Assembly (NCBI RefSeq): GCF_018132105.1
Contig: NZ_JWHL01000004.1
Coordinates: 1-64,000, forward strand
Direction of reading: 5' to 3'
DNA: 64,000 bases
Source: Methanocalculus chunghsingensis
Lineage (GTDB): Archaea > Halobacteriota > Methanomicrobia > Methanomicrobiales > Methanocorpusculaceae
Part shown: piece by piece, positions 1-64,000 of the stretch
Layout: every line of letters begins with the position of its first letter
How positions within the stretch are numbered: position 1 is the stretch's first letter
Program-made: the position numbers and the translations under genes
The notes under the pieces: model-generated
Database searches by the model: none
What the model was told of the DNA's origin: nothing
The model's input: the letters and a program-made list of their open reading frames with translations, nothing else

Positions 1-1211
1 CTCGTTATGACACTCTCGTCATCATACACCCCGTCGACGTACGAATGGGGGGCTATCCGGGATCCGGATCCGATGGAGGATCCGGTATTGATCGAGCAGT
101 TAATCCCAAAGAGGACATCATCCCCGATGACCGCTCCAAATTTCTTCCTGCCGGTATCTGCTCCCCCGACAGAGACATTTCCATGATCATGGCGGAGATT
201 TGCGATCTTCGTCCCGGCACCGAAGTTGCAGCCCGAGCCGATGACACTGTCCCCGATATAATTGAAGTGCGGGATCTTCGTTCCACTGAAGATGACCGAG
301 TTCTTCACCTCGACGGCATGGCCGATATGGCACCGGTCCCCGACCGCCGTACCCGGCCTGATATAGGCGCCGGGCCCGACGATGCAGTCCCGGCCGATGA
401 TACAGGGTCCTTCGATATAGCTCCCTGATCGGATCACCGTCCCCTTCCCGATGATGACCGGGCCTTTGAGAACGACCCCCGCTTCAACCGTTCCATCATC
501 TGGACCGCTGGTGATACCAAGGAGATATTCATTGGCTGCAAGGATGTCCCAGGGATACCCGACATCCCTCCATGATGTAAGCGTGATGGCTCCAAGCCTC
601 TTCTCCCTGATATATCCGCTGAAGGCATCGGTCAGTTCATACTCCCCCCTGCCTGAGATGCCGATCATCCTGATGAGATCGAAGATCTCAGGTGAGAAGA
701 GGTATGCCCCGGCGTTGATCATGGTGCTCTTCGGTGCCCGTGACTTCTCCTCAAGGCTTGTCACCCGGTCTCCTTCAAGGACCACAACGCCGTAGCTCTC
801 GGGATTGTCAACCTCCGCGACGGCAAGGGCAGGAGCCTCCATTTCGCAGAGGGATCCAATCTCTGCCGCACTCAGGATCATATCCCCGTTCATCAGGAGG
901 AAATCCCCGGTCACAAGCCCTTCGGCTGCTGCAAGTGCATCGGCGGTCCCCCGCTGGCACCTCTGGACGACATACTCGATGGTGACAGATAATCCTGAGC
1001 CATCCCCGAAGTACTCCCTGACGATCTCTTCGCCATACCCGACGACGATGACGAACCGCTCGATCCCTGCATCCCGTGCCGCGATGATGAGATGTTCAAG
1101 CATCGGCCGGTTGGCAAGCGGGATCATCACCTTCGGACGGTTCGTCGTGAGCGGCCGCATCCGCTTCCCCTCACCGGCTGCAAGAAGGACACACTCTGTT
1201 GGCCTCGCCAT
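1..1211 (-). CDS. glmU: Bifunctional sugar-1-phosphate nucleotidylyltransferase/acetyltransferase (GlmU-like), 3' end cut by window edge
   Basis: Likely makes UDP-N-acetylglucosamine from glucosamine-1-phosphate in the cytoplasm. The reading frame starts at ATG 1211 and is open for 403 codons to the left edge. An N-terminal nucleotidyltransferase domain carries the signature LLAAGEGKRMRPLT (about residues 8-21). The C-terminal third is a left-handed beta-helix of hexapeptide repeats (IIGKGTVI, CIIGRDCIVG, VIGDDVLFG types), the acetyltransferase half. Archaeal family members are about 400 residues, so only a few codons should be missing. Its ATG overlaps the TAA of the upstream phosphoglucosamine mutase (TAATG), so the two are translationally coupled and form consecutive steps. 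Family members can use glucose, galactosamine or glucosamine derivatives, so the exact sugar is inferred from the glmM neighbour. Confidence 0.88.
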   Translation of the reverse strand, partial: MARPTECVLLAAGEGKRMRPLTTNRPKVMIPLANRPMLEHLIIAARDAGIERFVIVVGYGEEIVREYFGDGSGLSVTIEYVVQRCQRGTADALAAAEGLVTGDFLLMNGDMILSAAEIGSLCEMEAPALAVAEVDNPESYGVVVLEGDRVTSLEEKSRAPKSTMINAGAYLFSPEIFDLIRMIGISGRGEYELTDAFSGYIREKRLGAITLTSWRDVGYPWDILAANEYLLGITSGPDDGTVEAGVVLKGPVIIGKGTVIRSGSYIEGPCIIGRDCIVGPGAYIRPGTAVGDRCHIGHAVEVKNSVIFSGTKIPHFNYIGDSVIGSGCNFGAGTKIANLRHDHGNVSVGGADTGRKKFGAVIGDDVLFGINCSINTGSSIGSGSRIAPHSYVDGVYDDESVIT

Positions 1212-2467
1212 TATGAGACCTCCCGGATAGCCGCCTTCAGCCGCGATTCGCCTTCTGCAAGGAGAGCGGAGGCGATCTCCTTCGTTCTTCCTTCAGCGGT
1301 GACCCGGACCTTCGGCTCGGTGCCGCTTGCCCGGATGAGATACCATCCGTCCTCCCCCGCAATCCTGAGACCATCTGTTGGCTTCTCAGCACCAAGATGA
1401 CTGAGTGCGGCCTGGCCATGCGGCGTGGGGATGGAGGATCGGAGGATCGGGTACTTCGGCATCTGGTCAATCTCCTCTGCAACATCCCATTCGCCTGCGA
1501 TCTCGCAGAAGAGGGCGGCTGCATAGATACCGTCTGCACAGAAAGAGTGGGAGGGGAAGATCCAGCTCCCTGATGGTTCGCCCCCGATTCCGCCCCAGGT
1601 GAGGAGCTCTTCGGAGACATAGCTGTCGCCGACAGGCGTCCGGTGGACGGTTGCCACCTCCTCGATGGCCATCGATGCATCGACCGTCGTCACCACCTCG
1701 TGAAGATCAAGGTATCTCGAGAAGAGGATCAGAAGGTGTTCACCGGCGATGAACCTCCCTCTGTTATCAAAAGTGACGCACCGGTCGGCATCGCCATCAT
1801 GGGCAACTCCGCAGGCGGCGCCGGATTTCCGGATGATCGCAGGCATGTAGGAGAGGTTCTCAGGGAGGGGCTCAGATGGGCGGGGGAACGTCGATGTCGG
1901 ATCCCCGTTCAGGGTGACCGTTCTTACACCCGCATCCGAGAGGAGTCCGGGGGTGATCGCGGTTCCTGCCCCCCCGCCGCAGTCGAGGACGACCGTCATC
2001 CCGCTCTTCGGGGAGATGGAGGAGAGGATCGCATCCCGGTGCGGGGTGATGATGTCAGCATCGATCCGGGTTCCGATCTGATCCCAGCCATTCCAGATCG
2101 GATTATGTACCATCTCCTCGATCCTGGACTGTTCTGCAAGGGTATAGGGGGAGCCGTTCGGATTGAAGAGCTTTATTCCGTTATAATCCTCTGGATTGTG
2201 CGAAGCGGTAACCATACAGCCTGCATCTGCATTCCGCGCCGCATAGGCGACCGTCGGGGTTGGTGCCACCCCTCCGGAGATGACATCGGCACCTGTGCAG
2301 AGGAGACCGGAAGTAATGGATTCTGTCAGGATATGCCGTGTGGATCGAGTATCGCTCCCGATAACGACCCTCTTTCTGTCTGTGCCAACAGATGCACCGA
2401 CAGAGAGGGAGAGGTCAAGGAGCGTCCTTCCATACGTCATCCTGATACCGGATGAGCCAAAGAGCAT
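1211..2467 (-). CDS. glmM: Phosphoglucosamine mutase (alpha-D-phosphohexomutase family)
   Basis: Interconverts glucosamine-6-phosphate and glucosamine-1-phosphate ahead of GlmU. The 418-residue protein has all four family loops: the phosphoserine loop TASHNPEDYNG with Ser at about 89, the metal loop DGDADR at about 224-229, the sugar-binding loop GGEPSGSWIF, and the C-terminal phosphate-binding RASGTEPKVRV. It starts with the typical MLFGSSGIR. It overlaps the start of glmU by one base, which supports the aminosugar assignment over a general phosphomannomutase. Thirty-five bases separate it from the upstream gene, so it may belong to the same long minus-strand run that starts at sufC. Known archaeal relatives are often bifunctional with phosphoglucomutase activity; that cannot be judged here. 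Confidence 0.88.
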   Translation of the reverse strand: MLFGSSGIRMTYGRTLLDLSLSVGASVGTDRKRVVIGSDTRSTRHILTESITSGLLCTGADVISGGVAPTPTVAYAARNADAGCMVTASHNPEDYNGIKLFNPNGSPYTLAEQSRIEEMVHNPIWNGWDQIGTRIDADIITPHRDAILSSISPKSGMTVVLDCGGGAGTAITPGLLSDAGVRTVTLNGDPTSTFPRPSEPLPENLSYMPAIIRKSGAACGVAHDGDADRCVTFDNRGRFIAGEHLLILFSRYLDLHEVVTTVDASMAIEEVATVHRTPVGDSYVSEELLTWGGIGGEPSGSWIFPSHSFCADGIYAAALFCEIAGEWDVAEEIDQMPKYPILRSSIPTPHGQAALSHLGAEKPTDGLRIAGEDGWYLIRASGTEPKVRVTAEGRTKEIASALLAEGESRLKAAIREVS

Positions 2468-2502
2468 ACAGGTTTATCTGAGAGATAAGATATTATGCTT
2501 AC

Positions 2503-3108
2503 TCATCTGCCGAAGGGGCACCAGTGCTTCAGATCGAGGAGTGTGGCAACCCCGGCGGTTGATGGACCAAGATAAATGATCTCTTTTGTATCCTGATACT
2601 TCTCCTGAATCTCAATTCCTTCGTCGCTGATCAGCCCGTCTCCTGCGATGATGATAATATCTGCCTTCTCCGGGCTCTCCGCGATCCTCCCCTGGAAGAT
2701 CTCCGGAATCTCCTTGAGATTGTCGACAGGGTAGATCATACCGCTGTCATACATCTTTGCAAGCATCTCCCGGCACTCCCCATGGCAGGACGGTGGGCAG
2801 GCATGGAGTTTGCGGGACATGCAGGCAAACCCGGTGACGACATTGATGATCGCAACCGCGGCTGCCCGTGTCTTTGGTTTTTTAAGCGGCGCCTCATAGA
2901 GAAAAGAGAGTTTCGCCTTCGCCTCAAGCGGTGTTGTGGTGACCATCTCAGCGGTCCGGCCGCCATACACTCCTTCAAGACAGACACCTCGTGGATACTG
3001 GCAGACCGGCACATCCCTGTTTACCCAGAGGGAGACGACCCCATGGTCGCAGCCGCTCCCTTCCAGAGATCCTTTCAGTTTTTGAACTGCTCTGTGTATA
3101 ATCGTCAT
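2503..3108 (-). CDS. Cysteine-rich protein resembling the DUF364 (putative heavy-metal chelation) family
   Basis: A 201-residue protein of unknown function. The last third has a Rossmann-like pattern, ADIIIIAGDGLI then EIIYLGPSTAG, like the GPST motif of DUF364 proteins. The middle has an alanine-rich AAAVAIINVV stretch as in the N-terminal domain of that family. Cysteines are numerous: single Cys near residues 20, 36 and 43, then CPPSCHGEC around residue 104, which could hold a metal or cluster. There is no signal peptide, so it is probably cytoplasmic. Its ATG overlaps the stop of the cyclase-family gene (ATGA), so it is co-transcribed with it. The family link rests on motif recall only and is uncertain. 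Confidence 0.55.
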   Translation of the reverse strand: MTIIHRAVQKLKGSLEGSGCDHGVVSLWVNRDVPVCQYPRGVCLEGVYGGRTAEMVTTTPLEAKAKLSFLYEAPLKKPKTRAAAVAIINVVTGFACMSRKLHACPPSCHGECREMLAKMYDSGMIYPVDNLKEIPEIFQGRIAESPEKADIIIIAGDGLISDEGIEIQEKYQDTKEIIYLGPSTAGVATLLDLKHWCPFGR

Positions 3109-3710
3109 GATACCATATCCTCAATCAGGATCACGCGTGCAGGTGATCCATCAAGGCCTTTGCATGAGATCGGGAGTGCAACCATCATATACTCTCCCCC
3201 GGGAAGATCGCCGGGATCGAGGAGCTCGATGATGACAACCCCGGCGGCAAGCAGAATTCTGTGGACCGCACCATCGCCCTCCGGTGCCTCGATCGACGGG
3301 GCATCGGTCCCGATGGCAATGATCCCCGCCTCAACAAGGGTCCGGGCATCCTCTTCCTGAAGGTACCCATAGCACTCCGGCTCATCTGCTGACCAGCCGG
3401 AGTGGATGATCACCCTGAGAAGGCTGGTCCCTTCGAATACTCCGGCCGGAACCGGACCCGGAGGGACGTCTCTGAGGAGAACCGGGCCGACCGCTGCCTC
3501 AAGCGGTACTGCCTCGATTCCGGCTCCCCCCGGGATCACATGAAGCGGGGCATCGATATGTGTCCCGCTATGGCTCCCCATGCAGATCCCGGTGACGGTA
3601 TAGCCGTCCTGAACCCTCTGAGAATAGGTGACCGCCGGATCTCCGGGCCAGACAAACGTCTCCGGGGAGAGCTGGCGGGTGATATCGTGGATCTTCATCG
3701 CTCCGGCCAT
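3105..3710 (-). CDS. Cyclase-family metal-dependent hydrolase (KynB/arylformamidase fold)
   Basis: A 201-residue cytoplasmic hydrolase. The hallmark metal motif HSGTHIDAPLH appears at about residues 47-57, with the upstream MKIHDITRQLSPETFVWPGD typical of the cyclase/arylformamidase family (Pfam Cyclase). These enzymes use a divalent metal to hydrolyse amides or lactones such as N-formylkynurenine, but no kynurenine pathway genes are nearby and the substrate is unknown. It overlaps the pcm gene by 16 bases upstream and the DUF364-like gene by 4 bases downstream, so it sits inside a tight operon. An internal ATG at codon 5 (MKIHDI) is an equally good start. Confidence 0.78.
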   Translation of the reverse strand: MAGAMKIHDITRQLSPETFVWPGDPAVTYSQRVQDGYTVTGICMGSHSGTHIDAPLHVIPGGAGIEAVPLEAAVGPVLLRDVPPGPVPAGVFEGTSLLRVIIHSGWSADEPECYGYLQEEDARTLVEAGIIAIGTDAPSIEAPEGDGAVHRILLAAGVVIIELLDPGDLPGGEYMMVALPISCKGLDGSPARVILIEDMVS

Positions 3711-4345
3711 CCGTATCTCCCGAGGAGCGGGACGAAACGGACCGGTTCAAACGATTCCCGGATATACTCCGATCCCCGCCTGGTGACCCTGGTCAGGTAC
3801 TGGATATCGGTATCCCCGACCGGAGCGACGAGCCTCCCTCCTTCGGCGAGCTGGTCGAGGAGAGGCTCAGGGATATGAGGGGCCGCGGCGGTCACCAAAA
3901 TGGCATCATAGGGGGCACCTTCGGGATAGCCTTCTGTCCCATCTCCGATGATGATCCTGATGCCGGTGATCCCGGCCCTCCTGAAATTCTCTTCCGCCTG
4001 CTCTGCGACCTCTTCGATCCGCTCGATCGAGATGACACTCGTTGCCATCCTGCTGAGGATCGCCGCCTGGTACCCGCTCCCGCAGCCGATCTCAAGAACC
4101 GTATCGGTGGGAGCGACCCGGAGGAGTGCGGTCATCACCGCGACGATATAGGGCTGGGATATCGTCTGGCCTGATCCGATCGGGAGCGGCCGGTCCTGGT
4201 ATGCCTCCTCCTCCATGCCTTGTGGGACGAAGAGGTGCCGGGGCACCTCCTCCATCGCCCGAAGGACCCGTTCGTCAGAGACCCCGCGTCGCCGGATCTG
4301 GTCATTGACCATCTCCTTTCGCCGGGCTTCAAACGGGTCGTTCAT
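3695..4345 (-). CDS. pcm: Protein-L-isoaspartate O-methyltransferase
   Basis: Methylates L-isoaspartyl residues in age-damaged proteins with S-adenosylmethionine, starting their repair. The 216-residue length is typical. Visible motifs are the substrate loop GSGQTISQPYIVAVM (about residues 57-71), the SAM-binding motif I VLEIGCGSGYQAAIL (about residues 80-94), and the later GAPYDAILVTAAA and GGRLVAPVG. It begins two bases after the sufB stop and overlaps the next gene by 16 bases, so it is read from the same transcript as the Fe-S assembly genes. The domain order and motifs leave little doubt about function. Confidence 0.93.
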   Translation of the reverse strand: MNDPFEARRKEMVNDQIRRRGVSDERVLRAMEEVPRHLFVPQGMEEEAYQDRPLPIGSGQTISQPYIVAVMTALLRVAPTDTVLEIGCGSGYQAAILSRMATSVISIERIEEVAEQAEENFRRAGITGIRIIIGDGTEGYPEGAPYDAILVTAAAPHIPEPLLDQLAEGGRLVAPVGDTDIQYLTRVTRRGSEYIRESFEPVRFVPLLGRYGWPER

Positions 4346-4347
4346 GG

Positions 4348-5469
4348 TCAGAATCCCTTCTCGGCCGCATCGATTGCGGCATCAATCTGGCGTTGCAGGC
4401 TCTCCGGCAGGCCGCTGATCTTCACATCAAGGAAGCCGCGGATGATCGTCGCCGTCGCCTCGTCCTCGGAGAGGCCCCGTGCCATCAGATACTCGATCTC
4501 GTCCTGGGCAATCTTTCCGACTGCCGCTTCATGGGAGAGTTCGCAATCGACGACCCGGCCTTCGATCTCAGGGATGGCATGGATGATACCGTCTTTGAGG
4601 ATGAGTGCCCGGCACTCGATATGGCCCTTGGTATCCCTGACTGATCCAAGGATATGGCCGCGGGAGATGATCGTTCCGCCGGTCGTGATCGCACGGGTGA
4701 TTAACTCGGAGGTTGCCCCTTTGGCAGAGAGGAGGGCACGGGATCCGGTGTCGAGGTAGGATCCCGGGGTTGCAAGCATAATGCTTGAGAAGCGTGCAAC
4801 CGCCCCTTCTCCACGAAGCTCGGCAGTCGGGTACATCTGGACCTTCTTTGCAGGGACCATGCAGACATAGTTTGAGAGGAAGACCCCCCGCTCCTCGACG
4901 ATCGTGACACTCCGTGGATAGACCTCAATCGTCTCCCCCCAGGTATGGATCATCGTGGAGGTGACCTTTGCATCTTTGCCGACATAGATCTCGGTCACTC
5001 CATAGTGTTTGCCGTTCTTGTTCTGTGCCGAGCTTGCACATCCGGCGATGAGATGGAGCTCTGATCCCTCCTCTGCGATGATGATGTTATGGACGTACTG
5101 GATATCTTCCTTTGCCAGGAAGAGGCAGGTCTGGAGCGGGAAGGTGGTCTGGCTTCCTTTCCGTGCGATCAGGACATATCCTTTCGGCTCCTGTGCAGCG
5201 ATGTACTGCGTAATCTCATCTTTGTCACGGGACACCGCCTTCCAGTAATAGTCCTCAAGCCATGCATAGCGTTTGAGTGCATCGGCAATCGGGAGGATCT
5301 CGATCCCTTTTGCATCGGTGGATGCATGATGGATATGCTCATCGACCTGGAGGAAACTCCCGGATCGCCCCTCAAGGGTTCCGGTCTGGAGCCCGGTCAT
5401 CTCGATCCGCTTTCTGTCCTCTTCATTGATCTCGGCAAATCCCTTCATACCCTCTGACATTCGATACAC
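4348..5469 (-). CDS. sufB: SufB/SufD-family Fe-S cluster scaffold protein
   Basis: Scaffold partner of the SufC ATPase, assembling Fe-S clusters in the cytoplasm. The 373-residue protein shows the SufBD core beta-helix with HLIAGC, IYVGKDAKVTST, IHTWGE, SNYV, GEGAVARF and the C-terminal AAVGKIAQDEIEYLMARGLSEDEA, which marks the family. Archaea often have only one SufB/D protein plus SufC, as here, so this one probably does the whole scaffold job as a homodimer. It overlaps sufC by 25 bases. The neighbours downstream (pcm and a hydrolase) are not Fe-S genes, so the operon is functionally mixed. Confidence 0.9.
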   Translation of the reverse strand: MYRMSEGMKGFAEINEEDRKRIEMTGLQTGTLEGRSGSFLQVDEHIHHASTDAKGIEILPIADALKRYAWLEDYYWKAVSRDKDEITQYIAAQEPKGYVLIARKGSQTTFPLQTCLFLAKEDIQYVHNIIIAEEGSELHLIAGCASSAQNKNGKHYGVTEIYVGKDAKVTSTMIHTWGETIEVYPRSVTIVEERGVFLSNYVCMVPAKKVQMYPTAELRGEGAVARFSSIMLATPGSYLDTGSRALLSAKGATSELITRAITTGGTIISRGHILGSVRDTKGHIECRALILKDGIIHAIPEIEGRVVDCELSHEAAVGKIAQDEIEYLMARGLSEDEATATIIRGFLDVKISGLPESLQRQIDAAIDAAEKGF

Positions 5470-6176
5470 TCCTTATACCCTTTTAACTGAATACTCTTGA
5501 GGATCTCGCGGGGATTGCCATGGCACTTGAAGGTCCCGTCACACATCACATGGCCGAAGTCGGCATCGATGTAGTCGAGGATATACCCGGTATGCGTGAT
5601 GATGAGCCCGCTCTTCTTCCGGCTGATAATGTGCTGATCTTTCTCGATGAGGCCCGCGATTGCATTGCCGACGAGGGCCATATTCTCGAGATCAACCCCG
5701 CTCTCGGGCTCATCGAGCATCACGAAGTCGGGCTTCTGGATCATCAGCTGGAGCACCTCGCTCCGCTTGATCTCACCGCCTGAGAAGCCTTTGTTGACAT
5801 CGCGTTCGAGGAAGGTATCCATATTCATCCTCCGTGCGTACTCCTCAACATGGCTGGTATCCCCGTGGGAGGTGACATTGAGCAGCTTGCCGAGTTTCAG
5901 CCCCGAGATCGTCGGTGGCCGCTGGAAGAGGAGACCGATACCGAGCTGTGCCCGCTCATGGATCGGCATCTTCGTGATATCATGGCCTTTAAAGGTGATC
6001 GTTCCGTCAGTGATGCGGGAACTCCCAAATCCCATCAATGCACGGAGGAGGGTCGTCTTGCCGGACCCGTTCGGCCCCATCAGGACATGGGTCTCACCCT
6101 CCCGGATGGTCAGATTGATATCATGAAGTACCTCTCTGCCTTCGACCTCGACATGGAGGTCCTCTATCTCAAGCAT
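5445..6176 (-). CDS. sufC: SufC Fe-S assembly ATPase
   Basis: ABC-type ATPase that drives Fe-S cluster assembly on SufB. The 243-residue protein has Walker A GPNGSGKTT (about residues 34-42), Q-loop LLFQRPPTI, an SGGE signature (KGFSGGEIKRSE), Walker B FVMLDEPESGVDLE and the switch histidine in LIITHTGYILDYI. No membrane segment is present, so it is the cytoplasmic type rather than a transporter. It is the first gene of the minus-strand run and overlaps sufB. The leader upstream of 6176 is AT-rich but no clear TATA box was assigned. Confidence 0.94.
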   Translation of the reverse strand: MLEIEDLHVEVEGREVLHDINLTIREGETHVLMGPNGSGKTTLLRALMGFGSSRITDGTITFKGHDITKMPIHERAQLGIGLLFQRPPTISGLKLGKLLNVTSHGDTSHVEEYARRMNMDTFLERDVNKGFSGGEIKRSEVLQLMIQKPDFVMLDEPESGVDLENMALVGNAIAGLIEKDQHIISRKKSGLIITHTGYILDYIDADFGHVMCDGTFKCHGNPREILKSIQLKGYKECIECQRV

Positions 6177-6507
6177 ACAAAATCATGATCTATTCCGCAT
6201 GGGGATGTAAAAAAGGATTGTTTCGGGATGGCGGCAGATACCTCTCGCTCCTCAGGATGTCCATCTCCCAAAAAAAGGGAGGATACGGAGTTTCCATCTC
6301 GGAATTTCACTTTCACCCCCCGCGCCGAGGATTGATATGGCCCCGGGTGCGATGAGACGAGTATGAAGAAGATGACCTTCGTCTACCTCGTTGAGCGTGC
6401 AGAAGAGTACAGAACCGCCATCCGGCATGGATGCCGGAGATCCGATGCTCTGCGATCCGGCGGGCGGCAGACCGAACCAGAGATCCGGCACCCTGAGAAC
6501 CGGATCA
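6177..6507. other. 331-bp intergenic region with hairpin, repeated 15-mer and a possible 51-codon ORF
   Basis: Lies between the HAD phosphatase end and sufC start. It contains a perfect 5-bp stem hairpin, CTCCC-A7-GGGAG, at 6265-6281; read on the minus strand it has a T-run loop and could end transcription from the phosphatase gene. A 15-mer at 6309-6323 is identical to one at 7363-7377. About 13 bases later on the plus strand is a nine-codon ORF (ATG 6337), whose stop overlaps an ATG at 6363 opening a 51-residue frame to 6518 (MKKMTFVYLVERAEEYR...). I recognise no family in it, and it overlaps the 3' end of the phosphatase, so I do not call it a gene. Confidence 0.4.
6309..6323 (+). repeat. 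First copy of 15-mer ACTTTCACCCCCCGC
   Basis: Identical to the copy at 7363-7377. Both lie 28-29 bases upstream of an ATG on the plus strand. May be a promoter-proximal element; see the second copy. Confidence 0.4.
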
Positions 6508-7287
6508 TCATCGCCTGAACAGGCCCTGATGGAATATCTCCCGGATATCCGCAATTGATCCAAGGATCAGGTCCGGGACGATCCCCGATTCCTCCACAAC
6601 CGCGGCCGAGTACTTCCCGGTTTGGACGAGCACCCCGGTGAGGCCGGCCGCCTGTGCACCCCCGACATCACTCCTGATGTCATCGCCGATCATCGCGGTG
6701 GCAGCCGGTGCAACACCCATGATGGAACATGCCGAGAGGAATGCGTCCGGAGAGGGTTTGCCAAGTACGTCTGCCTCTCTCCCGGCCGCATATTCGAGTG
6801 CCGCAACAAACGGCCCTGCCGAGAGGGTGAGGCCGTCTTCGGCCATCCAGTACCGGTCCCGTTCAAGCGCGATGAGGGGTGCGCCATCGGTGATCAGCCG
6901 AAACGCCCCGTTCAGTGCCTGAAAGGTGAATGCCTCCCCGGCATCCCCGATGATGACCGCCCCGTCGCCGTCGGTGATCCCTGCGGTATGGAACGCCTCC
7001 TTCGCCGCCTCTGTCACCAGCATTCTTGCCGATGAAATTCCCTTCTCTTTGAGCAGCCGGACCGCGGCGACGATGGGTGTTGAGATCAGCTCCGGGTGTA
7101 TCGAAAGGCCGTTTCGGTTCAGCCGTTCTGCTATCCCCTCCCGGCTCCGCTGTGTCGAGTTTGAGAGGAACCGGTACGGGACCCCCGTCTCCTCCAGCCA
7201 GCCGATGGCCTCTGCCGCACCAGGGATCGGATCCCCCCCGATGGCAACCACGCCGTCGATATCGATGATGAGTGCTTCTATCTGCAT
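6508..7287 (-). CDS. HAD-superfamily phosphatase, NagD/LHPP type
   Basis: Cytoplasmic phosphatase of 259 residues. It has the HAD motif I IIDIDGVV (nucleophile Asp about 9, acid Asp about 11), motif II LSNST (about 41-45), a cap region, a GKPSPDAFLSAC motif III Lys region, and motif IV MIGDDIRSDVGGAQAAG. The arrangement matches the class IIA cap group that includes NagD and LHPP. Substrates of that group vary (nucleotide or sugar phosphates, phosphohistidine), so no specific activity is claimed. It is divergent from the exonuclease gene at 7392, with a 104-bp shared promoter region containing AT-rich TGATAATAGTAGTATT. Confidence 0.85.
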   Translation of the reverse strand: MQIEALIIDIDGVVAIGGDPIPGAAEAIGWLEETGVPYRFLSNSTQRSREGIAERLNRNGLSIHPELISTPIVAAVRLLKEKGISSARMLVTEAAKEAFHTAGITDGDGAVIIGDAGEAFTFQALNGAFRLITDGAPLIALERDRYWMAEDGLTLSAGPFVAALEYAAGREADVLGKPSPDAFLSACSIMGVAPAATAMIGDDIRSDVGGAQAAGLTGVLVQTGKYSAAVVEESGIVPDLILGSIADIREIFHQGLFRR

Positions 7288-7362
7288 CGTCTCCTCACTC
7301 GCATGGCATACTGATAATAGTAGTATTCTCTCTTCTCGTTCTGGTCTGATAAACCTCCTCTT

Positions 7363-7377
7363 ACTTTCACCCCCCGC
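7363..7377 (+). promoter_or_regulatory. Repeated 15-mer ACTTTCACCCCCCGC upstream of the MrfB-like gene
   Basis: Exact second copy of the motif at 6309-6323, beginning 29 bases before ATG 7392. The recurrence at the same distance from an ATG suggests a transcription or translation initiation element. With two copies only, function is speculative. Confidence 0.35.
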
Positions 7378-7391
7378 TCACCGGGTTTATC

Positions 7392-8492
7392 ATGCAGAGA
7401 TGCGAGGTGTACGTAATGGCAGGGACAGCGGGGGGCTTCAGGACGGCCCGGTCACTCTGGAGGGAGCGGCTCGATCCACGGCACGAGTACCGGGTCATCG
7501 AGCATGATAACCGGTTCAGGGCGGGGATCGGGAGGACCGGCATCTTCGCCTCAGAATTTCAACGGTTCGAGGAAGAGAAGGAGCGGCTATGCGATCTCCA
7601 TGCAGGATCGGATCTCGGTGAGATCATCGCAGGGGATATCATCGATACACCCGAGGGTGAATGTTTTGGGATCGGTGAGTCGGTCTCCTGCCCGCCCCTC
7701 CCCCTTGATCCGGATGCGGCCCGGGCCCACCTGCTCCGCTCTCTCCGGCTGGTGCCGGGGATCGGCCCTGCCCATGAACGGAGACTGAAGCAGAAGGGTT
7801 GCCGGACGATCCGCGATCTCCTCCATATCCGGCGGTACCGTCCTTCTGCCGAAGAAACCCTCTCCCTCATCACCGACGGCGATGCCGGGGCGGTGATGGC
7901 ATGGGCACGATCACGCCTCTCCCCGACCCATCCGGAGGTGATCCGATCATCCGCCCTCTTCGATCCCGGCCGGCTCGTCTTCCTGGATATCGAGACCCTT
8001 GGCGTCTTCTCCCGGCCGGTCTTCCTCATCGGGTCTGCAACAGTCGAGGGGGGCTCCGTCCGTCTCCGGCAGTTCCTCGCCCGCGACATCGATGAGGAGC
8101 TCCCCGCCCTCCTCGCATGGCAGGAGAGCCTCCCCGACGACCCCCTCATCCTCAGCTACAATGGCCGGTGTTTCGATGTACCCTATCTCGCAGACCGGTG
8201 TGCGTACTATGGGGAGGAGTATGCCTTCGGTGCCCACCAGCTTGACCTCCTCCATATCACCCGCCGGACCCTCGGCCGGGATCTCTCCGACTGCCGCCTC
8301 GCCACCATCGAGGAGACGGTCCTCGGTCTTAAGAGGGGCTTTGATCTCCCTGGTGCACTTGTACCTGGATGGTATGATACCTACAGGCGATCCAAAAACC
8401 CGGGCCCCCTCATCCCGATCATCCGGCACAACCGGCAGGATGTCCTATCCCTCGTCGATCTCCACCGCCGGTACCTGGAGATGTACCGGTGA
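7392..8492 (+). CDS. RNase H-fold DEDD exonuclease with helix-hairpin-helix, MrfB/YprB-like
   Basis: A 366-residue protein. The C-terminal half is a DEDD exonuclease of the RNase_H_2 (YprB) type: LVFLDIETLG gives the first Asp and Glu (about residue 198), LSYNGRCFDVPYLADR the third Asp (about 258), and HNRQDVLSLVDL the His and last Asp (about 347). A helix-hairpin-helix element, LVPGIGPAHERRLKQKG, lies near residues 118-134. The stop overlaps the GTG of the DEAD-box helicase (GTGA). In Bacillus subtilis the homologous pair MrfA/MrfB repairs mitomycin C lesions independently of UvrABC; the same role here is inference. An alternative start is the ATG nine codons in (MAGTAGG). Confidence 0.8.
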   Translation: MQRCEVYVMAGTAGGFRTARSLWRERLDPRHEYRVIEHDNRFRAGIGRTGIFASEFQRFEEEKERLCDLHAGSDLGEIIAGDIIDTPEGECFGIGESVSCPPLPLDPDAARAHLLRSLRLVPGIGPAHERRLKQKGCRTIRDLLHIRRYRPSAEETLSLITDGDAGAVMAWARSRLSPTHPEVIRSSALFDPGRLVFLDIETLGVFSRPVFLIGSATVEGGSVRLRQFLARDIDEELPALLAWQESLPDDPLILSYNGRCFDVPYLADRCAYYGEEYAFGAHQLDLLHITRRTLGRDLSDCRLATIEETVLGLKRGFDLPGALVPGWYDTYRRSKNPGPLIPIIRHNRQDVLSLVDLHRRYLEMYR

Positions 8493-10741
8493 CGCAGCCT
8501 CCGATCCTCACAAAGATCCGGGAGGAGTGTGGCACCCCTGAGGATGCCCTCTCCATCCACCGTATCTTCGGGAGGGAGGCACGGTATGCGACGATCCCTG
8601 ACCCCCTCCATCCCCGCCTCCGCTCCTGGCTCATCAATGAAGGAATCCGGCCCTACATCCACCAGGCAGAGGCGTATGAACGGGCATCAGCCGGGGAGGA
8701 TATACTCCTTGCGACGCAGACGGCATCCGGAAAGACCCTCGCCTTCGCCCTCCCGATCATCGACCGCCTCCTCTCCGACCCCGACGGGCGGGCACTTCTC
8801 CTGTACCCGACGAAGGCGCTCGCCCGCGATCAGCTCGCCGCATTCCAGGCCATCGACAGAGCCATCGGGGCTGGTCTCTCCCCGGCTGTCTATGACGGCG
8901 ATACACCACGGGATGCCCGGCCGGGGATCCGGTCGGGATCGCGGATCATCATCTCGAATATGCATGAGATCCATCATATCCTCTCCTGGCGGCGGCAATG
9001 GGCGGATTTCTTCTCAGGTACCGCATTTGTCGTCATCGACGAGGCACACCGGTACCGGGGGGTCTTCGGCTCCCATATCGCCCTCCTGATGCGGAGGCTC
9101 ACCCGCGTCCTTGCGTACTATGACGCATCCCCGGTCTTTATCCTCGCATCCGCCACCCTTGGAAACCCGGAAGAGTTTGCGGAACGGCTCTGCGGCCGGC
9201 GGGTCCGTATCATCGCAGAGGACGGATCGCCGCAGAGCCCGAAGAACATCGTCTTCTATAACCCGTATCTACGGAATCCCGGGGCATCCCTTACCTCCGA
9301 GGTCTCCCGTCTCCTTGCGATCCATATGCGGTATCGCCACCAGACGATCTGCTTCTCCCCGTCCCGGCGGCTCGCCGAGGTGATCACCCGGAGGACGAGA
9401 GAGGAGCTTGCTGGTGATCCCGCCCTCGCAGACCGGCTCCGTGCATACCGGGCAGGCTACCTTGCCGATGAGCGGCGGGAGATAGAGGCAGGGCTGAAGA
9501 GCGGAGTTCTCCAGGGGGTGGTCTCGACAAATGCCCTCGAACTCGGTGTTGATATCGGTACCCTCGATGCGGTCCTGATGGCCGGATATCCCGGTGCCAC
9601 CATCTCCTTCTGGCAGCAGGCGGGACGGGCCGGCAGGAGCGGCGATGAGAGTCTCGTCACGATGGTTGCCCGGTATGATCCCATCGACCAGTATTATATG
9701 CATCACCCCGACCGTTTCTTCGCCGCCACCGCCGAACACGCCGCCGTCGATATGCGAAACCCGATCATCCTCTCCGGCCATCTCCTCTGTGCGGCAGCCG
9801 AGATCCCGGTTGGTGACGGGGATATCACGTACTTCGGGGATGAGATGATGGCCCATCTCCGGGAGCTCTCAGATGAAGGGCTCCTCGCCTGGACCCGGAG
9901 AGGGTATGTCTATGCCGGAGCCCGCCGCCCCGCCGAGGCCGTCACCCTCACCGGCTCGGCATCAGGGGGATACCGGATCATGGAGAAGGGCCGCCTCATC
10001 GAGACGATGGATGCCGCCCAGGCATACCGGGAGGCGTATCCCGGGGCGGTCCTCCTCCATCAGGATACAAGCTATATCGTCCGGTCGGTGGATCGGGACG
10101 ACGGGGTGATCCGGGTCGATCTCCTCGAGGCCGACTACTTCACCCGCCCGCTCACCACCACCTCTGTCTCGGTCGACCGGATCCTCGGGTCACGCAGTCA
10201 GTCGGGGCTCGCCATCTCCTTTGCAGAGGTGACCGTCACCGAGGCGATCACCGGCTACCAGCTGGTCCGGTATGATCGGATCATCGGCTCTGAGATCTTG
10301 GATCTCCCGGCAAACTCCTTCCCGACGCAGGCACTCATCCTTGCAATCGATCCCTCTCTCCTTGAGGATCATGGCATCGCCGATCCCGATGGCACACTCC
10401 ATGCCGCCGAGCATGCCCTCATCGCCGCGATGCCGGGGCTCGTCATCTGTGATCGAAACGATATCGGCGGCATCTCGACCCGGTATCATCCTGCGGTGGA
10501 CGGGCCTGCCATCATCATCTATGACGGGTATACCGGAGGTGCAGGACTCGCCGCAAAAGCGTATCATCTTACCGGGGAGATCGCGGATCTCGCCGCAACG
10601 ATCGTCGATGAATGCCGGTGTTATGATGGCTGTCCGGCCTGCATCTTCTCCCCGAAGTGCGGCAATGAGAACAAACCTCTTGATAAGGAGGGATCAGCGG
10701 TGCTGCTTCATTCCCTGCGAAAAATGAACGAAGGCAGGTAA
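8489..10741 (+). CDS. DEAD/DEAH-box helicase with C-terminal Cys cluster, MrfA/YprA-like
   Basis: Superfamily 2 helicase of 750 residues. Motifs in order: Q-motif region IHQAEAYERA, Walker A ATQTASGKT (about 71-79), VVIDEAHRYRG (DEAH, about 179), ILASATLGNP (motif III), VSTNALELGVDIG and GYPGATISFWQQAGRAGRSGDESL (motifs V and VI). The C-terminus has the four-Cys element CRCYDGCPACIFSPKC, as in DUF1998 of MrfA. It starts at GTG 8489, overlapping the exonuclease stop; GGAG about 9 bases upstream supports this start. MrfA is a 3'-5' DNA helicase in bacterial excision repair, so a DNA repair role here is likely but not proven. Archaeal Hrq1/Hel308-type enzymes are alternatives; the paired nuclease favours MrfA. 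Confidence 0.85.
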   Translation: MTQPPILTKIREECGTPEDALSIHRIFGREARYATIPDPLHPRLRSWLINEGIRPYIHQAEAYERASAGEDILLATQTASGKTLAFALPIIDRLLSDPDGRALLLYPTKALARDQLAAFQAIDRAIGAGLSPAVYDGDTPRDARPGIRSGSRIIISNMHEIHHILSWRRQWADFFSGTAFVVIDEAHRYRGVFGSHIALLMRRLTRVLAYYDASPVFILASATLGNPEEFAERLCGRRVRIIAEDGSPQSPKNIVFYNPYLRNPGASLTSEVSRLLAIHMRYRHQTICFSPSRRLAEVITRRTREELAGDPALADRLRAYRAGYLADERREIEAGLKSGVLQGVVSTNALELGVDIGTLDAVLMAGYPGATISFWQQAGRAGRSGDESLVTMVARYDPIDQYYMHHPDRFFAATAEHAAVDMRNPIILSGHLLCAAAEIPVGDGDITYFGDEMMAHLRELSDEGLLAWTRRGYVYAGARRPAEAVTLTGSASGGYRIMEKGRLIETMDAAQAYREAYPGAVLLHQDTSYIVRSVDRDDGVIRVDLLEADYFTRPLTTTSVSVDRILGSRSQSGLAISFAEVTVTEAITGYQLVRYDRIIGSEILDLPANSFPTQALILAIDPSLLEDHGIADPDGTLHAAEHALIAAMPGLVICDRNDIGGISTRYHPAVDGPAIIIYDGYTGGAGLAAKAYHLTGEIADLAATIVDECRCYDGCPACIFSPKCGNENKPLDKEGSAVLLHSLRKMNEGR

Positions 10742-10747
10742 GCATGG

Positions 10748-10879
10748 ATGATCGTCTCCACCATAACGAGCATCAGGTTCTCCCGCGAGACAAAAGCAGT
10801 TCTGAATGCCCTGAAAGATCATCCGAGGGAGGGCTATAAAGAGGAGTGGATATCCGCCTCTGAACCAGAGTCGGGATAG
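10748..10879 (+). pseudogene. Short antitoxin-like (ribbon-helix-helix type) ORF, probably truncated
   Basis: An ATG at 10748 opens 43 codons. The first 30 residues, containing SIRFSRETKAVLNAL and KDHPREGYKEE, look like the small archaeal antitoxin-like proteins with a SIRxSxETxxxL strand-helix start and a hPRESY motif. The end (WISASEPESG) does not continue the second helix expected in that family, so the gene seems cut by a frameshift or deletion. It lies between the helicase and the MntA/HepT pair, a place where antitoxin remnants are common. Recognition is by pattern only. Confidence 0.4.
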
Positions 10880-10913
10880 TTCTTAATATGAAAACCACCA
10901 AAGACTCGTTGGC

Positions 10914-11207
10914 GTGAAGAATATGAATGTCCTTGATCTCCTGCGCAGGCACGAATCTGTCCTGAAAGAGCGCTTTGGTATTGCCAGGATCGGCATCTTT
11001 GGATCTTTTGCACGCGGAGAGGAGCGGCCTTTGAGTGATATCGACATACTCGTCTTTTTTGAAGAGGGAAAGAAGACATTCGACAACTTCATGGGTGTGA
11101 AATTGTATCTTGAAGATCTCTTCGGTCGGAAGGTCGATCTCGTAACGGAAGCGGCACTGAAGCCCCTCATCCGCGACCCGATTCTGAGGGATGTTATCTA
11201 TGCGTAG
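10914..11207 (+). CDS. mntA: MntA-type minimal nucleotidyltransferase (antitoxin of HepT)
   Basis: A 97-residue protein with the polymerase-beta-type nucleotidyltransferase motif [17 protein letters not shown] (about residues 29-45), the GSFxRG...SDxD signature of MNT-domain antitoxins, and a later VDLV third Asp. In characterised systems MntA transfers AMP to a tyrosine of HepT and so silences it. It overlaps hepT by 17 bases, the standard arrangement. GTG 10914 and ATG 10923 are both possible starts; a weak TATA (TTAATATG, about 10882) fits either. The pair has lower GC than the flanking helicase and SepRS genes, suggesting acquisition. Confidence 0.87.
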
Positions 11208-11553
11208 ATCCCAGCTTCTCTATTTACATGATATTGAAGATGCTGTAAAGAGGATACAATCGTATGTTGGGAGTATGACATTTGAGGAGTTCTCAAATGA
11301 TCAGATGCGAATTGATGCCGTCATTCGGAACTTTGCAATTATTGGCGAAGCGGTAAAAAACCTGAACAACGAATTGAAAGAACAATTTCCAGCAACTGAT
11401 TGGAGAGCTATTGCTGGATTTCGGGATATACTGATTCATGGATATTTCGGCGTCGATATGGAGATCCTCTGGAATATCATTACGCAGAAGATTCCAGAGT
11501 TTCAGGCAGGGATTTCTGAAATAATTTTTAAAGAATATAAAAATAAAAATTAA
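11191..11553 (+). CDS. hepT: HepT-type HEPN-domain toxin (DUF86)
   Basis: A 120-residue all-helical HEPN protein. The RNase motif Rx4HxY appears as RDILIHGY (about residues 89-96), where the Tyr is the residue AMPylated by MntA in known systems. The upstream [16 protein letters not shown] and [10 protein letters not shown] are typical of DUF86. Such toxins cleave RNA when not modified. It follows and overlaps mntA. The end is AT-rich (AAAGAATATAAAAATAAAAATTAA) and abuts, convergently, the 3' end of the SepRS gene with no spacer. Confidence 0.87.
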
Positions 11554-13140
11554 CTATTCTCCCCGGACCCTGCTCTCCACCGTCATGAAGATCGGGCCCC
11601 GGAGATCGATCTTCTTCCTCGAATCGGTGACGAATCGCATCGCATGATCGGCGATCCTGATATTCACATCCGAAGGAAGTTTTGCCATCTTCACCTGCAC
11701 GGTTGTTCCTTCCCCGCACCGGGCCGCCTCTTCGATCCTGGCGGCGGCGAGGAGTGCGACGGTATCGATGAACCGGATGCCGGTCGGAGTGCCGTTTGCT
11801 CTGATATTCGCAAACTTCTCGGTATCCGGCACTCCGAGGATCGCTCCTTCATGGATGAATATCTCGTTTCCGCAGGCGGGTCCGAGGAGCTTTGAGTTCT
11901 CTTCCGGCTCAATGACCGTGACATCGACGGCGGTCCCGGCGATCTCGCCTGACCAGGCCGGGAATGAGCAGGGGGACGGCTCTGCCGCATGTTCGGTCGC
12001 AACTGCCGCGATCGCCTCTGCAAGCACCCGCCCCGTCTCCGTTGCGGGCTCTTCCCGGACGGTGATTGAGCGGATGAGATCGCGATCCGTGAGGGGCTGC
12101 GGATAGAACTGGGCGTAGCTGAGCTTCCGGACATCATCGGCGTTGTGAATGATCATCGCAAGCCGCTCGACACCGAGGCCGAGATTCATCACCGGGATAC
12201 CGACACCATACTCCCCGAGGGCGGATGGGGAGTAGATCCCAAAGGTCGCCACCTCCACCCAGTCATGCACCGGGTGGCGGGCATAGACCTCGGTCTGGGT
12301 CCCGGGCATATAGTACTTCGACCGTTTCTCATCCGGCCGGAACTCAAAGTCGGTGAACCCGAATGCAGATAACAGCCCTTCGGCAACCGCCATCCCCTCG
12401 TCGATGGTGACATTTTCATCAGCGACGATACAGGAGGCGGAGTGGTAGCTCATCAGCCGGGTTGCCCCCTCCTCCTGCTCCCGGCGGAAACACCGGTCGA
12501 TCGAGAAGAGGCGGATCGGATGGGCCCTCCGGTTCCAGCACTCCTCAAGCGACATGAACCAGCCGCTCGTCATATGTGACCTGAGGGTGGACCGGGACGA
12601 CTCGGGGGCGAGCTCCCGAAACTCGGGGAAGACCGCATCGAGGATATGGACGACGACCGCGTCATCGATTGCAAGGACCGCCGCCATCTCATGGGCGAGA
12701 TCGTCGCCATCAAAGTCGCCCTTCTTGTAGGCATGAAGGGTCGTCCGGAGCGCCTCCTCCTTCTCAGAAGAGATGGATATCCGGGCAATCTCCTCGATCT
12801 CCTCAATCTGCTTCCGTGCGATCCCTACATTCGGGCGGGGCAGGCCGCCGAGATAGAAGACGCGATCAAGAACAGCCATCGCCTCGGGCCCGAACTGCCG
12901 GTACACCTCCTGCTCCTCCACGATGACGGGGTTCATCGCTTCGTTAAAACCCATCGAAAGATATGCCTGCCGCAGTCTCTGGATGGTATCAAAGACCGGG
13001 TGCGGTTCTGCACGGGTATAGGTATAGCGGGGGTACTTCCGGGCGGACGGCGGTTTTGAGAGGACGCTCGTCCCGGCATGCCAGGCTCCTTCAAAATCCT
13101 CTTTCCCGCGTCTCCTGAACTCTTCTGGATCAAATCTCAT
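11554..13140 (-). CDS. sepS: O-phosphoserine--tRNA(Cys) ligase (SepRS)
   Basis: Charges tRNA(Cys) with O-phosphoserine, the first step of the indirect Cys-tRNA route of methanogens; the partner SepCysS is not in this window. The 528-residue length is usual. The class II catalytic core is visible: [18 protein letters not shown] (motif 1 region), the [11 protein letters not shown] and [16 protein letters not shown] motif 2 region, and [19 protein letters not shown] as motif 3 (GLGVER). The N-terminus, [17 protein letters not shown], matches the SepRS family. Its ATG overlaps the taw1 stop by four bases, making it the last gene of the aRF1-argS-taw1-sepS transcript. Confidence 0.94.
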
Positions 13141-14033
13141 GGTTCCTCCTCAAGGCAGACGACCCGCGAGACGGGACTTTCATCCCGTATCCTGTACCCT
13201 GCATGGCGGCCGACCTCCTCTGCAAAGGATCGGAGATATGCATGGTCGGGCATCTGCTCAACTGATAATCTGCTTCGACTGTATCCGAGATACATATATC
13301 CTTTGATCTCGACAAACGTCGGGGCTGCATCACGGATGATCTGCCCGTACTTCTCAGGCGAGTGATCGTTGATCCCTTTGACAACCGTCATCCGGATCGC
13401 AGAACGACGGCTGGAGAGATACGAGAGGCTCTCCTGGATCCGCCCCCAGTAATCCCCCATCGGCCGGCATACCAGCCGGTAGGTCTCCTCGTCCGGCGCA
13501 TCAAGCGAGATATAGAGCTGGGTGGGATGGAGATCCCTGATGACCCATGGCCGGGTACCGTTTGAGACGACAAAGACGGTATGGCCGGTCTCCATGAAGC
13601 GATCAACAAGCCCGGGGAGGTGGGAGTAGCAGGTCGGCTCACCCGAGAGCGAGATGGCAACCTGGTTTGGCCTCACCGTTGCTTCATCCCACCGTTCCTC
13701 TGTCACCTCGGGGTGGGGTTTGTATCCTGACAATCCCTTTTTATGGAGTTTTGTAACACTGGCGACGATCTCTTCCGGCGACAGCTCGCGGTCTTCATCT
13801 ATGGGAAGCTCATGGGATCGCCAGCAGAAGAGGCAGCGCTGGTTGCACCGGAGTGTCGGTGTCATCTGGATACACCGGTGGCTCTCGATACCGTAAAACT
13901 GGTGTTTATAACACATATCTCCCCCGGCGAGGGCACGTTTGCTCCAGAGACACGGCTTGACCGCGGCAGAAGAGAGGGGGGAGATGAAGTTGTACCCCTG
14001 CCTGCGCAGGGTATCACATGCTTTCGAGTGCAT
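13137..14033 (-). CDS. taw1: 4-demethylwyosine synthase (TYW1/Taw1), radical SAM
   Basis: Forms the tricyclic 4-demethylwyosine base at G37 of tRNA(Phe) from N1-methylguanosine and pyruvate. The 298-residue protein carries the radical SAM motif [10 protein letters not shown] (CxxxCxxC, about residues 63-70) after [21 protein letters not shown], a stretch highly specific to TYW1. Further Cys residues near the N-terminus ([16 protein letters not shown]) fit the second Fe-S cluster of the family. [12 protein letters not shown] is the usual SAM-binding GE-type motif. Its start overlaps the argS end by 20 bases and its stop overlaps sepS, so it is embedded among tRNA charging genes. Confidence 0.93.
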
Positions 14034-15681
14034 CGATACCGAGGGTCAGAAGCCCCTCTTTCAGCGTGTTCTTCGTCGCTTTCACCAGGCAGAGCCGTGC
14101 GTCACGGTTCCGGCCTTCTGCCTTCAATACAGGAACGAACCGGTAGAAGGTGTTGAAGAGATCGGCGAGATCCCGGATATAGGTTGCAAGAAGGTGGGGC
14201 CGGAGATCGGCGACGACAGCATCGAGGATCGCCGGGAACCGTGCGATCGCCTTTGCAAGGGCGATCTCATGGGGATCCTCATACTCATAGACCTCAGCAA
14301 ACTCCCCGGCCTTTGCAAGGATGGATGATGCCCGTGCATGGGCATACTGGATATAGGGGGCGCTCTGCCGCTCGAAGTCGAGTGCGGCTTTCCAGTCAAA
14401 GACGGTGCTCTTCTCCGGTGAGACCCGGATGATATCATACCGGATCGCACCGATGGCGACCGAGCGTGCAATCGCGGCACGCTCCTCATCTGATAACTCC
14501 GGTCGCCGCTTCGTCACCTCTTCGAGGGCGCGGACGGTCACCTCCTCGATCAGCTCATCGGCTGTGATGAACTTCCCTGCACGGGTGCTCATCGCTCCCT
14601 CCGGGAGCGAGACGAACTCGAAATGGAGAATCTCGGGTGGCCGCTCCCCCATCAGCTTCAGGGTTGCGCAGAGCTGTCCCCCGATCAGTTTATGATCGGC
14701 TCCGAGGACATCGATGACGCGATCATAGTTTCTGTCCTTCCAGATATGGTAGGCGATATCACGGGCTGCATAGACGCTCGTTCCATCCGCACGCCGAAGG
14801 ATGTACTTCTTCTCAAATCCGTACTCCGTCAGGTTGAGGGAGAAGAGTTCGCCATCATTCTCCGCTTCGTCCAGTCGGGAGAGGGCGGCGAGTGCCCGCT
14901 CCATATCGCCGATACGGACAAATGTACTCTCCCTGACGATCCGGTCATGGACGGTATTGAGGGCGAGGAGCGTCTCCCGGATCCCCTCCATACAGGTGTC
15001 AACGGCCTCACGGAAGCTGGCCTCCGTCTTCTTCTCTCCATGCTCGATCTCGCGCATCAGCCGCTCAATCTCCGATCCTATCGATGGATCTGCCTCGAGG
15101 TCACGGTTTGCCTGGATATAGACGCGGGCGATATAATGATCCGGCTTCTCTCCCTCATTCCGTGTGATGCCAAGATTCTGAAGCCCCCAGACGACGATTG
15201 CGATCTGGCGGCCCATATCATTGAGATAGTATTGTACCTCAGACGGGTATCCGGCTTTGCGGAACGCCCGGACGAGCGAGTCGCCGATGACGGTGTTTCT
15301 GATATGGCCGACATGAAGGGGGCCGTTGGGGTTGGCACTTGTATGCTCGATCAGCACCCGCTCATGCTTCTTCTGGAGATCGCCATACCCCGGACTCTGT
15401 GCGGCGGCGACAGATCCGGCGAGATATTCAGCCCCGAAGGTGAAGTTCAGGTACGGCCCGACGGCGAGGACCCCCATCCCCTCCGCCTCAGGCATCGCCT
15501 GTATCTTCTCTGCAAGGTCGGCTGCTATCTGTACAGGCGCCTTCTTCTCCTTCTTTGCAAGGGAGAAGGCGATCGTCGATGCGATATCCGCATGATCCCC
15601 TCCATCGACGAGGAAGGGCTCGTCCTCACCGGTGCATGCCTTCAGCATCCGGCTGATCCGGTCAACTGTTTCAAAGTACAT
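14014..15681 (-). CDS. argS: Arginyl-tRNA synthetase
   Basis: Class I synthetase charging tRNA(Arg). The 555-residue protein has the HIGH-type motif in SANPNGPLHVGHIRNT (HVGH, about residues 115-130) and a KMSKS-equivalent EGAMSTRAGKFITADEL (about residues 358-374), the degenerate form usual in ArgRS. The C-terminal DALR anticodon-binding domain shows in QSAPYIQYAHARASSIL and YIRDLADLFNTFYRFVPVL. It begins directly after the aRF1 stop with no spacer and overlaps taw1 by 20 bases, so these four translation genes are one operon. Confidence 0.95.
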   Translation of the reverse strand: MYFETVDRISRMLKACTGEDEPFLVDGGDHADIASTIAFSLAKKEKKAPVQIAADLAEKIQAMPEAEGMGVLAVGPYLNFTFGAEYLAGSVAAAQSPGYGDLQKKHERVLIEHTSANPNGPLHVGHIRNTVIGDSLVRAFRKAGYPSEVQYYLNDMGRQIAIVVWGLQNLGITRNEGEKPDHYIARVYIQANRDLEADPSIGSEIERLMREIEHGEKKTEASFREAVDTCMEGIRETLLALNTVHDRIVRESTFVRIGDMERALAALSRLDEAENDGELFSLNLTEYGFEKKYILRRADGTSVYAARDIAYHIWKDRNYDRVIDVLGADHKLIGGQLCATLKLMGERPPEILHFEFVSLPEGAMSTRAGKFITADELIEEVTVRALEEVTKRRPELSDEERAAIARSVAIGAIRYDIIRVSPEKSTVFDWKAALDFERQSAPYIQYAHARASSILAKAGEFAEVYEYEDPHEIALAKAIARFPAILDAVVADLRPHLLATYIRDLADLFNTFYRFVPVLKAEGRNRDARLCLVKATKNTLKEGLLTLGIDALESM

Positions 15682-16959
15682 CTATAATCCCGTCCTGTAC
15701 CGCAGTATCGCGGCAATTCCACCGAATGCGTTGACGAGCATCGCACCCTCTTCAAAGTCATCGGAGATGATCTCAACGGTGGTGCTGCTCTGATCGGCAA
15801 GATTCGTCAGCTCTTCAATAATATCGGTCTCGGCATCAAGGATGAGCGGCGATGTGCATTTCGGACAGTTGCCAAAGTCGATATCAGAGACCTTCTTCCC
15901 TGGCTCCATCCGGAAGGTTCGCTCCTCCGTATATCCACAGGCGCCGCACCGTATCTCAAGGCGGGACTCACGGAGCTTCGCTGAGAGGAGGAGGATATCG
16001 ACTGCGCCTGCCTCCAGGTTCTTCCTGATGCTCTCCTCACCATATGCGGCAACCCCGTCGTCCTTGGTCAGCTCCTTGAAGAACTTCGACATGATCGCCT
16101 TCTCCCGCATCAGGTCGACACCCTTGAGGGCTTCACCGGCGGCATCGACGAGTTCGGCAAGGCCGCTCTCATTGGTATATGCCACATCGAAGAGGCCGAG
16201 CATCTTCTTTTTCACCTCATGGTGGAGATAGTCCCCGGCGGCAAACTCTTCCTTCGTCGGTGTCGGTCCGCCGATGAGAAGCCCTTTGAACCGTTCAAAG
16301 AAATCTTTCTCTGCAAGGAACGTTTCGCTTGCACGTTCCCCGACCTTCTTGTAGTATTCATTGATTGCGATCAGACGGAGCCGTTCGAAACGTGCTGCTG
16401 ACTGACCACCTTTCCGCTGTTTCCCCGGAACTGTGGAGGTTGTCCCGCTGATCGGCTCGATTCTGTTTCCCCGGAGGAATCCCCAGTAGGATTCACGCCG
16501 ATCAAGGACAAGGAGACCATAGACAAACTTCTCCTCCAGCATCTGCCTGAGAGGCTCAAGCTCGAAGCTGGAGCTGCACCGGTACAGATATGTACCAAGC
16601 GGCTCGGGAGGCTCGACGATGATCGTCTCAAACGTGCTCTTGTCCCCTCCGATATTGACGGCACCTGAGAATACCGCCATCCCGTTTGGTGGAGGGCTTC
16701 TGACATTCTTTAAACGTGCAAGGATAGAGGAGAGGGCGCTCTGGACATTCGTCTTCGTCTGTTTGCTCTTGATGTTTGCACACTGGCCAAACTCATCGCG
16801 AAGCTGTGCCGTTACATCGTATATCTGTTTGTCAGGGGGTATGTACAATGATATGAGTTCAGTTCCGCTCCCCTCCTTCTCCTGGAGTCGTTCAAGCATC
16901 TTCCTGAACTCATATCGGCGCCGTGCCTCATCCTTTCCTGTCTGTTCTGTCTCAGCCAT
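15682..16959 (-). CDS. prf1: Peptide chain release factor aRF1
   Basis: Recognises all three stop codons and releases the finished peptide. The 425-residue protein is homologous to eRF1: the stop-codon-reading NIKS motif is in CANIKSKQTKTNV (about residues 62-74) and the catalytic GGQ in RKGGQSAARFERLR (about 181-194). A zinc-type mini-domain with CGACGY and GNCPKCTS lies in the C-terminal domain. It is the first gene of the aRF1-argS-taw1-sepS run. The 67-bp upstream gap contains AT-rich TTCATAAATTC (about 16986-16996), a possible promoter read on the minus strand. The residue before NIKS is Ala in CANIKS where TASNIKS is more common. Confidence 0.95.
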   Translation of the reverse strand: MAETEQTGKDEARRRYEFRKMLERLQEKEGSGTELISLYIPPDKQIYDVTAQLRDEFGQCANIKSKQTKTNVQSALSSILARLKNVRSPPPNGMAVFSGAVNIGGDKSTFETIIVEPPEPLGTYLYRCSSSFELEPLRQMLEEKFVYGLLVLDRRESYWGFLRGNRIEPISGTTSTVPGKQRKGGQSAARFERLRLIAINEYYKKVGERASETFLAEKDFFERFKGLLIGGPTPTKEEFAAGDYLHHEVKKKMLGLFDVAYTNESGLAELVDAAGEALKGVDLMREKAIMSKFFKELTKDDGVAAYGEESIRKNLEAGAVDILLLSAKLRESRLEIRCGACGYTEERTFRMEPGKKVSDIDFGNCPKCTSPLILDAETDIIEELTNLADQSSTTVEIISDDFEEGAMLVNAFGGIAAILRYRTGL

Positions 16960-17026
16960 GGGGGTCAGTCACCATTAAAAAACTGTTCATAAATTCTCTT
17001 TCTCATCCAATAAAGGTGAGTATTCC

Positions 17027-17524
17027 TCACTCGCGGCACCGGAAGAGGAGGCAGATCGTCTTTGCGTCCGTGATCCGCCCGTCCCGTGCCATCTCCTCCG
17101 CCTCTGCAATTGGCAGGCGGATGACCTCGATCACCTCATCCTCGTCAGGATGATGATCATCTGCCGGTCTGAGATCCCGTGCCTCATAGAGGTGCAGGAC
17201 CTCATCGGTGTATCCGGGGGTGGTATTGATGATGCCCCGGGGGATGAGGGTCCCGGCCCTGAGCCGGGTCTCCTCGACCATCTCACGGTCTGCCGTCTCC
17301 TCGGGGAGCTCGCCATCCTCCATCGTCCCGGCGGGTGCCTCGTAGATATAATCCCCGAGTGCCGGGCGGTACTGCCTGATGAGGTAGCAGTCGTCGCCGT
17401 CACGGGGGAGCATTACCACGGCGCCGCCGGGATGAATGATGATCGTCTCCTTGCTGGTGCCATTTGGGAGATCCACCCTCCGCAGCTCGACCGAGAGCCT
17501 CTTCCCCTGGTAGATCGTCGTCAT
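17027..17524 (-). CDS. NUDIX hydrolase, ADP-ribose pyrophosphatase-like
   Basis: Hydrolyses a nucleoside diphosphate linked to another moiety. The 165-residue protein contains the Nudix box [21 protein letters not shown] (Gx5Ex7REUxEE, about residues 72-92), preceded by APAG; this pattern with the upstream [15 protein letters not shown] resembles ADP-ribose pyrophosphatases. Its ATG overlaps the queC stop (ATGA), so it is the last gene of the queD-queE-queC-nudix operon. A link to preQ0 synthesis beyond co-transcription is not established. It could equally be a house-cleaning enzyme. Confidence 0.85.
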
Positions 17525-18192
17525 TGCTGCCCCCGGTACCTGATGGGGTCAGCCCGTCCGGTGTTTGCAAATGCCTCCAGCCGGTAATGGCAGGAGGAGC
17601 ATATGCCACAGGCAAGATCATCCTCCCCGTAACAGGACCATGTCTCTTCATAGGGGACATCAAGGGCAAAGCCGGTCCTGAGGATCTCTGTCTTGTTCAT
17701 CCCGACGAACGGGGCGAAGAGGCGTATCGGGGTCTCTGTCATCGTCCCGAGATCGATGACCTTCTGGAATGCCTCGATGAATTCGGGCCGGCAGTCGGGG
17801 TATCCGGCATAGTCGCCTGCCTGCACCCCGATGAAGATCGCCTCTGCGCCGCGTGCCTCTGCAAAGCTCGTTGCGATAGCAAGGAGGTTGGCATTTCGGA
17901 AGGGTACATAGGTGTTTGGATGTTCCGGAGATGCATCATCATGGCGTTCCACGGCCATCTCCGGGTCGGTGAGACTGCTTGCGCCAAATGCCCTGAAGTA
18001 CTCGAGGGAGATGACGACCGGGGGTTCTGCTCCCAGGCGTCTGGCAAGCCTCTCTGCGCATCCAAGCTCTTTTGATTCTGTCCTCTGTCCGTACCTGATG
18101 TGGAGGGGGAGGAGTGTATATCCCATATCCCGGGCATAATACGCGAGGGTGGCCGAATCCATCCCTCCTGAGAGGAGGCATACTGCTTTCAT
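17521..18192 (-). CDS. queC: 7-cyano-7-deazaguanine (preQ0) synthase QueC
   Basis: Converts 7-carboxy-7-deazaguanine to preQ0 using ATP and ammonia; in archaea preQ0 goes on to archaeosine in tRNA. The 223-residue protein starts with the PP-loop [15 protein letters not shown] (about residues 6-20) and ends with a four-Cys zinc site, [16 protein letters not shown]. One base separates it from the queE stop, and its own stop overlaps the nudix gene. All three preQ0 enzymes encoded here lie together in pathway order on one transcript. Confidence 0.94.
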
Positions 18193-18193
18193 T

Positions 18194-18808
18194 TTATCGC
18201 ATCCCTATCTGTTTGTGGAGTTGAAGCTGGAGACGGATCTCATGGTTCCATCCGATGATCTCTTCAGCGATCGCATGGTAGTCTGCGCCATGAACCGGGG
18301 AGATGATCACCTCTCCGGCGATCGGATGCTCCCTGAGTATTTTCGCGGCATAGTCGAGATCCTGTTGATCTGCGACGACGAACTTGACGGTATCAACCGG
18401 GCGGATCAGGGGAAGGAGGGAGGTGTCACTCTCCTCCCCTGACGACGGGCATTTGATATCCATACAGACCGCCGCCCAGGGGAGCACCGGACCAAAGGGC
18501 ACCGTTCCATTCGTCTCGATATCGACTTTGTACCCCTCGCCTGCAAGAACCCGGAGGAGGGGGAGGAGTTCATCTGCCTGGAGGAGCGGCTCGCCGCCGG
18601 TGATGCAGATCCGCCGGACTCCCAGTGACCGTATCTCATCAAGGATCGCATCTGCTGAGCGCTCCCTCCCGCCCGCGGCATCCTGCGTATCCGGGGTATC
18701 GCACCACCGGCAGGTGAGGTTGCATCCGGCAAGGCGGAGGAAGGTGCAGCGTTTCCCCTGCTCCCTCCCCTCCCCCTGAAAACTGACGAAGATCTCAGAG
18801 ACCCTCAC
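18194..18808 (-). CDS. queE: 7-carboxy-7-deazaguanine synthase QueE (radical SAM)
   Basis: Radical SAM enzyme that contracts carboxytetrahydropterin to 7-carboxy-7-deazaguanine. Key motifs near the N-terminus are [10 protein letters not shown] and the cluster motif [15 protein letters not shown], followed by GGEPLLQ. I set the start at GTG 18808, which overlaps the queD stop as GTGA and yields [11 protein letters not shown], the family's normal beginning (204 residues). A longer frame from ATG 18844 would add 12 unrelated residues and overlap queD by 40 bases, so it is less likely. Substrate comes from QueD, and the product goes to QueC next in the operon. Confidence 0.92.
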
Positions 18809-19209
18809 CGGGAGACCTCGGCGTAGCAGGTTGCACCTTCCCATACCCGGACAGTGGTTATCCTGCAGTCAAGGCCCATCATCCGGCATGCCTCGTCTAT
18901 CTGATCGGCAATCAGGACGCAAAGGAGCTCGCTCGTCGGATCGCCCTCGGTGACCACGACATCCTGAAACTCAGAGAGGCACCCGACCATCGGGTCGTCT
19001 GCATTGAGGATGACCTGATGGTCGTAGATCTCAACAAGTTTTTTTATGCAATTGTAATCAATGAGGATCTGCGTCCGTGGATCCACAGTCCCCTCGAGCC
19101 AGACCTCGGTGCGCCATCGGTGTCCATGCAATCGGGCGCATTTCCCGTCGTAATGAAGCAGACGGTGGCTTGCATCGAAGTAGACCTCTTTGTAGATGCG
19201 GGTGGACAT
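18805..19209 (-). CDS. queD: 6-carboxytetrahydropterin synthase QueD
   Basis: Converts 7,8-dihydroneopterin triphosphate to 6-carboxy-5,6,7,8-tetrahydropterin, the entry step of deazaguanine synthesis. The 134-residue protein shows the zinc-binding histidines in YFDASHRLLHYDG and CARLHGHRW, with the PTPS/QueD fold continuing to DPTSELLCVLI. It is the first gene of the que operon. The region upstream is shared, divergently, with the rps12 promoter; ATAATAACCTTATAC on the minus strand (about 19229-19243) is a candidate TATA region. Confidence 0.92.
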   Translation of the reverse strand: MSTRIYKEVYFDASHRLLHYDGKCARLHGHRWRTEVWLEGTVDPRTQILIDYNCIKKLVEIYDHQVILNADDPMVGCLSEFQDVVVTEGDPTSELLCVLIADQIDEACRMMGLDCRITTVRVWEGATCYAEVSR

Positions 19210-19292
19210 GTGGTTATCAGTTGGCGGAGAGGATGTATAAGGTTATTATCGAAGACCACTCATGAATGTAGGAACGTGTGGTCGGCGGATAG

Positions 19293-19300
19293 TATATAAA
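19293..19300 (+). promoter_or_regulatory. TATA box of the rps12-rps7-aEF2 operon
   Basis: TATATAAA preceded by the purine-rich GGATAG (BRE-like). It lies 82 bases before the rps12 ATG, so transcription should start near 19325 and leave an untranslated leader of about 50 bases. Confidence 0.6.
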
Positions 19301-19374
19301 ACACCTCCGCGCAATAAGTATTCCAGATTCTGGAACATCCACCGGATCAAAAACCAGCATATCGAGGTATATAC

Positions 19375-19803
19375 ATGGGACAGGGAAAATTTGCAGCGAG
19401 AAAGCTTCAGCGCGACTCAAAGAAGTTCCGCTGGAGTGATCCAAAATACGCACGCCGTGCGCTTGAACTGAAACTGAAGGCCGATCCGCTGAAAGGAGCG
19501 CCACAGGGCCGGGGTATCGTCCTTGAGAAGGTCGGTGTCGAGGCAAAACAGCCAAACTCGGCTATCCGGAAGTGTGTGCGTGTTCAGCTCATCAAGAATG
19601 GCCGTCAGGTGACCGCTTTTGCAGTCGGCGACGGTGCGATCAACTTCATCGATGAACACGATGAGGTTACGGTTGAGGGAATCGGCGGTCGTATGGGCCG
19701 TTCCATGGGAGATATCCCTGGTGTCCGGTTCGTCGTCACCGCAGTGAACAACGTCTCACTCCATGAACTTGTTATGGGACGGAAGGAGAAGGCGCGCAGG
19801 TGA
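19375..19803 (+). CDS. rps12: 30S ribosomal protein S12
   Basis: Decoding-centre ribosomal protein, 142 residues, archaeal/eukaryotic (S23e) type. The universally conserved [17 protein letters not shown] (about residues 61-77) and [10 protein letters not shown] segments are intact. It is first in the S12-S7-EF2 operon, an order widely conserved in archaea. Its stop TGA overlaps the likely GTG start of rps7. Confidence 0.97.
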
Positions 19804-20420
19804 TCATGGTGACAGAAGAAGTCATGGTACAGGAAGAAGAGCAGCAGGTTGTCGGAAACTCCATCCTCCTCTTCAACAAGTGGGATCCATCAGAAGTCGT
19901 CATTAAGGACCCGGGCCTTGAGCGGTATGTCACCATCACCTCAACGGCAGTTCCGCACTCCTGCGGCCGGCTCACCCAGCAGCAGTTCACCAAGTCCTCG
20001 ATGGCAATCGTCGAGCGGCTTATCAACCGGCTGATGCAGGTGGAGCACAACTCAGGCAAGAAGCAGCTCTGCACGCGGACCGTTATGGAAGCCTTCGATA
20101 TCATCAACCAGAAGACGAAACAGAACCCGATTCAGGTTCTCGTCGATGCAATCGGCAACACCGGACCCCGTGAGGAGACGGTCAGGCTGAAGTATGGTGG
20201 TATCAATGTGCCAAAGTCGGTCGATACCGCCCCGATTCGCAGGGTAAATACTGCTCTGAAGTATATCGCAACCGGCGTCTGGAGAGGCTCGCACAAGACC
20301 AAGCGGTCTGCATCGCAGGTTCTTGCCGACGAGCTTATCGCAGCGGCAAAGGGCGATTCAAAGTGCTTCTCTGTCGGAAAGAAAGAAGAGGTTGAGCGGA
20401 TCGCAAAGTCCGCCCGCTAA
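19800..20420 (+). CDS. rps7: 30S ribosomal protein S7
   Basis: Small-subunit head protein of 206 residues (archaeal S7/S5e type). Family segments include [59 protein letters not shown]-like sequence near residues 104-122, and the end [21 protein letters not shown]. The start is taken as GTG 19800, overlapping the rps12 stop; ATG 19806 or ATG 19824 are alternatives, because the first 15 residues are variable. Twenty-two bases with a GGTGAT ribosome-binding site separate it from aEF2. Confidence 0.96.
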
Positions 20421-20442
20421 TCCATATCTTTTTTGGTGATCT

Positions 20443-22638
20443 ATGTCACGCGGCAAAAAGATGGTAGAGAAAGTTTCGGAACTGATGGACAAACCAGAGT
20501 TCATCCGAAACATCGGTATTGTTGCACATATTGACCACGGAAAGACGACCTTCTCCGACAACCTCCTCTCAGGGGCAGGGATGATCTCAGAGGAGCTCTC
20601 CGGTAAACAGCTCTTCATGGATTCCGATGCAGAGGAGCAGGCACGTGGAATCACCATCGATGCATCGAACGTCTCGATGGTGCATGAATACAATGGCAAA
20701 GAGTATCTGATCAACATGATCGATACGCCAGGCCACGTCGACTTCGGTGGGGATGTCACCCGTGCAATGCGTGCGGTTGATGGTGCCATCGTTCTTGTCG
20801 ATGCGGTTGAAGGGCCGATGCCCCAGACCGAGACTGTTCTTCGCCAGGCCCTCAAGGAGGGTGTCCGCCCGATCCTCTTCATCAACAAGGTTGACCGTCT
20901 CATCAATGAGCTGAAGGTTGATCCGCAGGAGATGATGATTCGCCTCGGAAAAGTCATCGATAAGGTGAACAAGCTCATCAAAGGGATGAACGAGAAGATG
21001 TACAGTGAGGGTGGCTGGAAACTGGATGCCACAAACGGCACCGTCGCCTTTGGGTCTGCTCTCTACAACTGGGCTGTCTCGATCCCGTACATGCAGAAGA
21101 GCGGTATCTCCTTCAAGGAAGTCATCGACAAGTGCAATGCCGGTGATATGAAGGGTCTTGCCAAGTCAAGTCCGCTCCATGAAGTGATTCTTGATATCGT
21201 CGTCAAGCATCTTCCAAATCCGGTCGATGCCCAGAAGCGGCGTATCCCGATCATCTGGCATGGTGACAAGGAATCTCCTGAAGGAAAGGCGATGCTCAAC
21301 TGTGATCACAAGGGTGCGGTCACGATGATGGTCACCGATATCTCCTTTGATCCCCATGCAGGTGAGGTTGCAACAGGTCGTCTCTTCTCAGGAAAGATAA
21401 GCCGTGGGATGGAACTGTATGTTGTCGGGACTGCCGGAAAGCCCAACCGTCTCCAGCAGGTCGGTATCTTCATGGGTCCGACCCGTGTTGAGGTGGAGCA
21501 GATCGTCGGTGGTAATATCGCCGCAGTCACCGGTCTCAAAGATGCCTTCGTCGGTTCAACCGTCACCTCTAACCAGGATATCGCACCGTTTGAGTCGCTG
21601 AAGCACTACTCCGAACCTGTCATGACCGTCGCTGTCGAGGCGAAGAACATGAAGGATCTCCCCAAACTCGTCGAGGTTCTCCGGCAGGTTGCGAAAGAGG
21701 ATCCAACGATCCGCATCACCATCAATGAAGAGACCGGTGAACACTTAATCGCCGGAATGGGAGAGCTTCACCTTGAGGTCATCACCGGCCGTATCCGCCG
21801 TGACAAGAACGTCGATATCGTCACCTCCGAGCCGATCGTCGTCTACAGGGAGACGGTCACGAAGAAGGCAGGTCCTGTCGAAGGGAAGTCGCCCAACCGT
21901 CACAACAGGTTCTACATCGAACTTGAGCCCCTCGATGAGGTTATCGTCGATGCGATCAAGACCGGTACCGTCTCGATGAACATGAATGCCATCGAACGCC
22001 GTGATGCTCTTGTTGCTCTTGGCATGGAGAAGGATGAGGCGAAGAGCGTCAAGGACATGTACAACTCGAACATCTTCATCGATATGACGAAGGGTGTCCA
22101 GTACCTGAACGAGACGATGGAGCTGATCCTTGATGGTCTCCATGAGGCACTTGATGGTGGCCCGCTCGCAGATGAGCAGGTTCAGAACGTCAAGATCCGT
22201 CTGATGGATGTCAAACTCCACGAGGATGCCATCCACCGTGGTCCCGCCCAGGTTATCCCGGCGGTCAGGGCAGCTGTGAAGGCCGGTATCCTGATGGCGA
22301 ATGACCAGCTCCTCGAGCCGGCCCAGAAGATCCAGATCACGGTCCCTCAGGATCAGATGGGCGCAGCCATCTCCCAGATCCAGGGACGCCGTGGCCAGCT
22401 CACCACCACCGACTCCGAAGGCGACCAGATCGTCGTCAACGGTGTGGCACCGGTTGCAGAACTCTTCGGGTTCGCAGGCGACCTCAGGTCAGCAACCGAG
22501 GGCCGGGCAATGTGGAGTACCGAGTTCTCCGGGTTCCAGCTGGTTCCCGCATCCCTCGTCAATGACGTCGTCATCGGTATCCGGAGGCGGAAGGGACTGA
22601 AGGAACAGATCCCAACGCCAAACGATTACCTCGCATAA
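20443..22638 (+). CDS. fusA: Translation elongation factor aEF-2
   Basis: Ribosomal translocase GTPase of 731 residues. GTP motifs: [10 protein letters not shown] (G1, about 29-38), ARGITIDAS (G2), DTPGHVDF (G3, about 93-100) and NKVD (G4). The diphthamide site is visible in [17 protein letters not shown] near the C-terminal domain; the His of IHRGP is the residue that is modified in archaea. It is preceded by TTTTTTGGTGATCT with a good ribosome-binding site. It is the third gene of the ribosomal operon; after its stop comes an IS200/IS605-like palindromic region. Confidence 0.97.
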
Positions 22639-22659
22639 GGCCAGATCACGATCTAACAG

Positions 22660-22880
22660 GCAGGAAGCCCACGACTTCAGTCGTGGGGGGAATGCCGTTA
22701 AATCTAAATATTCAATAGTCGATGCTAATGTGTGCAAGGTACTTCCTCTAGGGAGACAACGGTTATCATGCACATATCTACGGGCTGTCTATCAACCAGC
22801 CTATCGCACTCCGCTCTGATACAACCCGGATCAGAGAGATGGAAGGGCAAACCAACGACTTTAGTCGTTGGTAGTTGATC
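22660..22880 (+). mobile_element. Palindrome-bounded remnant or MITE of IS200/IS605 type
   Basis: Two perfect 8-bp stem hairpins 185 bp apart: CCCACGACTTCAGTCGTGGG at 22668-22687 and CCAACGACTTTAGTCGTTGG at 22853-22872. The stems differ by a compensating base-pair change. The first matches the form of IS200/IS605 right-end/omega-RNA hairpins (a GCCCACGAC-loop-GTCGTGGG). Between them lies no transposase frame, and a third hairpin, CTCTGA-N11-TCAGAG, sits at 22815-22837. The whole 332-bp gap (22639-22970) has no other gene; it ends in a T-rich CCTTTTTCTTTTTCG stretch (about 22890-22904) that may terminate the aEF2 transcript. Best read as a non-autonomous element or decayed TnpB element end; exact borders unknown. 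Confidence 0.55.
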
Positions 22881-22970
22881 TCCACCCTGTCCTTTTTCTT
22901 TTTCGTGGCTACCTGCCTGATGAGCAGGGCGATCCCGAGTCTTTATCAGTGTACAGGATGATCATCTGGT

Positions 22971-23585
22971 ATGGGTATCAAGGTGCTTGCATTTGCCGGC
23001 TCGCCACGGCGGCATGGTAATTCAGAGACACTTCTCGACTGGGTCCTCGATGCGATGCGGAAGGAGCCTGATGTCGAGGTGGAGAAGTATCCCCTGACCG
23101 AGATCAACATTGCCCCCTGTAAAGGATGTAACGCCTGCGAGAAGCTCAATACCTGTGTCCAGAAGGATGATCTCGTCTGGGTGGAGCAGAAGATCATCGA
23201 TGCCGATATCATCATCCTCTCCTCCCCGATCTTCTGTATGGGGATTGCGGCACAGCCAAAAGCCCTCATCGACCGGGCACAGGTCTTCAGATCACGGAAG
23301 TATGTCCTGAAGCTCCCGATTGTTCCCCCTGAACGGAAAGGAAAGCGGATCGGGATCTTCCTTGCGACCGCCGGCCAGGACTGGGAGTATGTCTTCGATG
23401 CTGCGATACCATCGGTGAAATGCCTCTTCAATGTCATCGATGTGAAGAATAAGGATATCCGGTACCTGATGGTTAATAATGTCGATGAGAAGGGGGCAAT
23501 CCTTGAGCATCCGAGCGCTGGGAAGGATGCGGCTGCCCTTGCAGATGAAGTGATCACGACGATGCGGGAGATGAAAAGGGAATGA
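22971..23585 (+). CDS. Iron-sulfur flavoprotein (Isf-like, NADPH-dependent FMN reductase fold)
   Basis: Flavodoxin-fold electron carrier of 204 residues. The FMN phosphate loop is AGSPRRHGNSETLLDWVL (about residues 9-26), and the compact cluster motif CKGCNACEKLNTC (Cx2Cx2Cx5C, about 47-59) matches methanogen Isf proteins that bind one 4Fe-4S cluster. SSPIFCMGIAAQPKALIDR is the usual flavin-stacking region. Isf in Methanosarcina is linked to reduction of O2 or peroxide with ferredoxin; the role here is inferred. Its stop overlaps the start of a paralogue (ATGA). Confidence 0.87.
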   Translation: MGIKVLAFAGSPRRHGNSETLLDWVLDAMRKEPDVEVEKYPLTEINIAPCKGCNACEKLNTCVQKDDLVWVEQKIIDADIIILSSPIFCMGIAAQPKALIDRAQVFRSRKYVLKLPIVPPERKGKRIGIFLATAGQDWEYVFDAAIPSVKCLFNVIDVKNKDIRYLMVNNVDEKGAILEHPSAGKDAAALADEVITTMREMKRE

Positions 23586-24175
23586 AGGCACTTGGGATTT
23601 CGGGCTCTCCCCGGCGGGGTGGCAACACCGAGACACTCCTTGACGCCTTCCTTGAGGGTGTACGTGAGGGGGGAGCGGATATTGAGAAGATCGTCCTCCG
23701 CGATCTCGAATTTTCATCATGCAAAGGCTGCAATGCCTGCCATAAGACCGGTGTCTGTGTGCTGAAGGATGATCTGACAGAAATTTTTGAGGAGATCCTC
23801 TCTGTTGATATCCTCGCCCTTGCCTCCCCGATCTACTCGATGAGTGTGACGGCGGAGATGAAGGCGCTCATAGACCGGGGGCAGGTCTTCTGGGCGAGGA
23901 AGTTCATCCTGAAGGATCTCTACTTCGATTATGATCATATCAGCAGGCATAAGGGCTTCTTCGTCTCGACCGCGGGCCAGAACTGGGATCATGTCTTTTC
24001 TGCCGCCTATCCGGTGATGACGGCCTTCTTCAACGATATCGGGTTTGAGTACCGGGATAATATCATCGCAAACAATATGGACGAATATAAGGGGATCAAA
24101 GGTCACCCGACGGCCCTTGCGGATGCACGGAAGGCAGGGGCATCGGTCGTAACAGAGCTTGCGAAGCTCTCCTGA
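23582..24175 (+). CDS. Iron-sulfur flavoprotein, second paralogue
   Basis: A 197-residue paralogue of the gene before it. FMN loop SGSPRRGGNTETLLDAFL (about residues 7-24), cluster motif CKGCNACHKTGVC with the same Cx2Cx2Cx5C spacing (about 44-56), and ASPIYSMSVTAEMKALIDRGQVFWARK. Both copies share the pattern FxATAGQxWxxVFxAAxP, so they come from one duplication but are already well diverged. The four-base overlap means they are made together, perhaps forming a heteromer, which is inference. Confidence 0.87.
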   Translation: MKALGISGSPRRGGNTETLLDAFLEGVREGGADIEKIVLRDLEFSSCKGCNACHKTGVCVLKDDLTEIFEEILSVDILALASPIYSMSVTAEMKALIDRGQVFWARKFILKDLYFDYDHISRHKGFFVSTAGQNWDHVFSAAYPVMTAFFNDIGFEYRDNIIANNMDEYKGIKGHPTALADARKAGASVVTELAKLS

Positions 24176-24231
24176 CCGATCCCTGTGATCCTGAGCGGAG
24201 GTATTACTTTCTGATACATCCATATTCTGGT

Positions 24232-24558
24232 ATGAGTGAAATACTGGTCACCACGACCGATGAGATACCAGGATATGACCTCGAGGTAATCGGGGTTGTC
24301 TTTGGCAATACCGTTCGTGCAAAACATATCGGAAAGGACATCTTTGCAGGCTTAAAGAGCCTCATCGGCGGCGAGATCGGGGCCTATACCGAGATGCTCT
24401 CAGAAGCCAGGGCCGAGGCTCTCTCCCGGATGGTTGCGGAAGCCCGAAGAGTCGGGGCCGATGCTGTTGTCGCATCCAGGTTCACGACCGCCGAGACGAT
24501 GCCGGGTGCGGCAGAGATCGTGGCGTTTGGGACTGCGGTAAAGATGAAGAAGAAGTAG
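24232..24558 (+). CDS. YbjQ/UPF0145-family putative heavy-metal-binding protein
   Basis: A 108-residue cytoplasmic protein of the YbjQ family: it starts ILVTTTDEIPGYD, then VIGVVFGNTVRAKHIGKDI, SEARAEALSRMVAEARRVGADAVVASRF and the closing EIVAFGTAVKM, all family landmarks. Members form pentamers; the function is unknown. It stands alone with its own spacing, and a strong hairpin follows its stop. Confidence 0.85.
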   Translation: MSEILVTTTDEIPGYDLEVIGVVFGNTVRAKHIGKDIFAGLKSLIGGEIGAYTEMLSEARAEALSRMVAEARRVGADAVVASRFTTAETMPGAAEIVAFGTAVKMKKK

Positions 24559-24575
24559 GAGGATCCGGGAGATGA

Positions 24576-24593
24576 AGCGGGAACACTCCCGCT
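24576..24593 (+). terminator. Perfect hairpin after the YbjQ-like gene
   Basis: AGCGGGA-ACAC-TCCCGCT: a 7-bp perfect stem with a 4-base loop, 18 bases after the stop of the YbjQ-like gene. There is no T-run after it, so termination is only a guess; it could also lie in the leader of the AlbA_2 gene. Confidence 0.4.
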
Positions 24594-24623
24594 GTATCGT
24601 TATGGAGGATTTGGGTATGCAGC

Positions 24624-25787
24624 ATGACCCCTGAAGAAGTATACAATCTTATCGCACCTGGCGAGGATAGTCACCGCCAGTTTAAACAGGATATTACAAA
24701 TGCCGACTCCCTGGCAGCAGAGATGGCGGCATTTGCCAATGCTGAGGGGGGAATCATCGTGATCGGTGTTGCCGATGATGGATCGGTACCCGGTATCTCC
24801 CGTGTGGATGTTACCCGGATCAACCAATTAATCAGTAATTCTGCCTCCCAGCATGTGCGGAGCCCGCTGACTGTTCAGACAGAGAATGTCTGGTTAGGCG
24901 AGGATCGGATCGTTATCGTCCTTACTGTTCCCAAAGGGATAGATAAACCGTACTTCGATAAGAACGGGGTCATATGGCTGAAGACCGGATCTGATAAGCG
25001 CCGGGTTAATTCACGAGAGGAGTTGTGCCGCCTCTTTCAGAGCGCCAACCAGTTTCATGCAGATGAGCTGCCGACGAAGGCAGGTATTGATCACCTTGAT
25101 AAGCTCCGTCTTCGCCCCTTTCTGCAGCGTGTCTATGATCTCCCGTATCCGGAGACGGATGATGACCTGGTACGGCTGCTCCAGAACATGAATCTGGCTA
25201 CAGAGGACGGTATGCTGAATCTTGCCGGTCTTCTGCTCTTTGCGGAACGGCCGGAGTGGATCAAACCGCAATTCATTGTAAAAGCAATCCGGTATCCCGG
25301 GGAAACCTTTCATGAAAGTTCCTTTTATGATTCAGAGGATTTTGCGGGACCTCTTCCGGAGATCTTCCAAGGGGCACTCCTCTTCATCATGCGTAGCCTC
25401 CACAAAATTCAGGCCGGCCAGAGTGTGAACGCACCCGGGATGCCGGAGATTCCGCAGGTTGTCTTTGAGGAACTGCTGGTAAACGCTCTCGTTCACCGGG
25501 ATTACCTGATCAATGCGCCGATACGCCTCTTCGTCTTTGATAATCGGATTGAGATCATCAGCCCAGGCAATCTGCCAAACAATCTGACTGTTCCAAAAAT
25601 CCGGTCAGGGAACTCTGTCATGAGAAACCCAATTCTTGTATCATTCGTTGCTAAGGGGCTGCTTCCCTATCGGGGGCTTGGTTCAGGGATCAAGCGTGCC
25701 CTGCAGGAATGGCCGGATATTGATTTTCTGGATGACAGAGAGAGCGGCCTCTTCATTGTGACGGTTCATCGGAAGAAGATCTTTTAA
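24624..25787 (+). CDS. AlbA_2 (Schlafen-type)/HATPase_c_4 DNA-binding regulator-like protein
   Basis: A 387-residue protein. The N-terminal domain matches the AlbA_2 or divergent AAA-4 family: ESDxEFK-like DSHRQFKQDITNADSLAAEMAAFANAEGGIIVIGVADDG (first 60 residues) and the later IWLKTGSDKRRVNSREEL. The C-terminal third looks like the HATPase_c_4 module: VVFEELLVNALVHRDYLINAPIRLFVFDNRIEIISPG followed by LPYRGLGSGIKRAL. Such proteins are usually annotated as putative transcriptional regulators or ATP-dependent helicases, with little biochemical proof. The gene is monocistronic and convergent with the M50 protease. Its function is not known. Confidence 0.78.
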   Translation: MTPEEVYNLIAPGEDSHRQFKQDITNADSLAAEMAAFANAEGGIIVIGVADDGSVPGISRVDVTRINQLISNSASQHVRSPLTVQTENVWLGEDRIVIVLTVPKGIDKPYFDKNGVIWLKTGSDKRRVNSREELCRLFQSANQFHADELPTKAGIDHLDKLRLRPFLQRVYDLPYPETDDDLVRLLQNMNLATEDGMLNLAGLLLFAERPEWIKPQFIVKAIRYPGETFHESSFYDSEDFAGPLPEIFQGALLFIMRSLHKIQAGQSVNAPGMPEIPQVVFEELLVNALVHRDYLINAPIRLFVFDNRIEIISPGNLPNNLTVPKIRSGNSVMRNPILVSFVAKGLLPYRGLGSGIKRALQEWPDIDFLDDRESGLFIVTVHRKKIF

Positions 25788-25841
25788 AAAGAGGTGGTCC
25801 GGAGGAGGGTGGTACGCCCTAACATCCCGTTATTTTTTGAT

Positions 25842-26462
25842 TCAGAGGTACACCATCGCCCCGATCAGCAGCGCAAACGACAGGCCGATCAGGAGCAGGA
25901 AGACGCCTTTGTTCCATGCAAGGACCTTCTTCCCATCGAGCGGCCCGACGGGGAGCATATTGAAGGCGGCGAGCATCCCGTTGATCTTGACCCCGATGGC
26001 ACCGACGAGGGCGATGAATGGGGAGAGGCCAAATGCGATGCTTGCAAGGGCGATGATCCCAAATGGTATGGCGAGGAGGAGGTTCGTGACCGGACCGGCC
26101 GCCGAGATGACACCATTCTCCTTCCTTGAGAGGCCTGAGCCGTAGATCATCGTTGCACCGGGTGCTGCAAAGACGACGCCGACGAGAGCGGCGAGGGCGA
26201 CGGCAACAAGGAGCATCTGGTTGTCTTTCCGAAACTCTGCCCAGTGACCATAGTGGATGGCAGTGAACTTATGGGCCAGTTCATGGAGGACGAAGCCGAC
26301 CCCGACGGTGACCATCGAGAGGAGGATGAGGAGTGCCGCTGTTCCGAGGTCCACCCCACCACCTGAGATGCCTCCGACGAGTGCGATGGAGAAGGCGATC
26401 GCGAGGGCAAACCAGGCGATGCCGAGGTCTTTTCGCTCGCGGATGGAGATACGATTAAGCAT
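25842..26462 (-). CDS. M50-family site-2 protease-like membrane metallopeptidase
   Basis: Integral membrane zinc protease. Helices are evident: IAWFALAIAFSIALVGG, the zinc motif HELAH in VGFVLHELAHKFTAIHYG, several further hydrophobic segments, and VGPLDGKKVLAW, the counterpart of the NPxDG motif that supplies the zinc-binding Asp. I choose ATG 26462 (MLNRISIRERKDLG, 206 residues), because archaeal relatives begin shortly before such a RxRRDLxIAW segment; the frame could also start at ATG 26531, adding 23 residues. It is convergent with the AlbA_2 gene and divergent from the M3 peptidase. Confidence 0.85.
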   Translation of the reverse strand: MLNRISIRERKDLGIAWFALAIAFSIALVGGISGGGVDLGTAALLILLSMVTVGVGFVLHELAHKFTAIHYGHWAEFRKDNQMLLVAVALAALVGVVFAAPGATMIYGSGLSRKENGVISAAGPVTNLLLAIPFGIIALASIAFGLSPFIALVGAIGVKINGMLAAFNMLPVGPLDGKKVLAWNKGVFLLLIGLSFALLIGAMVYL

Positions 26463-26636
26463 TAAGAAATATTGGTTTCGCAGAAGATAGGGTTTCTCAT
26501 CCGGGATCATGCCTGCCATGCTCATCTTCATCGGATGAAAGCCCGGACCGAGGAGAAAGAAGGGGAGGGATACGGGATCTCCGATCTACAGGTGAACTAC
26601 CCCCCGCTTGCGCAAGGGGACTTCTCGCCTGCGGAG

Positions 26637-26646
26637 TTAAATAATT
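26637..26646 (+). promoter_or_regulatory. TATA-like element of the M3 peptidase gene
   Basis: TTAAATAATT centred about 25 bases before ATG 26667. That is the TATA-to-start-site distance in archaea, so the transcript is probably leaderless. An upstream 10-bp palindrome, CTTGCGCAAG (26607-26616), might be an operator. Confidence 0.45.
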
Positions 26647-26666
26647 TCCGGGCTGATGATACATGA

Positions 26667-28757
26667 ATGAAGCCCATACACCCAGGACGATTCACGGGAA
26701 AACTCATCTTCACCCTCTCTCTTCTCCTGATACTCTTCGCACTTGTGGGATCAGCGGGATGCCTTGGTGGCGAACAGCCACAAATCCTGGCAAATCAGAC
26801 CGAAGAGCCGATAAAAGCTGATTATGCTCCCGGGGAGATCCCCCTCCTCTATGCAGAGGCAGAGGGGGAGGCACGATCCGGATTCGATGCAATAGCCGGG
26901 ATACCGGAAGAAGAGCGGACATTTGAGAATACGTTCCTTGCATTTGACACCATCATCACCGATTATACGGATGCCGTCTACCCCATGCTGTTGATGGGGT
27001 ATGTCCATCCAGATGCAACCGTCCGGGAGGAGGGGATGGCCACGGATGAAGCCCAGTCGGTATTCACAACAGAGACCTATGCCCGGCGGGATCTCTATGA
27101 TGCTCTGGCAGATCAGGTACCACGGACAGCCGGGGAGAGGCGCCTGCGGGATGTTATTGTAAAAAGATTTGAGAAACAGGGGCTCCACCTTGACGAGGAA
27201 CAGCTTGAGCGGGTCATCGGGATGAAGAACCGGATTGCTGCACTCGAGGCAGAATACAACGCAAACCTCAACAATGATGACACAACCCTTCTCTTCTCTG
27301 AAGACGAACTCCGCGGCCTCCCTCCATCTGCACTCGCGGGTTTTGCCCGGACAGAAACGGGAGACTACATCGTCACGACAACCTATCCCGATTATATCGC
27401 AGTCATGAGGTATGCTGATGAGAGTGAGACACGCAGGAGGATGCTTGTTGCGGACCATACCATACAGGGAGACAAGAACATCCCGCTCCTTGAAGAGGCG
27501 ATCCAGCTTCGCCAGAAGGTTGCCCATGAACTCGGCTATGACACCTGGGCAGACTATCAGATCGACGGGCGGATGGCAGGGGATGCGGATTCGGTGATGG
27601 TATTCTTAAATGATCTCAGGGAACCCCTCCGGGAGAAGAGAGAGGCTGAATCTGCCATTCTTCTTGCCATCAAACAGCGGAGTGATCCCGGTGCCGAATC
27701 ACTCGATCCATGGGATAGTACCTACCTCACCGAGATCCATAAAACCGAGGAGTACGGGTACAGCAATGATGAGGTGAAAGAGTACTTTCCCCTAGACCGG
27801 GTGCTTGATGGGATGTTTGGGATCTGGGAATCCCTCTATGGGATAACAATTGAGGAAGTCGATAATCCAGTAGTATGGCATCCCGATGTCCGGCTCTTCC
27901 GCATCAGCGATGAGGCGGATGGAACGCCAATCGGCCACCTCTATCTTGATCTCTATCCACGTGAAGGAAAATACAATCATTTCATCATATTTGGGCTTGC
28001 AGGCGGGCGGATGACTGAAGACGGGTATGCAGAACCATCTGCGGCGATCATCGGAAACTTCAACCCCCCGCAGGAGGGGAAGCCTGCCCTGTTAACAACA
28101 GATGAAATCTGGATAGTATTCCACGAGATGGGGCATGCCACCCATACCCTTCTCACCCGTGCACCATATGGCACACTCTCAGGATTCAATGTCGAGTGGG
28201 ACTTTGCAGAAACCCCGTCCCAGGCATTTGAAGAGTGGATATTCGATCCCGTCATCCTGGAATCGATCTCCGGCCATTACACAGATCCGGAACAGAAGAT
28301 CCCATCGGATCTTCGGGACCGGGTCATCGCCTCGCAGGATTTTGGGAAAGGGTATTCTTACTCCTCATCACTCCTCGGTTCCCTCCAGGATATGATCTAT
28401 CACTCAACAGAGGGGCCTGTTGACACCGTCCGGATCTACAGGGAGCTGCATGAAGAGCTGCGAGGCATACCTGCAATAGAGGGGACACAACAGCCGGCCA
28501 GCTTCTCCCACCTGATGGGCGGATACGATGCCGGGTACTACGGGTACCTCTGGTCAAAAGTCTATGCGATGAACATCGTCGACCGCTTCGAGGAGGATGG
28601 CATGACCAACCGGACAACCGGGATGGCATACCGGAGAACCGTCCTTGGGCAGGGCAATATGGCAGATGGTATGGTACTCCTGACTGACTTTCTTGGGGAG
28701 GAGCCGGGGATCGAGCCGTTGTACAGGTTTCTTGGGATACATACAGAAACGAAATGA
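26667..28757 (+). CDS. Secreted lipoprotein M3-family oligoendopeptidase
   Basis: A 696-residue zinc metallopeptidase. The zinc motif HEMGHATHTLL is in WIVFHEMGHATH (about residues 489-500), with the M3 third-ligand region further on and the GYxAGYYGYLWSKVYAMNIV family segment near the C-terminus. The N-terminus is a signal peptide with a lipobox-like LVGSAGC (Cys about 32), so it should be anchored outside the cell membrane. Most archaeal M3 (PepF-type) enzymes are cytoplasmic, so an exported form suggests use of external peptides. It is monocistronic, with a TATA-like element 25 bases before the start. Confidence 0.9.
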   Translation: MKPIHPGRFTGKLIFTLSLLLILFALVGSAGCLGGEQPQILANQTEEPIKADYAPGEIPLLYAEAEGEARSGFDAIAGIPEEERTFENTFLAFDTIITDYTDAVYPMLLMGYVHPDATVREEGMATDEAQSVFTTETYARRDLYDALADQVPRTAGERRLRDVIVKRFEKQGLHLDEEQLERVIGMKNRIAALEAEYNANLNNDDTTLLFSEDELRGLPPSALAGFARTETGDYIVTTTYPDYIAVMRYADESETRRRMLVADHTIQGDKNIPLLEEAIQLRQKVAHELGYDTWADYQIDGRMAGDADSVMVFLNDLREPLREKREAESAILLAIKQRSDPGAESLDPWDSTYLTEIHKTEEYGYSNDEVKEYFPLDRVLDGMFGIWESLYGITIEEVDNPVVWHPDVRLFRISDEADGTPIGHLYLDLYPREGKYNHFIIFGLAGGRMTEDGYAEPSAAIIGNFNPPQEGKPALLTTDEIWIVFHEMGHATHTLLTRAPYGTLSGFNVEWDFAETPSQAFEEWIFDPVILESISGHYTDPEQKIPSDLRDRVIASQDFGKGYSYSSSLLGSLQDMIYHSTEGPVDTVRIYRELHEELRGIPAIEGTQQPASFSHLMGGYDAGYYGYLWSKVYAMNIVDRFEEDGMTNRTTGMAYRRTVLGQGNMADGMVLLTDFLGEEPGIEPLYRFLGIHTETK

Positions 28758-28958
28758 TTCGGAAAGGTGAATACTCCCTGCATCTATATTTTATAGTGGT
28801 TAATTTTATTATTTAAAAAATTTTTATATCTGCTATATATTTTTATTTGACACGTGGTTATATTAACTATATTGTACAAGTATCTGCAAAAGAGAGATCT
28901 GCTACTCGTGTGAATGCACTCACGATCCGTACTTATGTATTCATTTTAAGGTGTTCTT
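28758..28958 (+). promoter_or_regulatory. AT-rich promoter region of the giant NHL/PKD gene
   Basis: Two hundred bases, strikingly AT-rich between 28785 and 28875 (TTTATTATTTAAAAAATTTTTATAT and similar). Several TATA-like sequences are present, so no single one can be chosen. AAGGTG at about 28949 is a good ribosome-binding site for ATG 28959. Confidence 0.45.
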
Positions 28959-31900
28959 ATGGCTGGAATGAAAAATCTCATGAATTTATTTTTAGTAGTT
29001 CTCTTCTGCACCTGTATCGCTGCTGGTGTACAGGCAACGGAAGAGTACCTTTTTGTTACACAATGGGGGTCTTATGGCTCTGATGATGGACAGTTCATCA
29101 GGCCGGAAGGGATTGCCATTGACGGGGAAGGCAACATCTATGTCGCAGACTCCGGCAATAACCGGATACAGAAATTTGACAATGATGGTTCATTCGTTAC
29201 AAAATGGGGCCTTTTAGGGAGCGGCTTACGGGAATTTAACAATCCCAAAGGTGTCGCTGTGGATGATGAAGGTACTATCTTCGTCGTTGATGAGATGAAT
29301 CATCGCATTCAGCGGTTTGATTCAGACGGAAATGCCATCACCAACTGGGGATTGCAAGGATCTGGTCCAGGTCAGTTTGAACGCCCGGGGGGAATTGCGG
29401 TTGATGCATCAGGCAACGTCTATGTCGCAGATACTCACAACCACCGGATCCAGACATTTGATTCGGTCGGCACCTTCATTGCGACCTGGGGGTCACAGGG
29501 ATCAGGGGCCGGGGAGTTCAGATTCCCCCTACCGATTACTGTCAGCAGAGATGGCTTCGTCTATGTGGGGGACGAGAACTACCGGATCCAGAAGTTCCAC
29601 CTCAATGGCTCCTTCATCGCAGCCTGGGGATCAGAAGGGATGGGCAATGGACAATTCACCTATCCCCCAAGTGGCGCAGCAGTGGATGATGAAGGCAATC
29701 TCTTCGTCGCGGAAGGTCAGTATTATACCGGGAGCGGGCTCTTATACCGGGTTCAGAAGTTCGATGCCAATGGCACGTATATCGCCAAATGGGGATACCG
29801 GGGTACAGGAGAGGGAGAGTTTCAGTATCCACGAGGAGTAGCTGTTGATCAGAACGGGAATGTCTTTGTGGCAGATGGTGAGGCACAACGCGATATTCAC
29901 CGTATCCAGAAGTTCTCCCGGTCTCCTGTCGCAGACTTCACCGGAGAACCACGGGAAGGAGATCTTCCGGTTCTTGTCAACTTTACGGATCTCTCCAGAG
30001 GTGCTCCGACATCCTGGTCATGGGACTTTGGCGATGGAAACATATCAGAAGAGCAGCACCCCTCACATACGTATACGCTCCCCGGCATCTACAACGTCTC
30101 ATTGGTTGTCGGGAATACCTTTGGGAGCACGACTGCAGTAGAAGAGTATTACATAACTGTCCGTGACTGGGTCAAAGCAGACTTCACGATGAATACGACA
30201 ACGGGTACTGCCCCTCTGACCGTGCTGTTCTCCGACACGTCCACAGGGGGTCTTGCACCACCGGATGAATGGCTATGGCTTTTTTATCGCATAATCGATG
30301 GGTTTCCGGAGATAGATCCATTCTATAATACAACTGACCAAAATCCGGCTTATACCTTTTCAGAACCGGGAGAGTATCTGGTGGTGCTCCTCCCCTCCCG
30401 TGGAGATCTATCTGATCTAAAAGCCGGTGATCAGATCACGGTAATCCCGGCACTTCCTGTTGCCAGTTTCACCGGACATCCCACTATCGGGTCTGCTCCG
30501 CTCACTGTCCGGTTCAATGACACATCAACCGGAGAGCCGACATCATGGTACTGGGATTTTGGTGACGGTAATAGTTCAACACTGCAACATCCGGTGAAGA
30601 TCTACGATACACCCGGTATATACACCATATCTCTCAATGCAACAAATGATGGTGGGACCAACACCACCACACAACAGGATTACATCAATGTTACTGCATA
30701 TCCGGTACCTCCCGTTGCCGATTTAATCGGAGTTCCAACGAAAGGGAGATCTCCACTCACCGTGGAGTTTACCGATCTCTCGACCGGAGGACCAACGGAA
30801 TGGCTCTGGCATTTCGGGGATGGCACAACCTCGACGAATCAGCATCCGGTGAAGACATACAGCACAGCCGGCTCATACACAGTAGCACTCGATGTGGCGA
30901 ATGTCGATGGGAACAGCAGTGTTACAAAGGCACAGTATATCACCGTCACCGAAACACCGGTATCTCCACCGGTCGCGAACTTCACCGGAACACCCACCAA
31001 TGGGACCGCCCCTCTTGCGGTTCAGTTCACCGATCTCTCAACCGGCAACCCGGCCTCCTGGCTCTGGGAATTTGGGGATGGGACGAATACGACCGATCAG
31101 AACCCTCAGAAAGTCTTTGAGATACCCGGTATCTATTCCATATCACTTACCGCGGTAAATGAGGCCGGGAGTACCACTATGACACGTGACGAGTATATCA
31201 CCGTCACCGAAGCACCGGTATCTCCACCGGTCGCGAACTTCACCGGAACACCCACCACCGGTTCTGCACCTCTTGCGGTTCAGTTCACCGATCTCTCAAC
31301 CGGCAACCCGGCCTCCTGGCTCTGGGAGTTTGGGGATGGAACAGATTCAACTGAACAAAACCCGGAGAAGATCTACACAGCACCAGGACTCCACACGGTA
31401 TCCCTGAGTGTCTCAAATGCAGAGGGGAGCAGTTCGATCACGAGAGATCAGTTTATCACCGTCACCGAAACTCCACTGCCGCTTGCGGCAAACTTCACCG
31501 GCACACCAACACTTGGTATTAAACAGCTTACGGTGCATTTTACTGACCTTTCAACCGGATCCCCGACTGGATGGCTCTGGGAGTTTGGGGATGGCACCAC
31601 CTCCACAGTACAACATCCTGAAAAGACCTATACGACCGTCGGTACCTACACCGTCTCACTGCATATAGCGAATGCGGAAGAAAACAGCAGTCGTACCAGA
31701 GAGAATTATATCACTGTCATCGGCGTTCCGATCCCCGGGAACTATACATTTATGACAGAATGGGGATCACGCGGATCAGCTGACGGACAGTTTGTCTATC
31801 CGGAAGGAATGGCTTTCGATCAGAATGGGAATCTCTCGGTCGTCGACCAGGGAAATTATCGTATCCAGACCTTCAGTACTGATGGCTCCTTCATCGGCAG

Positions 31901-34900
31901 ATGGGGGCGCTCGGGATCCGGAGAGGGCGAGTTTGAACTGCCACGGGATATTTGTACGGATCCAGACGGTAATTATTATGTGACCGACAGCTGGACCGGA
32001 CTCGTCCAGAAATTTGACAGCACCGGCTCATTCATCTCGGAATGGGGGTCATACGGCTTTGGCGAGGGACAGTTTAGTTCCCTTTATGGTATTGCAGCTG
32101 ATTCTGATGGCAATATCTATGTAACCGATCGCGATCGTGTCCAGAAGTTTGCCAGAAATGGGACATTCCTCCTTGAATGGGGAACAAGCGGCAGTGGGGA
32201 TGGGCAGTTCAACTCGGCAATGGGCATCACCGTGGATTCGGATGATTATCTCTATGTCGTTGACTGGGGCAATCACCGGATCCAGAAGTTTGAATCCGAT
32301 GGCAGGTTCGTATCTGCATGGGGGGTCCATGGATCCGGGGACGGAGAATTTGCTATGCCACGGGGGATCGATGCTGATGCTGCCGGACATATCTATGTGG
32401 CAGATACTCAGAACCACCGTATCCAGGTTTTTGACAGCAACGGAACGTATCTGACCCTGATCGGATCCTATGGAGCTGCAGAAGGTCAGTTCAATGAGCC
32501 TTATGATGTCCTGGTTGACAGATTTGGGAATATCATTGTATCAGATGCACGAAACCACAGGATACAGGTCTTTTCGCCGGTAATTGAGGGGATGCCGATC
32601 GCTGATTTTACCGCAACCCCAACATCCGGTGAGACGCCACTCTCTGTCCGTTTCACTGATGAATCAACCGGGGATATCACCACATGGCAATGGACATTCG
32701 GCGATGGAACGACATCAACCGACCAGAACCCGACGAAGATATACACGATCCCCGGGACCTATACCGTCTCCCTGACCGTCTCAAATGCCATTGGCAGTGA
32801 CACCAAAGAAAAAATTCAGTATATCAATGCAACCCCGCCCCCTGAGCACTACACTTACGTCAACCAGTGGGGATCGTTTGGAGATGGAAGATTCCTGTAC
32901 CCGGGAGGAACCGCTGTTGATCCAGCCGGCAATATATACGTTGTCGATGCAGGAAACAACCGCATCCAGAAATTCGATAGCAATGGCACCTTCCTCACTT
33001 CATGGAAAGGAGGTGGAGGTACATGGGATGATGGACTGCTGCTCGGAGGCGCAGAAATTGCAATTGATGCCGATGGTTTCGTCTATCTCTCCCAGGGCAC
33101 TCGTATCCGGAAGTATGATGGAGAGGGTACCTTCATCTCAGAATGGGGGTCATATGGTTCCGGTGAAGGCCAGTTCCAGGATGCCAGGGGTATCGCCCTT
33201 GACAGCAACGGCACTATCTATGTGGCAGACTATTTTGTCAACCGTATCCAGACATTCACCCCCAATGGCACATTCATAACGCAATATCAATTCTCCCAGG
33301 GATCAGGTGACGGGGAATTTGGATTGGGGCCTGTTGGGATATCCATTGATGATGACGGTGCGATGTACATTACTGACATATTGAATAACCGGGTCCAGAA
33401 ATTTGATCAGAATGGTGCATTCCTTGCACAATGGGGGTCCCATGGCTCTGATGACGGACAGTTCAGGAGTCCTTCCGGTATCCTGGTCGATGGAGCAGGG
33501 GGTGTGTACGTTGTCGATTCCTGGAACAACCGCATCCAGAAATTTACTAATGATGGAGCGTTTATCCGAAGCTGGGGAAAGAGAGGTGATGGGGATGCTG
33601 AGTTTGAGGTTCCACACGATATTGCCATCGACAGCAGTGGCAGTATCTATGTAACCGACTATTATAATAATCGCATCCAGAAATTTGATAGTAATGCTAC
33701 ATTTATTACCACATGGGGAGCTGAGTCTCCGGGCGACGGAGCATTCTATCATCCTGAGGGGATGACGGTGGATAATGCCGGGAACATATATGTCGTTGAT
33801 ACCTGGAATAGCCGTATCCAGGTATTCGATAAAACAGGGACCTTCATCAGAGGATTTGGTGAAGAGGGATCCCCCACACTCCCGGGAGCTGAGTTTGTTG
33901 ATGAGGCAGAGGGTAAATTCAAATGGCCAAAAGGTGTTGCGGTCGACTCAGATGGATTCATCTATGTCGCAGATACAGGTAACAGCCGTATCCAGAAATT
34001 TGATGCCAATGGTACCTACATCACCAAATGGGGGGGCTGGCCAATCGGCTCAGGTGATGGCCAGTTCGATCATCCACAGGATATCGCTGTCGATGCAGAT
34101 GGATTTGTCTATGTTGCAGATACCAATAATAACCGCATCCAGAAATTTGATGCCAATGGCACCTTCATCACCAGATGGACATCACCAAATCCTTATGGGA
34201 TCGCCCTTGATCCATCTGGCATTATTTATGTCGCCAGTGGCGGCAGTATACGGACGTTCGATTCGAATGGTACTTTTATCACACAATGGGGATCAACCAA
34301 TTGCCTGAGAGTTGCAACCGATCCGGAAGGGAATGTATACGTAACTGATACATTCAATAATCAGATCCGAAAGTTCACGCCCAACGGAGTCTTCATCACC
34401 ACCTGGGGTACATTTGGTGATAAGAATGGTGAATTTAATGTGCCGGGTGGCATTGCAGCCGATGCCGACGGGACAGTCTTCGTCACAGACATATACAATA
34501 ACAGGATCCAGGCATTCTCACCATTCAGCCCGGTACCTGCCCCTGTCGCTGGCTTCACTGCAAATATCACAAACGGGTATGCCCCGCTTGTTGTTCAGTT
34601 CAATGATACCTCCTCTGGAGATCCGGCCTCCTGGCTCTGGCATTTCGGTGATGGGAACACCTCCACCTCACAAAACCCGGTCCATACCTACCTCATCCCC
34701 GGCACCTATACGGTACACCTGACCGTTACCAATGCTGGTGGGAGTGACACGACGACAAAAACGGATTATATACTGATACACCTCCGTGCCGACTTCAACC
34801 TGAATAACAGGATTGATATCGGGGATGTCTCAAAAGTCTCCTGGATGGCAGCAGATCTTGTGGAAGAGGATCTGGAGGCAGACTTTGACGGGGACGGATC

Positions 34901-34964
34901 TGTCACCGGAGCCGATGCCGCCCGGATTGCATACTTCTATGTCGGGAAGATCCCGGCACTCTGA
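28959..34964 (+). CDS. Giant secreted NHL-propeller/PKD surface protein with dockerin-like C-terminus
   Basis: A 2001-residue exported protein. Layout: signal peptide (LFLVVLFCTCIAAGVQA, cut near residue 27); six NHL repeats (about 28-318); seven PKD domains in a row (about 321-925), each with a WxWxFGDG-type core; six NHL repeats (about 928-1208); one PKD (about 1211-1295); twelve NHL repeats (about 1298-1858); one PKD (about 1862-1941); and a dockerin-like end (about 1943-2001) with DFNLNNRIDIGD and DFDGDGSVTGAD loops. NHL counts of 6, 6 and 12 imply four six-bladed propellers. PKD and NHL domains in methanogen surface proteins serve adhesion or S-layer roles; the exact job is unknown. No C-terminal membrane anchor is seen. 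The gene is monocistronic, with AAGGTG before ATG 28959. Confidence 0.92.
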   Translation: MAGMKNLMNLFLVVLFCTCIAAGVQATEEYLFVTQWGSYGSDDGQFIRPEGIAIDGEGNIYVADSGNNRIQKFDNDGSFVTKWGLLGSGLREFNNPKGVAVDDEGTIFVVDEMNHRIQRFDSDGNAITNWGLQGSGPGQFERPGGIAVDASGNVYVADTHNHRIQTFDSVGTFIATWGSQGSGAGEFRFPLPITVSRDGFVYVGDENYRIQKFHLNGSFIAAWGSEGMGNGQFTYPPSGAAVDDEGNLFVAEGQYYTGSGLLYRVQKFDANGTYIAKWGYRGTGEGEFQYPRGVAVDQNGNVFVADGEAQRDIHRIQKFSRSPVADFTGEPREGDLPVLVNFTDLSRGAPTSWSWDFGDGNISEEQHPSHTYTLPGIYNVSLVVGNTFGSTTAVEEYYITVRDWVKADFTMNTTTGTAPLTVLFSDTSTGGLAPPDEWLWLFYRIIDGFPEIDPFYNTTDQNPAYTFSEPGEYLVVLLPSRGDLSDLKAGDQITVIPALPVASFTGHPTIGSAPLTVRFNDTSTGEPTSWYWDFGDGNSSTLQHPVKIYDTPGIYTISLNATNDGGTNTTTQQDYINVTAYPVPPVADLIGVPTKGRSPLTVEFTDLSTGGPTEWLWHFGDGTTSTNQHPVKTYSTAGSYTVALDVANVDGNSSVTKAQYITVTETPVSPPVANFTGTPTNGTAPLAVQFTDLSTGNPASWLWEFGDGTNTTDQNPQKVFEIPGIYSISLTAVNEAGSTTMTRDEYITVTEAPVSPPVANFTGTPTTGSAPLAVQFTDLSTGNPASWLWEFGDGTDSTEQNPEKIYTAPGLHTVSLSVSNAEGSSSITRDQFITVTETPLPLAANFTGTPTLGIKQLTVHFTDLSTGSPTGWLWEFGDGTTSTVQHPEKTYTTVGTYTVSLHIANAEENSSRTRENYITVIGVPIPGNYTFMTEWGSRGSADGQFVYPEGMAFDQNGNLSVVDQGNYRIQTFSTDGSFIGRWGRSGSGEGEFELPRDICTDPDGNYYVTDSWTGLVQKFDSTGSFISEWGSYGFGEGQFSSLYGIAADSDGNIYVTDRDRVQKFARNGTFLLEWGTSGSGDGQFNSAMGITVDSDDYLYVVDWGNHRIQKFESDGRFVSAWGVHGSGDGEFAMPRGIDADAAGHIYVADTQNHRIQVFDSNGTYLTLIGSYGAAEGQFNEPYDVLVDRFGNIIVSDARNHRIQVFSPVIEGMPIADFTATPTSGETPLSVRFTDESTGDITTWQWTFGDGTTSTDQNPTKIYTIPGTYTVSLTVSNAIGSDTKEKIQYINATPPPEHYTYVNQWGSFGDGRFLYPGGTAVDPAGNIYVVDAGNNRIQKFDSNGTFLTSWKGGGGTWDDGLLLGGAEIAIDADGFVYLSQGTRIRKYDGEGTFISEWGSYGSGEGQFQDARGIALDSNGTIYVADYFVNRIQTFTPNGTFITQYQFSQGSGDGEFGLGPVGISIDDDGAMYITDILNNRVQKFDQNGAFLAQWGSHGSDDGQFRSPSGILVDGAGGVYVVDSWNNRIQKFTNDGAFIRSWGKRGDGDAEFEVPHDIAIDSSGSIYVTDYYNNRIQKFDSNATFITTWGAESPGDGAFYHPEGMTVDNAGNIYVVDTWNSRIQVFDKTGTFIRGFGEEGSPTLPGAEFVDEAEGKFKWPKGVAVDSDGFIYVADTGNSRIQKFDANGTYITKWGGWPIGSGDGQFDHPQDIAVDADGFVYVADTNNNRIQKFDANGTFITRWTSPNPYGIALDPSGIIYVASGGSIRTFDSNGTFITQWGSTNCLRVATDPEGNVYVTDTFNNQIRKFTPNGVFITTWGTFGDKNGEFNVPGGIAADADGTVFVTDIYNNRIQAFSPFSPVPAPVAGFTANITNGYAPLVVQFNDTSSGDPASWLWHFGDGNTSTSQNPVHTYLIPGTYTVHLTVTNAGGSDTTTKTDYILIHLRADFNLNNRIDIGDVSKVSWMAADLVEEDLEADFDGDGSVTGADAARIAYFYVGKIPAL
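30941..31342 (+). repeat. Near-identical tandem PKD-coding repeat, 258-bp period
   Basis: The stretch from 30941 (CACCGTCACCGAAACACCGG) to about 31084 recurs at 31199 to about 31342 with only scattered differences, mainly around the linker after ACACCCACCA. The spacing of 258 bp equals 86 codons, one PKD unit. The neighbouring PKD units are far more diverged, so this pair arose by recent duplication or was homogenised by gene conversion. Confidence 0.8.
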
Positions 34965-34998
34965 TTTTTCACCAGCACACCGGGTGGCAGGCCTTCAT

Positions 34999-35187
34999 TT
35001 ACCATCGCCGCTCCTGAGATTCCTTACCATTCCTGTACGATTTCAGAGGCTTGGAGTGACCCAGAGGATCGTCGTCATCGGATTTGCGGATATACTCTGC
35101 AAGGCCGAAATCCTCAGTAACGGCCTCAATCTCTTCGATTATTGAGATATCCATCATCATACCGACGGGTTTCTGATCATCTGACAT
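34999..35187 (-). CDS. Small hypothetical protein, 62 residues
   Basis: An open frame in the 405-bp gap after the giant surface protein (34965-35369). The product is acidic in the middle (SDDDDP) with a helix-prone ISIIEEIEAVTEDFGLAEYIRK. I recognise no family. A TATA-like GGTATATC directly precedes the ATG, too close to act as its promoter. The opposite strand has no better frame. It could be a small antitoxin-like protein of the accessory island or chance; coding status is unproven. Confidence 0.3.
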   Translation of the reverse strand: MSDDQKPVGMMMDISIIEEIEAVTEDFGLAEYIRKSDDDDPLGHSKPLKSYRNGKESQERRW

Positions 35188-35340
35188 GATATACCGGGGT
35201 TCTATCTCAGGTATGTGACCCGGACCTCATGAAGCATCTATCCTGCAACAATATCTCTCCATCATATCCAAGGGTGAAGAGACCCCGTCATTCATGCCGG
35301 AGAGAAATCACCAGCACAATATCTAATACTCCGCAATGCC

Positions 35341-35356
35341 ATATTATTATATATAC
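35341..35356 (+). promoter_or_regulatory. TATA region of the hicBA operon
   Basis: ATATTATTATATATAC, strongly AT-rich, centred about 33 bases before the hicB ATG at 35382. It places the start site near 35375, which argues against the upstream GTG 35370 as the start codon. The rest of 35188-35340 shows nothing recognisable. Confidence 0.5.
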
Positions 35357-35381
35357 ATCAATTTTGTAAGTGGAAGAAAAA

Positions 35382-35588
35382 ATGAAATTTCAAGTAGTTG
35401 TTCGAGAAGATCCGGAAGATGGAGGCTATAACGTCAGCTGCCCGGCAATCCCTGGGTGTCACTCACAAGGTGAAACGGTTGAAGAGGCTCTTGAAAATAT
35501 AAAAGATGCCATTGTTGGCTGTGTTGAGGTTCACAATGAAGATCTTCTTCGAACCAAAAGTACCCGGATTATGGAAGTGACTCTCTGA
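35382..35588 (+). CDS. hicB: HicB-family antitoxin
   Basis: A 68-residue protein of the HicB/UPF0150 family: VVREDPEDGGYNVSCPAIPGCHSQGETVEEALENIKDAI is the classic partial RNase H-like antitoxin core. No C-terminal DNA-binding domain is present, so it is the short type. ATG 35382 (MKFQVVV) is preferred over GTG 35370. The hicA toxin follows at once, overlapping its stop. Known HicB proteins block HicA, an mRNA interferase, and often autoregulate the operon. Confidence 0.82.
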   Translation: MKFQVVVREDPEDGGYNVSCPAIPGCHSQGETVEEALENIKDAIVGCVEVHNEDLLRTKSTRIMEVTL

Positions 35589-35812
35589 ATACACCCCGCC
35601 TCCCGGTAATCTCCGGCCATGTTGCAGTAAAGGCCTTTACAAAAGCAGGGTGGAAAGTCCGAAGACAAACTGCGAGCCATATCATTATGAAGAAAGAGGG
35701 GTTTTCAGTATCGCTTTCTGTACCTCTCCATACCGAGGTCAAACGCGGCACTCTCCGTGATCTCATTACCGACTCCGGAATGACTGTTGAGGACTTTATC
35801 AACCGTATCTGA
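35585..35812 (+). CDS. hicA: HicA-family mRNA interferase toxin, apparently non-ATG start
   Basis: The frame reads RLPVISGHVAVKAF, KAGWKVRRQTASHIIM, VPLHTEVKRGTLRDLI and TDSGMTVEDFINRI up to TGA 35812, a complete HicA double-stranded-RNA-binding-like fold with the catalytic His in SHIIM. The only plausible initiator is CTG at 35585, which overlaps the hicB stop as CTGA, mimicking the usual ATGA; no ATG, GTG or TTG lies between the upstream part and the conserved RLPVIS. The length would be 75 residues. The gene is easily missed by gene finders. A rare CTG start or a decayed start codon (inactive toxin) are both possible. Confidence 0.72.
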   Translation: MNTPRLPVISGHVAVKAFTKAGWKVRRQTASHIIMKKEGFSVSLSVPLHTEVKRGTLRDLITDSGMTVEDFINRI

Positions 35813-35981
35813 CCCCCTAACAACACCAGAATCAGCACTATTTCTCCATAATCCTCCACCAGAAACCATATTCAATCACCCCGAAGGCTGGATCCCCGGC
35901 TTCAATCTGGCGACTATTTTTGTTCTCCGCACACACAAGTACCAAAGAATTCTGGACTACCACTCAGGAGATACACACCCA

Positions 35982-36929
35982 ATGCCACGACCAAAACGAA
36001 CACCAGGACAGGCGCACCCGTTTCTCAAATGGGCGGGCGGAAAAACACAGCTTCTGCCCGACCTCATCTCCCGCCTCCCGCCAGGGATTGCCACCGGGGA
36101 GATCACCAGATATGTCGAGCCGTTCATCGGCGGGGGCGCCCTCTTCTTTGCCCTGCACGAGCATCATACCATAGAAGAGTCGTATCTCTCTGACGTCAAC
36201 TGCGAGCTCACCCTCTGCTATTCCGTCATCCAGAAGGATACAGAGGCGCTGATCGAGAGACTGGATCACCTGAAATCGGCGTATTATCAGCGTGACGAGG
36301 AAGAGAGGAAAGCCTTCTATTACGAGATCCGTGACAGCTTCAACAGGCAGCTCTCCGAAATATCGTTTGACGGATACAACCCGGACTGGATCACCCGTGC
36401 GGCATGGATTATCTTCTTAAACCGGACCTGTTTCAACGGACTCTTCCGGGTGAACCGGAGTGGAGGATTCAATGTTCCCTTCGGAAAGTACAAAAATCCT
36501 GATATCCTGAATGCAGAGAACCTGCGCAATGTCGCAAAACTCCTTGCGGAGACGACCATCAGGCAGGGTGACTTCACCGGCTGCCGGGATGTCGTGGATG
36601 AGAAGACATTCGTCTATTTCGATCCCCCCTACCGCCCCCTCAACGAGAAGACTGCCGTCTTCACCTCTTATGCAAAGGACGGGTTTGACGAAGACGACCA
36701 GATCCGGCTCGCCGAATTCTTCCGTGAGCTTGACCGGACGGGAGCAAAAGTCATGCTCTCCAACTCGGATCCCAAAAACACCGATCCCGATGATTGCTTC
36801 TTTGATGATCTCTACTCCGGCTTCACCATCGAACGGGTGCCTGCAACACGGATGATCAATTCAAATGGTGCGGGAAGAGGGGCGATCAACGAGCTGATCA
36901 TCACGAATTACCGGTCATCGGAGAGGTAA
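35982..36929 (+). CDS. dam: Dam-family (D12 class) adenine-N6 DNA methyltransferase
   Basis: A 315-residue alpha-class methyltransferase. Motif X PFLKWAGGKTQLL (about residues 12-24), the SAM motif I EPFIGGGALFF, the asparagine-rich FLNRTCFNGLFRVN target-region segment typical of Dam/DpnII enzymes, and the catalytic DPPYRPL (about residue 212). I set the start at ATG 35982, which has CAGGAG upstream and begins just before the conserved core; a longer frame from 35787 would add 65 poorly conserved residues overlapping hicA. Dam/DpnII enzymes methylate GATC; the same target here is inferred. The nearest candidate effector is the AIPR gene downstream. Confidence 0.88.
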   Translation: MPRPKRTPGQAHPFLKWAGGKTQLLPDLISRLPPGIATGEITRYVEPFIGGGALFFALHEHHTIEESYLSDVNCELTLCYSVIQKDTEALIERLDHLKSAYYQRDEEERKAFYYEIRDSFNRQLSEISFDGYNPDWITRAAWIIFLNRTCFNGLFRVNRSGGFNVPFGKYKNPDILNAENLRNVAKLLAETTIRQGDFTGCRDVVDEKTFVYFDPPYRPLNEKTAVFTSYAKDGFDEDDQIRLAEFFRELDRTGAKVMLSNSDPKNTDPDDCFFDDLYSGFTIERVPATRMINSNGAGRGAINELIITNYRSSER

Positions 36930-37075
36930 GGCATCCCGGAGATCCAAAGCAGACGCTCATGATACGCTCAGGGGCAGCAGGGATACCCGATGAAAAGATG
37001 GATGTTCCGATGGATGTAAAATAAACGGTCTAATAAATAATATATTTTATTTTCAATACTAAAAAATCATTTGGC

Positions 37076-37105
37076 AACTTCAATAAGGTAAAACCTTTTG
37101 AAGTT
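37076..37105 (+). repeat. Imperfect hairpin between dam and the AIPR gene
   Basis: AACTTCAATAAGG, a five-base loop, then CCTTTTGAAGTT: 12 pairs with one bulge. It lies 167 bases after the dam-type gene in a very AT-rich 266-bp gap (36930-37195). It could be a terminator or a control hairpin; no other feature is seen there. Confidence 0.45.
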
Positions 37106-37216
37106 TAAACACCCATGATTCCGAAAGGCCACTAAATGCATCGAATATGGATGTACTTATTTTTTACGAAAAGAACAGGGTATAAGTAACATCCAATGTA
37201 TATCGGAGAGAATAGG

Positions 37217-38884
37217 ATGAATATTAACGCATCAATTATTGATCAGAGGCTTTCTGCAGTTTCTGCATCTATTGCGCAACGAGCACAGGATGAATTATCG
37301 ATCACCGATCCTATTCGATTAAAATCCCTTGCCTTTGTCCACCTCTCTGTACAAACTCTACTTGACATTTCCCCTGATGAGGCATTTGACTGTCTCACTG
37401 AAGGCACACAGGATTTCGGAGTTGATGCCATGCAGATTTCAGAAGAGTTCGATGGGGAATTCGTGGTAACTCTTTTTCAGGGAAAATATAAACAAAAGAA
37501 TCTTGATGGGAACTCAACATTTCCTGAGAGTGGAGTTAGCTCATTGATTCGGGCCATACAGGTTCTCTTCGATCCACAAGCCCAACTTCAGCCAGTTAAT
37601 CCCCGTCTTCTCTCCCGTGTAGAAGAGGTTCGCTCTCTGATTCGTGATGGATATATACCTCAGGTCAGAGCAGTGCTATGCAATAACGGCCTGCACTGGA
37701 ATGAAGCAGCAGACATTCTGATTAAACAGGCAGGTTTTAACAATCAAGTTACATGGGAGTATCTCAACCATGATCGTCTGGTTTCAATTCTTCAATCAAC
37801 AAAACCCATCAATGACACCCTTCATCTCACAGGTTCAGCAATAATCGAGGATTTCAACTTCAGCCGTGTTTTCATTGGGAGAATACATATTAAAGGAATA
37901 TATTCTCTGATGCATAGACATGGAGAACGATTACTCGACAGAAATATCCGCCGTTATCTTGGACTGCAAGGTAACCGGGTAAATGAAGCGATTCGTGACA
38001 CTCTTTTATCTAAGGAAAGTAATAATTTTTATTTCTATAACAATGGTATAACACTCGTTTGTGAGAAGTTTGATTATAACGCTTTACAACGAGGGGATTA
38101 TCAGGTGAATGTTGAAAATCTTCAGATAATCAATGGTGGACAAACCTGTATGACAATATACAAAACACTTAAAGACCATATCTTCGAGCCACCCTCAGAT
38201 GCATATATACTTCTTCGCCTCTACCAGCTTCCTCGTGACAATGATCATCTCATCCGGCAGATAACTTATGCAACAAACAGCCAGAATCCTGTTGACCTCA
38301 AAGATCTCCGGGCAAATGACGATCTCCAGAAACGCCTTGAGGTCGATATCGAACAACTCGGTTATTCATATCGGAGAAAAAGAACCGATTCAACGATTAA
38401 ACCCGTAGATATCACCTCAGGCGTTGCAGCAGAAGCGGTTTTATCGGTCTGGAGGCAGAAGCCACATCAGGCAAAATTCTTCTCCCGAGAACATTTTGGG
38501 AAGCTTTATGATCATATTTTCTCAGAAGATCTGACCGGAGCTCAGGTTATCATTGCAACCCTCATATATCGTATAACTGAGAATCGTCGTAAAAGACCAA
38601 AAGATAATGATCCACCATTTATAAGATACGCATCCTGTTTTCTTGCTATGCAGATGGGACACTACCTTCTTGAGGATATGAAACTGGTACGTGCAGATCT
38701 TGGTCACGTACATCTAAATGAAGCTGAGAAGCTCATCAGGGAAAGAGGAGACTACTATCTTGAACGTGCTATAGTAGCTATTGATTCTGCACTACACAAG
38801 CTGTACGGAACACGGGAGGTTTCACTCCAGCAGTTGGCAGCAACGTTTAGACGTGGAGATTTGATCGAACAGCTTCTGGAGTAG
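37217..38884 (+). CDS. AIPR-family protein (abortive phage infection, putative nuclease)
   Basis: A 555-residue protein of the AIPR family linked to phage defence. The N-terminal part has a nuclease-like pattern GTQDFGVDAMQIS ... VVTLFQGKYK (about residues 61-96), a GxD...QxK arrangement as in PD-(D/E)XK enzymes. The AIPR core is clear in NNFYFYNNGITLVCEKF and VENLQIINGGQTCMTIYKTL, followed by TYATNSQNPVDLKDLRANDD. ATG 37217 has GGAGAG seven bases upstream; ATG 37196 is an alternative, but a TATA box, TATAAGT at 37181, is too near it. Codons are AT-rich compared with the ATPase genes next door. Possible pairing with the dam-type gene is inference. Confidence 0.82.
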   Translation: MNINASIIDQRLSAVSASIAQRAQDELSITDPIRLKSLAFVHLSVQTLLDISPDEAFDCLTEGTQDFGVDAMQISEEFDGEFVVTLFQGKYKQKNLDGNSTFPESGVSSLIRAIQVLFDPQAQLQPVNPRLLSRVEEVRSLIRDGYIPQVRAVLCNNGLHWNEAADILIKQAGFNNQVTWEYLNHDRLVSILQSTKPINDTLHLTGSAIIEDFNFSRVFIGRIHIKGIYSLMHRHGERLLDRNIRRYLGLQGNRVNEAIRDTLLSKESNNFYFYNNGITLVCEKFDYNALQRGDYQVNVENLQIINGGQTCMTIYKTLKDHIFEPPSDAYILLRLYQLPRDNDHLIRQITYATNSQNPVDLKDLRANDDLQKRLEVDIEQLGYSYRRKRTDSTIKPVDITSGVAAEAVLSVWRQKPHQAKFFSREHFGKLYDHIFSEDLTGAQVIIATLIYRITENRRKRPKDNDPPFIRYASCFLAMQMGHYLLEDMKLVRADLGHVHLNEAEKLIRERGDYYLERAIVAIDSALHKLYGTREVSLQQLAATFRRGDLIEQLLE

Positions 38885-38935
38885 GGATTCATTATCGATG
38901 CGGCATAGTACTCATTAAGGTCAACCACCTCATCC

Positions 38936-39046
38936 TCAGATCGCCCCGACAAGCACCAATATCAGCACGATCCCCCCGATCACCACCGTCAGCATCCCGG
39001 CGATCCCAAGTGCCAAAAACAGCAGAGGCAGGTAATCATTCACCAT
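38936..39046 (-). CDS. Small membrane peptide at the end of the ATP synthase operon (AhaG position)
   Basis: A 36-residue frame starting at ATG 39046 inside the last codons of atpD (seven-base overlap). After MVNDYLP it is almost wholly hydrophobic (LLFLALGIAGMLTVVIGG then IVLILVLVGAI), one long or two short membrane spans. Its place matches ahaG, the last gene of the Methanosarcina ahaHIKECFABDG operon, whose product is a small protein of unknown function. The sequence is too short for a homology claim, but the position, overlap and composition support a real gene. It is below normal gene-calling length. Confidence 0.55.
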   Translation of the reverse strand: MVNDYLPLLFLALGIAGMLTVVIGGIVLILVLVGAI

Positions 39047-39687
39047 CGCCGCTCCTCACCCCGTGACTTCGTCCGTTTTCTCCTGAAGAGATCCTCCCGC
39101 TCCTGCTCCTCAAGATAATCGGAGATATAGACAATGATCCCCTTCAGCCGGGGAATCAGGATCGAGTCGAGGGCATTTGTCCGCCTCCGGACTGATGTTA
39201 TCCGTGAGGAGAGGCGGAGGATCGCCCCCTCCACCTCGGAGAGCCGGATTGCCAGAGCCACCGCCTCAAGAGCGAGATCCGAGGCTGCATCGAGGCGTCC
39301 GTTCCCGGCAGCCAGCCCGTACCCCGGCATCTTCCCCGGCCGGAGGGGTTCCGGGATCGCAAATGCAGGGATCCCCACCCCCATGATCCCCTTCCCGGTT
39401 GCCGGAATATCCGGGATCGTCCGTTCGATAGCCGCAGCACTCTCCACCTCCCGCCGGGATCCCGCCATCTCAGCCTCCATGAGGGCAGGATAGGCGGCGG
39501 CAAACGCCTCTTCCATTCTTCGTCGCATCTCATCCCGCCGCTTTGTCAGGGAGAAGAACTCCATCACCATCGCATCAAGCTTCTCCCGGAGCAGTTCATG
39601 CCCCTTCTCGGCGGTCACAAGCCTGCGACGGACCTTCTGCAACTCGATGCGTGTCGGTCTCAGCCCCGGCGGGAGGCGCCTGCTCAC
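39040..39687 (-). CDS. atpD: A-type ATP synthase subunit D
   Basis: Central rotor stalk subunit, 215 residues. It is mainly two long helices with [25 protein letters not shown] near the N-terminus and [39 protein letters not shown] near the C-terminus, both family landmarks. It overlaps atpB (ATGA) upstream and the small membrane peptide downstream. The order H-I-K-E-C-F-A-B-D on this strand is that of methanogen ATP synthase operons. Confidence 0.93.
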
Positions 39688-41072
39688 CCGATCTCACCCC
39701 GGTAATACTCCCTGATGAAGGCGGGGTTGATCCGTTTCAGCTCGTCTTGTGGGAAGATGGAGAGGAGATCCCATGCCCGATCAAGGGTCTCGCCTATCGA
39801 GCGGCCTTCATCCCTCTTCTGCCCGACAAACTCCTCTTCAAACCGTTCAAGGAAGGTGAGGTACAGCCGGTCGGTATCGGTCAGCCCTTCATCGCCGATG
39901 ACCGCAACAAGCCCGGCAAGCCGTCGTCCACGGGCGTATGCCGCATAGAGCTGGCTTGAGACATCCGCATGGTCGGCCCGTGTCCTCTCCTTCCCGATCC
40001 CCCCCTGCATCAGCCGTGATAAACAGGGGAGAACATCGATCGGAGGGTAGATCCCTTTCCGGTGGAGTTCGCGGGAGAGGACGATCTGGCCTTCGGTGAT
40101 ATACCCGGTCAGGTCGGGGACAGGGTGGGTGATATCGTCATCAGGCATCGAGAGGATCGGCAGCTGGGTGATCGATCCGGCCCGGCCTTTGACCCTCCCG
40201 GCACGTTCATACAGGGAGGCGAGATCGGTGTACATATAGCCCGGATACCCCCGGCGGGCCGGGATCTCCTCACGGGCGGCCGAAACCTCCCTGAGTGCCT
40301 CGCAGTATGCCGTGATATCCTGCATCACCACAAGGACATGCATCCCGCAGTCAAACGCGAGATACTCGGCTGCGGTCAGGGCGAGGCGGGGAGTGACGAT
40401 CCGCTCGATGGCAGGATCATCGGCACGGTTTAAGAAGAGGACGGCGTGTGCCCGTGCCCCGGTCTCGGAGAACTCACGGATAAAGAACCGGGCTTCCTCA
40501 TGCGTGATCCCCATCGCCGCAAAGACGACGGCAAACGACTCCTCCGTTCCACGGACCCGTGCCTGCCGGGTGATCTGGGCGGCGAGCTGGCTGTGGGGGA
40601 GACCGGAGCCTGAGAAGACCGGGAGTTTCTGTCCCCGGACGAGGGTGTTCATCCCGTCGATGGCCGATATCCCGGTCTCGATGAAATCCTCCGGGAACTC
40701 ACGCCTCGTCGGATTGATCGCATACCCTGAGATCTCCATCTCCTTCTCAGGCACAACGCGGCCCCCCCCGTCGATAGGCTCGGCCGATCCCGAGAAGATC
40801 CTGCCGAGCATCTCTTTTGCAACCGGCATCATCAGTGGCTTTCCGGTGAACCGAACCGCCGATACATCACAGTCGAGATCCCGGGTTCCGCCAAAGACCA
40901 TCACGATCGCCATCCCCATCCGGGACTCGAGGACCTGGCCAAGCCGCATGGTGCCATCCGGCAGGAGGACGTGGACGACCTCGTTATATCCGGCATCATC
41001 GATCCCGGAGACGGCGAGGATCGGGCCGGCCACCCGGACGACGGACCGGAACTCACGGAGCGGTTGTGTCAT
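39684..41072 (-). CDS. atpB: A-type ATP synthase subunit B
   Basis: Non-catalytic nucleotide-binding subunit of the A1 head, 462 residues. In place of the Walker A loop it has [15 protein letters not shown] (about residues 153-167), the non-catalytic form typical of archaeal B subunits. [37 protein letters not shown] and [22 protein letters not shown] are conserved. It overlaps atpA and atpD by four bases each. Confidence 0.96.
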
Positions 41073-42826
41073 CGTCTGCCTCCTTTGAATGCATCATCAA
41101 TCTCATGCAGCACCGTCTCATACTGCTCTGCAAAGTCATCATGCGGCATCGGTCCCATCCGGGCAAGCCTGCCGGCAACCGGGAGCCCTGCCGCCTCTTC
41201 TGCCGTCATCCCTTCTTCAACCGCATCTCTTCCATGAAGCAGGTACCGGTGAATCAGCCGCATCATCCGGTACTGCTTCTCCGGTGGGCAGAAAGTATCG
41301 ACCTCATCAAATGCGGACTGGATGAGGAATGACTCACGCAGGATGGTGGCGACATGGAGCGTAAACTTGTCCTGTTCCGGGAGGAGATCGGGCCCGACGA
41401 GCTGGACGATCTCTTCAAGCTCGCTCTCCTTCTGGAGGAGCCTGAGGAGATCGCCCCGCATTCTGCCCCAGTCCGTTCCGCCATGCTTCTCCCACCAGGG
41501 CTCAGCCAGATCGGCGTAGAGCGAGTACGAGAGGAGCCAGTTCACTGCCGGGAAATGTCGCTGATGGGCGAGATCGGCATCCAGTGCCCAGAAGACCCTG
41601 ACGATCCGGAGCGTATTCTGGGTCACCGGTTCTGAGAAGTCGCCCCCCGGAGGTGATACCGCACCGATGACAGAGACCGATCCCTCCTCCCCGGATAATG
41701 CCGTCACCCGCCCGGCACGCTCATAAAAGTCGGCAAGCCGTGATCCGAGGTACGCAGGATACCCATGCTCTCCGGGCATCTCCTCAAGCCGGCCGGAGAT
41801 CTCCCGCATCGCCTCGGCCCACCTGGAAGTTGAATCTGCCATCAGTGCAACGGAGTACCCCATATCCCGGTAATACTCCGCGATGGTGATCCCGGTATAG
41901 ACCGATGCCTCACGTGCGGCGACCGGCATGTTCGATGTATTCCCGATAAGAACCGTCCGTTTCATCAGTGGCTCCTTCGTCTTTGGATCGATGAGGGCAG
42001 GGAACTGCCTGAGGACATCGGCCATCTCGTTTCCACGCTCTCCGCATCCGACATAGACGATGATATCCGCATCCGACCATTTGGCGAGCTGATGCTGGAC
42101 AACGGTCTTCCCGGCACCAAAGGGGCCCGGTACCGCCGCCGTCCCCCCCTGGACCATCGGGAAGAAGGAGTCGATCACCCGCTGGCCGGTGATGAGGGGC
42201 CGGACCGGAGGGAGCTTCTCCCGAATCGGGCGGGGCACCCGGACCGGCCAGCGCTGGAGCATCGTGATCTCATGCTCGTTGCCATCTCTGTCAGCCAGCC
42301 AGAGGATTTGGTCGAGAACCGTGTACTCCCCCTCTCCGGCAACCTTCGTCACCTTCCCGGAGAGATGGGGTGGGAGGAGGATCGAATGGATGATCTGGTT
42401 CGTCTCCGGCACCGTCCCGATGACGGCTCCCCCCTTCAGCTCATCCCCTTCGGTGACATCCGGCGTGAACCTGTATCTCCTCTCCCTCGGCAATGCCGGG
42501 CTGCTCACCCCCCTGATGATGAAGTCGCCGGAGATGGATCCAAGCTCAGTGAGCGGCCTCTGGATACCATCATAGATCATCCCGAGGAGACCGGGGCCGA
42601 GCTCGACCGAGAGGGACATCCCGGTGCGTTGCACCGGCTCGCCGGGGGTGATCCCGCCCGTATCCTCGTAGACCTGAACGGTTGCCAGATCTTCTTCAAG
42701 CCCGATGATCTCGCCGATCAGCTCGTCATCTCCAACATAGACGACCTCGTACATCTGTGCTCCACGCATCCGGTCTGCCTCGACGACTGGACCGGTGATC
42801 CGGATTATCCTGCCTTTATCACTCAA
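41069..42826 (-). CDS. atpA: A-type ATP synthase catalytic subunit A
   Basis: Catalytic subunit of the A1 head, 585 residues. The Walker A motif is [14 protein letters not shown] (about residues 231-244), with the P-loop Ala at the fifth place where GPFGSGKT is common in archaeal A subunits. The bulge or non-homologous region lies before it, and [58 protein letters not shown] and [18 protein letters not shown] follow. No intein is present. Six bases separate it from atpF. Confidence 0.97.
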
Positions 42827-42832
42827 CGCATA

Positions 42833-43150
42833 TCACCCTGGCATCCCTTTCCCTGCTACACGCCGTATCGCGGCGGTCACTGCATCTTCTCCCCCGAAAG
42901 GGCCTCCCGGCCCCGGTATCGCGATGACGGCCGGATAGACCGCATCTGATCGCCCGTGATCGCTCAGGAGCGGGAGGATCTCCTCCTGGTACCGGTCGAG
43001 GATCAGGATGATCCCGATGGTATTATCCCCCAGTGCCTCCCGAAGGGCCTCTTCTGCCTCATCTCCGTCCTCGCACCTGATGACATCCTCAATTCCGGCA
43101 AGCCTGCAGAGGAGGGTCGTCGCCCGATCCCCGATTGCGATGATCCTCAT
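42833..43150 (-). CDS. atpF: A-type ATP synthase subunit F
   Basis: Small regulatory/central stalk subunit, 105 residues. It begins MRIIAIGDRATTLLCRLAGI, the Rossmann-like fold start of F subunits, with TIGIILILDRYQEEI in the middle. It overlaps atpC by four bases and is followed by atpA. Confidence 0.9.
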   Translation of the reverse strand: MRIIAIGDRATTLLCRLAGIEDVIRCEDGDEAEEALREALGDNTIGIILILDRYQEEILPLLSDHGRSDAVYPAVIAIPGPGGPFGGEDAVTAAIRRVAGKGMPG

Positions 43151-44343
43151 GGAACCCCCCCTTCAGTCACCATCATGGCGGCTCCTCTCTCCTCGCCAAT
43201 CCCGAGAATCAGTCTCCCTGCGGCTGCCCTGAGGTTTAGGATCTCCATCTCAAGGGCCAGAAGGTACCGGATGATCGGCCCGCTTCCGAGATGGTACTGG
43301 CTGCTGTTCATCCTGCCGACATCCAGGAGGCAGCGGTTCAGGGCGATCTCGATCTCCCCGCTGTTCCTCACCCCTTTCTCCAGACGTGGTTCGAGATACC
43401 GGCCGTACATCGTATCCCTGAGGGCGGCAGTCATCTCGATGAGATCTGCTGTTCGTGCAAGCTCCTTCTGGAGATCGATGGTGATCTCAAAGCCACCCTG
43501 CGGGATGAGGAAGGGGATGAGATCGTTCCCATCGATTCCGGCAATCTTTCCACGGGCGAGGATTCGGAGATTTTCGCAGTCGATCATCCGGCCAGCCATC
43601 ATCACCGCGGGTTCGTACTGGGAGTCCTCAATCCCCCGGGCAGTCATCATCAGGCTCTGGTACGCACCGGCGATCAGTGCCGCTTCGAAGGCTGCAAAAC
43701 CGACCGGCTCACCGATCCTCATCCATTGCTCCCGGATACCGGGGGTGATCGCTGATCGTTCAAGCCTCTGGACCGCCTCTTCGATTGTATCCGAATGTGC
43801 TGCCTTCCTGATCGCCGTCTCACTCAGCCCTCCGACCGGGACTGCCCGTTTATTAATAAGATCCCGGGGGAGATTGCCTGCGATCCCCCGGAGAATGGCC
43901 GCAACCTCACGGGTGGCAAAGATCTGGGTATACGCGGTGATGAGGGGCCGTATCGCATCGGGAACGCTCCCGGCGAGGTCTGTAAGCAACCTGTAATGAT
44001 GGGATCGGATCAGGTGTTCGCAGTCGTCGGCAGAGATCCCCTCCCTGTATCCGACATGGTGGCCGATACGTTCCGCACGTTCAAAGAGGTCGAGGAGGTC
44101 GGCTGATGCAGTGATCGACTCCACCCCTTCCCTGGTGATGAGGGGATTGCCGATTGCCCGGACACGTGCCGCCGGATAGGCGAAGGATGCGATACTGAGG
44201 ATTATCCGGAACCATCCGGCAGAGATCGCGATAAATATGGCGACCATGAAGGCAATGGCGAGGCCGAGGGCGACGATCCCGGCTCCTTCGACGGTGAGGA
44301 GTTCCGAGAAGATGATCTCAATATCCAGTATCTCCACCACCAT
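43147..44343 (-). CDS. atpC: A-type ATP synthase subunit C
   Basis: Subunit that joins the central stalk to the proteolipid ring (homologue of V-ATPase d), 398 residues. Family segments: YPAARVRAIGNPLITREGVESI, DLAGSVPDAIRPLITAYTQIFATREVAAILRG, and the end LRAAAGRLILGIGEERGAAMM. Residues about 18-44 form a hydrophobic segment (GAGIVALGLAIAFMVAIFIAISAGWF) that is longer than expected for a peripheral subunit and may be a membrane anchor. A later start would remove it, but no good ribosome-binding site points to one. It overlaps atpE by 26 bases. Confidence 0.88.
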   Translation of the reverse strand: MVVEILDIEIIFSELLTVEGAGIVALGLAIAFMVAIFIAISAGWFRIILSIASFAYPAARVRAIGNPLITREGVESITASADLLDLFERAERIGHHVGYREGISADDCEHLIRSHHYRLLTDLAGSVPDAIRPLITAYTQIFATREVAAILRGIAGNLPRDLINKRAVPVGGLSETAIRKAAHSDTIEEAVQRLERSAITPGIREQWMRIGEPVGFAAFEAALIAGAYQSLMMTARGIEDSQYEPAVMMAGRMIDCENLRILARGKIAGIDGNDLIPFLIPQGGFEITIDLQKELARTADLIEMTAALRDTMYGRYLEPRLEKGVRNSGEIEIALNRCLLDVGRMNSSQYHLGSGPIIRYLLALEMEILNLRAAAGRLILGIGEERGAAMMVTEGGVP

Positions 44344-44929
44344 ACAGGACGCCCGATACCGTCTGGGTCAGCTTGTTTCGCATATTGAGCAGCCGGGTTG
44401 GGAACGTCTGGTCACACCGGATGGCTCCATCCCTCGCAAGCAGGATCACCCCCCCGATCCGTATCATCGGATCATGCCCTGAAAGGGGAGTGACCGTCAC
44501 ATTGCTGATCCCCTCTGCCGCCTCCTCGGCTGCTTCCCTGTCTTCTGCACGGCAGAGGATGGTAAGCGCCCCGTCACTGATCATCTCCCTTCCTTCAAGG
44601 ATGAGGTGGCGGAGGATCCCGGGATAGGCGGAGGAGGATACTATCTCTGACAGCTCCTCTTCGGCGATGGAGAAGACCTCCTCGATGCCATCCCACCGTG
44701 CCTTCCGTTCTGCTGCCATCGCCTCAAACTCGGCCTGGAGGAGGATGGCACGCCGCATCGCCTCGATCTCCCTCTCCGTCTCACGCCGGATCTGCTCAGC
44801 CTTCTGGTCGGCCCTGAGGCGGCCCTTCTCCCTGATGCCTGCCGATTCCTCTTCTGCTTTTTTTCGGAGCCGGGCGATCTCCTCATCCCTCTCCTCTTCG
44901 ATCAGCCGGATAATCACCTCCCTGCTCAT
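44318..44929 (-). CDS. atpE: A-type ATP synthase subunit E
   Basis: Peripheral stalk subunit, 203 residues. The N-terminal half is a charged coiled coil (IRLIEEERDEEIARLRKKAEEESAGIREKGR to about residue 90), and the C-terminal half is the globular domain with LRHLILEGREMI and MIRIGGVILLARDGAIRCDQTFPTRL. It should pair with subunit H. It starts one base after the atpK stop and runs 26 bases into atpC. Confidence 0.92.
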   Translation of the reverse strand: MSREVIIRLIEEERDEEIARLRKKAEEESAGIREKGRLRADQKAEQIRRETEREIEAMRRAILLQAEFEAMAAERKARWDGIEEVFSIAEEELSEIVSSSAYPGILRHLILEGREMISDGALTILCRAEDREAAEEAAEGISNVTVTPLSGHDPMIRIGGVILLARDGAIRCDQTFPTRLLNMRNKLTQTVSGVLYGGGDTGY

Positions 44930-46384
44930 CTAGAGTCCTCCGAAGAGCCCGATACCAAACATGATCAGGATCGCAATCAGGAGGCCGAAGATGGCAAACG
45001 TCTCTGCCATCACCGCAAAGACGAGGCTCTGGCCCATCGCTTCAGGGCGGCGGGCAACCGCACCGATCCCGGCCGCCGCCGTCATCCCCTGTCCGATGGC
45101 AGAGAGCCCGGCAAGCCCGACGGCAAAGCCTGATCCGATGCAGGCAAGCCCTGCCGCTGCGGTTGCGGTGACATCGCGGGTGATGATCCCGGTGAATGCC
45201 ATGATCAGAATGGCGACGAGGAGTCCGTATATCGCCTGTGTCTCCGGCACCACCGTGAAGACAAGACCTTTTCCAAACATATCCTCTCGCTCGGAGGTCG
45301 TTGCAATCCCTGCCGATGCCGCTATCCCCTGGCCGATGGCGGATATCGCAGCGAACCCGACGGCGATACCGCAGGCGATGGATGCAAATCCGGCGGCGAG
45401 GGTGGCGGTGACATCCCGGGTGATCATCCCGGTAAATGCCATGATCAGAATTGCAACAAGGAGCCCGTATATCGCCTGCGTCTCCGGGATGACCGAGAAG
45501 ACGAGGGACCGGCCAAACGACTCCTGCTTCTCGGCGGTCGCCGCTGCCCCGGCAGCAGCTGCAATCCCCTGGCCGATTGCGGAGAGTCCGGCAAGCCCGA
45601 CGGCAAATCCGCATCCGAGCGCTGCGATGCCTATTGCAGGCTCTGTAATGGGATCACCGGCGATCATCCCGGTAAATGCCATGATGAGAATGGCGACAAG
45701 GAGCCCGTATATCGCCTGCGTCTCCGGGATGACCGAGAAGACGAGGGATCTGCCAAACGCACCCTCATGCTCTGCAGAGGAGGAAGAGCCTGCGGCCGCC
45801 GCGATCCCCTGACCGATGGCAGACAATCCTGCGATACCGACGGCAAGACCACAACCGATGGCGGCAAACCCGGTCGCCGTCGTGGCGACCTCGTCGCCGG
45901 AGAGGAGGCCGGTAAATGCCATGATGAGAATCGCAACAAGAAGTCCGTATATCGCCTGGGTCTCCGGAATGACCGAGAAGACAAGGGACCGACCCATCGA
46001 CCCCTCGCGTTCGGCTGCTGTTGCAATCCCGGCGGATGCTGCGATCCCCTGTCCGATGGCAGAGAGTCCTGCGACACCGACCGCCAGACCGGCACCGAGT
46101 GCCGCAAGCCCCATCGGGACCGAGACGGTGGTGTCACCGCCGCCTATCACCCCGGTTGCGAGGAGGATGAGGACGGCGATGAGGAGGCCGTACATCCCCT
46201 GTGTCTGGGGTACTGCCTGGAAGACGAGTGCCTGGCCGAACTTCTCCGGCTTTATGGCGATGACCCCTGCCCCGGTCGCTCCGGCAATACCAACGCCGAT
46301 GCCGGAGCCGATGGCGGAGAGGCCGACGGCAAGTCCGGCCCCGATGACGGCGAGGATGAAGCCGGCTGTTATCTCAGGTATCAT
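44930..46384 (-). CDS. atpK: A-type ATP synthase proteolipid (subunit K/c) with six hairpins
   Basis: Rotor ring subunit, 484 residues, made of six two-helix hairpins of about 80 residues each (12 membrane helices) instead of the usual one or two. Hairpins 2-5 carry LSAIGQG (or ISAIGQG) in helix 1 and PETQAIYGLL in helix 2, so the Gln and the ion-binding Glu are present. Hairpin 6 has AETFAIFGLL with the Glu kept. Hairpin 1 has AIGSG and PQTQGMYGLL: both the Gln and the Glu are lost. The product therefore has five ion-binding carboxylates per six hairpins. Methanocaldococcus (three hairpins) and Methanopyrus (thirteen) are known multi-hairpin cases. Gln plus Glu-Thr suggests Na+ binding, by inference. 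It overlaps atpI by four bases. Confidence 0.95.
   Translation of the reverse strand: MIPEITAGFILAVIGAGLAVGLSAIGSGIGVGIAGATGAGVIAIKPEKFGQALVFQAVPQTQGMYGLLIAVLILLATGVIGGGDTTVSVPMGLAALGAGLAVGVAGLSAIGQGIAASAGIATAAEREGSMGRSLVFSVIPETQAIYGLLVAILIMAFTGLLSGDEVATTATGFAAIGCGLAVGIAGLSAIGQGIAAAAGSSSSAEHEGAFGRSLVFSVIPETQAIYGLLVAILIMAFTGMIAGDPITEPAIGIAALGCGFAVGLAGLSAIGQGIAAAAGAAATAEKQESFGRSLVFSVIPETQAIYGLLVAILIMAFTGMITRDVTATLAAGFASIACGIAVGFAAISAIGQGIAASAGIATTSEREDMFGKGLVFTVVPETQAIYGLLVAILIMAFTGIITRDVTATAAAGLACIGSGFAVGLAGLSAIGQGMTAAAGIGAVARRPEAMGQSLVFAVMAETFAIFGLLIAILIMFGIGLFGGL
44940..46380 (-). repeat. Six direct 240-bp repeats encoding the AtpK hairpins
   Basis: Units recur at exactly 240-bp spacing; for example, the segment TCTCCGGGATGACCGAGAAG occurs at 45481 and 45721, with near copies at 45241, 45961 and (diverged) 46201. 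Copies 2-5 are most alike at DNA level; the first and last hairpins are most diverged. This is a recent intragenic expansion. Confidence 0.85.
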
Positions 46385-48369
46385 TGGTCATCCTCCATGA
46401 GGCGGGTCGTCGTCCGTGAGGATGCAAACGGGAGAAAGACCCGTCCTCCACCGGCATAGAACGTCCCGAAGAACTCGACATACTGAAGACGAAGTGCATG
46501 GATAAAACCTCCGAGTGCCTGCAGCACAAGATTTGCCGCATGGCCTGCAATGGCAAAGAGTACAGCGACGATGACGAGGACCGGGTGGAGCGACCCGATC
46601 ATCTCAGCAAGAATATTGATCGTCATCGCTATCCCGGCGGTGGCAAGTGCCAGTGCCAGAATTCTCGTATAACTGAGCCAGTCACCGAGGAACCCGGTGA
46701 TACTGAAGAACCCGAGCGGCCCCTCGACAAGGAAGATCAGCGCAGCCGCAACAGCCGCTCCAAACCCGGCGGCGAGGATGACCGGCTGGGAGATCTCTGC
46801 CCATCCGAAGAAGGCAAAGAGGAGGATGGCTGCACAGGGCTGCAGGAGGAACCAGACACCTTCGGATCTGAGCATCTCCACCGGCTTTCCCTCACTGAGG
46901 TGGCGGTATGATGCGATGGCAAGGCCGATATTCAGATGGATGATCCCAAAGATGAGGGCTCCCGTCAGGAGGATGAGGGGGTCCATCAGGGGATCGATGA
47001 CGGCAAAGGGAACGGAAGCCCCGAAGAACCGGGGGAGGAGATCCCCGAAGAATCCCCCCTGGAGGATGCCGAAGAGAGTACCGGAGATTCCGCAGGCGAC
47101 GAGAACGATGGCGAGATCCCGTGTTGATCCCGGTGCACTCGCCGGGCCTGCAAGGAGAGCTGCTGCAATGATCGCAAGGAGAAGGCCGTACCCCGCATCC
47201 CCGAGCATCACCCCGAAGGTGATGATCAGAACAGGGGCGATGAAGATGGTCGGGTCGATCTCGCGATATTTCGGCCGGGCAAAGGTTGTGGTGAGGAAGG
47301 CGAAGGGTGCGAGCCACCAGGGGTGTTCATACGAGACCGGAACCTCGGCATCCCCATCCTCCCCCGGAACCGACCGGTAGATGAGGGTTCCCCCGGCATG
47401 ATCGTCCCCGATCCTTTTGAGATGCGGGATATCCCGCTTCCGAATCCAGCCTGTATAGAGCCGGAGATCCCGTGTCGATCCCGCAAGTGCGGCTGCATCG
47501 ATCCGCTCCCTGGCAAGGGCAAGATCCTCGGCGACAGCCGCGATATCGCGGAGATGATCTCCGGTGATCTGGTGGAGCCTCTCTTCGATTGCACCACTCT
47601 CCTCATGCAGATCTCTTCTGGCCGAGGTGATATCGGCAAGGGCATCCTCGACCCTCCCTTCCTCTCTGACGAAGGTGAAGTCAGCGAAGGCACGTGAGCG
47701 GAGGAGATCATCGACCGCCTCTGCCGAGCGGTTATGGACGGCAATGGTCACCACCATCCCCTCCTCCCTGCACCTGCAGACAGAGCTGACGACTGCATCG
47801 GTGATCCCCTCTTCTTCAAAGAGTGCATCGAGATCCTCGCACTCATCCGTTGGGATGAGCCCTGCCCTGAGGGTGATGAAACGGTGGTTTGAACGGGGAG
47901 GAAGTCTCTCGCTTAAGCATCCAAAGAGGGTGAGCTGCTCCTCTTCCTCATTAAGACGTATCAGATGTTCATCGATAGCAGATCGGCGGGTTCTCAGGTC
48001 GAGAATTTCGCCGATCATCTCCTCATGAATCCCTGCGGCATGAAGGATCTCTTCCGGGCTCCGCCTCGGGACAACGACAGGTTCAGGCCTGATCGGGAGG
48101 AGGAACCCGGCGATCCTTCCACGCTCTCCCTGCATCTGGCTGATGAGGATCTCCACCGCCCGTTCGGCCCGTGACTGGACCGCCGCAATCTCCTGCCTGA
48201 TGGCATCACGCCGGACCGGGGTGATGAGCGGCTTGAGATGGTCGTCGCCGGTGATCGGGGTCAGCTCAACGATCCCTGCTTCATGGACGGCATGAAGAAA
48301 GGATCCCGCGTACCGGCGATGGATACCGATCGTGATCCGATGCATCTCAGCCGGAAAGAACATCCTCAT
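46381..48369 (-). CDS. atpI: A-type ATP synthase subunit I (a subunit, stator)
   Basis: Membrane stator that forms the ion half-channels, 662 residues. The N-terminal half (to about 330) is the cytoplasmic arm with alpha-helical hairpins. The C-terminal half has about eight membrane segments, starting VLIITFGVMLGDAGYGLLLAIIAAALL, with GFLGDWLSYTRILALALATAGIAMTIN carrying the essential Arg (SYTRILAL). The end LVLQALGGFIHALRLQYVEFFGTFYAGGGRVFLPF is a family landmark. It overlaps atpH by 23 bases and atpK by four. Confidence 0.95.
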   Translation of the reverse strand: MRMFFPAEMHRITIGIHRRYAGSFLHAVHEAGIVELTPITGDDHLKPLITPVRRDAIRQEIAAVQSRAERAVEILISQMQGERGRIAGFLLPIRPEPVVVPRRSPEEILHAAGIHEEMIGEILDLRTRRSAIDEHLIRLNEEEEQLTLFGCLSERLPPRSNHRFITLRAGLIPTDECEDLDALFEEEGITDAVVSSVCRCREEGMVVTIAVHNRSAEAVDDLLRSRAFADFTFVREEGRVEDALADITSARRDLHEESGAIEERLHQITGDHLRDIAAVAEDLALARERIDAAALAGSTRDLRLYTGWIRKRDIPHLKRIGDDHAGGTLIYRSVPGEDGDAEVPVSYEHPWWLAPFAFLTTTFARPKYREIDPTIFIAPVLIITFGVMLGDAGYGLLLAIIAAALLAGPASAPGSTRDLAIVLVACGISGTLFGILQGGFFGDLLPRFFGASVPFAVIDPLMDPLILLTGALIFGIIHLNIGLAIASYRHLSEGKPVEMLRSEGVWFLLQPCAAILLFAFFGWAEISQPVILAAGFGAAVAAALIFLVEGPLGFFSITGFLGDWLSYTRILALALATAGIAMTINILAEMIGSLHPVLVIVAVLFAIAGHAANLVLQALGGFIHALRLQYVEFFGTFYAGGGRVFLPFASSRTTTRLMEDDQ

Positions 48370-48679
48370 CTCCCGTGACTGCCCTGATGATCACCCTCAC
48401 CCCGTCTCTCTTCTTCGATGAGGCGAGTGCATGCAGACGTTTCACTGCCTCCTCCGCATCCAAAGCCATCATCTCTGCGATAGTCTCTGCATCCTTTCGT
48501 GCCCGGCTGATCTCCTCGTCTGCCGCTCTCCGGGCCTTCACCTCCTCTTCCCTGATATACTCTGCCGCTTTCTTCTGTTCTGCATCGATGGCTGATGCCG
48601 CCTCTGCCTTCGCAGCCTCAATCTGCGAGACGGCCTCCTCTTCGACCTTCAGGACGGCCTCGATATCATGAACAGGCAT
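48347..48679 (-). CDS. atpH: A-type ATP synthase subunit H
   Basis: Peripheral stalk subunit, 110 residues, almost all charged coiled coil (LKVEEEAVSQIEAAKAEAASAIDAEQKKAAEYI and onward), pairing with subunit E. It is the first gene of the operon; a TATA-like element shared with the divergent chorismate mutase gene lies about 25 bases upstream. Confidence 0.85.
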   Translation of the reverse strand: MPVHDIEAVLKVEEEAVSQIEAAKAEAASAIDAEQKKAAEYIREEEVKARRAADEEISRARKDAETIAEMMALDAEEAVKRLHALASSKKRDGVRVIIRAVTGDEDVLSG

Positions 48680-48700
48680 ACTGGAATTTATGGACGTCTC

Positions 48701-48710
48701 CTATATAAAA
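48701..48710. promoter_or_regulatory. Shared TATA element between the ATP synthase operon and chorismate mutase
   Basis: CTATATAAAA on the plus strand, reading TTTTATATAG on the minus strand. It lies about 22 bases before the atpH start and about 50 bases before the chorismate mutase start, so it may serve either or both divergent genes. Confidence 0.5.
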
Positions 48711-48757
48711 TGAACACGAGGCGATCTTTTTTTATCTTTATGAGGTTATCTCTCAGT

Positions 48758-49042
48758 ATGAGTATCACTGAGATACGGGAGGAGATTGCCCGTGTGGATA
48801 TGGAGATCCTGGAGCTTATCAGAAAGAGGCAGTCTTTGGCAGGGATGATGGCACAGGAGAAGATACGGGCTGGCAGGCCGCCGGTTGATCCCGATCAGCG
48901 GGACCAGGTGATCGCCCGGGCGGTGGATGTAGCGGTGGAGGCTGGGATCGATCCCTCCGGCATCAAGGAGATCTTCTCCCGCCTTGTTCTGATGAGTGAG
49001 CAGAAGCAGAGGGGGTGCATGGGGGACGGCAATCTGCCGTGA
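48758..49042 (+). CDS. Chorismate mutase (AroQ type)
   Basis: Converts chorismate to prephenate for Phe and Tyr synthesis. The 94-residue protein is a single AroQ helical domain: EIREEIARVDMEILELIRKRQSLAGMMAQEK with the catalytic Arg and Lys, then RDQVIARAVDVAVEAGIDPSGIKEIFSRLVLMSEQKQR. I chose ATG 48758 (MSITEIREE), which has TGAGGT upstream; a frame from 48668 would add 30 residues that run back across the TATA element. No other aromatic pathway gene is nearby. Confidence 0.9.
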   Translation: MSITEIREEIARVDMEILELIRKRQSLAGMMAQEKIRAGRPPVDPDQRDQVIARAVDVAVEAGIDPSGIKEIFSRLVLMSEQKQRGCMGDGNLP

Positions 49043-49149
49043 GTGGGACAAGGCGTTGAAAGAGTACCCCAGGTAAGTTGTTATCAGCATAGAGACCAGA
49101 GTACAGAACAAGGTGGTGTGGTATAGGTTCTGATGGAGAATTTGGAGCT

Positions 49150-50088
49150 GTGATGAAGAACAGGCGTCTTATCGATTATAATCCTGTGGATGCTATATCC
49201 GGCTACTCAATAATGAGGGGACCAACATCTGAAGGTGGTATCAGAGTCACTGATTACAACACAGAAGTACCATTGGTCTCTCAGATTATGCAGGGCGACT
49301 CTTTCAAGGTACTAAAGACTATTTCAGACAATACATTTCGGACCTGTATCACAAGCCCTCCATACTGGGGGCTTCGCGACTATGACATCTCCGGTCAGAT
49401 AGGAGCCGAGGATAATCTGGATGACTATATTGACAACCTTGTCTCCATTTTTCGAGAAGTTCGACGAACACTAACCCCTGATGGTACGTTATGGCTGAAT
49501 ATTGGAGATAGTTACACGAGTGGTAACCGGAGGACGAGAGATCCGGATAAGAAGAATATGGCCAGAGGGATGAGCTATCGCCCTCCGACCCCCGAGGGCC
49601 TCAAGCCGAAGGATCTGATTGGTCTTCCATGGAGACTTGCCTTTGCCCTCCAGGCTGATGGTTGGTATCTGCGATCAGATATCATCTGGCATAAGCCAAA
49701 CTGCCAACCAGAATCTGTTAAGGATCGTCCTACGCGGTGTCATGAATATCTCTTTTTATTTGCGAAGAATGAGAAATATTACTTCAATTCAGAGGAGATA
49801 CGGGAACCTGCAACATCACGGAAAGGCTGGCGTAACCGACGCTCAATCTGGTCTATAAACACTGAGCCAAATCAATATGATCACTTTGCAATGTTCCCCG
49901 AATCTCTTATTGAACCCTGTCTTCTCGCAAGTACCCTCGAATGTGACAAGGTTCTTGATCCATTCTTCGGATCAGGAACAGTGGGCGTGGTTGCTCTGAA
50001 ACTGCACCGCCGGTTCTGTGGCATTGAACTCAATCCAAAATATCTGGATATCTCGTATAAGCGGATCAGTGAGTTGGTTAGATCATGA
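49150..50088 (+). CDS. Type II DNA methyltransferase, probably N4-cytosine, beta class
   Basis: A 312-residue methyltransferase. The catalytic motif IV TSPPYWGLRDYD (about residues 69-80) comes before the SAM motif I LDPFFGSGTVGVVAL (about 275-289): the beta-class order, and TSPPYWGLRDY is the usual N4-cytosine form. The middle target-recognition region includes LKPKDLIGLPWRLAFALQADGWYLRSDIIWHKPN. GTG 49150 or ATG 49153 starts are both possible; GGAG stands a few bases upstream. The restriction endonuclease gene follows. Base composition is AT-richer than the ATPase genes. Confidence 0.88.
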   Translation: MMKNRRLIDYNPVDAISGYSIMRGPTSEGGIRVTDYNTEVPLVSQIMQGDSFKVLKTISDNTFRTCITSPPYWGLRDYDISGQIGAEDNLDDYIDNLVSIFREVRRTLTPDGTLWLNIGDSYTSGNRRTRDPDKKNMARGMSYRPPTPEGLKPKDLIGLPWRLAFALQADGWYLRSDIIWHKPNCQPESVKDRPTRCHEYLFLFAKNEKYYFNSEEIREPATSRKGWRNRRSIWSINTEPNQYDHFAMFPESLIEPCLLASTLECDKVLDPFFGSGTVGVVALKLHRRFCGIELNPKYLDISYKRISELVRS

Positions 50089-50107
50089 GCAAAACAGTGT
50101 ACCCTGT

Positions 50108-51061
50108 ATGCCTGCATTGCAGATTGAGTTCTCGCACAGGTTATCAGAGCTCCGCTCATTATATCTTCATCAGTCACTAGCCAGGGCCCTCAGGGATGTG
50201 AGTATTCATGACCTTGATGCCGAACTTGAGGAGTACGTCGGCGAAACATATCTGAAACATCTGGCTGTTATCGGTCTTCGTGGTGAAACAATATTCCCCG
50301 TTCCTATCCTCCTCCGGGCTGATCCAGGCCTCCTTGGATATTATCGATTGCTGTATGGATTCTCACAGAAGGAGATATATACAAAGGGGCCTTTTGGAAA
50401 ATTCAAAACTCTGGAAGAGAAACGTATCATTCCACCTCGACTTGAATCAGAGATTGAACCGTTTTGCCAGAGTCTGATCGAGACTGCCAAGTCGATGGTG
50501 ACTGGGATTGAGGATCTTTCATTAAATCTTATTCATGATCTTCAGTTACTCACCCTGGGTCCACAACTTCGTGGAGGGAGAAATAATACAGTTGGTCAAT
50601 CAGCCGCCGCAGAGGTCTTTGATCTCATGCATCAGATTGTCAGATCCTATGTCCGGATGATCGATCAGACGAAGCGGGTTATCACAATAGAGAACGATTC
50701 CGGCCGTATACTGAGAATTGAGTTCTTCGCCGATCCTGATATTCAGATAATTGAAGAAGCCCGCTCCGGCCCTCTTCCTCGCGTTTCGATTGAGATCAAG
50801 GGTGGCGGAGACGGATCAAACATCCACAACCGCCTTGGCGAAGCAGAGAAGAGCCATCGGAATGCAAAGGCAAAGGGGTTCTCTCATTTCTGGACAATGA
50901 TACGGGTTGCTATGGACTATACTATCGCAGAACAAGAATCTCCAACCACAACCCATTTTTTTAACATTAATGCCATTCAGGATGTGACATCGGATGAATA
51001 TCACATCTTCAGGGATATGCTATGCTCAATTCTCGGCATCCGTCTGCCACAAGAAGGGTAA
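50108..51061 (+). CDS. Type II restriction endonuclease (XcyI/XamI-like)
   Basis: A 317-residue nuclease partner of the methyltransferase. A PD-(D/E)XK-type active site is suggested by FADPDIQIIEEA followed by VSIEIKGGGDGSNIHNRLGEAEKSH (about residues 233-265), the ExK with the GGxDxSNIHNRxGEAEKSH extension found in XcyI/XmaI-type and related enzymes. I chose ATG 50108 (MPALQIEFSHRL), 20 bases after the methyltransferase stop; a frame from 50018 would overlap that gene by 71 bases with an unlikely N-terminus. If XcyI-like, the target would be CCCGGG, but CCCGGG sites are present in the window and the specificity is unproven. Confidence 0.75.
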   Translation: MPALQIEFSHRLSELRSLYLHQSLARALRDVSIHDLDAELEEYVGETYLKHLAVIGLRGETIFPVPILLRADPGLLGYYRLLYGFSQKEIYTKGPFGKFKTLEEKRIIPPRLESEIEPFCQSLIETAKSMVTGIEDLSLNLIHDLQLLTLGPQLRGGRNNTVGQSAAAEVFDLMHQIVRSYVRMIDQTKRVITIENDSGRILRIEFFADPDIQIIEEARSGPLPRVSIEIKGGGDGSNIHNRLGEAEKSHRNAKAKGFSHFWTMIRVAMDYTIAEQESPTTTHFFNINAIQDVTSDEYHIFRDMLCSILGIRLPQEG

Positions 51062-51072
51062 GATTCCCTCCC

Positions 51073-51252
51073 CTATGCCTTCCGGTAGATGTTGAGGCCG
51101 ATCTTGATCTCCTCATCGCCGGGGATCGAGATATTCCCCTCGCTTGAGGCGATAATCCTTGATTTCCCTGACTTGGAGATCCCAAAGTCCTGTGAGAGGT
51201 CAACCTCGATGATCAGCTTCGTTCCATCCCGTCTCATCTCCATGTTCTTCAT
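51073..51252 (-). CDS. Small conserved protein, 59 residues
   Basis: Starts at ATG 51252 and reads MKNMEMRRDGTKLIIEVDLS, then DFGISKSGKSRIIASSEGN and IPGDEEIKIGLNIYRKA. The core with FGxSKSGKxxIIAS and a closing IKxGLNxYK resembles a small protein family common in anaerobic bacteria and archaea; I know no function. The frame is open upstream without ATG to about 51316. A TATA-like AAATATAT (51311-51318, minus strand) lies about 60 bases upstream. Too short for usual gene limits. Convergent with the restriction endonuclease gene. Confidence 0.6.
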   Translation of the reverse strand: MKNMEMRRDGTKLIIEVDLSQDFGISKSGKSRIIASSEGNISIPGDEEIKIGLNIYRKA

Positions 51253-51500
51253 AAAGAAGGGTTTGAATCCGGATGCATTGAATCTGCCGGAGAGCTTCGG
51301 GTCTCTATGATATATTTATTATTGTTAACTTTACCTAAATATTATGTAAATGTGCATCAAAAAGAAAGAATGGTTGCATCAGATGCAGCCAGAACATGCA
51401 CCACACCTTGCAGAAAAACATTGCCATGGAACCAGGACCGTTTCGTTCCTACTTATTCTGAGGGGGATACCTCGGAGATATCCTCCTCCGTTATTATTTT

Positions 51501-51695
51501 TTATTCCTCGATAGAGGTCACACGGCCGACGGTCCCATCACTCAGCCGGACCTTGATGCCGTGGGGATGGGATGCCGAGTTTGTCAGGATGGCGGATACC
51601 ACCCCACGGGTCGTCTTTCCACTCCGCTGATCCTCCTTCCGGACGATCAGGACCGTCGATCCGATCCTGATATCTGATCGGTTCCTGCCATTCAT
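51501..51695 (-). CDS. YwbE family protein (DUF2196)
   Basis: A 64-residue protein matching the YwbE family along its length: MNGRNRSDIRIGSTVLIVRKEDQRSG, TRGVVSAILTNSASHPHGIKVRL, then SDGTVGRV. The fold is a small SH3-like barrel; the function is unknown. An AT-rich CCAATATATATGG lies only a few bases before the ATG, so the exact start is not certain. The 51310-51500 region before it is AT-rich and shows no gene. Confidence 0.82.
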   Translation of the reverse strand: MNGRNRSDIRIGSTVLIVRKEDQRSGKTTRGVVSAILTNSASHPHGIKVRLSDGTVGRVTSIEE

Positions 51696-51760
51696 CCAAT
51701 ATATATGGACGGACGGGGGGATACATCTGTCGATGAGGGAGACCCGGCGTGCCTCTCCAC

Positions 51761-52069
51761 CTAATACTCTACCTTCTTCAGCTCTGATCTGATCGCATCG
51801 AAGTCCTCGTCCGTTGCATCAATCTCAAAGAGAACAGTCCCATACTTTGGGCAGAGTTTGGTGAACGGGAGGATGATCTTCTTCTTTTTGATCTTTAATC
51901 CAACAAGCATCGGTGAAGAGAGGAGCATCTTAAGGCCGCGAAACTCAAAGCCAGGGTAGATCTCGTACTGTTCTTTGGTATTCTTTCTGACGTACTCATT
52001 TACCTCATTGGTCTTTGCGTCCATCAGCAGGACTTTTCCGCCAAAGTTATTGACACAACGCTCTTGCAT
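51761..52069 (-). CDS. Small conserved archaeal protein, possibly DUF1894-like
   Basis: A 102-residue protein starting MQERCVNNFGGKVLLMDAK, followed by VNEYVRKNTKEQYEIYPGFEFRG and IILPFTKLCPKYGTVLFEID. The IxxPFTKxCxxGTxLxEI-type pattern recalls the small methanogen family DUF1894; this is an uncertain recollection. I use ATG 52069 rather than ATG 52114, because a TATA box, TATATATTC (minus strand, about 52094-52102), lies about 28 bases before it, which fits a leaderless transcript. Confidence 0.55.
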   Translation of the reverse strand: MQERCVNNFGGKVLLMDAKTNEVNEYVRKNTKEQYEIYPGFEFRGLKMLLSSPMLVGLKIKKKKIILPFTKLCPKYGTVLFEIDATDEDFDAIRSELKKVEY

Positions 52070-52152
52070 GGATAATTGTTCGCCTCTTATAGAATATATA
52101 TCTCTCTCATCCATCCGTCAGCTACATATTACCAGACGGAGTATTCTGGTAT

Positions 52153-52860
52153 ATGCCTGCACCCCTTGTCGGACGAAAGTTCGGTGTCAATGTCATCCCG
52201 CCTCCTGATATGGAGGACTGCAGAGGGCTGAAGGTCCTCGGAATCTCCGGTTCAAGCCGGCAGGCGCCGGGGATGAGTAAATCGGAGCGGATCTTACAGC
52301 GGAGCCTCGATCTCTACGGATCATTCGGCTGCACGACGCGGCTCATCAGGCTGAAGGATCTGAAGATATACCATTGTGAAGGGAACTACTCTGAAGATCC
52401 ATCGCAGTGTATCTACCCCTGCATGTCCACGCTGAAGTACCCCGACGACCAGATGCAGCAGGTCTATGATGCCCTCCTCGAATGCGATATCCTCATCCTC
52501 GCATCACCCATCCGGTGGAACAACCATTCAGCGCTCATCCAGAAATGTATCGAGCGATTGAACTGTATCGAGAATCAGTACTCCTGGTTTGGGAAGCGGA
52601 TGATCACGAATAAGGTGGCAGGGCTGATCATCATCGGCCATGTTGACGGTATCCAGCATGTCGCAGGGAACCTCTTTAACTTCTTCTCCTGGCTCGGATT
52701 TTCCATACCCGATGTGGCGATCACATCGTGGGTGGGTGAAAATGACGAAGATACCACCCGGGACTGGGAAAAGATTGAGGCAAACCCCTATACGCAGGAG
52801 GATCTCGTCAACATGGTCCACAGCTCCCTTCGCCTCGCCTGCTCTCTTCAGGAAGAGTAA
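52153..52860 (+). CDS. Flavodoxin-family NAD(P)H-dependent oxidoreductase
   Basis: A 235-residue flavodoxin-fold protein. The FMN loop GISGSSRQAPGMSKSERIL (about residues 29-47) is followed by CEGNYSEDPSQCIYPC (about 77-92), a longer and differently spaced Cys set than the Isf motif at 22971-24175, and ASPIRWNNHSALIQKCIERL (about 116-135). It likely binds FMN; cluster binding is doubtful. The first 25 residues are an unusual extension (MPAPLVGRKFGVNVIPPPDM). It is followed at 39 bases by a flavin reductase-like gene, suggesting a joint redox role. Confidence 0.82.
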   Translation: MPAPLVGRKFGVNVIPPPDMEDCRGLKVLGISGSSRQAPGMSKSERILQRSLDLYGSFGCTTRLIRLKDLKIYHCEGNYSEDPSQCIYPCMSTLKYPDDQMQQVYDALLECDILILASPIRWNNHSALIQKCIERLNCIENQYSWFGKRMITNKVAGLIIIGHVDGIQHVAGNLFNFFSWLGFSIPDVAITSWVGENDEDTTRDWEKIEANPYTQEDLVNMVHSSLRLACSLQEE

Positions 52861-52899
52861 ACCAATACCATTTATTCCACTTCGCCCCATCCTTTCAGT

Positions 52900-53508
52900 A
52901 TGAAGACTGCAATCGGCCAGACCAACGCCCTCTATCCCTCTCTCACACTTCTCATCGGAGCCAGGGTGAATGGGAAGCCAAACTTCCTCACGGTAGCCCA
53001 TGCCGGGGTCATCGATGAGACCCATCTGATGATCTCGCTCGCAGCCACCCACCATACCACACAGGGGATTCTGGAGCACCGGGAGTTCAGTGTGAACATA
53101 CCGGATAGCAGCCTCCTTGAAGAGACCGATTACTGCGGGATTGTATCCGGGAAGAAGACTGACAAGGCCGATCTCTTCACCGTCGAGTATGGAGATCTGG
53201 AATATGCACCACTGATCAGGGAATGCCCGGTCTCGATGGAGTGCCGGGTCACTCAGACGATGGAGCAGGGGAGATATCTCATCTTCATCGGGGAGATCCG
53301 GATGACATATGCAGATGATGGAATCAGGGGTGGCAGGACGATCGACCCGGAACGCCTCCGTCCGATCCTCTTTGCGATGAGCACCCGCGGCTACTACGGG
53401 CTCGCCGGCCGCCTTGGCAATGCCTGGGATGTCGGGATGAACCTCCCGCTCAGGGAACGGGAGGCGTCATCTCATGAAGGCCGGAGTAATCTTCGGTCAG
53501 TTTTCTGA
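52900..53508 (+). CDS. Flavin reductase-like domain protein (flavoredoxin type)
   Basis: A 202-residue split-barrel FMN protein: NGKPNFLTVAHAGVIDETHLMISLAATHHTTQGILEHREFSVNIPD (about residues 26-72) is the classical flavin reductase-like start, with DYCGIVSGKKTDKADLF after it. It may pass electrons with the flavodoxin-family protein encoded just upstream. Its last 59 bases overlap, convergently, the Na/Pi transporter gene; the C-terminal LREREASSHEGRSNLRSVF looks like read-through into the opposing gene. Confidence 0.82.
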   Translation: MKTAIGQTNALYPSLTLLIGARVNGKPNFLTVAHAGVIDETHLMISLAATHHTTQGILEHREFSVNIPDSSLLEETDYCGIVSGKKTDKADLFTVEYGDLEYAPLIRECPVSMECRVTQTMEQGRYLIFIGEIRMTYADDGIRGGRTIDPERLRPILFAMSTRGYYGLAGRLGNAWDVGMNLPLREREASSHEGRSNLRSVF

Positions 53509-55078
53509 TATCCCTGATCTTGCCGTTTGCAGCCTCGAGGATCGAGAGGATTTCGAGATATCTCGAATCCCCGCTCTCGTTCAGTGCGGCGATCCGTTTC
53601 AGGTAAAGGGAATACTCAAGATTCAGTGCACGCTGGAGCTCGATATCCCGGGCACGGAGTGATCGGGTCGTATCGGGCGTTGATTTTGGGAAGGTGGCGG
53701 CAAGTGCCTGCATATTGGCATCAAATATCCGATAAATCCCCAATATAGACTCAATCTGGCCCTTTGGGAAGGCATGCCCGGTCCGGTGGGCGTTCCGCCC
53801 GACTTTTGCAAGATCCCGGGAGAGATCGGCAAGCCGTTCAAGTTCGTTTGAGATACGAACCAGGAGAACGGTCTCCTTCGCCTGAACTTCGGTGAGTGCC
53901 TTCTTTGATATGGTGAAGGTCGCCTTCTCGATCTCCTCGTCAATATAATCGTTGAGCAGCTCCAGCTTCCCGGCTTTATGATACGCTCTCTGAGGATTTT
54001 TTGCTGAGAAGACGGCAATTGCTGCATCAAATGCCTGGTCAGTAATCTCATAGAGGTGGGTTACCTCCTCCTCAATAAGAGAGATGACCTGGTTGACATC
54101 ATCGGGCAGGTGTGATCGGAGGGCGACGGTCCGGAAGAGGATCTCCTCTTCCTCTCCCGGGACCGCCCGGATGACCAGCCGTGAGAATGGGTGGATGGCG
54201 AAGATAAAGATCATAGAAGCGGCGAGATTGAAGATCAGGTGTGCGTTTGCAACCTGTTGCGCCTCAGTCCCCCCCATCCAGGCAATGGCGGCTACGAATG
54301 GTGTCAGGAGGGGCAGAATAAGGAGCACACCACCTATATTGAACATTGTGTGGGCGACAGCAGCCCTTCGTGCGAAAAGGTCAAGCCCCCGGGAGGCGAA
54401 GAGCGCCGTCGTTGTTGATCCGATATTGGCACCGAGGAGAAATGGTATTGCCTCCGGCATCGTGATCATTCCCTGCTGGGCGAGGATAACCACGAGTCCT
54501 GTTGTGATAGAGCTTGACTGAAATGCCGTCGTCACCAAAAAACCGACAAGTATTGCGAGGGGAAGAAATGCTATTCCCGCAAGGAGCTCAAGGAGGAGGG
54601 GGTCGTTGCTGTAGGGCTCAATACCGTTTGATATAATATTCAGCCCAAAGAAGACGAGGCCAAAGTAAAAGAGCGGTTTTCCAAGGAACCTGTATCTACC
54701 TCCAATGATCCCGATCAGAAAACCTGCAATGATGAAGACCGGGCCAAACTGCGTGAGTTTAAAGGCAACAAGTTGTGAGGTGATGGTTGTTCCGATATTT
54801 GACCCAATGATGATCCCCAGGCTCTGAACAAAGGAGATCGTCCCGGCGTTGACCAGGTTGATCGCAATGACCGTCGTTGCCGCACTCGATTGGATGAGTG
54901 CGGTTATTCCGGCACCGAGGATCAGTCCTTTGTACCTGTTTGTGGTGAGTTCTCCGAGGATTGCTGCAAATCGTCCTCTCGCGACGACAAGAATCTCCTT
55001 ACTGAAATTCTCAATGCCGAAGAGAAAGAGAATGACTCCTGGAACTACAGTGAATATTAGCTCCCACGCAGCAACCAT
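53450..55078 (-). CDS. Na+/phosphate symporter-like protein with PhoU domain
   Basis: A 542-residue membrane protein of the Na/Pi-cotransporter II family. Two inverted repeats each carry the QSS motif: ALIQSSAATTVIAI (about residues 60-73) and AFQSSSITTGLVVIL (about 186-200). About eight to ten membrane helices end near residue 300. The C-terminal 220 residues are a soluble PhoU-like helical domain (RTVALRSHLPDDVNQVISLIEEEVTHLYEI and ISNELERLADLSRDLAKVGRNAH). Likely takes up phosphate or a related anion with Na+. It is read convergently with the flavin reductase gene and follows argB on the same strand after 37 bases. Confidence 0.88.
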   Translation of the reverse strand: MVAAWELIFTVVPGVILFLFGIENFSKEILVVARGRFAAILGELTTNRYKGLILGAGITALIQSSAATTVIAINLVNAGTISFVQSLGIIIGSNIGTTITSQLVAFKLTQFGPVFIIAGFLIGIIGGRYRFLGKPLFYFGLVFFGLNIISNGIEPYSNDPLLLELLAGIAFLPLAILVGFLVTTAFQSSSITTGLVVILAQQGMITMPEAIPFLLGANIGSTTTALFASRGLDLFARRAAVAHTMFNIGGVLLILPLLTPFVAAIAWMGGTEAQQVANAHLIFNLAASMIFIFAIHPFSRLVIRAVPGEEEEILFRTVALRSHLPDDVNQVISLIEEEVTHLYEITDQAFDAAIAVFSAKNPQRAYHKAGKLELLNDYIDEEIEKATFTISKKALTEVQAKETVLLVRISNELERLADLSRDLAKVGRNAHRTGHAFPKGQIESILGIYRIFDANMQALAATFPKSTPDTTRSLRARDIELQRALNLEYSLYLKRIAALNESGDSRYLEILSILEAANGKIRDIRKLTEDYSGLHEMTPPVP

Positions 55079-55115
55079 ACAGATAAGGATAGCCTATTTA
55101 GGTAAAAAAGGTATT

Positions 55116-55985
55116 CTATCCCCGAATCATCGTTCCGACGCCCTGATCGGTGAAGAGTTCAAGGATGAGGTTATGGGGGGCATTTCCATTAATGATGTGG
55201 CAGCGTTCAACCCCGTTTCTGGATGCATAGATGCATGCGGCAAGTTTTGGGATCATTCCTCCCTGAATCGTCCCGTCGGCGATCATCGACTCCACCTCTG
55301 CAAGGGTAAGACGGTAGTAGATGTTTGTCCGTGTCTTGTCCATCACGCCATCGACATCGGTGAGTGAGACGAGTTTCCCTGCATCCAGGGCGACAGCGAG
55401 CTCTCCAGCCATGGTGTCCGCATTGATATTGAGGTTATTGCCCTGTTCATCGATGGCAAGAGGGGAGACGACGGGGATGTACCCCGAGTCGAGGAGCGTC
55501 CGGAGAAGGCCGGGATTGACCCGTTGAATCTCTCCGACATACCCGAGGTCGACCTCCTCCTCACGATCCTCGATCGTCACCTTCTGGGCATCCATCTTCC
55601 GTGCGATCACGAGGTTCCCGTCATTGCCGGAGATCCCGATTCCCCGTGCACCGTTCTGTGCGATGAGCGAGACGATGGTGTTGCTGATCTTTCCTGCAAG
55701 GACCATCATCGCAATCTCAAGGGTATCAAGATCGGTGACCCGGAGTCCTGCAACGAACTTCGGCTCCTTCCCCATCGCCTTCATCTTCTCGGTGATCTCA
55801 GGCCCTCCGCCATGGACGAGGACGACCTTCATCCCGATATAATGGAGGAGGACGGCATCCTCGATGACGGTATTCATGATCTTCGGATCGACCATCGCAT
55901 GGCCGCCGAGTTTGATGATGATCGTCTTTCCGTGGAACTGCCTGATGTAGGGGAGTGCCTCCATCAGGACATCTTCGCGTTTCAT
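55116..55985 (-). CDS. argB: Acetylglutamate kinase
   Basis: Phosphorylates N-acetylglutamate, the second step of arginine synthesis. The 289-residue protein has the amino-acid kinase motifs [14 protein letters not shown] (about residues 20-33), [14 protein letters not shown] (about 55-68), [20 protein letters not shown] and [29 protein letters not shown]. Its start overlaps the argJ stop by four bases. Confidence 0.95.
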
Positions 55986-57127
55986 GTTGTATACTTCCCG
56001 TTAATCTCTACGTATTTCTCTGTCAAATCACAGCCCCAGGCGGTCGCCTCAGAGGAGCCGGAGTCGAGATCGATGCTGAAGACGACGGTATCACCCTGCA
56101 TCGCCCTCTTTGCAACCGGGAGGTCCGCAACGATCTCTCCTTTCAGGACAAGAGGCGTCTTCTCTTCTCCTGATCCAATCCAGAGGGAGAGGTCAGGGAT
56201 CTCAAAGTCAACCCCTGCATACCCGGCAGCGGCGACGACACGCCCCCAGTTGGGATCATTGCCATAGACCGCGGTCTTGACGAGGGGGCTCGTCACCACG
56301 GTCTTTGCGATCTTCTCTGCATCCTCTTCATTGCGTGCACCGGAGACGGCGACCTCAATAAGCTTCGTCGCCCCCTCACCATCCCGTGCGATCTGCTGTG
56401 CAAGGCTGATACAGGCACTGGTGACCTTCTCTTCGAGCTCTCTGCTGTTGATCCGTCCTGCTTCGCCGGTTGCGGTGAGGAAGACACAGTCATTTGTCGA
56501 GACATCCCCATCAACGACGATACGGTTGAAACTCCGGCGCACAGCCCTCTTCAGGATATCCTGAAGATCAGGGGCATCCACCTCGGCATCGGTATAGACG
56601 AAGCCGAGCATCGTTGCCATATTCGGTGCGATCATCCCGCTCCCTTTGGTGATTCCGCCGACCGAGAATCCCTCCCCTCTGACGATGGCATGCTTCTCGA
56701 CGAGATCGGTCGTCATGATCGCTCTCGCGGCGAAGATCTCGGCCTCCTCGGAGGAGACAGGGGTGAGCGTTCCTGCCTGTCGCCTGATGAGATCCATATC
56801 AAGGTACCTGCCGATGACACCGGTGCTGGCAACACCGATAGCCATCGGATCCACGCCGAGGCTCTCCCCGCCGATCTCCGCCATCTGTATTGCGTCCGCA
56901 AGGCCACGCCTTCCTGTGTAGGCATTGGCACAGCCGGAGTTGGCGATGATCCCCTCAATCCGTCCTGCCTTCATCCTCTCTGCCATCAGGTCGATGACCG
57001 GGGCACGGGCCCTGTTCCGGGTGAAGACGGCGGCGGCGGTTCCGGATGCCCTGATGAGGGCTAGGCCGTACTTCCCCTCTTTTATCCCTGCGGCAGTGAC
57101 CCCTTCGACGCCACAGATACTCTTCAT
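55982..57127 (-). CDS. argJ: Glutamate N-acetyltransferase (ornithine acetyltransferase) ArgJ
   Basis: Transfers the acetyl group from N-acetylornithine back to glutamate, making the pathway cyclic. The 381-residue precursor has the self-cleavage site in [14 protein letters not shown] ([14 protein letters not shown], cut before the catalytic Thr), and [14 protein letters not shown] and [18 protein letters not shown] are conserved. It overlaps the CBS gene and argB by four bases each. Confidence 0.95.
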
Positions 57128-57609
57128 TCTGCCATCTCCTCCGTCTTCCGTCCGATACCCTCGACGATATCCGCCCGGGTAACGATGCCGGCGAGCTTTC
57201 CTTCCTGTAACACCGGCAGGCGGGCGACCCCCTGCCTCAGCATTATCCGTGCCGCCTCCTCGACCGAATCATCAGCATCGACGGTGATGATCGGATAGCT
57301 CATCACCGAGCTGACCGGACGCGATCCGATGTCAGAGAGTGCCTCTTTTGCCTTCTCCCAGTTGAAGAACTCGCGGATAGGGATCTCGATCACCTCAAGG
57401 GGCGAAGGGAGCCAGAGATCCTCACTGGGCCCTTTCGTCTCAAGGAGTGCGAGGATATCAGATTCGGTGATCATCCCGATCAGGTTCTCCCCATCCAGGA
57501 CAGGGAGACCGCCGATCTTTCTTTCACGGATGATGCGTGCAGCATCCCGGATGGTATCCTTTGACTGAACCGTCACCGGATCTTTTGTCATGACATCTTC
57601 TACATTCAT
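57124..57609 (-). CDS. CBS-domain pair protein within the arginine cluster
   Basis: A 161-residue protein made of two CBS domains only: MNVEDVMTKDPVTVQSKDTIRDAARIIRERKIGGLPVLDG, and SSVMSYPIITVDADDSVEEAARIMLRQGVARLPVLQEGKLAGIVTRADI. A CBS pair usually binds adenosyl ligands and senses energy or SAM levels. It lies nine bases after argC and overlaps argJ by four, so it is made with the arginine enzymes; a control role over the pathway is inference. Confidence 0.9.
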   Translation of the reverse strand: MNVEDVMTKDPVTVQSKDTIRDAARIIRERKIGGLPVLDGENLIGMITESDILALLETKGPSEDLWLPSPLEVIEIPIREFFNWEKAKEALSDIGSRPVSSVMSYPIITVDADDSVEEAARIMLRQGVARLPVLQEGKLAGIVTRADIVEGIGRKTEEMAE

Positions 57610-57618
57610 CAGTATTCC

Positions 57619-58611
57619 TCATGGTGCGGCTGCGGGGAAGAGGAGTCCTTCGGTCTCATCGAATCCGCAGATGATATTCATATTCTGGACGGCCTGGCCT
57701 GCGGCCCCTTTCATCAGGTTATCGATGACAGAGACGGCGACGATCCTTCGGCCTCCGTCTTCTACCTCAAAGGCGATATCACAGAAGTTCGTCCCCCGGA
57801 CACTGGCAAGTTTTGGTGTCTGAAGCCTGATAAATGGTTCATCCCGGTACATATGCCGGTACCGCATCTGTATCTCATCCTTTGTCACCGGCCGCTCCGT
57901 CAGAATATGGGCGGTGGTGAGGATCCCCCTCGTCACCGGAACAAGATGCGGAGTAAAATGGACAGATGCCCTGGACTCAAGGCGGGAGATCTCAAGCTGC
58001 ATCTCGGAGAGGTGGCGGTGTGCCGTCCATTTGTAAGGATTGATATTATCTGCGACATTTGGATAATGTGTCGTCTCGGAGACGGTATCCCCTGCTCCGG
58101 AGACGCCGGTCTTTGAGTCATAGATGATGGTCTGTGCGAGATCAGCGACAGGTGCCGCTGCCAATATCGCCCCGGTCGGGAAACAGCCGGGATTTGCGAT
58201 GAAGGAGGCTTTTTTGATGGCATCACGGTGCAGTTCAGGAAGTCCGTACGGAGCATCAAAGTACGCGGTATGGGTGACACCATAGATCTCTTCATAGATC
58301 CCCTGCGGGAGCCGGTAGTCTGCCGAGAGATCGACTGTTTTGATCCCGCGTTCATGCAGTGATCCGGCATACTGCATCGCCACGGTGTGGGGAACTGCCA
58401 GGAAAACAACGTCAGCATCTATATCATTGACATCAGGGTTCGTATAGGTGATATCGACAAAACCCTTCAGATGTGGCTGATCGAGACTGACCGGGGTGCC
58501 ATCCAGTTTTCGGGATGTGGCACAGGTGAGGTCGGTATGTGGGTGGAGCGTGATGAGCCGCATCAGGTCTCCACCAGCATACCCACTCGCTCCGATGATC
58601 GCAATATCCAT
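57619..58611 (-). CDS. argC: N-acetyl-gamma-glutamyl-phosphate reductase
   Basis: Reduces acetylglutamyl phosphate to the semialdehyde with NADPH. The 330-residue protein starts [20 protein letters not shown] (NADP loop GASGYAG) and has the catalytic Cys in [46 protein letters not shown] is the family segment. I chose ATG 58611; a longer frame from 58719 would add 36 non-conserved residues overlapping the next gene. It heads the argC-CBS-argJ-argB operon. Confidence 0.95.
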
Positions 58612-58663
58612 ACATGCTATCTCATCTGACCGGGATAAAGTGTTTACCTTCAGAGTATCCCGG

Positions 58664-59584
58664 CTACTCAACTCCACCGGGGATGGGATAGCCGGTTCGT
58701 CTGAGAAGGCCGATAGCAAGCCCTTCGATCAGATCGCGCGACTCGAGCGTCTCGAGAAGGTCTGTGGGAAGTGCTGATCTTCCGAGCCGGGCACCGGCGT
58801 ATGCACCGCAAATATAAGCAATTGTATCTGTATTGCCCCCAACCTGCGAGGCGATCATCAGGAGCTCTTCAGCGTCCCATATTCGTGCTGAGAGGAAGAA
58901 GGCGAGAGGAATAGTCTGATACACAGAGCTGTCATTCCCAAGCCGTTCAAGTGCTCCCTGGATGGTGATCCCTTCTTCAGCAAGCCGGAGCGCCTCCTTT
59001 ATCCGGGCCCCAAGGATCTCATCTTCCCGCATTGCCGTCTCTGCGGCTGTCGCCAGCGGAGCTTTTTTCCCGGCAATGGTTGAGCGGATGAGTGTTGCAA
59101 CCGTGACGGCACCGGCGAGAGCCCCGGGATGAATATGGGTAACGCTGCATGCCTGAACGAGCCTCTCTGAGCATTCGATGATATCGGTATATGCAAGGGC
59201 AAACGGAACCGCAAGTGGGATACATCCGGATGTAGCCGAATGGACGGCGGCTTCCTTCCATCCCCGCTCTTTGAGATGTTCACAGACGGCATGCAGTGCA
59301 CTGTCAGGAAACCTGAGTAATCCCTCCTCATAACACTTTCTCAGCCGGGATGCATAGGTTTTCTCAGAAAACTCCCTCTCGGCGAGGAGTCTTCCGGCGA
59401 TGAGCATCAGCTGGGTATCATCGGTGAACTGTCCGGGCCTGAGGCCATCGTTTGGATGACCTTTATATGCCTTCCGGAATCCCCTGAGGGGTGCATGGAG
59501 CCGGGATGGTGCGGTTTCGTTTGGCATCCCGAGTGCATCTCCAAGGGCGGCCCCAAGGAGGCACCCCCTGTACTGTTCGAGCAT
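58664..59584 (-). CDS. ADP-ribosylglycohydrolase-family (DraG-like) protein
   Basis: A 306-residue protein. [23 protein letters not shown] opens the family, followed by [17 protein letters not shown] (metal-binding TDDT, about residues 50-53) and [20 protein letters not shown] (the second metal motif, xDTIA). Family members remove ADP-ribose from proteins, and DraG reverses nitrogenase ADP-ribosylation. Here it lies divergent from a glutamine-synthetase-like gene, so a nitrogen link is tempting but unproven. ATG 59584 is used; the frame is open to 59716, which would add 44 atypical residues. Confidence 0.85.
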
Positions 59585-59692
59585 TGATGATGGGTTGATT
59601 TGGAAGCTGATAATCCTTGCTGGTCGGCGGTGGTGATGGAAGGAAGTGGCCTTCTCATATTCTCTTAAAAAAATGATGCGAATAGCCTTACG

Positions 59693-59708
59693 AACCATTA
59701 TAATGGTT
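59693..59708 (+). promoter_or_regulatory. Perfect 16-bp palindrome over the likely TATA box of the GS-family gene
   Basis: AACCATTATAATGGTT is exactly self-complementary. Its centre (TTATAA) lies 30 bases before ATG 59730, where the TATA box of a leaderless transcript would be. A repressor bound here would block TBP, so it is a candidate operator, for example for a nitrogen or amino-acid regulator. The sequence does not match the GGAA-N6-TTCC NrpR site. Confidence 0.55.
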
Positions 59709-59729
59709 TTTCTCAAACCGTACTCATAA

Positions 59730-61235
59730 ATGGTGCAAGCAGACAGCTTTCAAAATCCTCACAGACTGGTGCAGCTCCTTGGGAAGCCGGCAGATCAGTT
59801 CACTCGTGAGGATCTCATCCGTGTGGTTGTGGAACTTGGGATCGAGATGATCAACTTCCGGTATGTCGGTGAGGATGGAAAATTAAAGACCCTGAACTTT
59901 GTCATCACCGGCAAGGAGCATCTCGGGATTATCCTGACAGATGGTGAGCGGATCGACGGGTCGCAGCTCTTCTCAAGTATCGAGGCGGGATCGAGCGATC
60001 TCTATGTCGTACCACGATACCGGACAGCCTTTATCAATCCTTTTACGGAGATCCCCACACTTGAGATTCTCTGCTCGTTCTATACGAATGAAGGGATTCC
60101 GCTGCCGAGTGATCCCTCGTACATCCTCAGGAAGGCTCATGAAGCATTTCAGAAGGAGACGGGTGCCCGGTTCCATGCCCTTGCCGAACTTGAGTATTAT
60201 GTCATCTCGCCCCATGATCCCACCTATCCGGTCTCAGACCAGAGAGGATATCATGAGTCCCGGCCTTTCACTCAGTCTGAAGATCTCCGGGTTGAGGCTC
60301 TCCGCCTGATCGCCCAGGCAGGCGGGAAAGTGAAGTACGGCCATGCCGAGGTCGGATGCTTCACCCAGAATGGCACACTCTATGAACAGCATGAGGTTGA
60401 GTTTCTCCCTGTTCCGATCGAGGAGGCAATCGACCAGCTGGTGATCGCTAAATGGATCGTCCGGATGCTCGGCGATCTCTATGGTGTGCAGATCAGCTTT
60501 GCACCAAAGATCACCGTCGGCAAGGCGGGATCCGGTCTTCACTTCCATATGATGGCGGTGCGGGACGATGAGAACCTGATGGTCAGCGAACGGCAGCTCT
60601 CCGACTTTGCACGGAAGATGATTGCAGGACTCCTCGACTGTGCAGGGGCATTAACCGCATTTGGCAATACCATCCCGACATCCTACCTCAGGCTCGTCCC
60701 CCACCAGGAGGCGCCAACCAATGTCTGCTGGGGTGACCGGAACCGCTCCGTCGTCGTTCGTGTCCCTCTTGGCTGGATCGGAGCAGAGAATATGATCGCC
60801 GATGCCAACCCGGCAGCACCACCTGAGGTGACAAAACGTATCGCAAAGCAGACGATTGAGCTTCGGACACCGGACGGATCCGCCGATGTGTATCTGACGG
60901 CGGCAGGAATCGTTGCCGCCTGCCTGCACGGTATCAGGATGCCTGCTGCCCTCGATAAGGCGAAGGAACTCTATGTCGATGGAAATATCTTCGATGAGAG
61001 GAACCGGGAGAAGCTTGAGTCGCTTGACCAGCTGCCAAACTCCTGTGTTGAATCGGCAGAGGTTCTGCTTGAGAAGCGGACTATCTTTGAGAGTGACGGT
61101 ATCTTCCCGGCAAGCGTCATCGACTCTGTTGCCGGACGGCTCCTTGAATTCCAGGATCGTGGTTTAAGCGAGCGGATCTATGGGAAAGAGAAGGAGTTCC
61201 GGGCGATTGTTGAAGAGTATATCCATATCCAGTGA
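59730..61235 (+). CDS. Glutamine synthetase family protein
   Basis: ATP-dependent ligase of 501 residues with the GS fold. Conserved: the DGSxxxxxxxxSDL segment RIDGSQLFSSIEAGSSDLYVVP, HALAELEYYVI with metal-binding Glu (about residues 150-160), GSGLHFHMMAVRDD with metal-binding His (about 270), and RLVPHQEAPTNVCWGDRNRSVVVRVP (substrate and ATP site, about 325-350), then RTPDGSADVYLTAAGI. The length and motifs fit a GlnA-like enzyme, but whether it is the main glutamine synthetase or a gamma-glutamyl ligase acting on another amine is open. Single gene, controlled by a promoter with the 16-bp palindrome. T-rich CACACTTTTTTTG (61244-61256) just after the stop may be its terminator. Confidence 0.85.
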   Translation: MVQADSFQNPHRLVQLLGKPADQFTREDLIRVVVELGIEMINFRYVGEDGKLKTLNFVITGKEHLGIILTDGERIDGSQLFSSIEAGSSDLYVVPRYRTAFINPFTEIPTLEILCSFYTNEGIPLPSDPSYILRKAHEAFQKETGARFHALAELEYYVISPHDPTYPVSDQRGYHESRPFTQSEDLRVEALRLIAQAGGKVKYGHAEVGCFTQNGTLYEQHEVEFLPVPIEEAIDQLVIAKWIVRMLGDLYGVQISFAPKITVGKAGSGLHFHMMAVRDDENLMVSERQLSDFARKMIAGLLDCAGALTAFGNTIPTSYLRLVPHQEAPTNVCWGDRNRSVVVRVPLGWIGAENMIADANPAAPPEVTKRIAKQTIELRTPDGSADVYLTAAGIVAACLHGIRMPAALDKAKELYVDGNIFDERNREKLESLDQLPNSCVESAEVLLEKRTIFESDGIFPASVIDSVAGRLLEFQDRGLSERIYGKEKEFRAIVEEYIHIQ

Positions 61236-61448
61236 GCTACCATTCCACACTTTTTTTGTAATCGCTTATATTGTGTAATTCTCTATTATACTCCCGGGTA
61301 TTCAGGATCCGATGCTGTTCCTGCCTGATAATTTTATACATTCTCGGGTGGCTGTGTAACACGATGAAGATTTAAGGTGTTACTGGTACAATAATGGTAG
61401 ACAGGAGGGTTGTGTGATGGTGCTTTATTGTAAAGAGGGTATGACTCA

Positions 61449-62402
61449 ATGGCAATGATCGAGACCTTCGGCCTGACGAAGCGTTTCGGTTCCCTCACCG
61501 CCGTCGATGATCTGACAACAAGAATCGATGGTGAGATCTTTGGGCTTCTCGGGCCAAACGGCTCTGGAAAGACGACGACGGTGAAGATGCTGACGACCCT
61601 CCTCACGCCGACGGCCGGAGATGCCCATATCTGCGGGTACTCTGTCAGAGAGCATCCACGGGATGTCCGGGAGCATATCAGCTATGTTCCACAGGATATG
61701 GCCGTCGATCCGAAGCTGACCGGGAGGGAGAATGTCGTCTTCTTTGGAAAACTCTATGGGATTCCTCGTCCCCGGGATGCTGCGGAGGAGGCGCTTGCCA
61801 GGATGGGCCTTTTGGAACGTGCTGACGATCTCGTCAGAACCTACTCGGGCGGGATGCGCAGAAGGCTTGAGCTTGCACAGGCACTCGTCCATGACCCCTC
61901 CGTCCTCTTTCTGGATGAGCCGACGATCGGCCTCGATGTCGCTGGCAGGCGAAAGATATGGGAGCATATCATCGGCCTGAAGGAACGGGGGATGACCGTC
62001 TTTGTGACGACTCATTATATGGATGAGGCCGATCATGCCTGTGATCGTGTCGGGATCATCGACAGAGGGAAGGTGATCGTCACCGAGACGCCCGGGATGC
62101 TGAAGGCATCGGTCTGCCGGGATATCGTTCTGATCCGATCCGATGATCGGTTCAAAGGGACCTTTCCGGAGGGGGTCACCTTCCTTGGACGAACCGGAAA
62201 TGAGCTCCGGTTTGAGGTGGAGGATGGTGATGAAGCCGTTCTTGTCCTCTCCCGCCTCTTTGCAGAGAATGGGATGGATATTCGTTCGGTCTCGGTACGG
62301 AAACCCACCCTGGACGATGTCTTCCTCTCCCTTGTCGGTGAGCAGGATGAGCAGACTGCCTTTGATCTTACCCGGTTCAGGACGATGCTCCGGAGGCGCT
62401 GA
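61449..62402 (+). CDS. ABC transporter ATP-binding protein (DrrA-like)
   Basis: ATPase of an ABC-2 type exporter, 317 residues. Walker A GPNGSGKTTTVKML (about residues 36-49), signature YSGGMRRRLELAQALVHDP (about 137-155), Walker B LFLDEPTIGLDVAGRRKIW, switch His in VFVTTHYMDEADH, and a C-terminal extension (to 317) typical of daunorubicin-resistance ATPases. GAGGGT nine bases before ATG 61449 supports the start. The 213-bp gap before it is AT-rich and holds no gene. Its TGA overlaps the permease ATG (TGATG). Confidence 0.9.
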   Translation: MAMIETFGLTKRFGSLTAVDDLTTRIDGEIFGLLGPNGSGKTTTVKMLTTLLTPTAGDAHICGYSVREHPRDVREHISYVPQDMAVDPKLTGRENVVFFGKLYGIPRPRDAAEEALARMGLLERADDLVRTYSGGMRRRLELAQALVHDPSVLFLDEPTIGLDVAGRRKIWEHIIGLKERGMTVFVTTHYMDEADHACDRVGIIDRGKVIVTETPGMLKASVCRDIVLIRSDDRFKGTFPEGVTFLGRTGNELRFEVEDGDEAVLVLSRLFAENGMDIRSVSVRKPTLDDVFLSLVGEQDEQTAFDLTRFRTMLRRR

Positions 62403-63127
62403 TGATCCGGACACTCTGGTACGTGGAACGGGATCTCAGGAGGTGGCTCAGGGGGAGGATCAATCTCCTCTCAGCCCTCATCATGCCTGCTGCCTGGCTC
62501 ATCTTCGTCGGCATGGCGCTCCCTATCCGGTTTACTGATAATTATCTCGACTTCATCACCCCGGGCATCCTTGTCCTGACGATGCTCGGTGCGGCGTTAC
62601 AGGGTGGCTCCCTTCTGATGTTCGATAAGATCCTCGGCTTCCTCCAGAAGTTCCTTGCGATGCCCTCACCGCGTGAGAGTATCCTCTATGGGAAGATCCT
62701 CTTCATCACCCTGCGGGGGATGATCCAGACGACGGTCATCCTGGTCTTTGCGATCATCCTCGGGGCGCAGTTCCTCGACCCGGTTCTCCTCGCACAGATC
62801 TATCTGATCCTCTTCATCTTCGGGATACTCCTCTCCTCGATCACGACGACGGTTGCCCTCACCCTTGAGGATCATGATACCTATGCGGCGTTCAATGCGA
62901 TGATCGCGATGCCGCTCTTCTTTACAAGCAGTGCGCTGATGCCCTATGACCAGATGCCGTCCTGGCTTGCCGTCCTCGCACGGCTCAACCCGGTGTCATA
63001 TGCAATCGACGCGATCCGTGATCTCCAGGCGGGAATTTTCCCGGCTATGACGCTTGCCGGGCTTCTGATCGGTGCATTCGTCGTACTCCTGATCAGTGTC
63101 ATCATCTTCCGGAGGGCGACGGTGTAA
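62402..63127 (+). CDS. ABC-2 type transporter permease (DrrB-like)
   Basis: A 241-residue membrane protein with six hydrophobic segments (for example LISALIMPAAWLIFVGMALPI and ILVLTMLGAALQGGSLLM), and the ABC-2 landmark FTSSALMPYDQMPSWLAVLARLNPVSYAIDAIRDL near residues 174-208. It forms an exporter with the ATPase gene just upstream. The substrate (a drug, lipid or glycan) cannot be told. Confidence 0.9.
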   Translation: MIRTLWYVERDLRRWLRGRINLLSALIMPAAWLIFVGMALPIRFTDNYLDFITPGILVLTMLGAALQGGSLLMFDKILGFLQKFLAMPSPRESILYGKILFITLRGMIQTTVILVFAIILGAQFLDPVLLAQIYLILFIFGILLSSITTTVALTLEDHDTYAAFNAMIAMPLFFTSSALMPYDQMPSWLAVLARLNPVSYAIDAIRDLQAGIFPAMTLAGLLIGAFVVLLISVIIFRRATV

Positions 63128-63142
63128 GAGGTGAAGATAGTA

Positions 63143-63158
63143 TTTTTTTATAAAAAAA
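63143..63158. terminator. Bidirectional T-run/A-run terminator between convergent genes
   Basis: TTTTTTTATAAAAAAA, a self-complementary run in the 65-bp gap between the ABC permease (plus) and the PKD/dockerin gene (minus). T-runs on either strand can stop archaeal RNA polymerase from both sides. Confidence 0.55.
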
Positions 63159-63192
63159 GTGGTTTTTGGATGATTTTTCCCGATTACTCCTC

Positions 63193-64000
63193 TCAGATCT
63201 CCTGCGTCTTCCCGACATAGAAGTACGCGATCCTGGCGGCGTCACCGGAATCGACTTGCCCATTATCGTTAAAGTCGGCTTCCAGATCCTCCGGTGTGAG
63301 GCCAGCTGCCATCCATGCGACATTAGCTACATCACCGATATCGATCCGGCCGTTTCTGTTCAGGTCGCCCTGGATATGGTGGCTCTCCAGTACGGTGATA
63401 TATCCGATCTTCTCCTCACTGTCTGATCCCAGACTGTTGGTAACCGTCAGATTCACCGTATAGGTGCCAGGCGCTGTGTAGGTGTGCGTCGGATTCTGGA
63501 TCAGTGCAGAGCTGCCATCACCGAAGTCCCATGCCCATGAAGTCGGGGCTCCTGTTGAGATGTCAGTAAAGGCGACGGCAAGCGGAGCGGGGCCGGTTGT
63601 CGGAGTCGCGATGAAGTTGGCGACCGGAGCGGCATCATCCCCTATCCGGATAACCGCGGGTGTGACGGCTGTAATGATCTCAGAATTGATCTCTGCCCTG
63701 CTGACGGTCAGGTTTGTTGTACCTTCAGAGAGAGCCTCAACAGAGACCATGACAAGTAACGTACCTCCGACCTCTTGGGGGAAGAAATCAAACTCCGGCG
63801 GTGTATATGTACCCCAGCATGTGACCGATTCTGCAGGAACAGGGGTATGGCCGTTCTCTTCTCCCGGCAAGGTGATATTTACTCCGGTGATTCGTGCCCT
63901 CTCCGGCTGGGTAATGTTGATATCGATATTAAATGCTATATTGGGCTCAGAAAGACCGGTGAGGAGGATGCTATATTCCCGTGTCTCCCCGACAGCGAGA
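63193..64000 (-). CDS. PKD-domain surface protein with dockerin-like end, 5' part beyond window
   Basis: The frame is open from the right edge to the stop at 63193 (269 codons seen). It contains a beta-rich segment (REYSILLTGLSEPNIAFNID to GGTLLVMVSVEALSEGTTNLTVSRAE) that might be a cohesin-like or other extracellular domain, one PKD domain (APVANFIATPTTGPAPLAVAF to VLESH, core WAWDFGDGSS), and a dockerin-like end (DLNRNGRIDIGD and DFNDNGQVDSGD loops) closing in AARIAYFYVGKTQEI. This end is nearly the same as that of the 2001-residue protein at 28959. It should be exported; the signal peptide and start lie outside the window. A TTG at 63870 is internal, not a start. Confidence 0.85.
   Translation of the reverse strand, partial: LAVGETREYSILLTGLSEPNIAFNIDINITQPERARITGVNITLPGEENGHTPVPAESVTCWGTYTPPEFDFFPQEVGGTLLVMVSVEALSEGTTNLTVSRAEINSEIITAVTPAVIRIGDDAAPVANFIATPTTGPAPLAVAFTDISTGAPTSWAWDFGDGSSALIQNPTHTYTAPGTYTVNLTVTNSLGSDSEEKIGYITVLESHHIQGDLNRNGRIDIGDVANVAWMAAGLTPEDLEADFNDNGQVDSGDAARIAYFYVGKTQEI

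What the first reader, a model, noticed from the sequence alone, without database searches (positions are those of the whole stretch)
44930..46384. ATP synthase proteolipid with six fused hairpins, the first lacking the ion site
Direct reading shows six 80-residue units, each a helix pair. Units 2-5 hold GQG in helix 1 and PETQ in helix 2, and unit 6 keeps the Glu. Unit 1 has AIGSG and PQTQ, losing both ligands. A protein of this kind would give five carboxylates per 12 helices, so the ion-to-ATP ratio of the motor would differ from single-hairpin rings. Triple-hairpin K subunits in Methanocaldococcus also lack the carboxylate in one hairpin, by established knowledge; a six-fold case is rarely discussed. 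The exact 240-bp DNA period shows recent expansion.
Basis: partly seen in the sequence, partly recalled or inferred. Interest (0 to 1): 0.62.

Follow-up and report, generated by a model that had tools for sequence, protein, structure and literature searches.

The report
Six-hairpin sodium rotor subunit, five sites
A methane-making archaeon carries, as one of three ATP-making motors, one whose rotor protein is six rotor units fused end to end, with five predicted sodium sites between neighbouring units and a dead seam where one protein meets the next; related archaea use the same design with two, three or four units.

Summary
Window 44930-46384 (-) encodes a 484-residue subunit K of six c-type hairpins inside a complete A-type ATP synthase operon (H-I-K-E-C-F-A-B-D). 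It is not an assembly effect and not a recent expansion: 34 distinct six-hairpin orthologues, several from one-contig genomes, occur across Methanomicrobiales, and middle hairpins mostly match the same position in other genera better than their neighbours in the chain. The ligand reading needs correction. The Na+ site of this class lies between hairpins: Gln and Glu come from one; Thr, Gln and Tyr from the hairpin before. Hairpin 1 lost only the Gln/Glu half (V31, Q60) but keeps T61/Q62/Y65. Hairpin 6 keeps Q432/E461 but lost the Gln/Tyr half (F463, F466). So there are five complete sites, all inside the chain; only the chain-chain seam is dead, on both faces. The same arrangement (first cap, complete hairpins, last cap; n hairpins, n-1 sites) holds in all 74 capped proteins scored, with n = 2, 3, 4 or 6, and in two-hairpin Enterococcus hirae NtpK. 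It is a new variant of a known kind. Ring size, and hence ions per ATP, was not measurable here.

The parts
44930..46384 (-). subunit K, 484 aa, six fused c-type hairpins, five complete Na+-type sites
   Evidence: ORF; 6 x PF00137; 34 distinct six-hairpin proteins with the same ligand pattern; AF2 pLDDT 87.6
46154..46366 (-). hairpin 1, first cap (residues 7-77): V31 and Q60 replace the site Gln and Glu; T61, Q62, Y65 kept and predicted to serve E141
   Evidence: residues invariant in 18 aligned orthologues
45911..46120 (-). hairpin 2, complete (residues 89-158): Q112, E141; T142, Q143, Y146
45671..45880 (-). hairpin 3, complete (169-238): Q192, E221; T222, Q223, Y226
45431..45640 (-). hairpin 4, complete (249-318): Q272, E301; T302, Q303, Y306
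45191..45400 (-). hairpin 5, complete (329-398): Q352, E381; T382, Q383, Y386
44954..45160 (-). hairpin 6, last cap (409-477): Q432, E461 kept; F463 and F466 replace the site Gln and Tyr
48347..48679 (-). subunit H of the same operon
   Evidence: ORF; same place in orthologous operons; no Pfam match
46381..48369 (-). subunit I (stator), keeps the SYTR and LRLQ arginines
   Evidence: PF01496
44318..44929 (-). subunit E
   Evidence: PF01991
43147..44343 (-). subunit C with an N-terminal transmembrane segment (residues 22-45, about 44209-44280)
   Evidence: PF01992; hydropathy survey
42833..43150 (-). subunit F
   Evidence: ORF, homologues in the same place
41069..42826 (-). subunit A (catalytic)
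   Evidence: PF00006, PF16886, PF22919, PF02874
39684..41072 (-). subunit B
   Evidence: ORF, homologues in the same place
39040..39687 (-). subunit D
   Evidence: ORF, homologues in the same place

Best explanation
It is the rotor subunit K of a predicted Na+-coupled A1AO ATP synthase, one of three A-type enzymes of the cell. Each chain folds as an arc of six hairpins, and two or more chains close the ring. Ions sit between neighbouring hairpins: hairpin i gives a backbone carbonyl, Thr, Gln and Tyr; hairpin i+1 gives Gln and Glu. Each chain so holds five sites. The seam between chains holds none, because hairpin 1 lacks the Gln/Glu half and hairpin 6 lacks the Gln/Tyr half. At each seam the rotor passes two hairpins between carboxylates instead of one, so steps are uneven and the ring carries 5/6 as many ions per turn as it has hairpins. 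Lineages have changed the number of complete hairpins between two fixed caps (2, 3, 4 or 6 hairpins in all). Shown by computation: sequence, counts, ligand pattern, conservation, operon, spread. Inferred from the E. hirae and Ilyobacter structures: site geometry and Na+ as the ion. Not shown: ring size, ions per ATP, direction of work.
For: Ligand pattern VQTQY-(QETQY)x4-QETFF in all 34 distinct six-hairpin proteins; the same grammar in all 3 four-hairpin, 9 three-hairpin and 28 capped two-hairpin proteins, with no half-dead seam. Site geometry: Glu+Gln of one hairpin, Ser/Thr hydroxyl and backbone carbonyl of the neighbour; in E. hirae Glu139/Gln110 with Leu61/Thr64/Gln65 (PMC2359735). Best sequence and fold match in the PDB is E. 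hirae NtpK 2bl2 (E 1.5e-20; TM-score 0.87 by target length, rmsd 1.7). All ligand columns invariant in an 18-sequence alignment whose members are 66-91% identical to the window. Each cap has a single origin in a tree of 102 hairpins (SH-aLRT 98 and 99). Complete operon with stator arginines kept.
Against: No structure, mass or ion assay exists for this ring. Geometry is carried over from E. hirae. A ring could in principle mix in single-hairpin K from the other two operons. Na+ versus H+ cannot be settled by ligands alone.
Confidence: 0.82

Rival explanations
1. Hairpin 1 is a decayed, functionless unit; the dead hairpin is neutral degeneration of one copy after duplication.
For: Hairpin 1 lacks Gln and Glu.
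Against: Its Thr, Gln and Tyr, and the V31/Q60 replacements, are invariant across 18 orthologues; 74 capped proteins of 2-6 hairpins share the arrangement, with small letter variants only in four two-hairpin proteins; the loss in hairpin 6 is complementary.
Confidence: 0.05
2. Recent tandem expansion or assembly artefact: the true hairpin number is variable or wrong.
For: Regular 240-bp spacing; TRF finds the array; some MAG contigs break inside the repeat (L050, L052, L053, L054).
Against: Six hairpins in one-contig genomes G001, G009, G031, G037, G079 and in Methanocalculus taiwanensis; among pairs 75-100% alike the best-matching middle hairpin is the one at the same position in 886 of 964 cases (chance 25%); DNA identity between middle hairpins is 69-74%.
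Confidence: 0.03
3. The enzyme is chiefly an ATP-driven Na+ pump, not a synthase, working beside the two single-hairpin A-type enzymes of the cell.
For: It is an accessory operon, with relatives in 58 of 232 genomes of the order, beside single-hairpin K operons; E. hirae NtpK, the nearest solved relative, belongs to an ATP-driven pump (established knowledge).
Against: E. hirae carries one carboxylate per two hairpins; here five per six, close to the density of synthases. No expression data.
Confidence: 0.3
4. The K product is processed to single hairpins, so fusion has no mechanical meaning.
For: None found.
Against: Processed hairpins would lose the fixed order that makes the caps complementary; the caps sit only at the ends in every protein.
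Confidence: 0.03

Closest known systems
Enterococcus hirae NtpK (V-type Na+-ATPase, PDB 2bl2), two hairpins, one site
   Same: First hairpin gives Thr/Gln/Tyr, second gives Gln/Glu; same dead seam; best sequence and fold match
   Different: No complete hairpins between the caps; one site per two hairpins instead of five per six
Methanocaldococcus jannaschii triple-hairpin K
   Same: Fused hairpins in a methanogen A-type enzyme (PMC2359735)
   Different: Three hairpins; its sequence was not fetched here, so the cap pattern was not tested in it
Methanopyrus kandleri K, 13 hairpins
   Same: Long fused K chain in a methanogen
   Different: Every hairpin complete (PMC2359735), no caps, deduced to form the ring alone
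Methanobacteriales two-hairpin K
   Same: Same Na+ motif QETQY, fused hairpins
   Different: Both hairpins complete in 30 of 30 distinct sequences, seam live
Methanospirillum hungatei JF1, three Aha clusters
   Same: Three A-type operons in one Methanomicrobiales genome (PMC4704411)

Membership tests
ATP synthase subunit c/K (Pfam ATP-synt_C) | PF00137 domain over cut-off | tested here: met
   six stretches, 304 bits in all, cut-off 24
A-type (archaeal) ATP synthase | operon H-I-K-E-C-F-A-B-D with catalytic A subunit | tested here: met
E. hirae NtpK-type (capped) rotor subunit | first hairpin with Thr/Gln/Tyr but no Glu; last hairpin with Gln/Glu but without the second Gln and the Tyr | tested here: met
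E. hirae NtpK-type (capped) rotor subunit | exactly two hairpins, one site | tested here: not met
   six hairpins, five sites
Methanopyrus-type K (all hairpins complete, monomeric ring) | complete ligand set in every hairpin | tested here: not met
   hairpins 1 and 6 incomplete
Na+-type rotor site | Glu, Gln, Thr, second Gln and Tyr present at each site | tested here: met
   five of five internal sites
Na+-type rotor site | Na+-dependent activity | not testable with these tools
   needs purified enzyme
Ring stoichiometry | number of chains per ring | not testable with these tools
   needs cryo-EM or native mass spectrometry

The most novel reading that the evidence does not exclude
A modular gearbox: two fixed caps bracket a variable number of complete hairpins, and lineages change the ion-per-ATP ratio and the step pattern by adding or removing middle hairpins (2, 3, 4, 6). 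With two chains the ring would have 12 hairpins and 10 sites (3.3 ions per ATP), with three chains 18 and 15 (5.0), always with unequal steps at the seams.
Probability: 0.4. Interest if true: 0.75.

Novelty: new variant of a known kind. Interest (0 to 1): 0.6.

Why it matters
The number of ion sites in the rotor sets how many ions an ATP costs. Here evolution has changed hairpins and sites separately, by a simple rule that can be read from sequence, in organisms living near the energy limit. The series 2-3-4-6 with homologous caps gives natural test cases for how ring size, site number and the seam between chains affect the motor. The missing carboxylate at each seam also tests how much rotor asymmetry the stator tolerates.

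Tried and rejected
Core hairpins as simple crossover chimaeras of the two caps: by eye the part after the motif resembles the last cap except at Gln and Tyr, so complete hairpins as the older state looks likelier; not settled. Independent origin of six hairpins in two lineages: core hairpins of family f6 form one group (SH-aLRT 93), but a tree with all second hairpins held together is not rejected (AU p 0.47; the tests for other positions did not finish), and all six-hairpin operons as one clade is not rejected on subunit A (AU p 0.115). 'Only divisors of 12 occur' (2, 3, 4, 6; no five-hairpin seen) is noted as a pattern, not a result. A sample of 150 genomes of the phylum of Methanosphaera gave no complete K longer than two hairpins among the matches listed. 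Literature: no paper found in the open library describes a six-hairpin K; subscription reviews could not be read.

Full report
What is there. The minus-strand ORF 44930-46384 encodes 484 residues with six ATP-synt_C domains. It lies in a complete A-type operon on the minus strand: H 48347-48679, I 46381-48369, K, E 44318-44929, C 43147-44343, F 42833-43150, A 41069-42826, B 39684-41072, D 39040-39687. The closest named relatives are Methanocalculus (91% to M. taiwanensis), so the window is from a Methanocalculus-like methanogen. Its genome holds two further A-type operons, both with ordinary single-hairpin K; M. taiwanensis likewise has two single-hairpin K genes besides the six-hairpin one.

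Is the count real. Six hairpins occur in 34 distinct proteins from many genera of the order, including genomes in one contig (G001, G009, G031, G037, G079). A match at E <= 1e-20, that is a multi-hairpin relative, is found in 58 of 232 genomes of the order, 39 of 135 good ones. In pairs of six-hairpin proteins 75-100% alike, the best match of a middle hairpin is the one at the same position in 886 of 964 cases; at 60-75% likeness only in 39%. In the window, hairpins 2-5 are 69-74% identical in DNA; against two genomes of other families (G003, G037) the same middle position is 78-88% identical in protein, other middle positions 60-82%. The array is therefore old. The 240-bp regularity most likely reflects a length constraint.

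The sites. In solved rings the Na+ lies between two hairpins: Glu and Gln of one, Ser/Thr hydroxyl and a backbone carbonyl of the next; in E. hirae NtpK these are Glu139 and Gln110 with Leu61, Thr64 and Gln65 (PMC2359735). Read this way, hairpin 1 (V31, Q60; T61, Q62, Y65) has lost one half-site and kept the other. Hairpin 6 (Q432, E461; F463, F466) is its mirror image. Hairpins 2-5 are complete. That gives five full sites between hairpins 1|2, 2|3, 3|4, 4|5 and 5|6, and a seam 6|1 that is dead on both faces. All these residues are invariant in 18 aligned orthologues.

The rule. I scored every multi-hairpin K obtained. Capped proteins: 34 with six hairpins, 3 with four, 9 with three, 28 with two. 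All have n-1 internal sites and a seam dead on both faces. Uncapped: 30 two-hairpin proteins of Methanobacteriota, both hairpins complete. (The only other multi-hairpin entries are the frame-broken M. cariaci copy and the odd L238 protein, below; one protein, L247, could not be scored.) No complete protein had a half-dead seam, and no five-hairpin protein was seen. Four hairpins occur in a one-contig genome (L146) and in two others, so they are not collapse artefacts. In a tree of 102 hairpins, all first caps form one group (98) and all last caps another (99), so among these sequences caps arose once and only the middle varies. On a subunit A tree, hairpin number changes at least five times among the multi-hairpin operons and their single-hairpin kin. 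In one family three-hairpin operons sit inside a group of six-hairpin ones, and their middle hairpin groups with hairpin 2 of the six-hairpin proteins (97), which fits loss of three hairpins. Whether six was reached once or twice is not resolved.

How it likely works. Chains close a ring on which the stator subunit I, with both arginines present, passes ions one by one. Between carboxylates the ring turns one hairpin inside a chain and two at each seam. Ions per turn are five per chain. With two chains this is 10 per 3 ATP, with three chains 15 per 3 ATP. Ring size is unknown. The complete ligand set predicts Na+, the ion that the methanogen methyltransferase Mtr pumps (established knowledge). 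The two single-hairpin K of the same genome lack the second Gln and the Tyr and carry Met or Glu at the Gln position, so they differ in ion site.

A linked feature. Subunit C of the window operon starts with a transmembrane segment (residues 22-45). The same was seen in the six-, four- and three-hairpin operons read, in Methanobacteriota, Nanohalarchaeota and in two groups with complete single hairpins (L086, L152); a few could not be judged by the script. It is missing from the operons with ordinary single-hairpin K, from deltaproteobacterial two-hairpin ones and from L150. Since C caps the ring on its axis in known enzymes, this helix may sit in the rotor lumen. That is inference.

Known or new. 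Fused K chains of two, three and 13 hairpins are known, and the sharing of ligands between the two E. hirae hairpins was noted in PMC2359735. Three A-type operons in one Methanomicrobiales genome are known from M. hungatei (PMC4704411). I found no description of the six-hairpin form or of the cap rule in the open library; subscription reviews on archaeal rotors could not be read, so priority is unsure.

Noticed in passing
L249:7666-8649 (genome G240, contig C1, 81.7-82.6 kb): In the only A-type operon found there, two K genes in a row: a three-hairpin protein without a carboxylate in any hairpin (PQTQ three times, no site Gln) and a single complete hairpin (GQG/PETQ). It suggests a mixed ring with few live sites. 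Class of three genomes; size suggests Methanonatronarchaeia (inference). No second example found.
   Followed up: partly
window 43147-44343 and C subunits of related operons: N-terminal transmembrane helix on subunit C goes with Na+-motif K and is absent from ordinary single-hairpin K operons.
   Followed up: partly
L252:7104-10721 (G374 C18) and L251:4568-8186 (G235 C3): I-K-C clusters with two-hairpin capped K and no E, F, A, B or D genes in the stretch read: perhaps a spare membrane sector. G374 has a fuller operon elsewhere.
   Followed up: no
L047 / L025 (Methanogenium cariaci JCM 10550): Most genes of the whole six-hairpin operon are broken by frameshifts; either decay or a low-quality draft.
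   Followed up: no
L003 / L089:9939-10229: One single-hairpin K of the window's genome has Glu in place of the site Gln (GVAEMG), a two-carboxylate type; the other (L002) has Met there.
   Followed up: no
window 35787-38884 and 49150-51061: The operon is flanked by a Dam-like DNA methylase and a possible AIPR-type protein on one side and another DNA methyltransferase on the other (names by eye).
   Followed up: no
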